Below are positions 1-38,883 of a DNA stretch of 38,883 nucleotides, in pieces. The stretch comes from a virus. A program made the translations under genes and the position numbers. Location of the stretch: positions 1-38,883 of the IMG/VR virus record IMGVR_UViG_3300042691_015424. One strand, written 5' to 3'. The number at the start of each line of letters is the position of its first letter. The first letter of the stretch is position 1. Under the pieces are notes generated by a model, which was given only the letters and a program-made list of their open reading frames with translations, was not told the DNA's origin and searched no databases.

Positions 1-63
1 ACTAATTGTATATATTTTATATAGAAATAACACCTCCTTATAGTTTCAACTAATTGTATATAT
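1..63. repeat. Left part of 48-bp tandem repeat / terminal overlap
   Basis: Bases 1-46 are identical to 38838-38883, so the window closes on itself. After joining, one 48-bp unit (38815-38862) is followed by a second, partial unit (38863-38883 continuing at 47-63). The units differ at one place: C at 47, G at 38836. Each holds AACACCTCCTTATAG followed by an AT-rich block. The repeat sits between the end of the replication operon and the promoter of the recombination operon, where an origin or control site would be plausible. That role is inference. Confidence 0.85.
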
Positions 64-243
64 CTATGCTATTTGTCTTAAATTATATTCGTTTAGGATG
101 GCATTTTTCAAAGTTTCGTTGTTTATAAAGGTTTTCGCCCAAATATTTAATTCCTCGTTACTTAATGCGCCCAATTCGTGAAGCAATTTAATTAAGTTCC
201 TCCTGTCATCTGGTTTTAATTCTTGTTTTTTGATTGTTTTCAT
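64..243 (-). CDS. 59-aa hypothetical protein, last gene of replication operon
   Basis: An ATG at 243 opens a 59-aa frame ending in TAG at 64. It starts MKTIKKQELKPDDRRNLIKL and continues as a charged, probably all-helical protein without cysteines or membrane segments. It begins 3 bp after the stop of the VRR-NUC gene, the same tight spacing seen through this operon, which is the main reason to accept it. The stop lies one base after the terminal tandem repeat. I do not recognise a family. It could be a small DNA-binding or accessory replication protein, but nothing in the sequence shows this. Confidence 0.65.
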   Translation of the reverse strand: MKTIKKQELKPDDRRNLIKLLHELGALSNEELNIWAKTFINNETLKNAILNEYNLRQIA

Positions 244-246
244 TCT

Positions 247-561
247 TTATTTTTTAAAATTTAAATTATACCATTCATAAAAAGAATCAAAATCTTTGGC
301 GATGTAGTAAATACCTTTTGAATTTTCGACAGATTTTTGATATATTTTTTGATATATACTTTGTCTATCCTTTCCAATTTTTACCTCAATCATTACTGGT
401 TTTCCTTTAATTATTGCATGAATGTCAGCAGTTCCTCGCATCATCGCACTTTTTACCCATCTACCTTTTACTTGACGTGATATATTATTTACTCGTTCAA
501 CATGACACTTATTTAATTCTAAAAATTGCTTTATTGCTGATGTTAATTCGTTTGCTGTCAT
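247..561 (-). CDS. VRR-NUC family nuclease
   Basis: This 104-aa protein has the compact layout of stand-alone phage VRR-NUC domains, a branch of the PD-(D/E)xK nuclease fold. Visible motifs are RGTADIHAII (the acidic residue of the core) and, after one strand, MIEVKIGKDRQS with the E-x-K pair, followed by a Gln-rich helix (IYQKIYQKS). Family members are structure-dependent nucleases acting on DNA junctions or flaps, usually encoded beside replication genes as here. The gene overlaps the IbrA-like stop by 4 bp (ATGA), which fixes the start. The exact substrate cannot be told from sequence. Confidence 0.85.
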   Translation of the reverse strand: MTANELTSAIKQFLELNKCHVERVNNISRQVKGRWVKSAMMRGTADIHAIIKGKPVMIEVKIGKDRQSIYQKIYQKSVENSKGIYYIAKDFDSFYEWYNLNFKK

Positions 562-1766
562 AAATCTTTTTCTATTTGTCTTTTTTTCTTTATTTCTTTA
601 AATTTATGATAAGCATCTGATAATGGTTGAGTTTGACCTAATCCTTTACACCAATAATCATTTCTTAAAATTACTTTACACATTCTTCTCCATGATGGAA
701 CCCAACATTTAGATTCTAAATCTTCCGGTGCTTCATCTGGTATTTGTAAATACCCTCTATCTTGCCAACCTTTAATGAATTTTTTAAATCTTTCTCTATA
801 ATGTAAACTTGTTTTTTTTGGCATTGTTGAAAGTAATAAATTACAAAAAGATTGCCATGTATGACCATTTGGTTTTGATATTTTATGGTATCCTGTTATA
901 TTTCCATTCTCTTGAATATATAATGCACCGCTATTTACACCATTAACTCTTGATACTAACTTATACCATGTTTCTGGCTCTAAAATATGATATAACCACA
1001 AACCTCTTCTTTGGTCATCTCCATAAGGTTGACATAATCTTTGTTGAGATATTTTAACTCCTGCCATTGTCATTTTATCATAAATTTTATTGTGTGTCAA
1101 TTCCTTATATTTAGAATGAAAAATCCATATATCTTGTGTTTTCCAATCATAGATAGGATAAATATTAAATAAATTACTTGATACTTTTGTTGACCATTTC
1201 CAATTATTAAACATTAATCCATCTTTTCTTGATATTATTGCTCTATATCTGTGTAATGATTCATCTGCTCTAATACCAATAAATGCAGCAGTTGTTTTAC
1301 CTTTAGAATACCATTCACCAAAAATTACCATAAATTCTTCAAATTCCATTTTTGGAATATAAAAATCATATTGAGATAAATCACTTGCTTGTTTTGGTTT
1401 TTGTCTTACCCAAACATCCTTTTTTTCTTCATCCCAACAAATCCATCTTGGCTGATAATTACTTACTGCATTTCTTAATAATAATTCACCACATATCCAA
1501 TGTAAATCAATATAATCTTTATACATTTCAATCATATCTTCAATATGTTTTATTGTATCATTATATTGTGCTTCTAAATCAATTATTAAAAAACCAACTT
1601 TTCTATTTCTTTTTTTAGCTTCAGATAATACTAAATGTGACATTACACTACTATCTTTTCCTCCAGAAAATGAAATGTATATTTTTTCAAAATTGTCAAA
1701 TACTTTTGAAATTCTTTCTCTACTTGCTTCAAGTACAGTTTTTTCGTTATAAACTTTTGTTGCCAT
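558..1766 (-). CDS. ibrA: IbrA-like PAPS-reductase-family (DUF3440) protein
   Basis: The 402-aa protein carries the ATP-pyrophosphatase PP-loop SFSGGKDSS at residues 32-40 and later family segments such as FIGIRADESLHRYR and YPIYDWKTQDIW. The N-terminus (NEKTVLEASRERI) and the overall length fit the IbrA/DUF3440 branch rather than assimilatory CysH. IbrA was described in E. coli with IbrB as a regulator of immunoglobulin-binding proteins; its chemistry is unresolved. PP-loop relatives activate a substrate with ATP and often move sulfur. The gene follows the ParB-like IbrB homologue by 1 bp and overlaps the VRR-NUC gene by 4 bp, so the pair is part of the replication operon. A DNA or RNA modification role is inference. 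Confidence 0.85.
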   Translation of the reverse strand: MATKVYNEKTVLEASRERISKVFDNFEKIYISFSGGKDSSVMSHLVLSEAKKRNRKVGFLIIDLEAQYNDTIKHIEDMIEMYKDYIDLHWICGELLLRNAVSNYQPRWICWDEEKKDVWVRQKPKQASDLSQYDFYIPKMEFEEFMVIFGEWYSKGKTTAAFIGIRADESLHRYRAIISRKDGLMFNNWKWSTKVSSNLFNIYPIYDWKTQDIWIFHSKYKELTHNKIYDKMTMAGVKISQQRLCQPYGDDQRRGLWLYHILEPETWYKLVSRVNGVNSGALYIQENGNITGYHKISKPNGHTWQSFCNLLLSTMPKKTSLHYRERFKKFIKGWQDRGYLQIPDEAPEDLESKCWVPSWRRMCKVILRNDYWCKGLGQTQPLSDAYHKFKEIKKKRQIEKDL

Positions 1767-1767
1767 A

Positions 1768-2904
1768 TTAATAAATATTTACTTGTCTACCAATTGATAA
1801 TGCTTCTTCCATTGTAACCTCTAAACGATTATATTTTTTCATCCAAATGTTTAAATATTCTAATGCTATTTGATTAGCTTTTTCTTGTTGTTCATTATTT
1901 AATAAATTAAATCCAGAACAAAATTTAGATGGAATACCTGTTGCATAACACATAGCTGCTTGTCCTAACCATGCAATTCTATTCATTGCTTTATTAGTAA
2001 GATAATGTTCACATGAATTAATCCATTCATTTAATACTCCATTCAATCCATTTTTAAATTTTTCATCATCAGATAAAAATTCAGCATAAAATTTTTCACA
2101 TTCTTCTGCTTTCATGCCTTCTTTTTTTGAAGCATAAAAACCTGCTTTATGACATTCCCATTTTTCCCATGTATGAAAAATTCTATCTGGGTCATTTGTG
2201 TTTACTGTTCTATAATTTTCCAATTCTTCATTAGATAATTGGTCAGTTAATTCTTCATAGTTATGAATTGAATCAGATGCTTCCCATGATTTACTAAAAT
2301 CATCATCTTTAAAAATATCTTGTAAACCTGTTATTTGACACAATCTTAAAATTTCTTCTTCATCCATACCTAATTCTCTTGCAATTCTTTCATTTTTCCA
2401 ATTTCTATTTTTTAATTCTAAAATTATTTCACTCATGGCATCAATTTGATGTTTACCTCTTGCTCTATTATGTCTAATTGTTGATGCTATTCTATCATTT
2501 TTATCTTGTTGTTCTTTTCTAATTATTACTGTTGGAGTGTAACCATAAACTCTTTGTCTTACTATTTTTGATTCTTTACTTACTCTTGTTCTATGAAATC
2601 CATCAACTACTTCAACTTTATCATCTTTAGGAAAAGTTACAACAGGTTGTGTATATCCATCATTCATGATAGATATTTCAAGTAATTCCATTTCTGGAGG
2701 TGCAACTTTATTAGGATTATAATCGTTTGCTACTACATTTTCACTTGAAACCCATTTTACAAAATCAACAGGCTCATTTTTAAATGGAGAATATTCATGT
2801 ATAAATTCTCTTATTGAATTAATAAATTCAATTTTTTGATTAAAATCACATTCATTTAATGATTGTAAAATTAATTCTTCGATTTGTTTTTGTTTTTCTT
2901 TCAT
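1768..2904 (-). CDS. ibrB: IbrB-like ParB/Sulfiredoxin-fold protein
   Basis: The 378-aa protein has an N-terminal ParB-like domain at about residues 45-135 (NDYNPNKVAPPEMELLEIS, then VEVVDGFHRTRV, where GFHR replaces the GERR of chromosomal ParB). An HTH-like segment follows (RNWKNERIARELGMDEEEIL, about 165-190). The C-terminal half is helical and unassigned. This pairing with an IbrA-type enzyme is the IbrB arrangement; such ParB-fold domains can bind or hydrolyse nucleotides. The start is the ATG at 2904, preceded by an A-rich leader. It lies between dnaB and the IbrA-like gene, so it is probably co-transcribed with them. Partition by this protein alone is unlikely: no ParA is encoded. Confidence 0.8.
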   Translation of the reverse strand: MKEKQKQIEELILQSLNECDFNQKIEFINSIREFIHEYSPFKNEPVDFVKWVSSENVVANDYNPNKVAPPEMELLEISIMNDGYTQPVVTFPKDDKVEVVDGFHRTRVSKESKIVRQRVYGYTPTVIIRKEQQDKNDRIASTIRHNRARGKHQIDAMSEIILELKNRNWKNERIARELGMDEEEILRLCQITGLQDIFKDDDFSKSWEASDSIHNYEELTDQLSNEELENYRTVNTNDPDRIFHTWEKWECHKAGFYASKKEGMKAEECEKFYAEFLSDDEKFKNGLNGVLNEWINSCEHYLTNKAMNRIAWLGQAAMCYATGIPSKFCSGFNLLNNEQQEKANQIALEYLNIWMKKYNRLEVTMEEALSIGRQVNIY

Positions 2905-2925
2905 TGTTTGTGTTGTTTTTATTTG

Positions 2926-4242
2926 TTAATATTCGTAATTTTCAATCTTAGTTAGCTGAGGTATTATTTTTGCAATTATTTCACCTGGTTGACCATTTCT
3001 AAACTTTTTAATATCAATAATAAATAAATCTGTTGATGGCTGAGTAAATCCTTTTATTTCGATTTCATTTATTCCCATCATGTCTGGTCGATAGCAAAAA
3101 ATAACCATATCAGCATCCTGCTCTATTGCACCAGATTCACGCAAATCGCTTAACTGAGGTCTTTTATCTGCTCTCTTTTCAATATCCCTGCTCATTTGAC
3201 TTAAAGCAATTACAGGTACATTTAATTCTTTAGCAATTAATTTTAAACTGCGTGATATTTCGCTGATTTGTTGTTCCCTACTTGACCTTTTACTTTCAGA
3301 ATCCATTAATTGCAAATAATCAACTATTATCATTTGAACTCCTTTTTCCTTTACTAATTTTCTGGATTTATTTTTAAATTCAAATGTTGAAAGTGATGCA
3401 GATTCATCAATATAAAGAGGCATTTTATTTAAAATGTTACTCCTATCAATTAAAGTTTTTATTGAATTTTCATTTAACTTTTTCATGATTATATCCTGTG
3501 AGTTAATACCAGAAACAATACTTAGCAACCTACCAACTAATTGCTCCTTGCTCATTTCAAGACTAAAAAAACCAACAGGAACTTTATTTAAAATTGCCGA
3601 AACTGCAAAATTCATTGCTGCGGTTGATTTTCCAGAGCCAGGTCTACCTGCCAAAATTATTAAATCAGATTTTTGCCAACCATTTGTCTGAGCATCTAAT
3701 TTTTTTAATCCTGTTGCGATTCCAAATGTTTCTTTTATGTCTAAACTTTTATAAAGTTCAGCAATCAATTTATTTTTAATGCTTGTTAGGTCATATACAT
3801 TTGATGCAGGAATTTCACCAATTAATCCATCAATTTCTTTATTAAATTCATTAATTATGGCAAATGGGTCATAAACTTCATTTTCACTTTTATAAGCAAT
3901 TTGATTTCCTATTATAAATAATTTATTGCGTAAATAATTCTCAATCAATAATTTAATGTTTGTTGCAAGGTCAATACTACCTCCAGTTAAGTTACAAATC
4001 TTAGCAATAAACATTTTACCATCCTTAAGTTCGGAAAAATCACCATTTTTTCTGATTTGTTTAATGACCGAATTGATGTCTATAAAATTATTGCCTTTAA
4101 ATAGCGTTAGAATCGCTTTAAAAACGATTTCGTGACCTCTTATGGAGAAATGCTCAGACTTGAGGGTTTCAATCGCTAAAACGCAATCTAATGGGTTTTG
4201 GATGCAAACACCTAAAATTTTTCTTTCAATTTCCTCAATCAT
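2926..4242 (-). CDS. dnaB: Replicative DNA helicase, DnaB type
   Basis: The 438-aa length is normal for DnaB. An N-terminal helical domain (1-110) interacts with primase in the family. The RecA-like core shows Walker A GRPGSGKST at 199-207, the SLEMS motif at 227-231, Walker B VDYLQL at 307-312, SQMSR at 348-352 and the RPQLSDLRESGAIEQDAD segment at 361-378. It should unwind the fork as a hexameric ring and recruit host primase, since no primase is seen here. It overlaps the upstream replisome-organiser-like gene by 4 bp (ATGA), consistent with translational coupling of loader and helicase. Confidence 0.96.
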   Translation of the reverse strand: MIEEIERKILGVCIQNPLDCVLAIETLKSEHFSIRGHEIVFKAILTLFKGNNFIDINSVIKQIRKNGDFSELKDGKMFIAKICNLTGGSIDLATNIKLLIENYLRNKLFIIGNQIAYKSENEVYDPFAIINEFNKEIDGLIGEIPASNVYDLTSIKNKLIAELYKSLDIKETFGIATGLKKLDAQTNGWQKSDLIILAGRPGSGKSTAAMNFAVSAILNKVPVGFFSLEMSKEQLVGRLLSIVSGINSQDIIMKKLNENSIKTLIDRSNILNKMPLYIDESASLSTFEFKNKSRKLVKEKGVQMIIVDYLQLMDSESKRSSREQQISEISRSLKLIAKELNVPVIALSQMSRDIEKRADKRPQLSDLRESGAIEQDADMVIFCYRPDMMGINEIEIKGFTQPSTDLFIIDIKKFRNGQPGEIIAKIIPQLTKIENYEY

Positions 4243-4883
4243 AATAAATTTCCTGTTTTAAAAGTTGGTTTAATTTCTTGATTTTCAGAGTTTTTCTCCC
4301 AAGTTCTTACCGCTGCTTGCCAATTTTTCATTGGATTTTTACCAATCTTCCAACCATTTGCCTCATAGTAGTTCCAAAATTTATCTGGGTCAACCCCACG
4401 ATTTCGTTCAAAACAATATTTTTTAACCTCTTCCAAATTCGGTTTATGTTTTTCCCCCTTTACCCCCTTTTCTTTTTCATTAACATTAACATTAACATAT
4501 TCATAATAGTTGTCTAACTCTTTAGATACACTTAGGTAAGTGTTCAATTTATCAAGAGTAACACCTTGATTTTCAAGTAACTTAACAGCACTTATCTGTT
4601 GTTTTACTTTACTCTTTGGAAAATCTGGATATTGGAACTTTAAATAAGCAGGCATAAAAAAAATACCATCATTAAGTGTTACTAATCTGTTACCTAACTC
4701 TTTAAAAATTAATTCAAAATTTTTTATACCTGTTTGAAATTCACATAACTTTTTATTGAATTTAAATATACCTGCATGGTCACAATTTGTTATGTAATAG
4801 ATAAAAAATAATTTAGAATCCTTACTCAAATCGCTAAACCACTCATCATTAAATAAATTCGTGTCAATAAATCTTTTTGCCAT
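4239..4883 (-). CDS. Replication initiator / DnaD-like replisome organiser
   Basis: The 214-aa protein begins with a winged-helix-like region (SKDSKLFFIYYITNCDHAGI, about 20-40; about 1-95 overall) common in Bacteroidota phage replication proteins. A low-complexity linker full of VNVNVNEKEKG follows, then a C-terminal segment (WNYYEANGWKIGKNPMKNW) that resembles the DnaD/DnaB-like tail domain. Phage proteins of this type bind the origin and help load the helicase. Its place immediately before dnaB, with an ATGA overlap, supports that role. No ATPase motif is present, so it is not a DnaC-type loader. Family assignment is by pattern only. Confidence 0.7.
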   Translation of the reverse strand: MAKRFIDTNLFNDEWFSDLSKDSKLFFIYYITNCDHAGIFKFNKKLCEFQTGIKNFELIFKELGNRLVTLNDGIFFMPAYLKFQYPDFPKSKVKQQISAVKLLENQGVTLDKLNTYLSVSKELDNYYEYVNVNVNEKEKGVKGEKHKPNLEEVKKYCFERNRGVDPDKFWNYYEANGWKIGKNPMKNWQAAVRTWEKNSENQEIKPTFKTGNLL

Positions 4884-4886
4884 AAT

Positions 4887-5054
4887 CTATGCTTTAAATG
4901 TTTTTATAATATCATACCTACGTTTAACGCATGGAATTATCAAAACTCCAACAAACCATTTATTTTCTAACCTATCCCACATTAAATGAGATGTAGTTCC
5001 ATGTTCGGCAGTCCATTCAAAACATTCAGCCATAGCTTTTCTTAATTTTTTCAT
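4887..5054 (-). CDS. 55-aa hypothetical protein, first gene of replication operon
   Basis: An ATG at 5054 opens a 55-aa frame (MKKLRKAMAECFEWTAEHGT...) ending in TAG at 4887, 3 bp before the start of the DnaD-like gene. The middle reads like a folded small domain (TSHLMWDRLENKWFVGVLII). A T-rich hairpin lies just upstream, between promoter and start, so expression may depend on read-through. I do not recognise the family. Spacing and composition make it a real gene more likely than chance. Confidence 0.65.
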   Translation of the reverse strand: MKKLRKAMAECFEWTAEHGTTSHLMWDRLENKWFVGVLIIPCVKRRYDIIKTFKA

Positions 5055-5089
5055 GTTTTTAAATTTTAAAAAACCGAGCCAACAAAGGA

Positions 5090-5161
5090 CTACCTCACGC
5101 AGAAGTTTATTAAAAACTGCTTAGAGCAATGTTGGACTCGGTATATTTTAAATGTTTTCAT
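5090..5161 (-). CDS. Possible 23-aa leader peptide
   Basis: The ORF starts MKTFKIYRVQHCSKQFLINF and ends at a TAG inside the GAGGTAGTC pairing segment. It covers the 5' arm of the putative terminator. Its start codon lies one base after the GACTACCTC segment. A ribosome halting at the stop would cover the 3' arm of the terminator, so translation could allow read-through. It has no obvious run of one regulatory amino acid. A short chance ORF is also possible. Confidence 0.35.
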   Translation of the reverse strand: MKTFKIYRVQHCSKQFLINFCVR

Positions 5162-5176
5162 AGAGGTAGTCGGTGT

Positions 5177-5184
5177 CAAAATTA
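5177..5184 (-). promoter_or_regulatory. Possible -7 promoter element of replication operon
   Basis: The minus strand reads TAATTTTG, which matches the Bacteroidota TAnnTTTG element and sits just upstream of the leader RNA. No TTG is found at the usual -33 distance, where the strand is T-rich, so support is partial. Confidence 0.4.
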
Positions 5185-5238
5185 AGTATGATTTAATAAA
5201 AAAAAATATGTAACTATAAAAGTTATTAACATATTTAC

Positions 5239-5246
5239 TAATTTTG
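5239..5246 (+). promoter_or_regulatory. Possible -7 promoter element before the 22-aa peptide
   Basis: TAATTTTG matches TAnnTTTG and lies 18 bases before the ATG at 5265. A clear -33 TTG is missing. It is one of the few candidate starts for the rightward late operon, although a terminator at 5339-5375 would have to be passed. Confidence 0.4.
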
Positions 5247-5264
5247 AAAATAAATAATTTAAAC

Positions 5265-5333
5265 ATGGCAAAGAAAGCAATGAAAAAAGCAGCAGTTAAA
5301 AAAATGGTTAAAACCGTTAAAGGCAAAAAATAA
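5265..5333 (+). CDS. 22-aa lysine-rich peptide
   Basis: The ORF reads MAKKAMKKAAVKKMVKTVKG and two further lysines. About half of its residues are Lys and there is no acidic residue. It has a TAnnTTTG element upstream and an intrinsic terminator directly behind it, so it looks like a separate one-gene unit at the head of the late arm. Its composition recalls histone-tail-like or DNA-condensing peptides, and basic tails also end two other tiny proteins near 35.3 kb. Function is unknown; a membrane-active peptide is another possibility. The short length means chance cannot be fully excluded. Confidence 0.5.
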   Translation: MAKKAMKKAAVKKMVKTVKGKK

Positions 5334-5338
5334 CTGCG

Positions 5339-5375
5339 AAAAACTACTGCATTAATTTTGTGGTAGTTTTTTTTT
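5339..5375 (+). terminator. Intrinsic terminator after the lysine-rich peptide
   Basis: AAAAACTAC (5339-5347) pairs with GTAGTTTTT (5363-5371), giving a 9-bp stem and 15-base loop; the T-run continues to 5375. It lies 6 bases after the peptide stop and 35 bases before the small terminase gene. Confidence 0.7.
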
Positions 5376-5409
5376 AAATTTGTGATAATTACACTTATTT
5401 ACATTTTAA

Positions 5410-5670
5410 ATGGGATTTAAACAAGGAAATCCAGGAAGACCAAAAGGTAGTACCAATCACCTTACTAAAACTGTAAAATCGGTTGTTTTAGAGGCTTTTA
5501 ATAAACTGCAAGAACATCCGACTGCTAACATAGTCACATGGGCAGAAAAGAATCCAAAAGACTTTTATTTAATTGCTTCTAAGTTAATTCCAACTGAGGT
5601 TAGCGCAAAAGTTGAAAATACTACTCCTGTAATTATTACATTACCTAACGGAAAAGAAATTGAATTTTGA
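5410..5670 (+). CDS. Probable terminase small subunit-like DNA-binding protein
   Basis: The 86-aa protein opens with GFKQGNPGRPKGSTNH, a basic AT-hook-like GRPKG segment typical of short phage proteins (DUF5681-type) encoded just before the large terminase. A helical middle (about 20-70) and a C-terminal strand (PVIITLPNGKEIEF) follow. Its stop overlaps the TTG start of the large terminase by 3 bp, so the two are translationally coupled. A DNA-recognition role in packaging is inferred from position and basic N-terminus. It is shorter than classical TerS, so it may be only part of the function. Confidence 0.6.
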   Translation: MGFKQGNPGRPKGSTNHLTKTVKSVVLEAFNKLQEHPTANIVTWAEKNPKDFYLIASKLIPTEVSAKVENTTPVIITLPNGKEIEF

Positions 5671-6974
5671 ATATATCATTCAAAGACAATCCAAAGCAGG
5701 CTGAATTTGTAGAGCAGGCAGTTATTTCGGCATGGGGTGAATCTCCTTATAGATATTTATGTTATGGAGGAGGAATCAGAGGAGGAAAAACATTTGCGGT
5801 TTTAGGTACTTTACTTTTGTATTGCAGAATGTTTCCAGGCTCACGTTGGGTTATTTATAGGCAGGATTTCCCATCATTACAAGACACCACAATTCCATCA
5901 CTTGAAAAGATTATTGGTAATGATGCTAACTTTAAATGGAGTAGGGATAAATCTAATTACCATATTGAATATTTAAAAAACGGAAGCAAGATATTTCTAT
6001 ATGGTGAGAATATAGACAGAGACCCAGACTTAAATGCAATGCTCGGACTTGAATGTAATGGTATTGTTTTAGAGCAGGTTGAGGAACTTTCGGAAACGTT
6101 GTTTAATATGGCTCAGACTCGTATAGGCTCATGGTATATTCCTGTGATGCCTAAACCAATGATACTAATGACTTTGAATCCTACTCAAAAATGGGCAAAG
6201 AACGTATTTTATGAGCCATACAAGTTAGGTACTATCGAAGCACCATTTAAGTTTATTGAGGCTCTTCCAAAGGATAATCCTTATGTTACAAAAGAACAAT
6301 GGGAAGCATGGGAACGTTTAGAGGGTAGATACAAAGCGCAATTCATAGAGGGTGATTGGACTGATTTTACAAATCGGGATAACATTTGGTGTTTTGCTTT
6401 TGAACGAAAAAAACATTTATCTGATGTACAAATAGATTCAAAATCATTAATTTACCTATCATTTGACTTTAACCGCAATCCAATAACCTGTGCGGTAATT
6501 CAACATATAGATGGGCAAATAAGGGTATTAGAACAGATTAAACTAAGTAATTCCGATATTTATAAGATATGTACCTATATTAAGGCAATGTACGGAAATT
6601 CAATGTTTATCGTAACAGGTGATGCAACAGGTAAAAACTCATCCGCAATGGTACAGGACAACATCAACTATTACACTATTATTCAGCGTGAATTAAGACT
6701 AAATACTCAACAAATCAAAGTTCCAACAGTCAATCCTCGTATTGAGGAAAATCAAGTTTTGGTAAATTCAATATTCGCAAACTACAATATAACTATCAAT
6801 GCGGAAAAATGTAAGCCTTTGATATTCGATTTAGAGAATGCGAGAATGAGAGCCGATGGAACTTTAATAAAGGAAAATAGGGATGATATTACTCAACAAC
6901 TTGACTGCCTCGACTGTTTAAGATATTATATTAACCAATTTCATGGAAACTTTATAAAGTTAAGGTCAATTTAA
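5667..6974 (+). CDS. terL: Terminase large subunit (packaging ATPase/nuclease)
   Basis: The 435-aa protein has the full TerL plan. Walker A GGIRGGKT is at residues 35-42; the Walker B strand with catalytic acids is GIVLEQVEELSE; the coupling motif is LMTLNPTQ. The C-terminal RNase H-like nuclease shows LSFDFNRNP, VTGDATG and the acidic DDITQQLDCLDCLRYY. It powers DNA entry through the portal and cuts concatemers. A TTG start at 5667 overlaps the previous stop; the tape-measure/tail junction at 11392 uses the same TTGA overlap, which supports this choice. Portal and capsid genes lie 15-20 kb away. Confidence 0.95.
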   Translation: MNISFKDNPKQAEFVEQAVISAWGESPYRYLCYGGGIRGGKTFAVLGTLLLYCRMFPGSRWVIYRQDFPSLQDTTIPSLEKIIGNDANFKWSRDKSNYHIEYLKNGSKIFLYGENIDRDPDLNAMLGLECNGIVLEQVEELSETLFNMAQTRIGSWYIPVMPKPMILMTLNPTQKWAKNVFYEPYKLGTIEAPFKFIEALPKDNPYVTKEQWEAWERLEGRYKAQFIEGDWTDFTNRDNIWCFAFERKKHLSDVQIDSKSLIYLSFDFNRNPITCAVIQHIDGQIRVLEQIKLSNSDIYKICTYIKAMYGNSMFIVTGDATGKNSSAMVQDNINYYTIIQRELRLNTQQIKVPTVNPRIEENQVLVNSIFANYNITINAEKCKPLIFDLENARMRADGTLIKENRDDITQQLDCLDCLRYYINQFHGNFIKLRSI

Positions 6975-6975
6975 T

Positions 6976-6983
6976 TATTTTTG
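6976..6983 (+). promoter_or_regulatory. TAnnTTTG element before small paralogue A
   Basis: TATTTTTG lies 5 bases before the GTG start at 6989, so transcripts would be nearly leaderless. The surrounding TAATTAT-Y-TTTG-N2-ATCGT-R-AAT is almost the same before the paralogue at 24656. Confidence 0.45.
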
Positions 6984-6988
6984 TTATC

Positions 6989-7210
6989 GTGAATCCAAAA
7001 GACAAAGCAGCCGAAATATTAAATAGACATAAATTGTGCGTTAGAGCAGGAGATTATCCATTTCAATACTTTGAGGCAGTAACCAAACGCCATGCTACTG
7101 AAAGTGTAAATATTATTTTGTCTTTAATAGATGATAAATTCCAGGGATTTATGGATGCAGACCTTATTGCATATTGGGAGCAAGTAAAAAACGAAATAAA
7201 CAAACCATGA
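6989..7210 (+). CDS. Small hypothetical protein, paralogue A
   Basis: The 73-aa protein begins MNPKDKAAEILNRHK and ends with a D-x-x-AYWEQVKNEI segment. The 24656-24877 product has the same ends (MTPRQKAADIYKQY and DYWIEVKREI), so the two are paralogues. I know similar short proteins (MTPKxKAxEL...YWxxVKxEI) from Bacteroidota phages, always hypothetical. The GTG start is chosen because it aligns with the ATG of the paralogue and follows the shared promoter-like element. It ends in an ATGA overlap with the next membrane protein gene. No catalytic motif is visible. Confidence 0.8.
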   Translation: MNPKDKAAEILNRHKLCVRAGDYPFQYFEAVTKRHATESVNIILSLIDDKFQGFMDADLIAYWEQVKNEINKP

Positions 7211-7581
7211 TAACCAATCTTTTACTAATTATTTTAAGCAGCCTGTTTACTCTAGGATGGCAATACTCTACAATGTATGAGCCAGAGAACGCTGACCATA
7301 AAAACCCATTTGGAACACAAATTCCAACGGATAAAGAGATTGCATGGTGGTTTCGTTATTACATCGGTAACTTATTTTATCGTTACTTGCCTTATTGGAA
7401 AGGAATTTGTAAACCATTATTCATGTGTATTGTTTGTATGGGAGGTTTTTATTCGTTTTGGATTTCAGTAATCTATCACATAATAAATCAAACACCGTTA
7501 ACATGGCATCTGGTTTTAAGCGTTATTCTGGTTACTATTTGCACCGCAGGGTTGAATCGAATAATCCGCACCAACCTATGA
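7207..7581 (+). CDS. Small membrane protein (124 aa)
   Basis: The start is the ATG at 7207, which overlaps the previous stop (ATGA); an upstream TTG at 7174 would add an unlikely basic extension. The protein has an N-terminal membrane segment (LLLIILSSLFTLGW, about 5-18), a soluble stretch with MYEPENADHKNPFG, and two later hydrophobic segments (LFMCIVCMGGFYSFWISVIY and LVLSVILVTICTAGL). Three membrane segments are likely. Placed between terminase and tail genes, it is unusual for virion morphogenesis and may act on the host membrane. I do not recognise the family. Confidence 0.75.
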   Translation: MITNLLLIILSSLFTLGWQYSTMYEPENADHKNPFGTQIPTDKEIAWWFRYYIGNLFYRYLPYWKGICKPLFMCIVCMGGFYSFWISVIYHIINQTPLTWHLVLSVILVTICTAGLNRIIRTNL

Positions 7582-7802
7582 AGCAATTCGTTGAACAATT
7601 AGGATGGAAATATATTGGTGATTGCGGATGCAGTCCAAAAAAAATGATGTTCTCAAATCCAAACGTTCAAGGATTTCAATTATGGATTTCTAAGCAATAT
7701 GATAAAATGTTTATTAAGAAACGTTTTGACAGGGAGATGAAAAATATTGCGGTTGCAAACCAAACGAATTACGAAACAATATATAAACACCACATAAAAT
7801 GA
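7578..7802 (+). CDS. 74-aa hypothetical protein
   Basis: Start chosen at the ATG at 7578 (MKQFVEQLGWKYIGDCGCSP), because it gives the ATGA overlap used throughout this operon; the open frame continues upstream to 7425 only as overlap with the membrane protein gene. The compact basic protein contains DCGCSPKKMMFSNPNVQGFQ and ends in a helical region. I cannot name a function. Its stop overlaps the next start by 4 bp, so it belongs to the tail assembly segment. Confidence 0.75.
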   Translation: MKQFVEQLGWKYIGDCGCSPKKMMFSNPNVQGFQLWISKQYDKMFIKKRFDREMKNIAVANQTNYETIYKHHIK

Positions 7803-8470
7803 GCAAAGACTTTACCACAAGAATCAGCGAAAGACCAATTAAAGAGGTTTTTCCAAACGCATTAGGAATTATTAATTATGCTTTCACTCTTAAAGGAGTT
7901 GATTATTACGAATGGTCAGATATAAACTCTGTACCCTGCGAGAGAGGATTTCATGCCTTATCTTTTTACAATGAATTACAAATGAGATGCACTCGTGATT
8001 TTCTCAAAGCGCATTGTCAAGCAGTAACGGATGTAATAAACGATAATACAGGAATCAAAATAACTAAGTTGGCTAAATTAAACATGGTTATGGAGGAACG
8101 TTTACAATTACTCCATGAGCCAGAAATAGCTGCCAAACTATTATCTGTTGTATTCTTTGATGAATCAGAGAATCCGCATCGTTTCGACTATGCTCACGCA
8201 GCAAAAAAAGCTAAAACATTTCTCGAAGTTCAACAAGATGAGTATATGTATGATTTTTTTTTCTCTCAGCCCATCGTAAAGTGGATTCCTTATTTAAATT
8301 CGTTAGCAGCAGATTTTCCTCAATACTGTCAGACAACGATAGCGATAACGAAGGAGCAATTGAAGACCATTTCTACGATGCTATCAGAGGTAAACAAGAA
8401 CAGCGACTCATTCAGTTGGCTAATGTCGCAAACGCAAGAGGATTCACTCTTAATGAAACTAAAGACTTAA
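7799..8470 (+). CDS. Tail assembly chaperone, short form (gpG-like)
   Basis: The 223-aa frame lies directly before the tape measure gene, where siphophages keep their tail assembly chaperone. It begins MSKDFTTRISERPIKEVFPN and is largely helical. After residue 152 (YMYDFFFSQP) the coding DNA overlaps a second open frame, giving the gpG/gpGT arrangement of lambda-type phages. The product would coat the tape measure protein during tail assembly and be absent from the virion. I do not see sequence similarity to lambda gpG; the assignment rests on position and on the frameshift layout. Confidence 0.7.
   Translation: MSKDFTTRISERPIKEVFPNALGIINYAFTLKGVDYYEWSDINSVPCERGFHALSFYNELQMRCTRDFLKAHCQAVTDVINDNTGIKITKLAKLNMVMEERLQLLHEPEIAAKLLSVVFFDESENPHRFDYAHAAKKAKTFLEVQQDEYMYDFFFSQPIVKWIPYLNSLAADFPQYCQTTIAITKEQLKTISTMLSEVNKNSDSFSWLMSQTQEDSLLMKLKT
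8254..8262 (+). other. Programmed -1 frameshift site (T9 run)
   Basis: Nine consecutive Ts follow GA. In the chaperone frame they read GAT TTT TTT TTC, giving a T TTT TTT slippery heptamer. The -1 frame has a TGA at 8251-8253, immediately before the run, and is then open to 8544. Transcriptional slippage on the T-run would give the same fusion. Confidence 0.65.
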
Positions 8471-8544
8471 GTATTTATGAATATTACCTCTTTGTTGAGG
8501 ACTTAATTTTAAAACAAGAAAAAAATGGAAAGGATAGTAATTGA
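8254..8544 (+). CDS. Tail assembly chaperone, frameshift extension (gpT-like)
   Basis: This frame has no ATG; its only in-frame alternative start is a GTG at 8281. It is open from just after the TGA at 8251 to 8544. It encodes a protein-like segment (LIQLANVANARGFTLNETKD, then SIYEYYLFVEDLILKQEK). Read after a -1 slip on the T9 run, it would give a fusion of about 248 aa: 154 residues of the upstream frame plus about 94. It ends 20 bases inside the tape measure gene. The layout matches G-T fusions that recruit the tail tube protein to the tape measure. The slip itself is predicted, not shown. Confidence 0.6.
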   Translation, partial: FFFLSAHRKVDSLFKFVSSRFSSILSDNDSDNEGAIEDHFYDAIRGKQEQRLIQLANVANARGFTLNETKDLSIYEYYLFVEDLILKQEKNGKDSN

Positions 8545-11395
8545 TATAACAAGCGACCCAAGTAAGTTACAAGCAACGATTGACCAATTAAATAAAATGG
8601 GAGCAGTTGATGCAAAAAATGCTCAGCAGTTTAAAAAAAATAATCAAGATTTTAATAATGGATTAAATAATACATCAAAGATTGCAAGTGTTGTAAATGA
8701 TAAAATAACAAGTATTGGAAAAACAATTGTTGCTGCATTTGCAGTTGAAAGGGTTTTTTCTTTTACAAAAGAAATAATAAATGTTAGAGCTGAATTTCAA
8801 AAGTTTGAAGCGCAATTAATAACTGCTTTAGGAAATAAATCAGCAGCACAAGCAGCATTAAATAGAATAACTCAACTTGCAAAAGAAACTCCATTCAGCG
8901 TAAAAGAACTAACTGAAAGTTTTGTAAGATTAGCAAACAGGGGAATTAATGCAAGTAATCAACAGTTAAAAAAATTAGGTGATGTTGCTGCTGCATTAGG
9001 TAAACCAATGGAACAGGTTATTGAGGCAATACTTGATATTAACAACACAGAACGTTGGAACGAATTAGGAGTAAAAGTAAAAACAAATGGAGACAAAATA
9101 ACGGGTACGTTTAAAGGCATGACCGTAGAAATGGAAAAGACTGAAGAGGGAGCAATGAAAATGATTGAAAAATTTGGTGAACTCGATACAGTTACAGGTG
9201 GGATGGAAAGACAAATGGAAACATTAGGTGGTGTTATGTCTAATTTAGGTGATAATTGGGATAAACTTTTAAATGCCTTAGGTGAACAAACGCAAGGGGT
9301 ATTATATGATACAATTAACGCATTAAGTCAAGGCATTGATTGGTGGGGAAGATATTATCATGCTGCATCAAATATTGAAAAAATAGGTGTTGAATTACCT
9401 GGTGCATTCAGACAATGGATGGAAAGAAGATTAGGTATTGGAAATGCAAGTACAGAGGCTCAAACATTAGTTCAAATTAATGAGCAATTAGAAGCAAGTT
9501 ATGGAGCATATACTGAAACTGTAATGAAAAATGCTCAAGAATTACAAAAGCAATATTCAGAACGAGCAAAACTTGCAAAATCAGAAGAGGAACGAGCAAA
9601 TTTACAAGTTGAATTATCTAAAAAAATTGACCAAGCAAACAATAAAGAGCAATTATCGTATGTCAAAAAATTAAAAGACATGATTGAATATGATAATATG
9701 TATGCGGATGACCCAAATTGGTCTGATTTAATTTATAAAAAAGAAAAGGTTGTTAAAGATTACATGGAAAAAATTGCTAAAAACAATGATTACCAAAAAG
9801 ACTTAAATAAATCATTAGACAAATACAAAGATTTACTTGCAGGCTCAAAAAACAATTTAAAACCATTACATAAATCAACTGAATCATTCACCGAAATATT
9901 ACCTCCTTTAATTAAAAAGTTAGAAGAGTTGAAATTTGCTTATCGTGAACTTGATGTGAGTAGGTTAAAAGATTACGATAAACTAAATGCTCAACGTAAA
10001 CTTGATGAGGAAAAGGCTCAAAAAGAATACGATGATGAATTAGTTAGAATAACTGATTTAAACAATAAGAAAAAATTAAAAAAAGGTGATTATGATAAAG
10101 CAGTTATTTATTTAGAAAGCATATTAAATCAGCAATTATTAAATATAAAGAAAAAATATGGTTTTAATATTGAGGATTTAGACAGGGAGATTGCTTTACG
10201 CCATGCAGAACATTTGAAAAAAATGAATGACATGGAAATTAGCATGATGGAAATGGGTAGGGATAATGAAGAGGAAATTTATCAGTTAAGGCTAAAAACT
10301 GCTGAAGATTATTATAACAAGTTAATTGAACTTGAAAAAGACCAGGAAAAACGAGAGGAGTTAATTCAACAGAAAAAACTTGAACTTGCAAAGATTGATG
10401 ATGCAGAAAAGAAACGTAAATTAAAGGCTATCGAAGATGAACGTAATGAAGCACGCAGGCATGAAATTGCGATGATGGAAATTACTGAGCAAGGAGAAAA
10501 AGAAATTCTCAAAAAGAAAATGGAATATTCTGCTGAGGATTTAGACAGGATGAGAGAAGATTTTGGAGAGGGTAGTGATGAATATCAAAAAGAATTAAAT
10601 CATTATTTAGAACTTGAAGCAGAATTTAATAAGAAATCTAAAGATGGTAAAAAGGAATGGGTTAAAGATTGGGTAACTGGAATCAATGAGGTATTGCAGG
10701 CAATGTTAGAAGCCATGAATAATATGGTGCAAGCTGAGATTGATGCAAATAATATCCGTATGGATAACCAAAGGGAAATATTAGAAACTCAAAGGACATT
10801 AGCAGCAAAAGGACTTGAAAATACGTTAGCATTTGAGCAAAAGCGTAATGATGAAATGGCAAAGCAACAAATTGACCTACAACGTAAGCAACAAAGAATA
10901 AAAGAATTACAAATATTCTTAAATGCGATGGCAAAGTTTGCTGAGGAAGACCCAAAGTCAGCATTGACAAAGGCATTAAGCCTTATCGCTGCTACAAAGG
11001 TCGCTGAAACGATATTTGCGGAAGAGGGTGCAATTGTTGGAACACATGAAACTAAATTTAGAGGGCAAAGGCATAGGTCTGGAAGAGATAGGATTGCAAT
11101 AGTTGAAGATGGTGAGGTCATCCTACCAAAAGCAAAGGCAATTGAAATGGGATTAAATTCAAAATCTAAATTCAGTCAGTTTTTAAAAACACCATTCTCA
11201 GAGAAGATTATGCCTGTTGCGGTTGCTCAAGTTGACAATTACGATAAACTTGCAAGGGAACTAAAAGAATTGAAAGAAATTGTAAAAAATAAACAGGAGG
11301 TAACGATAAATTGGGATAATTTTGACACACGAATTGAAACAAGGATTAAAGGCAGTTTAAAGGAAGTTACCAAAGTTAAAAAAAGTAGAATTTGA
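8525..11395 (+). CDS. Tape measure protein
   Basis: The 956-aa protein sets tail length by spanning the tube lumen. Residues 60-250 match the N-terminal tape measure domain of Bacteroidota and Gram-negative phages (AEFQKFEAQLITALGNKSAA, ETPFSVKELTESFVRLANRG, MERQMETLGGVMSNLGDNWD). Residues about 300-850 are mostly long charged coiled coil. The C-terminus (IVEDGEVILPKAKAIEMGLN) is a form often seen at tape measure ends. Membrane segments are weak. At roughly 1.5 angstrom per residue the tail would be about 140 nm, an estimate from the usual relation. It overlaps the chaperone extension by 20 bp. Confidence 0.93.
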   Translation: MERIVIDITSDPSKLQATIDQLNKMGAVDAKNAQQFKKNNQDFNNGLNNTSKIASVVNDKITSIGKTIVAAFAVERVFSFTKEIINVRAEFQKFEAQLITALGNKSAAQAALNRITQLAKETPFSVKELTESFVRLANRGINASNQQLKKLGDVAAALGKPMEQVIEAILDINNTERWNELGVKVKTNGDKITGTFKGMTVEMEKTEEGAMKMIEKFGELDTVTGGMERQMETLGGVMSNLGDNWDKLLNALGEQTQGVLYDTINALSQGIDWWGRYYHAASNIEKIGVELPGAFRQWMERRLGIGNASTEAQTLVQINEQLEASYGAYTETVMKNAQELQKQYSERAKLAKSEEERANLQVELSKKIDQANNKEQLSYVKKLKDMIEYDNMYADDPNWSDLIYKKEKVVKDYMEKIAKNNDYQKDLNKSLDKYKDLLAGSKNNLKPLHKSTESFTEILPPLIKKLEELKFAYRELDVSRLKDYDKLNAQRKLDEEKAQKEYDDELVRITDLNNKKKLKKGDYDKAVIYLESILNQQLLNIKKKYGFNIEDLDREIALRHAEHLKKMNDMEISMMEMGRDNEEEIYQLRLKTAEDYYNKLIELEKDQEKREELIQQKKLELAKIDDAEKKRKLKAIEDERNEARRHEIAMMEITEQGEKEILKKKMEYSAEDLDRMREDFGEGSDEYQKELNHYLELEAEFNKKSKDGKKEWVKDWVTGINEVLQAMLEAMNNMVQAEIDANNIRMDNQREILETQRTLAAKGLENTLAFEQKRNDEMAKQQIDLQRKQQRIKELQIFLNAMAKFAEEDPKSALTKALSLIAATKVAETIFAEEGAIVGTHETKFRGQRHRSGRDRIAIVEDGEVILPKAKAIEMGLNSKSKFSQFLKTPFSEKIMPVAVAQVDNYDKLARELKELKEIVKNKQEVTINWDNFDTRIETRIKGSLKEVTKVKKSRI

Positions 11396-13482
11396 ACGCA
11401 TTAGATTTTTATATACTTAAACAATCTCAATGGCAGTTAGTTGACCCTCCATTTAATTGGCAGGAATTACTTTTAGAACTGTCATTTGAGAATAATTCGC
11501 CATCAAGCGTAATAAACTCCACAAAACTGATTTGGAAAGCAGAGAACGCAGATTTTATCAATGAATGGGTAAAAGGAGGTTTAACAGGTAACGTTGGTAT
11601 ATTTGAGGGAATACCATTAAGAGTTAGAGTATGTGGAACACAAGAACTTGTTTTTGATGGCATCATTGATTTAACGGATTCAGAAACTAAATTCACCTGC
11701 GACATCATAGAGTGCAAAATAAGGGATAACCGAATGGATATGGTTTCTCAGTTAATGGATTCCATTTCCTTTGCATTTTTAGCTACACCTGTTGCTAATG
11801 GAGGAGCAGGAATAATTAATGCCTCACCTCAACAATACGGAGGTGATTACGTTGTAATTCCGTATCAGAGAAATGATGTACCAGATGGACTTGCGTTTTT
11901 TTCTACTGCCCTTGCTATTTATAACGTTGCTGAAAAAACATATCAAATCACAAATCAATTAGTTGGAATAATAACTGCTATTTCAACTTTATCTGCATTA
12001 ACTCCTGTCTCAGCGACTGCGTTAATCTTAGCCATCACAGAACTTGTATTTTACATTATTTACATTGCTCTGATGATACTTGTAATTATTGCACTCTTAA
12101 AATGTGCTTTTAATTATCTTGTTTCTCCTGTATTGAATAAATTTGGAATGTATGCATTGACTTTATTTCAAAGAGCCTGTCAATATTTTAATATAGGATT
12201 TAGTTCAAGTATATTTCAAAATACTGCGATGAATCAATTGGTTATAATGCCATCCAAACAAGCATGGGCGAATAATCAAACGTTTATTAGAACAATAATG
12301 AATAACATTGCAGGAGGAGGTACAGTTAACCAAAGGATGCAATATGATGACCTTTATAATTGGCAGAATGGAGGTTATGCATATGGGTATTACGATGGTA
12401 CTTGCGGTGATTTTATTCGGGCAATGGAAGATGTATTTAACGCAAAGGCAAAGATTATTTTAAATAACGCAGGTCAACCTGTATTACATTTTGAACGTTG
12501 GGATTACATTTATGATTTAGCGAATTACCAATTGCCAAATATATCAGACCAAACACCATTTAATAGTGAGGGAGTATTTAATTCAAACGGAGTAAGTCAA
12601 TCAGCATTTAAAACAAATTCAAGCGATATTTATTCAAACTATTATGTAAAATATGCGTTGGATGATACCGATTACAATACATATGAATATTACGAGGGAA
12701 ATGTATGTTACTGCACCAATAAACCAATTGTTATAAATGATAGGCAAAAAGTAACTTTACAGAACTTAAAAGAGATTAACCTTAGATTTGCTCATGCTTA
12801 TAGAAAAGACCAAAATACTGCAACGGAACAAGCGTTAAAACCATTATGGCAAGCTGCCTCAGTTATAGTAAATACATTTGTTGGTATTGCATCGGGAGTT
12901 AATTGGGTACTTAATTTATTTAATCCTGGTCAGCCATTACCAACAGTAGGAAATGGAGGATTACAATATATGCCTGCTCAACCTCCATTTGCTCAATCTG
13001 GACATTTATTACTTAGTCAAAATACAACTGGAATCCCTAAAATGTTTATTGCAGGATGGCAAACAACAATAAATAATTACTTTGATTTCCAATCTCAACC
13101 TGCTATTGGAGTAACTGTAAACGTAAATAATAAAGATTTAATTGGTGCAAAAGCATTAATGAAAAACTTTCATTTTAGTAATTTACCTCAAACTGTTTAT
13201 CCAGGTGCGCCATATTCAACACAAGCAGCAGGAACACCTTATTATAATCAATGGTTAGTTTACGAAAATCAAGAGATTCCTGTTTGTTGCGAAGAGTATA
13301 ATCAGATTAAAAATAATAACATTATAAAAACGTATTACGGAAAACCTGCAAGAGTTAATTCTTTACGTTGGAATATGTTTAAAGGGATGGGTGAAATTGA
13401 TTACAGAGTAAATATACCATACACAAAAAATTTACAAACCACTTATGTCATTGATGGCGTAATAACAACAACTACTTTATGA
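11392..13482 (+). CDS. Tail tip / distal tail-like protein with hydrophobic segments
   Basis: The 696-aa protein follows the tape measure gene with a TTGA overlap, the place of distal tail or baseplate hub proteins. The N-terminal 1-125 region (WQELLLELSFENNSPSSVIN, EGIPLRVRVCGTQELVFDG) looks like a beta-rich tail adaptor domain. Residues 190-243 are strongly hydrophobic (LILAITELVFYIIYIALMIL), enough for two membrane helices, which is unusual for a tail protein. The rest is a large Tyr/Asn-rich beta domain. It could insert in the host membrane during DNA entry. The function is inferred from position. Confidence 0.65.
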   Translation: MNALDFYILKQSQWQLVDPPFNWQELLLELSFENNSPSSVINSTKLIWKAENADFINEWVKGGLTGNVGIFEGIPLRVRVCGTQELVFDGIIDLTDSETKFTCDIIECKIRDNRMDMVSQLMDSISFAFLATPVANGGAGIINASPQQYGGDYVVIPYQRNDVPDGLAFFSTALAIYNVAEKTYQITNQLVGIITAISTLSALTPVSATALILAITELVFYIIYIALMILVIIALLKCAFNYLVSPVLNKFGMYALTLFQRACQYFNIGFSSSIFQNTAMNQLVIMPSKQAWANNQTFIRTIMNNIAGGGTVNQRMQYDDLYNWQNGGYAYGYYDGTCGDFIRAMEDVFNAKAKIILNNAGQPVLHFERWDYIYDLANYQLPNISDQTPFNSEGVFNSNGVSQSAFKTNSSDIYSNYYVKYALDDTDYNTYEYYEGNVCYCTNKPIVINDRQKVTLQNLKEINLRFAHAYRKDQNTATEQALKPLWQAASVIVNTFVGIASGVNWVLNLFNPGQPLPTVGNGGLQYMPAQPPFAQSGHLLLSQNTTGIPKMFIAGWQTTINNYFDFQSQPAIGVTVNVNNKDLIGAKALMKNFHFSNLPQTVYPGAPYSTQAAGTPYYNQWLVYENQEIPVCCEEYNQIKNNNIIKTYYGKPARVNSLRWNMFKGMGEIDYRVNIPYTKNLQTTYVIDGVITTTTL

Positions 13483-13799
13483 GTAATATGGAAAACGATT
13501 TTGAAAGGGCAAAAAAGTTATTTGAGAACTTTGATTTTGATGCTTTAACAGGAGGCATTAATGCAACGATTGAAAAATTGCCTAAAATGATTGAGCCATT
13601 TCAAAAAGAAATAACTAAACTGAATAATCCTGTTAAGAAAAAAAACGTAAAAATAAACGGAGTAGGATGCGTGGCATCATTAATTGAAGATGGTAGGGTA
13701 ATAGTTCAAATGCCTAACATGGAACAGGCAACAAAATTATTTGAAAGTATAAACACAATTGAGCCAAAGCAAAGTATTTGGTCTAAAATATTTAAATAA
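13479..13799 (+). CDS. 106-aa hypothetical tail-region protein
   Basis: The start ATG overlaps the previous stop (ATGA) and the stop overlaps the next start (TAATG). The protein is charged and helical at the N-terminus (MENDFERAKKLFENFDFDAL), then shows a short beta segment (KINGVGCVASLIEDGRVIVQ). There are no cysteine clusters beyond one residue and no membrane segment. I do not recognise a family. Its place between two large tail proteins suggests an assembly factor or minor tail component. Confidence 0.7.
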   Translation: MSNMENDFERAKKLFENFDFDALTGGINATIEKLPKMIEPFQKEITKLNNPVKKKNVKINGVGCVASLIEDGRVIVQMPNMEQATKLFESINTIEPKQSIWSKIFK

Positions 13800-16192
13800 T
13801 GTCAGTAACAATAACAAGTTCTAACTGGACTGATGAATTTAATTCAGTTTACAACGGAGGTGCTGATACAGGCACTCCAAATTTTATGGGATGCGTAGGT
13901 GATTTAATGTGGCTTGAAACTCAATTTTATGTTAGTTGGTCGGCAAATTATACATTTACTTTTAGCGCAGCAAATGATTCAATCACAATTACAAATTTTA
14001 TAAATTGGTCTACAAACGGATTTCAAGTTGGAGATGTAATTGAGGTTGTAGGTAGTGCATCAAATGATGGAACTTATAACGTAACTGCAATAAATAATAA
14101 TATCTTAACTGTTGCCGAAGACATTACAACGGATGAAACTGTTACTTGCTTTATTTATGGGACTACACCTGTAACTGCTTTTGATTATTACTATAATATG
14201 TTAGGTAATAACGATGGCAAAAACTTTGTTTCATTAACTGACTTTCCATCAATTCAAAGATTTACAGGTAAAATTGCAGATGAGGGTGCTGCTTATATGA
14301 ATCCAAATCAAACATCATGGGCATGGTGGGATTGGTATGCTTATAAAACTGATTTAAAACCTCAATTAACTTATCTTGATACAATAGATTATAAACAATA
14401 TTTTAAAATTGTTTTTCCGTTTTTTATTAAGCCATTTAACGATAAAAGCCAATTAAATTTATTGACCAATGCTTACAATCAAAATATAGGGGATAATACA
14501 ATATTAAATATTGATAATTTTATTGAGCCATCGTATTTCTTTCAGCAATGTTTAGGATATGTGCAGCAAATTGATGCAAAGTTTTCCATTACAAATACCA
14601 AAGCAGACCATTCAAGCGGAATTGTATCTTATTACGGAAACACATCATGGTTTGACCAATTTTATCCATCTGGGCAAAATGTTGGAGGAAACGTAATAAC
14701 TACTACTCAATATGAATTTATTTCAATTAATTATAATACAGGTGATTCAATGCGTAGTGATAAAACTACAACAGTTACAATTCAATTAAAAAATTTATAT
14801 ACAAATTGGAATGAATTAGATAAGTATGTTTTGCATTTCTGTTGGTTGCCTGTAGATGCAGTAAAATATCAAGCCTATTCAGATGCAAATCAACAAAATT
14901 TTAGATATTCATTTTTATATGATAGGGCATATACAACGGTAGGTAATACTCCTGTTGATGGTGATATGTTTGGAACGGATATTCAAGCAATAGCAAAATT
15001 ACAATCTACTTTTTCTGGTGACACATTAACAATAAATTTTGATTTAGATTTAGGAACATTAACTGCTGCCATGCTTAAGGAAATTCCGAATTATATGATT
15101 TGGATAACTCCAGAGAGTAATAGCGTAACAGATTTAAATGGAAGTTTTAGAAGTCCAATTCTTTGCGATGTAAACCAGGCTTTTGTTAATACTGATGATA
15201 GCACTTTACTGCAATTTTATGGATTAGCGGATAACGTTGTTTTTTATTCTCAAAACGAAAATGCAAAAACTGATTACTTAGGTCTTATCGGAGAGTATGG
15301 ATTTGCTTTAAGTTTTTTTAAAGTAAAAGAAAATTGTTTAATTAAACGTATCAATGCATCAATCGTTGTACAATCGGGCAGTCCTTATGACCCTCAAACC
15401 TATGAATTTCCATTAGAACAATGGAATAATCAAACTGCTGAATATTGGAATGGTAAATTAACCGATATTGAAATTTATGAATTTAATGGTTTTAATGTTC
15501 CTACATCGAATCCAGAAAACACTAAATACATTACTCGTAAAGAGGCTAATGATGGAGGAGGATATTATGCTTATGGATTAGGATATGGATTTCAAGTAGG
15601 TTATCAATTTTGGCAAAACATACTTGATTTTCCTGCTCAATTCATGGCTTATGCAAATAATTATTATGCTTTTTATACGCAAGGGCAAATTGAATTTGGA
15701 AACTTTTTACTTGGAGATTATACAACTGATGTAAAATTTAAACTTTATTTTGAGATTTTAGATAATACCACAGGAATTACAACTGAGTTTGTAAATTATG
15801 CTCCAATGACTTTTTACGATGGATTAAATAATTTTTCTGATTACGATGGAAATAATAAGACATTTGATTACGCAGGTAACGATTTAAATGGTGGTGTTTT
15901 ATTTGATACTCAAACATCAATTATTTCATTCTTTGAAAGTAAATTATCATTTAATCCAATAGGCTCTGGAACTCCTATAATTGAAATGATTATTTATTAT
16001 GAACTCGGAAATAAATCTTATTGGGATAGGATTCTAACAACTGATGCTGCTCCGCAAGATAACTCTGTATGGACTGTTGTACCGACAATTGTTTCAACAA
16101 CATATCAAGTTACCGCAGCAAGTTTTGTGGATTTTTCAGCGTTTGAAACTAAGCCAAATAATGTAAGACTATATTCAAAACTTTACTACTAA
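13799..16192 (+). CDS. Large tail/baseplate protein (797 aa)
   Basis: The protein is rich in Asn, Tyr, Thr and Asp with few Lys, the composition of phage adhesion and baseplate proteins. Residues about 60-115 form a small beta domain (FQVGDVIEVVGSASNDGTYN) like the short beta modules found in phage tail proteins. The remainder shows alternating beta segments and no catalytic motif that I can identify. It lies between the tail-tip protein and another tail protein, with 1-bp stop/start overlaps on both sides. Likely a structural part of the tail tip. Not homologous by eye to lambda gpJ. Confidence 0.6.
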   Translation: MSVTITSSNWTDEFNSVYNGGADTGTPNFMGCVGDLMWLETQFYVSWSANYTFTFSAANDSITITNFINWSTNGFQVGDVIEVVGSASNDGTYNVTAINNNILTVAEDITTDETVTCFIYGTTPVTAFDYYYNMLGNNDGKNFVSLTDFPSIQRFTGKIADEGAAYMNPNQTSWAWWDWYAYKTDLKPQLTYLDTIDYKQYFKIVFPFFIKPFNDKSQLNLLTNAYNQNIGDNTILNIDNFIEPSYFFQQCLGYVQQIDAKFSITNTKADHSSGIVSYYGNTSWFDQFYPSGQNVGGNVITTTQYEFISINYNTGDSMRSDKTTTVTIQLKNLYTNWNELDKYVLHFCWLPVDAVKYQAYSDANQQNFRYSFLYDRAYTTVGNTPVDGDMFGTDIQAIAKLQSTFSGDTLTINFDLDLGTLTAAMLKEIPNYMIWITPESNSVTDLNGSFRSPILCDVNQAFVNTDDSTLLQFYGLADNVVFYSQNENAKTDYLGLIGEYGFALSFFKVKENCLIKRINASIVVQSGSPYDPQTYEFPLEQWNNQTAEYWNGKLTDIEIYEFNGFNVPTSNPENTKYITRKEANDGGGYYAYGLGYGFQVGYQFWQNILDFPAQFMAYANNYYAFYTQGQIEFGNFLLGDYTTDVKFKLYFEILDNTTGITTEFVNYAPMTFYDGLNNFSDYDGNNKTFDYAGNDLNGGVLFDTQTSIISFFESKLSFNPIGSGTPIIEMIIYYELGNKSYWDRILTTDAAPQDNSVWTVVPTIVSTTYQVTAASFVDFSAFETKPNNVRLYSKLYY

Positions 16193-17694
16193 TGATTATA
16201 ACATATAATACAAACGGAACTCCAATGGGACAAAATAAGGCAGTAACTGCAAATCCTGTTACTCCTACTAAGATACTTGACCCATTAGGAGTTGGAGTTC
16301 AATCGGCTAAAATAGATTGGGGAGGAAATAATCCTCAGCCATTCATGGAATATAAAGTACCTACGCAGGTCATTGGACTTGTTCCTGTGTTTAAATGTTG
16401 TGATGCTTTGCTTCCTTGTAGAGCAGGATTTACAGTATATCACAAAGAGGGTGAATTAGATTATGTAACTATTCGACTTGTTTTAAATTCAGTTATTTTA
16501 GGTAGTGTAAATATTAATCCTATACCTACAATGGATGATGCTGCATTTCAAGCAGCAATACAGGCACTATTACCTGTTGGATATACTTGTACTGTAATAA
16601 GTTCAAATAATCAGCATAGAGTAGTTACTATTTATGCGCCATCCGTAACAATAGGTCAAGATTGCGGTGACTTACAAGTATTGAGTTCGGCAGATGGAGG
16701 TCATTACAATTATTACAACTTTACTGATGCTTCGTACTTTGAAAGTCCATGTGATGCAACTTGTGAATGTAAATCATATCCTGCCGACTATATTTCAAAC
16801 CCACAAGATTTTGCTCTTCCTGTGTTTGCATCGGATGAGTGTACAGATTTATACCAAAATGATTTTAATTCGTTTTTATTTAGTTATCAGTTTGGTTATG
16901 ATGCGCTTTACAATGAGGATTTTGTTTTACAAGAATGGGATGGTATAGGGTGGGTTGATATTGCAGTTTTAAATACTAATCAATATGGCATTGCTTACAA
17001 CAATAACTTTTTTAACCAGGGTGATGAAATATATTGCACAAATCTAAATTATCAAGGTTATCAAATAGACTGGCAAAAAGTTTATATGGAGTTAGGTGAG
17101 GGATTATATCGCTTTAAATTAACAAATGCAAAAGATGAGTATTGTTATGCTTCACCTCCGTTTTGCCTTAGAAAATATGATTGTCAATTAGTTGATGGTA
17201 CTGTGAAATTTGAGGCTCAATACGAGGGAGGTACTTTTGGAAGTATGACTCAACAAGGTACAACATGGAAATTTTGTTGCACAAATAAAGATAGTAAAAC
17301 AAAAGTTTATACTGTTCCAATTAAATGGAAAGATTCAATTCGTTTCTTTGGATTCTTTGGAAGAGAACAATATGAAACAAATCGTGATTTTATTAAGTAT
17401 GCAACAGGTGAGATAAAAAAAGTTCGTGATGAGTTAATTAAAACTTTCGATTTACGAACGGATAGATTACCTTTGTGGCTTCACCAAAGACTTGCAGCCT
17501 ACGGATTAATGGCAAATAAATTATTCGTTTCCGATTATAACAGGAACAATCCAAACCAAAATATCAAGCGATTTTATATCGTTGCTGATAGTGGTTATTC
17601 AATGGATTACAAAAACTATTCTCGTTATTCAAAGGTTTCTGATGTTAAGTTTAAAGAGGGTCAACAATTAATATTTAAAGACAACTGTTGTTAA
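16192..17694 (+). CDS. Tail protein, cysteine-containing (500 aa)
   Basis: The 500-aa product has several paired cysteines (VFKCCDALLPCRAGF, CDATCECKSYP, KFCCTNKDSK, and a C-terminal DNCC). The N-terminal third is beta-rich; a middle segment (YQIDWQKVYMELGEGLYRFK) and a later part (WKDSIRFFGFFGREQYETNR) resemble common Bacteroidota phage tail proteins of unknown role. The cysteines could hold metal or form disulfides in the finished particle. It starts and ends by TAATG overlaps, and is the last structural gene before the glycosyltransferase cassette. Confidence 0.6.
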   Translation: MIITYNTNGTPMGQNKAVTANPVTPTKILDPLGVGVQSAKIDWGGNNPQPFMEYKVPTQVIGLVPVFKCCDALLPCRAGFTVYHKEGELDYVTIRLVLNSVILGSVNINPIPTMDDAAFQAAIQALLPVGYTCTVISSNNQHRVVTIYAPSVTIGQDCGDLQVLSSADGGHYNYYNFTDASYFESPCDATCECKSYPADYISNPQDFALPVFASDECTDLYQNDFNSFLFSYQFGYDALYNEDFVLQEWDGIGWVDIAVLNTNQYGIAYNNNFFNQGDEIYCTNLNYQGYQIDWQKVYMELGEGLYRFKLTNAKDEYCYASPPFCLRKYDCQLVDGTVKFEAQYEGGTFGSMTQQGTTWKFCCTNKDSKTKVYTVPIKWKDSIRFFGFFGREQYETNRDFIKYATGEIKKVRDELIKTFDLRTDRLPLWLHQRLAAYGLMANKLFVSDYNRNNPNQNIKRFYIVADSGYSMDYKNYSRYSKVSDVKFKEGQQLIFKDNCC

Positions 17695-18416
17695 TGGAGA
17701 TACTTGTAAAATTCCCATCACGTGAAAGACCTCGACAGTTTGAAAAAACTTTGAAAGGCTATATTGAAAATCAATCAACTAATTATGTAAAATATTTAAT
17801 CACATTAGATTCTGATGATAAAAATATTGTTGCTTATGTAAATATTTGCGATAGGTTGATTTATCAAGGAGTAAAATTGAAATATATAACTGAAATAAGT
17901 ACAAGCAAAATAAAGGCAATTAATCGTGATATGGAATGGGCAGATAATTGGGAGATACTTGTACTTGCTTCTGATGATATGATTTGTAAACAAGCAGGAT
18001 GGGATTTAATATTGATTAACGAAATGGAAAATTATTTCCCAGATACAGATGGTGTTTTATGGCATTGGGATGGAGCAGATAGTAAAAATAGCGGAACTAA
18101 ACCAAAAATTATAAATAATCAACTTATGGGAGGATTAAATACTATGTGCATTTTAGGAAAAAAATATTATGACCGATTCGGATATATTTATCATCCAGAC
18201 TATTTAAACCTATGGTGTGATAATGAATTTACAGAGGTTAGCAAAAGACTTGATAAAGTATTTTATTCAGAGCAGGTATTATTTAGACATGAGCATTGGG
18301 CAAATGGCTCACAATGGTCACATACAAATGATGCTTTAATGAAAAAAACTCAATCAAGTTTTAGAAAAGATGAGCAGGTTTATAAAAAAAGACAAATATT
18401 GAATTTTGGATTATGA
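17694..18416 (+). CDS. Glycosyltransferase-like protein 1 (GT-A/GT2 type)
   Basis: Start chosen at the ATG at 17694 (TAATG with the previous stop) rather than a TTG 6 bases upstream. The 240-aa protein begins with the beta strand MEILVKFPSRERPRQF. It has a LITLDSDDKNI segment (DSDD at 39-42) and an ILVLASDDM segment (92-96) where GT-A enzymes bind nucleotide sugar and metal. A later NLWCDNEF and RHEHWANGSQW could bind the acceptor. It likely transfers a sugar from a nucleotide donor in the cytoplasm. It opens a block of five such genes. Donor and acceptor are unknown. Confidence 0.75.
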   Translation: MEILVKFPSRERPRQFEKTLKGYIENQSTNYVKYLITLDSDDKNIVAYVNICDRLIYQGVKLKYITEISTSKIKAINRDMEWADNWEILVLASDDMICKQAGWDLILINEMENYFPDTDGVLWHWDGADSKNSGTKPKIINNQLMGGLNTMCILGKKYYDRFGYIYHPDYLNLWCDNEFTEVSKRLDKVFYSEQVLFRHEHWANGSQWSHTNDALMKKTQSSFRKDEQVYKKRQILNFGL

Positions 18417-19090
18417 ATAAATTAATTACGCATCATTTAGGAATGGGTGATATGATAGTCCATAATGGATTGGTGCGTTATATTTATAATCGTGATAAAT
18501 CTAAATATGATAATATTTATTTGTTATGTTATGAGCATTACGCAGATAATGTTTTACGGATGTATTCGGATATTGATTTAAAATTACTTACAGTTAAAAA
18601 TGATAATGAGGTTTATGATAAAGTAAAAAACTTTGGTGGAGAGCAGGAAGATTTTCATTTAAATGATGAGCAAATAAGACAATATTTTTTAAATGATGGT
18701 GATGATATTTTTTACACATCAAAAGGTTACGATAAAAGTTTAAGAAAAAAGTTTTATATTTTCCGTGATATTAAAAAAGAAAATGAAGTTTATAAAAACA
18801 TTGTTGGTAATTTGGATAAATATATTTTTGTACATGATGATATTGAACGAGGGTTTAAAATTACTCAACACCATAATGATTTGCCTGTTATAAGGATTCC
18901 AAAAGATATACCGATATTTGATACGTTAAAGATTTTAGAATGTGCTAATGAATGTCATGTTATTAGTTCGGCTTTTGTTTGTTTGCTTCAATCAATGCCA
19001 TCGCTTAATAAAAACGTTTATGTACATACAACAGTAAGAAATAAGGATTTAGAAACATATTTTAAACGTGATGGCTTAAAAACAATATAA
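18413..19090 (+). CDS. Glycosyltransferase-like protein 2 (GT-B-like)
   Basis: The 225-aa protein begins MNKLITHHLGMGDMIVHNGL, the Gly-rich opening of GT-B or heptosyltransferase-like folds. It shows KYDNIYLLCYEHYADNVLRM and a later FDTLKILECANECHVISSAF, which recalls the phosphate-binding stretch of GT9/GT-B proteins. At 225 aa it is shorter than full GT-B enzymes (about 350 aa). It overlaps both neighbours by 1-4 bp. A sugar transfer or sugar-related role is inferred from this and from the adjacent GT genes. Confidence 0.55.
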   Translation: MNKLITHHLGMGDMIVHNGLVRYIYNRDKSKYDNIYLLCYEHYADNVLRMYSDIDLKLLTVKNDNEVYDKVKNFGGEQEDFHLNDEQIRQYFLNDGDDIFYTSKGYDKSLRKKFYIFRDIKKENEVYKNIVGNLDKYIFVHDDIERGFKITQHHNDLPVIRIPKDIPIFDTLKILECANECHVISSAFVCLLQSMPSLNKNVYVHTTVRNKDLETYFKRDGLKTI

Positions 19091-19416
19091 TGGAAACACC
19101 TGGAACATTAACCGATAAATTAATTACTGTTGACCTTAAAATGTGGAATAATCAAGAGGCACTTTATGAAATTCGTAGAATGTCATTTGAGCAATTTCAC
19201 GATAAATACAAAGGAACTGAGGAACTTTATAATATACTTAAAAAGGCTTGTGATTTAAACGTTCAAAGGAATAACTTGATGCATGAACTTGATGAAAAGT
19301 TTATTGAAATGTTTGAATTGTTTGCTGAATATATGAATTTCGATTTAGGAAAAATAAATAATACAATGGCAAGAATTAAAGAAAAATATTCAATTAAACC
19401 ACATAAAACATATTAA
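19090..19416 (+). CDS. 108-aa conserved protein in glycosyltransferase cassette
   Basis: The protein begins METPGTLTDKLITVDLKMWN and is helical and charged (ILKKACDLNVQRNNLMHELD). I recall similar METxGxLxDKL...NxQRNxLxxEID proteins beside sugar genes in other phages and bacteria, without known function. It is joined to its neighbours by a 1-bp overlap (TAATG) upstream and a back-to-back stop/ATG downstream. The context suggests a partner of the glycosyltransferases, for example a chaperone or acceptor, but this is inference. Confidence 0.65.
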   Translation: METPGTLTDKLITVDLKMWNNQEALYEIRRMSFEQFHDKYKGTEELYNILKKACDLNVQRNNLMHELDEKFIEMFELFAEYMNFDLGKINNTMARIKEKYSIKPHKTY

Positions 19417-19542
19417 ATGACAGACTATGAATTATTTGAAATATTATTTAAAAATTATGATGGTAAAATTAGCATTGAAGATTATGTAAAAAAATTAAAA
19501 AACATAATCAATGAAGTATATTATCAATTAAAAAATCAATAA
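19417..19542 (+). CDS. 41-aa hypothetical protein
   Basis: The ATG at 19417 directly follows the previous TAA and the ORF ends by a 1-bp overlap with the next ATG. The peptide (MTDYELFEILFKNYDGKISI...) is helical and acidic at the N-terminus, basic in the middle. A KNYDGKISIED stretch looks a little like an EF-hand loop but lacks the full set of metal ligands. No family recognised. Confidence 0.6.
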   Translation: MTDYELFEILFKNYDGKISIEDYVKKLKNIINEVYYQLKNQ

Positions 19543-20141
19543 TGGCAAGACCTATATTATCAATTTGCATTCCTACTGTCAATGGCAGGGAAAATTCTTT
19601 TGAAAATCTTTATAACGAAATTAAAAGACAAATAACTGAATTAAAAGCCACAAAAAAAGTTGAGATAATCGTAAAAAAGGATAACAAAGAGATTTCAATT
19701 GGTGAAAAGCGAGATATAATGTACAAGCAATGTAAAGGTAAATATTCAGTTCAAATTGATGATGATGATATGATTAGTCCAGATTATGTTGAGCAAATAT
19801 TAAAAGCAGCGGAAACAGATACAGATTGCATTACATACATGGAACATTGTACTATTGATGGGAAAAAGAGTAAATCATTATTTACTTTAAAATTTCCACA
19901 ATGGGCAGACCTTAAAACACCAGTAAACGGATGTATAAGAGTAAGAACACCATTTTTTAAAACACCGATTAAAACAAAGATTTGTAAAAAGATAGGAGTT
20001 AAGGATATGAGATTTGGTGAAGACCATGATTTCTCAAAACGTATTTATGCAAATTTAATAAGTGAATATTTTATAAACGAGGACTTGTATTATTATCAAT
20101 ACACCAGAACACCATTTAATCAGCGTTATGGCATCAAATAA
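19542..20141 (+). CDS. Glycosyltransferase family 2-like protein
   Basis: The 199-aa protein has the clearest GT2 signature of the cassette. A nucleotide-binding strand ILSICIPTVNGRENSF (5-20) is followed by KVEIIVKKDNKEISIGEKR and then QIDDDDMISPDYVE, with DDDD at 73-76 acting as the metal/UDP-binding DxD motif. A later KDMRFGEDHDFSKR matches the ED-type catalytic base region. It should transfer a sugar from a nucleotide donor with inversion. The acceptor is unknown; virion proteins are candidates because the genes lie within the late operon. Confidence 0.88.
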   Translation: MARPILSICIPTVNGRENSFENLYNEIKRQITELKATKKVEIIVKKDNKEISIGEKRDIMYKQCKGKYSVQIDDDDMISPDYVEQILKAAETDTDCITYMEHCTIDGKKSKSLFTLKFPQWADLKTPVNGCIRVRTPFFKTPIKTKICKKIGVKDMRFGEDHDFSKRIYANLISEYFINEDLYYYQYTRTPFNQRYGIK

Positions 20142-20787
20142 ATGCGTTATAAATGCTGCAATTGGTCAATGGTACCCTAAAGGTCAGAAAAGGCTTTTGG
20201 ATTCGTTAAAAGGCAATTTTGATGGTGAAATATTAACCTGGACTGAATTTCCATCGGTTGATTACGATACAAATAATATTTACAATGTTAAAGCAGCTTG
20301 TTTGGAGGCTGCTATAAATCAAGGATTTGAATTAATTTTGTGGGCAGATTGTTCAATGTGGGCAATTAAAGATATTTCACCAATATTTGATATAATTGAA
20401 AAAGATGGATTTTATGTTGAAACAAACGGAATGAATTGCGCACAGGAATGTTCTGATAACTGTTTAGGGTATTTTAATGTAAATAGAAATGATGCTGAAT
20501 TAATGCCAATGTGCAGTTCTGGATTAATAGGAATAAATGTTAAGCATGAAAAAGGTAAAACATTTGCTGAAAAATGGATTCAGTCGGCAAAGGATGGAGT
20601 ATTTGCAGGCAGTAGGTTACACGATGGGCAAAGTATGGATTTCCGTTTTAAATGGCATAGACAAGACCAAAGCGCAGCATCAATTATTGCAAATCAATTA
20701 GGATTAAATATGTATCCATTAGGTAAATACATGAATTATTCTCCAAATGATAACTCAAATTTGATTTTTTTATGTCAAGGAATGTAA
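20128..20787 (+). CDS. Glycosyltransferase-like protein 4
   Basis: The 219-aa protein starts at the ATG at 20128, 14 bases inside the previous gene. It has a strand-rich N-terminus (CVINAAIGQWYPKGQKRLLD) and an ELILWADCSMWAI segment (WADCS at 72-76) at the place of a DxD motif. HDGQSMDFRFKWHRQDQSAA may contain the acceptor-side acids. It resembles nucleotide-diphospho-sugar transferase-fold proteins of Bacteroidota phages. The DxD is altered to DCS, so metal binding may differ or activity may be lost. Confidence 0.65.
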   Translation: MASNKCVINAAIGQWYPKGQKRLLDSLKGNFDGEILTWTEFPSVDYDTNNIYNVKAACLEAAINQGFELILWADCSMWAIKDISPIFDIIEKDGFYVETNGMNCAQECSDNCLGYFNVNRNDAELMPMCSSGLIGINVKHEKGKTFAEKWIQSAKDGVFAGSRLHDGQSMDFRFKWHRQDQSAASIIANQLGLNMYPLGKYMNYSPNDNSNLIFLCQGM

Positions 20788-21635
20788 ATAAAGGAGTTTG
20801 CATAATTACAGCAGGCAGTCCGTATTATGGTGGATGGGCATTAAATCTCGCAATGGGATTAAAACATACGGATGAAAAAACAAATATTACTTTACTCAAT
20901 TACGGATTAGGCAATAACCACATCAAGCCTTATTTACATATTTTCGATAATGTTATTGATATTCCAAAAGAAATGATACTGCGTAATGGATTTGAAAGCA
21001 TGATTCGTTCTAAGTTATTTTTGCATGATTTAAGTCCATATGAGGAAACAATATTTATCGATGCTGATGTTATTTGGTTTCCATTTAAACCTATTAGTCA
21101 GTTGTTCGATGAGTTACAAGGTCTTGACTTTACAATCGGTTGCAGGTCATTTTCGGAACTTGATTCAAAGCCTCGACTCGTATGGTCAAAAGCAGAGGAT
21201 TTAAAGCAGTTTGGTGATAAATGCTATAATCTATCATCTGAGTTTATTTATTTCCGTAAAAGCGATAAAAACGATAAATTCTTTGATTTATGTAAGTCAA
21301 TATTTGATAATCCTCCGATAAATTATACTCGTTTTGATGGAGGAGTTCCAGATGAACTTGCTTTTCAAATAGCGATGATGATGACAGATATTAAACCACA
21401 TAAAGTTCCATTTTTACCTTTTTATTGGGAATCTTACGAAAAGAAAATGAAAAAAGTTCCCGAAATTTACAATACTGAATATTATGGTTATTCGATTGGA
21501 GGAGCAGCTATAAATTCACATCAAAAATTGATTTACGATAATTTAGTGCGTTTTTACTCCTCAAAATTTGGCATAAAGAATCCATTTTTATGCAAAAGCA
21601 AAAAAGAATTATTTAAAACAAGAACTGTAATTTAA
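20772..21635 (+). CDS. Glycosyltransferase-like protein 5 (GT8-like)
   Basis: The 287-aa protein has the pattern of retaining GT8 enzymes: GVCIITAGSPYYGGWALNLA at the N-terminus, then EETIFIDADVIWF with DAD at 97-99 as the metal site, and FDGGVPDELAFQ further on. GT8 proteins use UDP-sugars and extend glycans. The start lies 16 bases inside the previous gene. It closes the cassette; 4 bases later the portal gene begins. Its normal length suggests a working enzyme. Confidence 0.82.
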   Translation: MSRNVNKGVCIITAGSPYYGGWALNLAMGLKHTDEKTNITLLNYGLGNNHIKPYLHIFDNVIDIPKEMILRNGFESMIRSKLFLHDLSPYEETIFIDADVIWFPFKPISQLFDELQGLDFTIGCRSFSELDSKPRLVWSKAEDLKQFGDKCYNLSSEFIYFRKSDKNDKFFDLCKSIFDNPPINYTRFDGGVPDELAFQIAMMMTDIKPHKVPFLPFYWESYEKKMKKVPEIYNTEYYGYSIGGAAINSHQKLIYDNLVRFYSSKFGIKNPFLCKSKKELFKTRTVI

Positions 21636-21639
21636 AAAA

Positions 21640-23640
21640 ATGGAAACTAAAAAAATTGATGTTGAATTTATTAAGCCTTATTTCTGGTCGAATAAAAGGC
21701 ATAAAAATTATTTAAAAGCAAAAGATGTTGCTCACCATATACAATTTCACTTTAATGGTTATTTTCAAAAACCATATAATGAAAATGAGGGAGCAAGTAA
21801 AGATGCATCAGATATAAACCCATATTTCATGCGTTTGATTGATGCTCGCAGACCATCCGAAAGCGATATGATTAAGAAATTTCGTAGGAACTTGTATTTA
21901 CCAATTACTAAAGCACCCTGCGACAAAGTATTAACCTCTTTACAAAAGATTTTTAAATCTTCTGATTGGACAATTTCATACGATGAAACTGAAACTCCAA
22001 AGTCATTACCAGAAAATTTATCTCTTTACGAATATTGCGAAAATGCTTATCCTAATGACAATAGCATTGAACGTTGGGCAAGTAAAAACCTATTACGTTG
22101 GATGCTAACAGACCCAAATGGAATAGTAGTTGTAATGCCTTTAAGTTGGAATGAGCCTGTAGGTAGTTTACTTAGACCTTATGCTCATATAATTCAAAGC
22201 AGAGATGTTTTTGATTATCGTTATGGAGAATATTTTGTTTTCCTTTCTCCTTATATGCATCAATATAAAAAAGCAAATGGTGAAATTGCGTATGGTAAAA
22301 TTATCACTACTGTAACTGCGGATAAGTTTTATGATGCTAAACAAGTTAGTGAAGATGAATTTATAATTGAAGAGCATTATCATGGGTGCGGTGAAATACC
22401 TGCGTGGCATTTAGGAGGAGAAACTAAAACTCCAGATATATTCCAACCTTATTATGATAGTTTTATACAGGGTATGTTACCTGGACTTGATGCTGCTGCT
22501 TGTGATTTTAGTGATTTGCAAGCTGAGAAAGTACAGCATTTATTCTCAACAATGTGGTATTATCAAGCGCAGAATTGTAACGTTTGTCAAGGAATGGGTA
22601 ATGTACTTGCAGAGGGTAAACAAGTTATTTGCCCAGAGTGTAAAGGTAGAGGAGGATTGGCTTTCTCTCCATATAGAGCCTATGAAATAAATCCAAATTC
22701 AAGTGGTTTTCAAGGAAAAGATATTCCAACACCGCCAATGGGATATGTTACTAAAGACACTACAGAAATGATTGAATTAATGAGAAAAGAAATAAACTTT
22801 GAAATTCAACAATCATTCTCAGCAGTACATATGGAATACTTAAATCAAATTCCATTAAATCAATCTGGAGTTGCAAAAGCATTAGATATGACTGAGGCTA
22901 ATCATTTTGCTTATAAAATATCCTCACAGGTAGTTGATGAACATATTAATCCAATTTATTGGTTTACTTGTCAAATGAGGTATCTAATGCTCGTACCAAA
23001 TCAAGAGGAAAGAGAAAAAATGATTCCAAATATTCCTGTTCCTTGTAAGTTTGATTTCCTTACTGATATTGAAGCAGAGGCAAACATGACTGCAATTGTA
23101 AATTCAAATGCGTCATCTAAACTTAAAAAATTAGCTGAGAAAAATTATATTAATGCTAAATACAATGATGTTCCTGCGGTTATAAATAGAATAAGAATAA
23201 TTGAAGACCATGACCCATTACCAAATTACACAGTTGATGAAATTACTGGAATGGTTATGGCAGGATTAATTAGTAAAATAGATGCAGTTTTACATACATA
23301 CATTGAAACTTTTGCAGTTCAAATTATCGCTGAGGGTGAGGAATTTTTTAAGTTGGAATTTGAAAAACAACATGAGATTCTTTACAAAATGGCTGATTTA
23401 AAAATGAAGCAACTTGATGTAGCAACTGAGATTAAAGAAATGTATAAATTAGCTGAGGAAACGGAAATGGAAGAGGAGGAGGATGAAAACGAAATGGAAG
23501 AGGAACAAGATAATGAAATGGAAAATGAAATGGAATATGGTGAAAGTGAAACTAAGAACTTAACTAAAGAACGTATTGAAGCTAAAAAGACAGGTGAAAA
23601 ACAAAGATTAAAGGAGAGAGATAGTTTAAGAAATGGCTAA
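21640..23640 (+). CDS. Portal protein with internal CxxC zinc-binding motif
   Basis: The 666-aa protein has the size and features of Bacteroidota siphophage portals, including YFMRLIDARRPSESDMIKKF near residue 65-85. Its C-terminus is acidic (EETEMEEEEDENEMEEEQ), as in many portals. Residues 313-339 contain C313-x2-C316-QGMG and C331-x2-C334-KGRG, the CxxCxGxG pattern of the DnaJ cysteine-rich region, so a zinc site is likely. The portal forms the DNA channel at one capsid vertex. It is followed by an 8-bp overlap with the MuF-like gene. The large distance from the terminase gene is unusual. Confidence 0.82.
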   Translation: METKKIDVEFIKPYFWSNKRHKNYLKAKDVAHHIQFHFNGYFQKPYNENEGASKDASDINPYFMRLIDARRPSESDMIKKFRRNLYLPITKAPCDKVLTSLQKIFKSSDWTISYDETETPKSLPENLSLYEYCENAYPNDNSIERWASKNLLRWMLTDPNGIVVVMPLSWNEPVGSLLRPYAHIIQSRDVFDYRYGEYFVFLSPYMHQYKKANGEIAYGKIITTVTADKFYDAKQVSEDEFIIEEHYHGCGEIPAWHLGGETKTPDIFQPYYDSFIQGMLPGLDAAACDFSDLQAEKVQHLFSTMWYYQAQNCNVCQGMGNVLAEGKQVICPECKGRGGLAFSPYRAYEINPNSSGFQGKDIPTPPMGYVTKDTTEMIELMRKEINFEIQQSFSAVHMEYLNQIPLNQSGVAKALDMTEANHFAYKISSQVVDEHINPIYWFTCQMRYLMLVPNQEEREKMIPNIPVPCKFDFLTDIEAEANMTAIVNSNASSKLKKLAEKNYINAKYNDVPAVINRIRIIEDHDPLPNYTVDEITGMVMAGLISKIDAVLHTYIETFAVQIIAEGEEFFKLEFEKQHEILYKMADLKMKQLDVATEIKEMYKLAEETEMEEEEDENEMEEEQDNEMENEMEYGESETKNLTKERIEAKKTGEKQRLKERDSLRNG

Positions 23641-24562
23641 TCTTAAAAACATAGTTGATGTAACCGATGAAATCGTTGAGGGTTTTGCGGATAAAATGGG
23701 TAAAGTTCAAAAGAAACTTTATAATAAGGTTTTTGCCATTGTTAAGGAAATTAGCGTTGATGCTGATGGAAATATTAAAAGGACTGTAGATAATTTTAAT
23801 AAGGTAAATCGCATTCAATCTACTCTTCAATCGGTTGTAAATAACCCAGAGTATAAAAAGTTGGTTGGTACTTTAAATTCAAGTATTAAAGATATTACTA
23901 AGCTACAAGAGAAATTCTTTAAAAAAGAAATAGATGATTTTACAGACCCAAAAATACTTGAAACTTTAAAAAAACAATCACTTGATAATGCTGTTACACA
24001 ATTAACTGAGGCAGGTATAAATGCAAATGTATCAGAGGCAGCAGGAAAAATTGTTTCAGATGGAGTAAAAGCAGGAGATTCATTTTTTAAAATGAATAGG
24101 CAGTTACAGGATTTTATTTTAGGTACACCAGATGTTCCAGGTAAATTAGTTAGTTATACAAAGCAAGTTGTTAATGATACTTTACACGGTCAAGCAAGGA
24201 ACTTTAATTCATTGGTTGCGGTAGATTTAGAATTACAATGGTATCAATACGTTGGTGCATTGGTTAAAGGAGTCAAAAATAAAACCAATAATAAAAGGCA
24301 TGGAGGTAGTAGAGAATGGTGTATTGCTTTAGTTAGTAAACAATGGATTCATGAATCTGAATTACCTGCTATTTGTAGAGGAAATATTGGAGGTAAAACA
24401 GTTAGTTTAGCAGGGTTAATGCCTAATACAACTAAGGATAACGTAGTTGATAGATGTGGAGGTTATAATTGTAATCATCAAATGATTCCTGTTCCTGCTG
24501 AATTTGTACCTAAAAACATAAGAGCTAAATTTGAAAAAAATGAAAACGAAGAGGAAACGTAA
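23633..24562 (+). CDS. MuF-like minor head protein
   Basis: The 309-aa protein follows the portal gene directly, as phage minor head proteins do. The first 200 residues are helical (KDITKLQEKFFKKEIDDFTD). The C-terminal 100 residues hold conserved-looking His/Cys positions (KRHGGSREWCIALVSKQWIH, then DRCGGYNCNHQMIPVPAEFV), like the end of MuF/SPP1 gp7-type proteins. Such proteins travel with the portal into the head. Whether this one carries an enzymatic domain is not clear. The assignment is from position plus this C-terminal pattern. Confidence 0.7.
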   Translation: MANLKNIVDVTDEIVEGFADKMGKVQKKLYNKVFAIVKEISVDADGNIKRTVDNFNKVNRIQSTLQSVVNNPEYKKLVGTLNSSIKDITKLQEKFFKKEIDDFTDPKILETLKKQSLDNAVTQLTEAGINANVSEAAGKIVSDGVKAGDSFFKMNRQLQDFILGTPDVPGKLVSYTKQVVNDTLHGQARNFNSLVAVDLELQWYQYVGALVKGVKNKTNNKRHGGSREWCIALVSKQWIHESELPAICRGNIGGKTVSLAGLMPNTTKDNVVDRCGGYNCNHQMIPVPAEFVPKNIRAKFEKNENEEET

Positions 24563-24659
24563 AGAAATCAAAAAAAATTCTGAATTAATTTATCAATTAA
24601 AATTAAAGTCAGAAAATGATTTTATTTTAAAAGCTAATTATCTTTGCAATCGTAAATGA
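24540..24659 (+). CDS. 39-aa basic hypothetical protein
   Basis: The ATG lies 23 bases inside the MuF-like gene and the TGA overlaps the next start by 4 bases (ATGA), the coupling used across this operon. The peptide begins MKTKRKRKEIKKNSELIYQL and is strongly basic. It contains the promoter-like element of the next gene within its 3' end. Short length leaves doubt; the junctions argue for a real gene. Confidence 0.45.
   Translation: MKTKRKRKEIKKNSELIYQLKLKSENDFILKANYLCNRK
24639..24646 (+). promoter_or_regulatory. TAnnTTTG element before small paralogue B
   Basis: TATCTTTG, followed by C, fits TAnnTTTG and lies 9 bases before the ATG at 24656. The sequence from TAATTAT to ATCGT closely matches the element before paralogue A at 6976-6983. 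No clear -33 TTG is visible. Confidence 0.45.
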
Positions 24660-24877
24660 CACCTAGACAAAAAGCTGCGGATATTTATAAACAGTACAAT
24701 CAATTACCTCTAAAGCATAAGGTAATTAAAGACCTATGTTATTATTTTTGTGAGGAAATGATGATGGTTGAAACATGGGTATATCAAGATAAATGGTTAA
24801 TAATGAATTTTGAGGGTAAATGGAGTTGGACAGACTATTGGATTGAGGTGAAAAGAGAAATATTAATGATAAAATGA
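24656..24877 (+). CDS. Small hypothetical protein, paralogue B
   Basis: The 73-aa protein (MTPRQKAADIYKQYNQLPLK...) is a paralogue of the 6989-7210 product and has the same length. Both open with [M/V]-x-P-x-x-KAA-[DE]-I and close with YW-x-x-VK-x-EI. The middle is not conserved; this copy has aromatic residues (WLIMNFEGKWSWTDYW). Its own promoter-like element suggests separate control from the head genes around it. Function is unknown. Such copies scattered through a phage genome behave like small accessory (moron-type) genes. Confidence 0.8.
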   Translation: MTPRQKAADIYKQYNQLPLKHKVIKDLCYYFCEEMMMVETWVYQDKWLIMNFEGKWSWTDYWIEVKREILMIK

Positions 24878-24879
24878 AA

Positions 24880-24935
24880 GGGAGGCAATAAATACCTCCC
24901 TAAACGAAACAACACAAAGCCTCAACCACAAGGCT
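24880..24935 (+). terminator. Two short hairpins after paralogue B
   Basis: GGGAGG (24880-24885) pairs with CCTCCC (24895-24900), and AGCCT (24918-24922) with AGGCT (24931-24935). The first begins 3 bases after the stop of paralogue B. Neither is followed by a T-run, so they are weak terminators at best and may stabilise or process the transcript. Confidence 0.4.
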
Positions 24936-24961
24936 GAACAAAACTAATAAAAAAAACACAA

Positions 24962-25336
24962 ATGGAAACAAAAAAACAAATCACAAAGGCAGTAAAAGTA
25001 ACTTTTAAGCCTCAAAAAGTAGGTGCGGAAATTGTTGAAAGACCTCCGTTTTACACAACTGAATACAACATTCAAAATATTGAACGTATTCATGGTGCTT
25101 ATATTGAGGAAATAGAAGATGTTGAACTTGATAGTAATGGTAGAGAAATCAATTATAAACCTAAAAAAAATAATTTTCAAACCTTTTTTAAGCAAGCAGT
25201 TGAGGTTACACCAATGGAAATCGGAGACAAAGAACTTATCTTAGGAATGAAAAAAAAGGGTAAAACAATCAAGCATATTGCAAGAGCCTTAGACATTGAT
25301 TTAGAAATTGTTGAAAAAATATACAATGGTAATTAA
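24962..25336 (+). CDS. 124-aa hypothetical protein with C-terminal HTH-like segment
   Basis: The ATG at 24962 follows an A-rich leader. The N-terminal half is mixed (QITKAVKVTFKPQKVGAEIV); the C-terminal 45 residues look like a helix-turn-helix (MKKKGKTIKHIARALDIDLE). The gene lies between small paralogue B and the probable scaffold. It may be a head-assembly or DNA-binding protein; I do not recognise a family. A hairpin pair upstream and a TAnnTTTG element downstream set it off from its neighbours. Confidence 0.65.
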   Translation: METKKQITKAVKVTFKPQKVGAEIVERPPFYTTEYNIQNIERIHGAYIEEIEDVELDSNGREINYKPKKNNFQTFFKQAVEVTPMEIGDKELILGMKKKGKTIKHIARALDIDLEIVEKIYNGN

Positions 25337-25344
25337 ATTTTTAT

Positions 25345-25352
25345 TAATTTTG
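25345..25352 (+). promoter_or_regulatory. Possible -7 element before scaffold and capsid genes
   Basis: TAATTTTG fits TAnnTTTG, 30 bases before the ATG at 25383. There is no matching -33 TTG. It could give the capsid genes extra transcription. Confidence 0.35.
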
Positions 25353-25382
25353 AACTGACCAAAAGGTAAAAAACACAGGGCA

Positions 25383-26249
25383 ATGCCAAAACTAAATCAA
25401 GTATTATCGACTGCTTTCACAAAATTAGGTTTAGACCTATCAAACGAAAGCGTAAAAACAATCATCGGGAACGAATCATTATCCAATATTGAGGTAAGTG
25501 ATGATGTTTCAAACTATTTGAGCCAGGATTTCTACACGAGAGATGCTGCTGCTCAGAACTTAGAGATTCGCAGTAAGATAAAAGCGGAGATTCTTAATGG
25601 TGAAGATGCGAGGCAAAATGAACTTTTCTCAAAGTTTGAATTGCCAGATGACATCAAATCCTCAATTTTAAGTGAGAAAAATACTTTAAAAAGGTATTCA
25701 CTTATTGCGGATAAAATCGCTGAATTAACAGAATTGAAGCATAAATCTACTGGAAATGACAAGAATGTTCTAAACCAAGAGATTGCGAAATTGAACAAGC
25801 AAATCGTTGACATTAAGTCTCAGTACGAAAATGAAATCAACAATGAAAGATTTGCTCGTAAGCAAGACCGCATTAATTGGGAGTTAGATTCAATTTATAA
25901 TCAGTTTGACTATGCGCTTCCTGTGGATAAATCCATTTCGGTTACTGCTGCAAAGGCAATAATGAATAAAATTGCATCTGAAAAAGGGATAATATTTGAG
26001 ACAACCGATAACGGAATCAAAATAAAAACTAAAGAGGGAACGGATTACTTTGATAATAATCAACCTGTAAATCCATCTGACTTTATTAAACGTTCATTGA
26101 TTGAAAATAAACTGCTTAAAACTGCTCCAGATAACCAACAGGCTCAACAAATGCAAGCCTCATCCAGACAGGAATATAACAGGAATCAACCATCAATGAA
26201 ATCTTTTGATGCTGCCGTTAACGATTTAATGCAAAAAAATCCTTTCTAA
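25383..26249 (+). CDS. Probable scaffold / head assembly protein
   Basis: The 288-aa protein lies immediately before the major capsid gene. It is highly charged and helical with a coiled coil in the middle (LNQEIAKLNKQIVDIKSQYE), and its C-terminal 40 residues are Gln/Asn-rich (NQQAQQMQASSRQEYNRNQP) with a basic end. This composition and location fit a scaffold protein that guides capsid assembly and is then removed. No protease motif is visible here or nearby. Assignment is from position and composition. Confidence 0.65.
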   Translation: MPKLNQVLSTAFTKLGLDLSNESVKTIIGNESLSNIEVSDDVSNYLSQDFYTRDAAAQNLEIRSKIKAEILNGEDARQNELFSKFELPDDIKSSILSEKNTLKRYSLIADKIAELTELKHKSTGNDKNVLNQEIAKLNKQIVDIKSQYENEINNERFARKQDRINWELDSIYNQFDYALPVDKSISVTAAKAIMNKIASEKGIIFETTDNGIKIKTKEGTDYFDNNQPVNPSDFIKRSLIENKLLKTAPDNQQAQQMQASSRQEYNRNQPSMKSFDAAVNDLMQKNPF

Positions 26250-26270
26250 GAATATCCTTTGTTATTGAAT

Positions 26271-26301
26271 TTTTAAGGGTATTAATTTTAAAACCTTAAA
26301 A
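26271..26301. promoter_or_regulatory. Inverted repeat before the major capsid gene
   Basis: TTTTAAGG (26271-26278) and CCTTAAAA (26294-26301) are perfect 8-bp arms around a 15-base AT-rich loop. The capsid ATG lies 14 bases further on. It could be a transcript-stabilising stem or a protein site. No T-run follows, so a terminator is unlikely. Confidence 0.4.
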
Positions 26302-26315
26302 TCAAATAAATAACA

Positions 26316-27449
26316 ATGGCATCATTTAATTATGCTTTTCAAACGGGTATCGGTCTAAATCCATACCTACTGCGCCACATCAAAGAGGTGGTTGGGACAG
26401 GAAACGCTCCTGCGCTTAAAGTTGACAATTTAGGATTCCTAAATATGTTACAATCTCAGAACAAAACATTGAACGTTAACCGCCCAGGTGGAAACGGTGC
26501 AATTGATTTCGTTCAAGTAAAGTACAAGCAAAGACTTGTAGCAGGTCAAACATCAACTGATGATACTTGCGGAACTGCAAACATCAATCCATATTTGGAA
26601 GCAACTGTACCTCTAAACATTTACCGCCAGGTATCAATGTACATTGAGGATGCGTTAATCCAAGAATATACTACCGATGCAAACCGTACAGTTATGGCAG
26701 GTCTTCCTCCAACTGAAATCATGGGTGAATTGTTAGAGCAAATCTATGCAGGTGCTAACGCAATTATGCAAGGAATTGATACTGACTTACAAAACCAAAT
26801 AGTTGTAGGAACTAATCCTGACACTGGCTCAAACGCATCTAAGACTATCAACATTACTCAAAATACTCAGAATTTACCATTAACTGATGGTTTAACTGAA
26901 CTTTTGAGTAACTGTCAGAGAGCAGAATTTGCAACAGGAAGACCTCAAATAGTAGGGTCTGGATTAATGTTGAATTTCATGAATCAGCAAAATGCTAAAG
27001 GATTGGCTCAAAATGGTCTTGATACTCGTATTCAAGCAATGGGAGTTGATTTCTTCTATGACCAATACATGAGTTCAACTTTGGGTGCGAATCAAGTTCT
27101 TGCGATTTCTCCAGATGCTATGCAATTGGTTGAATTTGCTCGTTTCACAGGTGCTTATGCAGGTCAGAAAGGTACTTCGTATTTCGGTAGCATTATGCTT
27201 CCAATGCAGGTTACTCCAAATAACATTCTACCTGTACAATTTGATTATCAATTAAGATATTTAGATTGTCCTGAGAACGTTGCAGGAGTTGATGATTACT
27301 ACGGAAATCCAATAAGCGGTTACAGAGGTTATCAGTTAATCATTTCTAAGAAATGTGGTTTGTTCCAAGTTCCAAGAAATGCATACAGAGCATCTGATTT
27401 CCTTGCAAATAGCAATGGAGTATTGCGTTTTACGATAACTAACGTTTAA
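26316..27449 (+). CDS. Major capsid protein
   Basis: The 377-aa protein has the size of HK97-fold capsid proteins and their order of features: an N-terminal arm (to about 60), a beta-rich E-loop-like stretch (DFVQVKYKQRLVAGQTSTDD), a long helix region (PTEIMGELLEQIYAGANAIM) and a beta-rich C-terminus (ILPVQFDYQLRYLDCPENVA). It lies after the probable scaffold gene and is set off by an inverted repeat upstream and a hairpin downstream, as often seen for highly expressed capsid genes. No maturation protease is encoded beside it. HK97-fold similarity is judged by pattern only. Confidence 0.8.
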   Translation: MASFNYAFQTGIGLNPYLLRHIKEVVGTGNAPALKVDNLGFLNMLQSQNKTLNVNRPGGNGAIDFVQVKYKQRLVAGQTSTDDTCGTANINPYLEATVPLNIYRQVSMYIEDALIQEYTTDANRTVMAGLPPTEIMGELLEQIYAGANAIMQGIDTDLQNQIVVGTNPDTGSNASKTINITQNTQNLPLTDGLTELLSNCQRAEFATGRPQIVGSGLMLNFMNQQNAKGLAQNGLDTRIQAMGVDFFYDQYMSSTLGANQVLAISPDAMQLVEFARFTGAYAGQKGTSYFGSIMLPMQVTPNNILPVQFDYQLRYLDCPENVAGVDDYYGNPISGYRGYQLIISKKCGLFQVPRNAYRASDFLANSNGVLRFTITNV

Positions 27450-27459
27450 TAAATAATTA

Positions 27460-27484
27460 GAGCCAATCCCGTAAGATTGGACTC
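27460..27484 (+). terminator. Bulged hairpin after the major capsid gene
   Basis: GAGCCAATC (27460-27468) pairs with GATTGG-A-CTC (27475-27484), leaving A27481 bulged and a CCGTAA loop. The core GAGCCAA/TTGGACTC also occurs in the 5073-5142 leader stem with the bulge at the same place. There is no T-run, so it may be a stabilising, processing or protein-binding hairpin rather than a terminator. The next gene starts 20 bases later. Confidence 0.5.
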
Positions 27485-27503
27485 CTTTAAAACCAATAAA
27501 AAT

Positions 27504-28040
27504 ATGAGTATTTATAATCCAGGTTGCGGTGAAATTACACCTCCAATTTGCCAAGACTGCCCATCTAAAGAATTAGGTAGGGTAAGACATTTCTGGCTAC
27601 AAAAGTCAACATATACTTTTACTGATATTACAGACCCAAATGAATGGGCAACTGCTATCTGTAATGAGGATGTTTATGTTTTCCCTTATGCAAATGGTAC
27701 TATTGATATGGCTGAATTACTTTCTGATGGTTACGGAAACGTTCCTCAGACTTTAGATTCTTATGAATTTACTGCTAATTTACATGAGCCACAGTACAAG
27801 AATAATATTGCATTTTGGAATGACATTAAACGTTCCAATCAATATCTATTCGGATATTGTACTCAAACATTAGGTCATTTATCAGATGTTGCTGCTATGT
27901 TTTTTCCAAAAGCACCTGTGTCGGCTGATGTTAAAGCTAAAATTGACTTGAATATTACTGTAAAGTTTGTTCAAGAAGATTTGATTGAGCCATTTGTATT
28001 CCCAACATCAATATTTGATGTTTGTTTGTCCTGCGCTTAA
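27504..28040 (+). CDS. Structural or neck protein with Cys-rich N-terminus
   Basis: Start chosen at the ATG at 27504 (MSIYNPGCGEITPPICQDCP); an upstream TTG at 27477 lies within the bulged hairpin. The 178-aa protein has three N-terminal cysteines (C8, C16, C19), then beta strands (TIDMAELLSDGYGN, KAKIDLNITVKFVQ) and CLSCA at the end, so a metal site or disulfide is possible. I know similar Cys-containing proteins next to the capsid gene in Bacteroidota phages, but not their function. Candidates are a head decoration, neck or tail tube protein. It is followed by a strong terminator. Confidence 0.65.
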   Translation: MSIYNPGCGEITPPICQDCPSKELGRVRHFWLQKSTYTFTDITDPNEWATAICNEDVYVFPYANGTIDMAELLSDGYGNVPQTLDSYEFTANLHEPQYKNNIAFWNDIKRSNQYLFGYCTQTLGHLSDVAAMFFPKAPVSADVKAKIDLNITVKFVQEDLIEPFVFPTSIFDVCLSCA

Positions 28041-28059
28041 TTCGATAAAATAAACGATA

Positions 28060-28094
28060 AAGGGGAGTGGTAATATTGCCCTCCCTTTTTTTTT
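28060..28094 (+). terminator. Intrinsic terminator after the Cys-rich protein
   Basis: A stem 28060-28070 (AAGGGGAGTGG) pairs with 28079-28088 (CCCTCCCTTT) with one bulged T and an 8-base loop, followed by nine Ts to 28094. It fits an intrinsic terminator that may reduce read-through from capsid to downstream genes. Confidence 0.8.
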
Positions 28095-28107
28095 AAAAAA
28101 AATATTT

Positions 28108-29184
28108 ATGGATTGCATGGTTGATTATGTCGCACCTTATTATGGTTGCGATGCTCCAACACCACTCTCAGGAATGTATTTAAGCCAATTACCAGGCATT
28201 GAGTTTGCAAATATTGAGCAAATTGCCAATGCCGACCAAATAACATGGCAAGGTGTATGGAATGATTTACAAGCTACTGCAAAAGATACTTTCAGAGAGG
28301 ATGTAATTGAGGAGTTTGGCAAAAGGTATTTACTGAGACAAATAACTCAAACGGTTGATTTAGGGAAAAATATTGATGTTACAAATTTAACTCCTGTTGC
28401 TGCAAATACTAATTACGGAATATTAATTGAAACAAAGGATGTAAATAGTCAATGTGCAGGTAGTAACATGAATCAGATTTATATTCAAGCGTTGAATTTT
28501 TATAATTATGACGCTACTACATTTACCATTAATTTCGTTGATGCTGATACAGGAGCATTAGAATATACTTTAACTCCAACATCATTTAGTATTGGATGGA
28601 ATCAAGTATGGGTTGATTACGCATTTGCTGCCCGTAGATTGTATGTTTTTGTTACGGGTGATATGACTAACTATGTTGGATTAAATATCGCCAATTTCAA
28701 TTTAAATAACTTTGGAGGCTATATGTGGGGTTTTAATAATCCTTACTCATATTTATATTTTAATTTTGGCTCATGTGGTATTCAAAGCAGGTTACAAGGA
28801 AACCAATTTGATACTGTTTCCAATACAGGCATAAATGGTACAAATACCTTTGGTTTAAGCATTGTTTTTTCAACGAAATGTACATGGGATGCAGTTGTTT
28901 GTGCTAATAAAAAGCATTTTGCTTCCGCATGGCAGCATTGTTTAGCCATTGAATTATTGAATTACCGTATTAATACAAGCCGATTAAATAAATGGGTAAC
29001 GTTAGATAAAAAACAAGCACAGGAACTGCAAAAATTATTCTCAATAAAATATCGTGGAGGTCAATATGAGGGTTTAATGTACCCAGGTAAATTACAAAAT
29101 GCCATTACATCAATTCAACCGAATGATAACGATGGTTGTTTAGTTTCAAATGATTACACTATTTGGAGAGAAACAACAACGTGA
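28108..29184 (+). CDS. Head-tail region structural protein (358 aa)
   Basis: The protein begins MDCMVDYVAPYYGCDAPTPL and contains Asn/Tyr/Phe-rich beta segments (NNFGGYMWGFNNPYSYLYFN) with several cysteines. A helical part lies near the N-terminus (TWQGVWNDLQATAKDTFRED). I recognise the general appearance from Bacteroidota phages, where it is an unannotated virion protein. It starts just after the terminator, so it must be read through or have its own promoter, which I do not find. Role in neck or connector is inference. Confidence 0.6.
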   Translation: MDCMVDYVAPYYGCDAPTPLSGMYLSQLPGIEFANIEQIANADQITWQGVWNDLQATAKDTFREDVIEEFGKRYLLRQITQTVDLGKNIDVTNLTPVAANTNYGILIETKDVNSQCAGSNMNQIYIQALNFYNYDATTFTINFVDADTGALEYTLTPTSFSIGWNQVWVDYAFAARRLYVFVTGDMTNYVGLNIANFNLNNFGGYMWGFNNPYSYLYFNFGSCGIQSRLQGNQFDTVSNTGINGTNTFGLSIVFSTKCTWDAVVCANKKHFASAWQHCLAIELLNYRINTSRLNKWVTLDKKQAQELQKLFSIKYRGGQYEGLMYPGKLQNAITSIQPNDNDGCLVSNDYTIWRETTT

Positions 29185-29834
29185 ATTATTCATCAAATAT
29201 GAATCGTGTACTTACTAAATTAAAAACAAATTTAATGAGTATTGATGCTATTGAAAAACTAACGAAAGAGGTTGCCATTGGTGTTCGAGCATCAAATATG
29301 CGAAGAGTTCATAATGAGGGTAAATCTGTTTCTGGTAGTTTAATTGGTAGTTATTCGACTAAACCAATTTATATTAGTGTTGCTAAATCACCTCGTAGAA
29401 TAAGTCCACAAGGTAAACCATCTGGAAAAACAAGAGTGAAAAAAAAATATGGTACTTACTCGTATGAAGATGAAACTGGAAGAGAAATAATAAAAAGAGA
29501 GGTAATAGGTAGAGAAACTGTTGCAGTTGGAGGAAAAACTAAATTTAAAAATGGTAAGCCTTTAAAATCTCGTTATTTTGGTGATGGTTACAAAGGATTT
29601 AGAAATAAAATTGGTAGAGAAACATCTATAGTAAATCTTCAACTTACAGGTAGTTTAAAGGCTGATTTTAACATGGTTAAAACAAATAATGGTTGGTCAA
29701 TTGGATTTGATAAAAAAGCTGAAATAGCAAATGGACTTGAAAAACACTTTAACAAAATAATTTGGGGAGTTAGCGAACAAGACAGAGTTTCAATTAATCA
29801 AATAATATCTAATTTTATAAAGCGTAAATTATAA
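29181..29834 (+). CDS. Head-tail completion protein (HK97 gp10 / morphogenesis-like)
   Basis: Start chosen at the GTG at 29181 (GTGA overlap with the previous stop); a TTG at 29163 is in frame but less likely. The 217-aa protein is basic and ends in LTGSLKADFNMVKTNNGWSI followed by a short helical tail, as in phage virion morphogenesis proteins that complete the tail or neck. The middle (GYKGFRNKIGRETSIVNLQL) also fits. It is placed between head and tail-fibre genes. Function by pattern and position. Confidence 0.7.
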   Translation: MNYSSNMNRVLTKLKTNLMSIDAIEKLTKEVAIGVRASNMRRVHNEGKSVSGSLIGSYSTKPIYISVAKSPRRISPQGKPSGKTRVKKKYGTYSYEDETGREIIKREVIGRETVAVGGKTKFKNGKPLKSRYFGDGYKGFRNKIGRETSIVNLQLTGSLKADFNMVKTNNGWSIGFDKKAEIANGLEKHFNKIIWGVSEQDRVSINQIISNFIKRKL

Positions 29835-30421
29835 TGCCAAATCAGAACGCAATATGCAACATGATTAATGCTTATTTCCAAGCAAATAGTTTTTCTACAA
29901 TGAGATTTCAGTCGGGTGATTGGAACGCAATTGCAGAACAAGTTAGAACTGCTGAGGAAACAGGTGAAAATATTACTCCTGCTGTTTTAGATTTAGATGG
30001 TGAGGGTAAAAATATGATGTTTGATGATACGATGCCATTTCGGGCATATCATAGAATCTTATCTGTTACTTATTCTGATGATGAAACAGAATATGGAAAT
30101 CCAGGTCAAACAATGAGAGAAATTTCAGAAATGAAACTTATTTTTATTGGCTCTCGTTTTAAAATGGGAACAAGACCAGAAAATGTGATAGCAGCTTTAG
30201 AAATGGATTTTCCAAAAGAATTTAAACCTGTTGATATTTCTCCATTAGGATTAAATAAATGTGTTGTTGAAATGGGTGATGTTACTTATGACCCATACAC
30301 AATTTGGAATGAAGAGTTCACAGGAAATGATTTTGCTTTACCTACCGATATTATTGCAATATCTTTGCGTTATAGATTAAATATTTTATTTGAAAAATGT
30401 TGTTTTAATTTCTGTCAATAA
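29834..30421 (+). CDS. Probable tail terminator/completion protein
   Basis: The 195-aa protein follows the gp10-like gene by a 1-bp overlap, the usual place of tail terminator or tail completion proteins. It has an N-terminal helix (NAICNMINAYFQANSFSTMR), a mid region of strands (RISEMKLIFIGSRFKMGTR-like) and a C-terminal FEKCCFNFCQ with three cysteines. No diagnostic motif is visible, so confidence is moderate. The cysteine tail is odd for the family. Confidence 0.5.
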   Translation: MPNQNAICNMINAYFQANSFSTMRFQSGDWNAIAEQVRTAEETGENITPAVLDLDGEGKNMMFDDTMPFRAYHRILSVTYSDDETEYGNPGQTMREISEMKLIFIGSRFKMGTRPENVIAALEMDFPKEFKPVDISPLGLNKCVVEMGDVTYDPYTIWNEEFTGNDFALPTDIIAISLRYRLNILFEKCCFNFCQ

Positions 30422-33400
30422 TGAGTAAAATTTGCATCACAATACCAGATGAATGTAAATCATGTTATAAATTATGTATTGAGTATTGTCCTACAGGAAT
30501 AAATATTCAACCTAAATTAAATCCAGATACTAAATATTATTTATTTGTAGTTGACCATTTTGGAAATGTTTGGAGAGATGATATAACAATTAACCAAGAT
30601 GGCTCATTTGATATTGATTTAGCTAATTATCCGAGTGGATTTTTTACAAGTAGCTCTGGAGCAGTAAATATCTTTTTAAGTGAAAATGAAGATGGGTCAA
30701 ACCCAATCGACATGACATTTGATGGTACTGTTTACAATTGCGTTTTAATTAGTACACAACCGAATGTTGATTTTGTTGATGAGGATGTGACAATATTCAA
30801 TCCTGGAGTAAGTTCATGTGGTGTTATTCCAGGTTGGACAGTTGTATGGGGAAATATTGAGGGTGATATTTTAAACCAAACAGATTTAATCGAATACATT
30901 GCAAATGCAACAACAGGATATATTACCTGCGAAGATTTACCAGATTGTCAAACCATAATTGATATCAATAATACTTTAGCAGGTAAATTCGATATTCCAA
31001 CAGGAACTGCATCTGATTATTTAGATGGAACAGGTGCTCCTACACCATTTCCATCAATTCCTGCTCAGTATAATCCATCAGCAGGTACAGGAATAAGTAT
31101 CACAGGAGCATATCCAAATCAAACTATAACAAATACTGACCCCGACCAAATAGTTGTTTTAACTGGAGGAACTGCAATATTAATCACAGGTACTTATCCG
31201 AATTTTACAATAGATAATTTAAGTCCAGACCAAATTGTTGCTCTAAATAATGGTACAGGTATTTCCGTATCGGGTACATATCCAAACTTTACAATTGATA
31301 ATACATTACCCGACCAAGTAGTAAATTTGTCAAACGGAACAGGAATATCTATAACAGGTACATATCCTAACTTTACAATAACGAATAGTAATCCAGACCA
31401 AACTGTTTCTCTTACAGCAGGTAGCGGTATTTCAATTACAGGAACTTATCCAAACTTTACGATAACTTCAACTGTTACAGGTACAGTTACATCGGTTACT
31501 GCTTCAAGTCCTTTATTTTCAAGTGGAGGAACAACACCAAATATTACTATTCAACAAGCAAATGGAAGCCAATCGGGTTTTTTATCTTCAAGTGATTTTA
31601 CAACATTTAATAATAAAGTTACATCAATAAGTGCAGGTACAGGTATTTCCATTGGTGGAACTACAACAGTTCCAATAGTAACAAATACCGCACCCGACCA
31701 AACAGTTTCTTTAACCGCAGGTACTGGTATATCCGTAAGCGGAACATATCCATCATTCACGATTACAAATACATCAACATCGGGAGGTTTAAAATCTGGC
31801 ATAGCAACTGCATCTGTTACGGATATTTATACAACAACTATTTCGGGAGTAACCGCATATACAACCAATGATGCTTATGTAATTAAATTTAACACCGCTA
31901 ATTCCAATGGAGCAACAATAAATATAAATGGATTAGGTGCTGTACAACTTGCAAAAAATAACAACTTTATACTTACAGGTGGCGATATTTCAGTAGGGCA
32001 AGAGTTTATAATTATTTACGATGGCACTAACTTTCAAATGTTAGGAATTGCACCAAATCAAATGTTTGCCTATGTAACCAATGCAGATAGTGTTACAATA
32101 AATAAAGGTCAACCTGTATATGCTTTTGGTGCTTCTGGAGATAGAATGTCGGTTAAGTTAGCGAATAACACAACGGAAGCAACTTCATCCAAAACAATAG
32201 GTTTAGTATTTAGTAGTTCGATTGCGCCAGGTGGATTAGGATTTGTAATTACACAAGGAGTATTATCAAATGTAAATACTGGTGCTTTTTCTCCTGGCGA
32301 TACATTATATGTGGGAGCATCAGCAGGTGCATTAGTAAATACAATGCCTTTCGCACCTAATCATTTAACGAGAATTGGAATTGTTGAGAGAGCAAATGCA
32401 GGTAATGGATTGATTTATGTTTTTGTTCAAAATGGATTTCAATTAGATGAATTATCGGATGTAGATATTACAACAGTATTACCTGTAAATAATGATGTAT
32501 TGACTTATGTTACAGGTAGTCCAGACCTTTGGAAACCTCGTAGTATTTCAAGTATATTAGGTTATACTCCTTTAGCAAATAATAATTGGGTTGATTATAG
32601 TACAATATCTACATTTACTGGTTGGAGTTCTTTTTTTACAAAAGAATTACGTTATAAAATTGTAGGCGATATAATATTTGTAAAATATTTTATTAACGGA
32701 GTATCAAATACGTATGTAGCAAATTTTACTTTACCAATAGTTACAACAAACTTTTTGACCGAGAATAATTGTAGAACAGGAAATAATAGTATAAGTTATA
32801 ATGGTTTTTTTAATATTATAGGAATAAGTAATTTGGTTAATTTTTATTATTGGACTACTGCAAGTGCCTATCAAACTGTTTGGACATCTTCAAATAGTAA
32901 ATTATTGAGTGGTGAATTTTTTGCGGAAATAGGAACTACAACATTAGATTTTGACGCACAGACCTTTATATCTTGGGCAGGAATAACTGACGCAACTCAA
33001 AAAAGTGCAATTAATCAATTGGTTTTAGATTTGAAAGCATACGGATTATGGACAAAAACGCAAGCCATTTATCCAGTTGTTGGTGGAACTGCAACTACTC
33101 ACTCTTATAACCTTAAAAATCCAACATTATATCAGTTAACATTTACTGCTGGATGGACTCATTCAAGTACAGGAATGGCACCCAATGGTACATCCGCATA
33201 CGCAAATACTTTTTTTAGTACCTCAATGTTGGCTTTGAATAGTGTACATTTAGGATTTTATTCAAGAACAAATAGTGTAAATGGTGGTTCAGATATGGGT
33301 GCTTTACAAAATTCACCAAATAGTTATACTGATTTATCACTTAACCAAACAGGATTTGCTTGTTTTACAAGAATAAATAGTAATGGTTTACCTACGAGTG

Positions 33401-33687
33401 TTGCAAATGCTGATACAAGAGGTTTTTATGTAGGAAATAGAACTGCATCAAACGTATTAAAGTTATTTAAAAATTCAAATATTATTTTAACTTCTGCTGA
33501 TGTATCAAATGCTACATCTACAAGAGGTATTTTTATAAGTGGAGTAAATAATGCAGGTACTCCATCACTTTATTCAAATAGACAATGTGCCTTTGCTTCA
33601 ATCGGTGATGGATTAACTGATACAGAAGCAGCTAACTTTTACACCGCAGTTCAAGCATTCCAAACAACTTTAGGAAGACAAGTATAA
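30421..33687 (+). CDS. Tail fibre / receptor-binding protein with 28-residue repeats
   Basis: The 1088-aa protein begins with a Cys-containing domain (ECKSCYKLCIEYCPTGINIQ). Residues about 215-455 hold six to seven units of about 28 residues built around GTGISITGTYPNFTI and PDQ, a beta-rich fibre shaft. A beta domain follows (600-780), and a C-terminal jelly-roll-like region (850-1088) ends LTDTEAANFYTAVQAFQTTL. Such fibres bind cell-surface glycans; the C-terminal part likely contacts the receptor. It is followed by lysis genes. A sialidase or similar enzymatic site is not visible. Confidence 0.8.
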   Translation: MSKICITIPDECKSCYKLCIEYCPTGINIQPKLNPDTKYYLFVVDHFGNVWRDDITINQDGSFDIDLANYPSGFFTSSSGAVNIFLSENEDGSNPIDMTFDGTVYNCVLISTQPNVDFVDEDVTIFNPGVSSCGVIPGWTVVWGNIEGDILNQTDLIEYIANATTGYITCEDLPDCQTIIDINNTLAGKFDIPTGTASDYLDGTGAPTPFPSIPAQYNPSAGTGISITGAYPNQTITNTDPDQIVVLTGGTAILITGTYPNFTIDNLSPDQIVALNNGTGISVSGTYPNFTIDNTLPDQVVNLSNGTGISITGTYPNFTITNSNPDQTVSLTAGSGISITGTYPNFTITSTVTGTVTSVTASSPLFSSGGTTPNITIQQANGSQSGFLSSSDFTTFNNKVTSISAGTGISIGGTTTVPIVTNTAPDQTVSLTAGTGISVSGTYPSFTITNTSTSGGLKSGIATASVTDIYTTTISGVTAYTTNDAYVIKFNTANSNGATININGLGAVQLAKNNNFILTGGDISVGQEFIIIYDGTNFQMLGIAPNQMFAYVTNADSVTINKGQPVYAFGASGDRMSVKLANNTTEATSSKTIGLVFSSSIAPGGLGFVITQGVLSNVNTGAFSPGDTLYVGASAGALVNTMPFAPNHLTRIGIVERANAGNGLIYVFVQNGFQLDELSDVDITTVLPVNNDVLTYVTGSPDLWKPRSISSILGYTPLANNNWVDYSTISTFTGWSSFFTKELRYKIVGDIIFVKYFINGVSNTYVANFTLPIVTTNFLTENNCRTGNNSISYNGFFNIIGISNLVNFYYWTTASAYQTVWTSSNSKLLSGEFFAEIGTTTLDFDAQTFISWAGITDATQKSAINQLVLDLKAYGLWTKTQAIYPVVGGTATTHSYNLKNPTLYQLTFTAGWTHSSTGMAPNGTSAYANTFFSTSMLALNSVHLGFYSRTNSVNGGSDMGALQNSPNSYTDLSLNQTGFACFTRINSNGLPTSVANADTRGFYVGNRTASNVLKLFKNSNIILTSADVSNATSTRGIFISGVNNAGTPSLYSNRQCAFASIGDGLTDTEAANFYTAVQAFQTTLGRQV
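31072..31790 (+). repeat. About 84-bp repeats inside the tail fibre gene
   Basis: Units start at PDQ codons near 31141, 31226, 31310 and 31394, about 84 bp apart, with two more diverged copies near 31615 and 31700. Amino acids are conserved, but DNA third positions differ between copies. Confidence 0.7.
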
Positions 33688-33696
33688 AATAAATAT

Positions 33697-33903
33697 ATGG
33701 CAAAAGGTAGAATAGTAACTAACGAACAACAACAAGAATTAAACGGAGTATTTTTTAATGAGGTAACGTTTTTTAGTTTTGTTCAAGATATAAACGATGC
33801 GTGGTTTTTATTTCTTTCAGAAGAAGATGAATTAAGTATAGCAGGAACTCAATACGAGTATTTATTACAAATACCGTTAACTGAATATATACCAAAACCA
33901 TAA
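33697..33903 (+). CDS. 68-aa hypothetical protein
   Basis: The ATG follows an A-rich leader 10 bases after the fibre stop. The protein (MAKGRIVTNEQQQELNGVFF...) has a soluble N-terminus and an acidic middle (WFLFLSEEDELSIAGTQYEY). No family is recognised. Its position between fibre and endolysin suggests a small fibre-assembly or lysis-related protein, without direct support. Confidence 0.65.
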   Translation: MAKGRIVTNEQQQELNGVFFNEVTFFSFVQDINDAWFLFLSEEDELSIAGTQYEYLLQIPLTEYIPKP

Positions 33904-33908
33904 ATATT

Positions 33909-34562
33909 ATGAATTACATAGAACATTTCATGCCAACGAGCCAATATTGTGATACTAAAACAAAAAAAGAATGGTTGTTTTTGCATCATACCGCAGGATG
34001 GCATAATCCTTATAATTGTATCACAGGATGGGCAAATGATACAAGAGGTAGAATAGGTACTGAATTTGTTTTAGGAGGTCAGTCAATCAGAGGCAACGAT
34101 GATAAATCTGATGGTGTTTTAGTACAGGCTTTCCCAACAGGATATTACGCATGGCATTTGGGTACAGGTAATTCAGAACTACATCGTAATTCCGTTGGTA
34201 TTGAGATATGTAATTTTGGTCAACTTGTAAATGGTGCAACATGGTCTGGTGCTATGCCTGTAAGCACTCAGATTGTTGCATTAAAATATTCCTTTAGAGG
34301 TTTTAAATATTGGCATCGTTATTCAGATAAACAATTAACTAAACTAAAAGAATTTATACTTTTTATTGCAAATCGTGATAATATTGATGTGCGTAAAGGA
34401 TTACCAGAACTTGTGAGGCAAAAAGGTGCATCGGCATTTGATTTTTGCTCAGTTAAAGCAGTAACAGAAAAAAAAGGATTATGGACCCATACAAATGTGT
34501 TAAAAACAAAAGTTGATTGTTTTCCGCAGCCAGAATTACTTGACCTTTTAATATCTTTGTAA
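33909..34562 (+). CDS. N-acetylmuramoyl-L-alanine amidase (endolysin)
   Basis: The 217-aa protein matches the amidase_2 fold. WLFLHHTAG has the first zinc ligand pair (H26/H27), YAWHLGTGN the second (H83), and later segments (RNSVGIEICN) fit the substrate-binding region. It cleaves the amide bond between peptidoglycan glycan and stem peptide at lysis. There is no signal peptide, so it probably depends on a holin, and two small membrane proteins follow directly. Its length is normal for a single-domain phage amidase. Confidence 0.9.
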   Translation: MNYIEHFMPTSQYCDTKTKKEWLFLHHTAGWHNPYNCITGWANDTRGRIGTEFVLGGQSIRGNDDKSDGVLVQAFPTGYYAWHLGTGNSELHRNSVGIEICNFGQLVNGATWSGAMPVSTQIVALKYSFRGFKYWHRYSDKQLTKLKEFILFIANRDNIDVRKGLPELVRQKGASAFDFCSVKAVTEKKGLWTHTNVLKTKVDCFPQPELLDLLISL

Positions 34563-34563
34563 C

Positions 34564-34824
34564 ATGATGGAATATTTAACATATATACTTTCAATCTTAA
34601 TCGGAATAATCGGATTCTTTTTATTAAGATTAATATCAGAGCATGACTCAACTAAGAAAAAGATTGACCAGTTATGGACTAAAAATGAGGTATTAAATAA
34701 AACCTTTGAATTAAAACATGAATCTTTCGGTGACCAAATGGAAAAACTATCTCATAGCATGGAAAAGTTAACCGCAAAGATTGATATACTTACCGATTCA
34801 GTAATAGAATTAAAACACCGTTAA
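34564..34824 (+). CDS. Membrane protein with coiled coil (spanin- or holin-like)
   Basis: The 86-aa protein has one N-terminal membrane segment (ILSILIGIIGFFLLRLI, about 8-24) and a charged coiled-coil remainder (KKIDQLWTKNEVLNKTFELK). This is the layout of inner-membrane spanins and of some phage lysis accessory proteins. It follows the endolysin after 1 base. An outer-membrane spanin lipoprotein is not seen, so the role may differ. Confidence 0.65.
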   Translation: MMEYLTYILSILIGIIGFFLLRLISEHDSTKKKIDQLWTKNEVLNKTFELKHESFGDQMEKLSHSMEKLTAKIDILTDSVIELKHR

Positions 34825-34825
34825 A

Positions 34826-35011
34826 ATGAAAAAAATAAATCCAAATGCTCTGGCAACCATTTTAGGCTTGTTTGTAGCGATTGCAAACGCATGGGTGAAT
34901 ATAGATTGGGATAACTTTGAATGGACACCAAATAACTGCGTTAAAATAGGTATTTCGGGTATTATTGCAGCAGGAGGTTATATGACAACATTTAAAACAC
35001 CAAAATCATGA
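34826..35011 (+). CDS. Probable holin
   Basis: The 61-aa protein has two hydrophobic segments (ALATILGLFVAIANAW, about 8-23, and IGISGIIAAGGYM, about 41-54) with a short polar stretch between (NIDWDNFEWTPNN). This layout is common among short holins of Bacteroidota phages. It would make holes in the inner membrane to release the amidase. Identification is from size, membrane layout and position among lysis genes. Confidence 0.65.
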   Translation: MKKINPNALATILGLFVAIANAWVNIDWDNFEWTPNNCVKIGISGIIAAGGYMTTFKTPKS

Positions 35012-35250
35012 ATATATTTAAGCCAGAGAGTTTTGAAGAGGTGAGTATTGATTTAGACGCTCCGAGTTCAGTTGATGGTCATAATGGTAATAAGGCTAAA
35101 AATTTCTTTTGTCTTTACTGGGATAACGGAAAAAAAGCCTTACAACTTGCTCATGATATGGTTAAAAATCCTATTGTAAAACTAATTATTCGTTGTTGTA
35201 TATTTTTAGGTGATGGAATTGAGGAACGAATCTGTAAAACTGAGAAATAA
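35008..35250 (+). CDS. 80-aa hypothetical protein
   Basis: The start overlaps the holin-like stop by 4 bp (ATGA), so it is part of the lysis cassette. The protein has a soluble N-terminus (FEEVSIDLDAPSSVDGHNGN) and a C-terminal amphipathic or membrane-seeking stretch (NPIVKLIIRCCIFLGDGI). I recall similar short proteins next to lysis genes in Bacteroidota phages but know no function. Confidence 0.7.
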   Translation: MNIFKPESFEEVSIDLDAPSSVDGHNGNKAKNFFCLYWDNGKKALQLAHDMVKNPIVKLIIRCCIFLGDGIEERICKTEK

Positions 35251-35378
35251 TGCCATTCAAAAGTAAAGCGCAAGTAAAAGCCTGTTGGGCAAAGAATGAC
35301 CCTAATTGGAATTGCGACAAATGGGCAAAGAAAACAGGTAGTATAAAAAGATTACCTAAAAAAGTAAAGAAAAAATAA
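35250..35378 (+). CDS. Tiny basic Cys protein 1 (42 aa)
   Basis: The gene starts and ends by 1-bp TAATG overlaps. The sequence opens MPFKSKAQVKACWAKNDPNW with C12 and C22 and ends in PKKVKKK. The motif resembles short phage/bacterial proteins of the form Q-x-K-A-C-x-A-K-N-D-P-N-W-x-C-D-x-W. The cysteines may bind zinc; the tail may bind nucleic acid. Function unknown. Confidence 0.75.
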   Translation: MPFKSKAQVKACWAKNDPNWNCDKWAKKTGSIKRLPKKVKKK

Positions 35379-35491
35379 TGGCTAAATCTAAAAATCCATG
35401 TTGGTCTGGTTATGTTGCTTTTGGTATGAAAACAAAAGGAGGTAAATCAGTACCTAATTGTGTTCCTAAAAAATCTAAAAAGAAAAAATAA
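35378..35491 (+). CDS. Tiny basic Cys protein 2 (37 aa)
   Basis: The gene starts and ends by 1-bp overlaps. The sequence MAKSKNPCWSGYVAFGMKTK then GGKSVPNCVPKKSKKKK resembles the CWxGYxAxGxKxKNGKxVPNCVP motif of many phage proteins. C8 and C28 bracket a small beta unit. The lysine tail matches that of its neighbour. Function unknown; a stand-alone version of a domain otherwise fused to larger phage proteins. Confidence 0.75.
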   Translation: MAKSKNPCWSGYVAFGMKTKGGKSVPNCVPKKSKKKK

Positions 35492-35736
35492 TGGCAAAAC
35501 CTAAACCTGCAGCAGGAAAAAAATTCGTTAAGGTTGTTTTGAATAAAGAAACAGGTCGCAAAAATTATATTTCATATGGAGATTCACAAGGAACAATTAA
35601 ACCTGGAACTCCAAAAGGTGATGCCTATTGTGCCAGGTCTAATAAAATTAAAGGTGATTGGAGAAGCGACCCAAATAGTCCAAATAATCTTTCTCGCAAA
35701 AAGTGGAAATGCAGAGGTGATAAATCAATGCGTTAA
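35491..35736 (+). CDS. Basic DUF6321-like protein (81 aa)
   Basis: The protein has the segment IKPGTPKGDAYCARSNKIKG then SPNNLSRKKWKCRGDKSM, which I associate with DUF6321-type phage proteins. It begins in a lysine-rich stretch and has two cysteines. The start overlaps the previous stop by 1 bp. Its stop TAA (35734-35736) overlaps the stop of the convergent minus-strand gene (35733-35735). The function of the family is unknown. Confidence 0.8.
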   Translation: MAKPKPAAGKKFVKVVLNKETGRKNYISYGDSQGTIKPGTPKGDAYCARSNKIKGDWRSDPNSPNNLSRKKWKCRGDKSMR

Positions 35737-35843
35737 AATTTCTCCAACTTAGCTTTTAAAATCCGAATGTATAAGTCCCAATTAAAGTGAGACCAAAATT
35801 GATGGTATGCCATTGATGTTTTAGGATTCGGATTCATCATCAT
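35733..35843 (-). CDS. 36-aa hypothetical protein
   Basis: Three consecutive ATGs (35843, 35840, 35837) open a frame that reads MMMNPNPKTSMAYHQFWSHF and then NWDLYIRILKAKLEKF. It is aromatic-rich and ends within the last codons of the plus-strand gene. It overlaps the upstream membrane protein gene by 23 bp. Composition is protein-like, but the length leaves room for chance. It is the last gene of the leftward recombination operon. Confidence 0.45.
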   Translation of the reverse strand: MMMNPNPKTSMAYHQFWSHFNWDLYIRILKAKLEKF

Positions 35844-35940
35844 TATGTTTATCGGTTAATTTTACAATTGCTAAAACCGAAATATAACCCACAATTATAC
35901 CTAAAATAAAACCTAAAATTAATCCTTGAATTGTTATCAT
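35821..35940 (-). CDS. 39-aa single-pass membrane protein
   Basis: The ATG at 35940 overlaps the HTH gene stop (ATGA). The peptide is almost entirely one membrane segment (ITIQGLILGFILGIIVGYIS) followed by a short charged end (TDKHNDDESES). GxxxG spacing in the helix could support pairing. It might anchor a partner or act as a small membrane toxin; this is unproven. Confidence 0.5.
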   Translation of the reverse strand: MITIQGLILGFILGIIVGYISVLAIVKLTDKHNDDESES

Positions 35941-36095
35941 CTTATCATTTTTATTGGTTTAGTATTAGTATCAATAAACTTTTTACCTGCTATAATAGTA
36001 TAGTTAAGATATTTCTTTTTTATCCAATAATGAACTGTGCCAACAGTCACATTTTTAAACTTAGCATATTGCGTTATAGTCATTAAATCACTCAT
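35937..36095 (-). CDS. Helix-turn-helix DNA-binding protein (52 aa)
   Basis: The protein (MSDLMTITQYAKFKNVTVGT then VHYWIKKKYLNYTII) has the MerR/excisionase-like helix-turn-helix arrangement: a first helix from ITQYAKF, a recognition helix around VGTVHYWIKK, then a basic wing with KKFID. ATGA overlaps join it to the exonuclease gene and to the membrane peptide. No integrase is present, so it is more likely a regulator of the early operon or of the late switch than an excisionase. No other repressor is seen. Confidence 0.7.
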   Translation of the reverse strand: MSDLMTITQYAKFKNVTVGTVHYWIKKKYLNYTIIAGKKFIDTNTKPIKMIR

Positions 36096-36775
36096 AAATC
36101 AAATTTAGAAATAATTGAACGTAAATAATTCTCAGCATTGTTAATTAACACAGGTAGTTTAGATTGAAATTCCTCATCTGGCTGAATCTTAATCTTTTTT
36201 AAACGGAGTTTTGGGTCAATCATAATCGGACAATAAGAAGCAAATATTCCATCCATATCCATAACATTCCAATCATACTCCTTTGCTACGCAAGCCATGT
36301 TCATTTGTAATTGATACCAATAGGTTTTATTCATTTCAAATAAATTATCGGAAAGTAAATATTCAATGTGGGTGCGTGGGTTTGGGCATTTTACCTCAAA
36401 TACTGTTTTATCATCAACCGCATCTGGACTGCCTCCGCTAAAATCTGAAAGTATAAAGAATCGAGGATTGTCAGCACCATAATATATCAAATCTGGATTT
36501 CCTTTCAATCTAAGCATCTCAATTGCGTTAGGCTCATTATCTATACCCCATTGCATTTCTGGAGTAGTATAAGTGTTTCTAATCGTTCCTGTGAGTAATT
36601 CGGCTGCCTTATCTAAAATATAAGTTTTAGCGGTTTCTGATAATTCTCCAGACTCCTTTGCTGCTTTTGTTTTTGGCTCGATAAACAAGTTCCCGATTTG
36701 AGAACTTGTGAAACTTCCTGCTCTTGCTTGCATCCATTTACCTTGCGGATAAATATAAGGCTCAATCTTACTCAT
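36092..36775 (-). CDS. YqaJ-type phage exonuclease
   Basis: The 227-aa protein has the YqaJ/lambda-exo plan: GIDNEPNAIEML with E81, GGSPDAV with D118, the metal-binding pair TVFEVKCP (E127, K129) and a later WYQLQMNM with Q155. These exonucleases degrade the 5' strand to give single-stranded DNA for annealing. The next gene encodes RecT, and the starts and stops overlap, so they form the recombination pair. Its length is typical. Confidence 0.88.
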   Translation of the reverse strand: MSKIEPYIYPQGKWMQARAGSFTSSQIGNLFIEPKTKAAKESGELSETAKTYILDKAAELLTGTIRNTYTTPEMQWGIDNEPNAIEMLRLKGNPDLIYYGADNPRFFILSDFSGGSPDAVDDKTVFEVKCPNPRTHIEYLLSDNLFEMNKTYWYQLQMNMACVAKEYDWNVMDMDGIFASYCPIMIDPKLRLKKIKIQPDEEFQSKLPVLINNAENYLRSIISKFDL

Positions 36776-37535
36776 TTGTACCTCCTTTCAACTTTGCAAT
36801 ACGTTTTGCACTACTTTCTGTAACATCTTCAATTAATGCAGTTAAATCACCTCCATTGTCAACATATTCAACCTCCATATCTTCCACATTTTTAATTATT
36901 GATTGGTCCGCTACAACTGCTTTCTGCATTTCAATACTCAATGGCGCATACTTGCTAAGTAATAACTTAAGGCAAGTCTTTTGTGCCATTGCGTCAAAAT
37001 CCTTTGCCCATGTTCCGTTGGAGTAAGTTTTAGAGTATTTTTTACCATGTGCCTGGACTTCATCAACTGTCATATAAGATGTTTTTTCAAATCCATTTAT
37101 AAGGCTAAAATAAGCAGCATAACCAATAACCTTATCAGATGTTTTATTTGCAAAATCAAATTTAAAACCTGTAAGTGGATTCTGCTCCAACAATTGCCCA
37201 TCATATACAGGAGTAACAGAAATAGTTTTAAATTGTCCAGAACGAAGCGCCAACTGAATCAAACCTTTGTACCCTATCTGAAATTGTGCCTGTTGTCCGT
37301 ATGGAATAATATAGGCAAAACCTAAGTTTGGATTGATTGGCAGGTCTAAAGCAGCAGCCATCATTGCTGAGGTATAAATACTCTCTGGATTCGCATTTTT
37401 TAGATAACTGTTGTTATTGACTATCGACAATAACGAGGTCATGAATTGATTAGTACGATTTCCAAGTAATTCATTGAATTTTGATTTTACATCATCCCTT
37501 TGGAAAAATTGCTTTGTTGTTAATTGATTGCTCAT
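36768..37535 (-). CDS. recT: RecT-family single-strand annealing protein
   Basis: The 255-aa protein shows the RecT core: SAMMAAALDLPINPNLGFAY, then YIIPYGQQAQFQIGYKGL and LALRSGQFKTISVTPVYDGQ. RecT anneals complementary single strands without ATP. It precedes the YqaJ exonuclease with an 8-bp overlap. Together they would recombine replicating phage DNA and could help form concatemers or circles at the terminal repeat. Confidence 0.95.
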   Translation of the reverse strand: MSNQLTTKQFFQRDDVKSKFNELLGNRTNQFMTSLLSIVNNNSYLKNANPESIYTSAMMAAALDLPINPNLGFAYIIPYGQQAQFQIGYKGLIQLALRSGQFKTISVTPVYDGQLLEQNPLTGFKFDFANKTSDKVIGYAAYFSLINGFEKTSYMTVDEVQAHGKKYSKTYSNGTWAKDFDAMAQKTCLKLLLSKYAPLSIEMQKAVVADQSIIKNVEDMEVEYVDNGGDLTALIEDVTESSAKRIAKLKGGTNE

Positions 37536-37536
37536 G

Positions 37537-37818
37537 TTATTTGGTTTTTAAATTGTTTAATATTAATAATGTTTGGTCATAGGCTTCTAAAAATTCCTGC
37601 TCACTTGAAAGAACTGTATCTCTAAGGCAAGTTTGCACATGACTTTTAGAAATCTCTGCGCTATGGTTAAAAATGGAATTAATTACTTTAATTGCATCCC
37701 ATTCTCCATCGCCATATATCTTGAAAAATATATGACCATTACGAGTGTAGTGAGGTAGTGGAATACTTACTGCTTCTTTTACCTCTTTTACTTTTGTGAT
37801 TGTGATTTGTGTTGTCAT
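37537..37818 (-). CDS. 93-aa hypothetical early protein
   Basis: The ATG at 37818 follows an A-rich leader, and its first 14 bases (ATGACAACACAAAT) are the same as those of the 38673 gene. The protein opens MTTQITITKVKEVKEAVSIP, then has KIYGDGEWDAIKVINSIFNH and a helical C-terminus. It lies directly before recT, with a 1-base gap. A role in recombination or as an inhibitor is possible, but no family is recognised. Confidence 0.7.
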   Translation of the reverse strand: MTTQITITKVKEVKEAVSIPLPHYTRNGHIFFKIYGDGEWDAIKVINSIFNHSAEISKSHVQTCLRDTVLSSEQEFLEAYDQTLLILNNLKTK

Positions 37819-37829
37819 TGTGTTTGTTT

Positions 37830-37985
37830 TTAATTGTATTTTATTGAGTTTTTCATTATTCTTACTGCGATTTTAAAATCAATAGACTTATTTAAGTTCA
37901 ATCCCCATTCCGCTGCTATTAATCGTAATATAGGCAAGTTATCTGATAACTTAGTTTTTCCTATTGGTATGTAAATAAGTTCCAT
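37830..37985 (-). CDS. 51-aa hypothetical protein
   Basis: The ATG at 37985 overlaps the previous stop by 1 bp and the frame ends in TAA at 37830. It begins MELIYIPIGKTKLSDNLPIL and continues with LRLIAAEWGLNLNKSIDFKI, a plausible small domain. No motif or membrane segment is clear. It is kept because of its tight junction and protein-like composition. Confidence 0.6.
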   Translation of the reverse strand: MELIYIPIGKTKLSDNLPILRLIAAEWGLNLNKSIDFKIAVRIMKNSIKYN

Positions 37986-38188
37986 TATTCTTTTCCAATT
38001 TTAATGGTACATTCAGTACATTCCCAATAATTAGGTAGTAAATAACTTCCGTAATTCTGAAATATATAAATACCGCAGGTTTGACATTTACATAGGTCAT
38101 CGCACTCTTGCGTTTCCTCATAGTCATCACTTAACTGAAATACACCATTAAGGTTATATGTCATACTATTTCCGTAAAATTCACTCAT
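37985..38188 (-). CDS. Zinc-ribbon-like protein (67 aa)
   Basis: The small protein has cysteines at 29, 33, 35, 38, 57 and 60. The pairs C35-x2-C38 and C57-x2-C60 suit a zinc ribbon, with the DDLCKCQTCGIY knuckle and YWECTECTIK. Such small ribbon proteins in phages often bind DNA or act on host regulators. The start is in an 8-bp overlap with the RHH gene, so it is transcribed with it. Exact target unknown. Confidence 0.7.
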   Translation of the reverse strand: MSEFYGNSMTYNLNGVFQLSDDYEETQECDDLCKCQTCGIYIFQNYGSYLLPNYWECTECTIKIGKE

Positions 38189-38330
38189 TGTAGTATTTTT
38201 TAAGAATGTAAATCACTTGTTTTGTTTGACTTCTGACATTTAATTTCGCATCCGCTTTCAATTTTGCGAATAAAGTTTCGGGAATGTCGCTGACCCGTAC
38301 TTCGTTGCGTTTGGTTGTTTTTGTTTTCAT
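38181..38330 (-). CDS. Ribbon-helix-helix (Arc-like) DNA-binding protein (49 aa)
   Basis: The frame begins MKTKTTKRNEVRVSDIPETL and continues FAKLKADAKLNVRSQTKQVI. EVRVSDIP is the beta strand of an RHH fold and the two helices follow, as in Arc or FitA-type repressors. It overlaps the 38200-38460 frame by 131 bp in another phase. The RHH pattern is good, so this is the likelier coding use of the overlap. It may repress the early promoter at 38706-38736. Confidence 0.7.
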   Translation of the reverse strand: MKTKTTKRNEVRVSDIPETLFAKLKADAKLNVRSQTKQVIYILKKYYNE

Positions 38331-38460
38331 ATATATTGGTTAGTTCTTTGATTGCTGCTTCGAATATCTCCGCTTTTTTCGGATTCCAATGTTCTACTAA
38401 AGCCTTTTGAATTTTAAGTTCCAAAATTTCATCCTGGATTACTTCACTTGTGGTTTTCAT
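38200..38460 (-). CDS. 86-aa hypothetical protein, overlapping the RHH gene
   Basis: The first 45 residues (MKTTSEVIQDEILELKIQKA, then HWNPKKAEIFEAAIKELTNI) look like a real helical protein. The last 40 (NKNNQTQRSTGQRHSRNFIR...) are low in hydrophobics and lie in the region that codes for the RHH protein in another frame. Either the stop was lost and the tail is accidental, or the DNA codes for two proteins. The ATG at 38460 follows an A-rich leader. Confidence 0.6.
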   Translation of the reverse strand: MKTTSEVIQDEILELKIQKALVEHWNPKKAEIFEAAIKELTNIYENKNNQTQRSTGQRHSRNFIRKIESGCEIKCQKSNKTSDLHS

Positions 38461-38478
38461 GTTGTTTGTTGTTTTTTA

Positions 38479-38673
38479 TTATAAACCCATTTGTATTTTT
38501 ATTTCATTTTGAGACATAAATGTTTGTTGCAATTCATGTTTTTCCTCTTCTTCAGTACCTAAATAATATGATTCCCATTCAGCCATTACAGAAGAGGCGG
38601 TTAAACCAAATTCTACAATTTCTTTAGTTTCTTTATTCACGATTGCGAATACTTTTTGCATTTGTGTTGTCAT
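38479..38673 (-). CDS. 64-aa hypothetical early protein
   Basis: The second ATG (38673, MTTQMQKVFAIVNKETKEIV) is preferred over the upstream one at 38709, which lies within the promoter region. The acidic protein (AEWESYYLGTEEEEKHELQQ) is the first gene after the strong leftward promoter, so it is probably made first in infection. Such early acidic phage proteins often bind host proteins or mimic DNA; this is inference only. Confidence 0.65.
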   Translation of the reverse strand: MTTQMQKVFAIVNKETKEIVEFGLTASSVMAEWESYYLGTEEEEKHELQQTFMSQNEIKIQMGL

Positions 38674-38705
38674 GTTGTTTTTTTTGTGGTTGTTATTAAT
38701 TATAC

Positions 38706-38736
38706 GCAAATATACACCTTTTTACACATATAGCAA
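38706..38736 (-). promoter_or_regulatory. Bacteroidota-type early promoter
   Basis: On the minus strand TTG (38736-38734) is followed after 19 bases by TATATTTGC (38714-38706), a full match to the Bacteroidota sigma-A pattern. Transcription would start near 38700, about 25 bases before the ATG at 38673. It should drive the whole recombination operon leftwards. Confidence 0.8.
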
Positions 38737-38746
38737 AAAAAATTAC

Positions 38747-38765
38747 AATATTTTTTAAAAATATT
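38747..38765. promoter_or_regulatory. 19-bp AT palindrome upstream of early promoter
   Basis: AATATTTTT, one T, AAAAATATT is a perfect inverted repeat that lies 10 bases upstream of the -33 element. It could be an operator, an UP-like element or a site that melts easily near an origin. No protein is known to bind it. Confidence 0.45.
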
Positions 38766-38811
38766 ATATAACTTACTGAAAATGAGGCGAAAAAAATGCT
38801 TCTACCAGTCC

Positions 38812-38883
38812 AAAAATAACACCTCCTTATAGTTTGAACTAATTGTATATATTTTATATAGAAATAACACCTCCTTATAGTTT
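38812..38883. repeat. Right part of 48-bp tandem repeat / terminal overlap
   Basis: The first 48-bp unit covers 38815-38862 and the second starts at 38863 and continues at position 26 onward of the left end. Bases 38838-38883 repeat bases 1-46. AACACCTCCTT is at 38818-38828 and 38866-38876. Confidence 0.85.

Follow-up and report, generated by a model that had tools for sequence, protein, structure and literature searches.

Attenuators of the pT181 type control a plasmid rep gene. The attenuator itself is controlled by kissing hairpins, and changes in their loops give orthogonal specificities (PMC3753616). In the satellite phage P4, the leader of the replication operon gives rise to a short RNA; this RNA pairs with complementary stretches of leader, and transcription ends prematurely, which keeps the replication genes silent (PMC4825925). 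The putL and putR sites of phage HK022 lie shortly after an early phage promoter and form two hairpins; put suppresses termination, and its copies share sequence (PMC9378689). Transcription of the Gifsy-1 prophage RNA IsrK either stops early or carries on into the genes that follow (PMC4825925). Candidate RNAs associated with phages also exist in Bacteroidetes. One of them, HMP_4078, lies near phage integrase and D5 domains and, unlike the leader described here, was reported without a predicted intrinsic terminator (PMC2864571, PMC8040213). Among candidate RNAs from comparative genomics (e.g. PMC2864571, PMC8040213), the accessible text contains no motif with kissing arms before rep or dnaB.

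The DNA analysed here (the window) is the whole 38,883-nucleotide stretch of an IMG/VR virus record. This 38.9-kb sequence has a GC content of 31.6% and contains tailed-phage genes for TerL, portal, tape measure, RecT, DnaB and other proteins; no integrase was recognised among the window ORFs scanned. Its promoter-like sequences are of the Bacteroidota type, and the virus is presumably one of Bacteroidota bacteria. A minus-strand replication block (a 55-aa ORF, a replication protein, DnaB, a ParB-like protein and a PAPS-reductase-like protein) starts directly 3' of a leader element, while the terminase side runs in the opposite direction. The leader is located where GC skew and gene direction switch. 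The parts of the element and the first genes downstream are:

5177..5184, minus strand: -7 promoter box TAATTTTG (TAnnTTTG, Bacteroidota type), from the sequence
5068..5173, minus strand: predicted leader or small RNA of ~105 nt, its start taken from the -7 box and its end from the T run
5163..5171, minus strand: arm 1, GACTACCTC, from sequence and complementarity
5090..5161, minus strand: 23-aa ORF MKTFKIYRVQHCSKQFLINFCVR, with ATG at 5161 and stop codon TAG at 5092-5090, from the sequence
5130..5142, minus strand: 5' half of the terminator stem, ACCGAG(T)CCAACA, with T5136 bulged, from sequence and folding
5099..5120, minus strand: small hairpin GCAG...CTGC within the terminator loop, from RNA folding
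5088..5096, minus strand: arm 2, GAGGTAGTC, complement of arm 1, in the terminator loop, from the sequence
5073..5084, minus strand: 3' half of the terminator stem, TGTTGGCTCGGT (TGTTGG-CTCGGT), from sequence and folding
5068..5073, minus strand: run of six T, tail of the intrinsic terminator, from the sequence
4887..5054, minus strand: first downstream ORF, 55 aa, without a family match
4239..4883, minus strand: replication protein (PHROG 15768; relatives are annotated as replication initiation protein)
2926..4242, minus strand: DnaB-like replicative helicase (PF03796, 4.8e-88; phrog_19)

The preliminary description had named the TAnnTTTG box, the arms, the leader ORF and the terminator, and a check of the sequence finds each of them on the minus strand where it had placed them. 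The two 9-base arms are indeed perfect complements that cross the main stem, and the ORF does begin one base past arm 1 and end within arm 2. The T-tailed 12-bp stem has its pairs and its tail; the bulged T at 5136 had gone unmentioned. A TTG at -33 of the -7 box is absent.

The C-terminal domain of the replication protein (4239..4883) is common to phage replication initiation proteins. A DNA similarity search of the window against phages gave no match, and relatives found through its TerL and replication protein were set aside as too distant or as belonging to unrelated phages. A unit of ~48 nt (ACTAATTGTATATATTTTATATAGAAATAACACCTCCTTATAGTTTCA...) is copied at both window ends (1-63 and 38814-38883) and the near-identical contig L010 likewise has it repeated at its end. 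The genome is probably circular and the contig broken within a repeat, so that the minus-strand operon may run on across the contig ends into RecT and exonuclease (38709-36092). Divergent from the leader, a tiny Lys-rich ORF, MAKKAMKKAAVKKMVKTVKGKK, is found at 5264-5332 (plus strand), with its own TAATTTTG box at 5239-5246 (plus strand) and a stem and T run downstream at 5338-5372. Small ORFs of 51-55 aa occur near the element in the window (4887-5054, minus strand), L120 (5025-5186) and L050 (1240-1395). Their starts (MKKLRKAMAECFEW..., MTGLRHALKEYF... and MKNLNEALNEF...) are alike by eye, and they may form one family of tiny early proteins.

The TAnnTTTG box alone is weak evidence, as ~66 copies occur in the window. 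Between 5184 and 3659 (leader to mid-dnaB), the leader's own box is the only minus-strand copy. The 9-mer arms are absent elsewhere in the window, with two matches observed against 0.03 expected, and the leader folds better than shuffled sequence (z -2.6). A scanner was used which scores a TAnnTTTG promoter, arm 1 and an intrinsic terminator whose loop contains arm 2. The window element (score 23.9) is its sole match in the window; none of 400 dinucleotide shuffles of the window reached this score (maximum 21.0). When the exact arm pattern was searched in IMG/VR, L010 was the only true relative; the other nine matches were chance arms in unrelated sequence. L010 is 100% identical to the window over 9,335 bases, so it carries no evolutionary information and covariation cannot be checked on the window copy.

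Relatives of DnaB were fetched from IMG/VR, GTDB genomes and GenBank phages and then scanned. An earlier version of the scanner had given three promoter-linked matches in 2.1 Mb (0.04 expected), two of them in other phages. The architecture, a terminator with a kissing loop, is present in 28 elements in 26 phage contigs, window included. The contigs are L312, L098, L304, L056 (two elements), L217/L112, L322, L225, L228/L087, L063, L300, L104, L301, L214, L226, L050, L212, L047 (two elements), L120, L107, L244, L215, the window and four cultured phages: Flavobacterium phage 11b (L387 +33643), Polaribacter phages P12002L (L391 -34458) and Danklef_1 (L208 +28575), and Croceibacter phage P2559S (L386 +33919). 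The membership of L322, L244 and L312 is less certain. The element of Freya_1 has the same sequence as that of Danklef_1, and the copy in Polaribacter P12002S is identical to that in P12002L. The six-base arms of P2559S are the same as those of L047.

Several matches were judged to be chance: L137 (upstream of dnaK), L119, L123, L389, L098+11027, L056+3609 and weak matches on the opposite strand. The Bacteroidota phages RAP44, 6H, CRP6 and Porphyromonas phage 005b were scanned without a convincing match. Genome searches with the rep or DnaB proteins returned almost only host DnaB.

At a score of at least 20, the 395 loci contain 24 matches (a few duplicates or judged-chance cases included), compared with 2, 0, 0, 0, 0 and 0 in six shuffles (mean 0.3). 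At a score of at least 18 there are 28, compared with 4, 0, 0, 1, 0 and 2 (mean 1.2). The score was tuned on early matches; most weight is therefore given to the controls from the opposite strand, host DNA and a promoter-free scan. In phage loci oriented by dnaB, 22 matches with a score of at least 18 lie on the dnaB strand (two judged chance, one element counted twice) and none on the opposite strand. Host chromosome, 1.05 Mb in all, yields no match that scores 16 or more. The promoter-free scan, which required two hairpins and kissing loops, gave 24 raw matches against 4-5 in shuffles; TAnnTTTG lies within 35 nt upstream in 15 of the 19 distinct places, where 2-3% would be expected. Structure, promoter and position thus coincide far beyond chance. 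Nearly all elements are on the dnaB/rep strand, usually 0.7-2.6 kb upstream of dnaB; for the members in oriented loci the range is 0.7-3.2 kb. The exception is the first element of L056, at 4.7 kb; the second lies at 1.6 kb.

In a typical member, a short 5' hairpin displays arm 1 (6-8 nt) as its loop, and the terminator hairpin ends in a second loop, arm 2, which is closed by its own stem of 3-5 bp. In L120, for example, these are GGTT[TGTGCG]AACC and GGAG[CGCACA]CTCC. As arm 1 sits in a hairpin loop in most members, the two hairpins would kiss. Neither the stem around arm 1 nor the stem closing loop 2 was a selection criterion; both are enriched compared with shuffled flanks (Fisher p 7e-12 and 2e-4 respectively). 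The predicted transcript consists almost entirely of the two hairpins. The 5' hairpin is missing in the window, L098, L300, L301/L214 and L312. The window element is an atypical subtype, with a weak promoter and a long loop as well as no 5' hairpin. Longer arms, of 9 nt in the window and 12 nt in L098, are placed very close to the predicted 5' end. Both the recurrence of the element and its usual form of two kissing hairpins lay beyond the view of the preliminary description.

Arm sequences differ among phages yet stay complementary. Since perfect arms were demanded by the scanner, the complementarity of its matches is partly by construction; its controls are the shuffles, the opposite strand, host DNA and one homologous pair, L112 and L087. 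These homologous copies differ by three compensatory arm pairs (GGTCTCAC/GTGAGACC and CGTTCCAC/GTGGAACG), while almost every base in the 5' half of the terminator, and from there up to arm 2, is the same. Compensatory change rests on this one clear pair. In MAFFT alignments of the whole family the arms fail to line up, so pairing was checked sequence by sequence and no covariance model was built. The covariation that the preliminary description had proposed to look for is thus seen for the arms, in one informative pair, and not for the ORF.

Apart from complementarity, few positions between the promoter and the T run are conserved, and no conserved ligand-pocket sequence is present. At curated cut-offs, none of the 4227 families of Rfam release 15 matches the window or any of 12 member loci; the best sub-threshold score was 16.7 bits (RT-9, E 3.8), and L104, L056 and L047 have no match at E of 1 or less. 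The riboswitch reading was rejected on these two grounds, in agreement with the earlier remark that no known riboswitch was recognisable. The C4 antisense RNA of Rfam is of the related P1/P7 type; homology to C4/CI RNA gave no Rfam match at the gathering threshold in the window and the 12 member loci. No description of such elements was found in the searchable literature. The same design, with ever-changing but matching arms, occurs in ~25 other phages; the window element therefore appears to belong to a family of phage leader RNAs, so far undescribed, that act as RNA switches.

L047 has two elements in one replication operon (+3413 and +4797), 1.4 kb apart, with the same arms (GTGCAG/CTGCAC) and different stems; the second lies inside the operon and has no promoter box of its own. 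Identical arms on different stems suggest that the copies recognise each other. In L056, the two elements have different arms. As a rule, an arm has no further exact partner within its locus. Two pairs of closely related phages, L120/L212 and L225/L228, differ at the element: matching blocks are mostly 89-94% identical (about 92% in flanking DNA), the similarity breaks off at the promoter or arm 1 and returns in or beyond the first gene, and both versions have matching arms. The exchanged segments are 5021-5746 in L120 and 4083-4767 in L212, and 3351-4397 in L225 and 3575-4186 in L228. This sharp break at a conserved promoter indicates that the element and the first gene of the replication operon travel as a cassette.

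Since the terminator stands between the only recognisable minus-strand promoter box and the replication genes, it should either restrict or gate their transcription. Its most probable role is to end transcription early in a conditional manner and so to restrict read-through into the replication operon. More fully, the leader would be a promoter-proximal terminator whose apical loop is complementary to its own 5' part, and which gates rep and dnaB by read-through; this reading is given about an even chance. Transcription would start at TAnnTTTG, and nascent arm 1 would pair with arm 2, either loop to loop or, in the window, as a bare 9-nt 5' arm to a loop. Such pairing would be compatible with the terminator stem and draw its halves together. 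Because it can coexist with the stem and would shorten the effective loop, we infer that pairing promotes termination. Most transcripts would then stop at the T run, giving a free RNA of ~80-115 nt, and the rep/dnaB operon would be expressed by read-through transcripts only. As the released RNA would carry both arms, it could act in trans, pairing with the next nascent leaders and giving feedback on replication-gene transcription. The L047 duplicate and the cassette swaps favour such action in trans. A choice between early termination and read-through, as proposed in the preliminary description, is still the best reading of the leader; the leader peptide as a working part of it is unsupported.

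Translation of the 23-aa ORF could in principle decide between terminator and read-through, as the ORF links the two arms and a ribosome that has reached its stop codon would mask the first bases of the terminator 3' arm. Closed ORFs are also found in L098 (23 aa) and L120 (27 aa). No conserved short ORF was found, however: 15 of 26 elements lack an ATG ORF of at least 8 aa, and the ORFs of the others are unrelated in sequence, several running through the terminator. The window ORF is probably incidental and a leader-peptide attenuator very improbable. An antiterminator of the put kind, in which paired hairpins bind the elongating polymerase and allow read-through of this and later terminators, is decidedly improbable. 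Two hairpins at the very beginning of an early phage transcript do recall putL of HK022 (~70 nt), but HK022 putRNAs share sequence and contact the polymerase (PMC9378689), whereas here mainly complementarity is kept and the second hairpin, with its T tail, is the terminator itself. A stable free-standing small RNA (a primer, origin transcript or titrating RNA), with any effect on the operon incidental, is improbable. Its transcript would be almost only two hairpins and it lies at the switch of GC skew and gene direction; against this are the strict same-strand position before replication genes and the L047 copy within the operon, which lacks its own promoter box. Pure chance, i.e. an ordinary terminator with accidental complementary 9-mers, is hardly credible. 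The DNA is AT-rich, TAnnTTTG boxes are many and the element was chosen from the whole window, but no window shuffle reached its score and the same design stands in the same place in the other phages.

A purely RNA-based specificity in trans, with a short RNA forcing termination on an incoming or sister leader (immunity, superinfection or copy number), is possible but rather unlikely as the main function. It would fit premature termination at a site ahead of the replication genes, which P4 also shows (PMC4825925), the arms as the fast-changing part in L112/L087, the exchange of element and first gene between otherwise near-identical phages, the identical arms in L047 and the usual lack of other exact arm partners in a locus. 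Against it are the different arms in L056 and the lack of any separate antisense RNA in the sequences seen; ordinary mosaicism could also explain the cassette exchange. No integrase is annotated in the regions of P2559S, 11b and P12002L examined, so lysogenic immunity is unlikely to be the common function. The different arm pairs of L056 and the apparently virulent carriers likewise argue against simple lysogenic immunity. A broader version, in which Bacteroidota phages, lytic ones included, use RNA-only recognition, with released RNA silencing the replication genes of genomes that have the same loop and with loop cassettes swapped, is unlikely.

The gated terminator, as preferred here, resembles P4 CI RNA immunity (seqA/seqC): both have a replication-operon leader in which a terminator is combined with leader segments complementary to each other. 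In P4 the CI RNA is processed and its target sites are separate; here a single primary RNA of ~105 nt contains both partners, the 3' hairpin of the leader is the terminator itself, the phylum is different and several carriers appear virulent. Kissing hairpins at an attenuator of replication genes are shared with pT181. Unlike in pT181, no counter-transcribed antisense RNA is seen: the TAnnTTTG box on the plus strand at 5239-5246 is directed away from the leader and would give no antisense RNA to it, and between 3803 and 5239 the plus strand has no box of this promoter type. Upstream sequestering of the terminator 5' half, another pT181 feature, has a mean pairing probability of 0.00 in the window and 0.00-0.45 in other members; a classical antiterminator was rejected for the window on this value. 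IsrK is similar in ending early or being read through, and differs in architecture and host; kissing arms are not described for it in the accessible text of PMC4825925. In its mode of action the family would come closest to the immunity leader of P4 and to attenuators of the pT181 type, but it fails tested features of both. It is an undescribed type among the RNA-controlled transcription attenuators of replication genes.

The control of replication genes in Bacteroidota phages is, to our knowledge, poorly known. The element recurs in the cultured phages 11b, P12002L, Danklef_1 and P2559S, which makes this control testable by ordinary methods. If the loops act in trans, nature would here offer a compact set of kissing-loop terminators matched to one another, which could help to explain how phages exclude each other and supply RNA parts for Bacteroidota genetics; if they also serve recognition, they would form an RNA incompatibility or superinfection code. 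It looks as if the family would control the timing of viral DNA copying.
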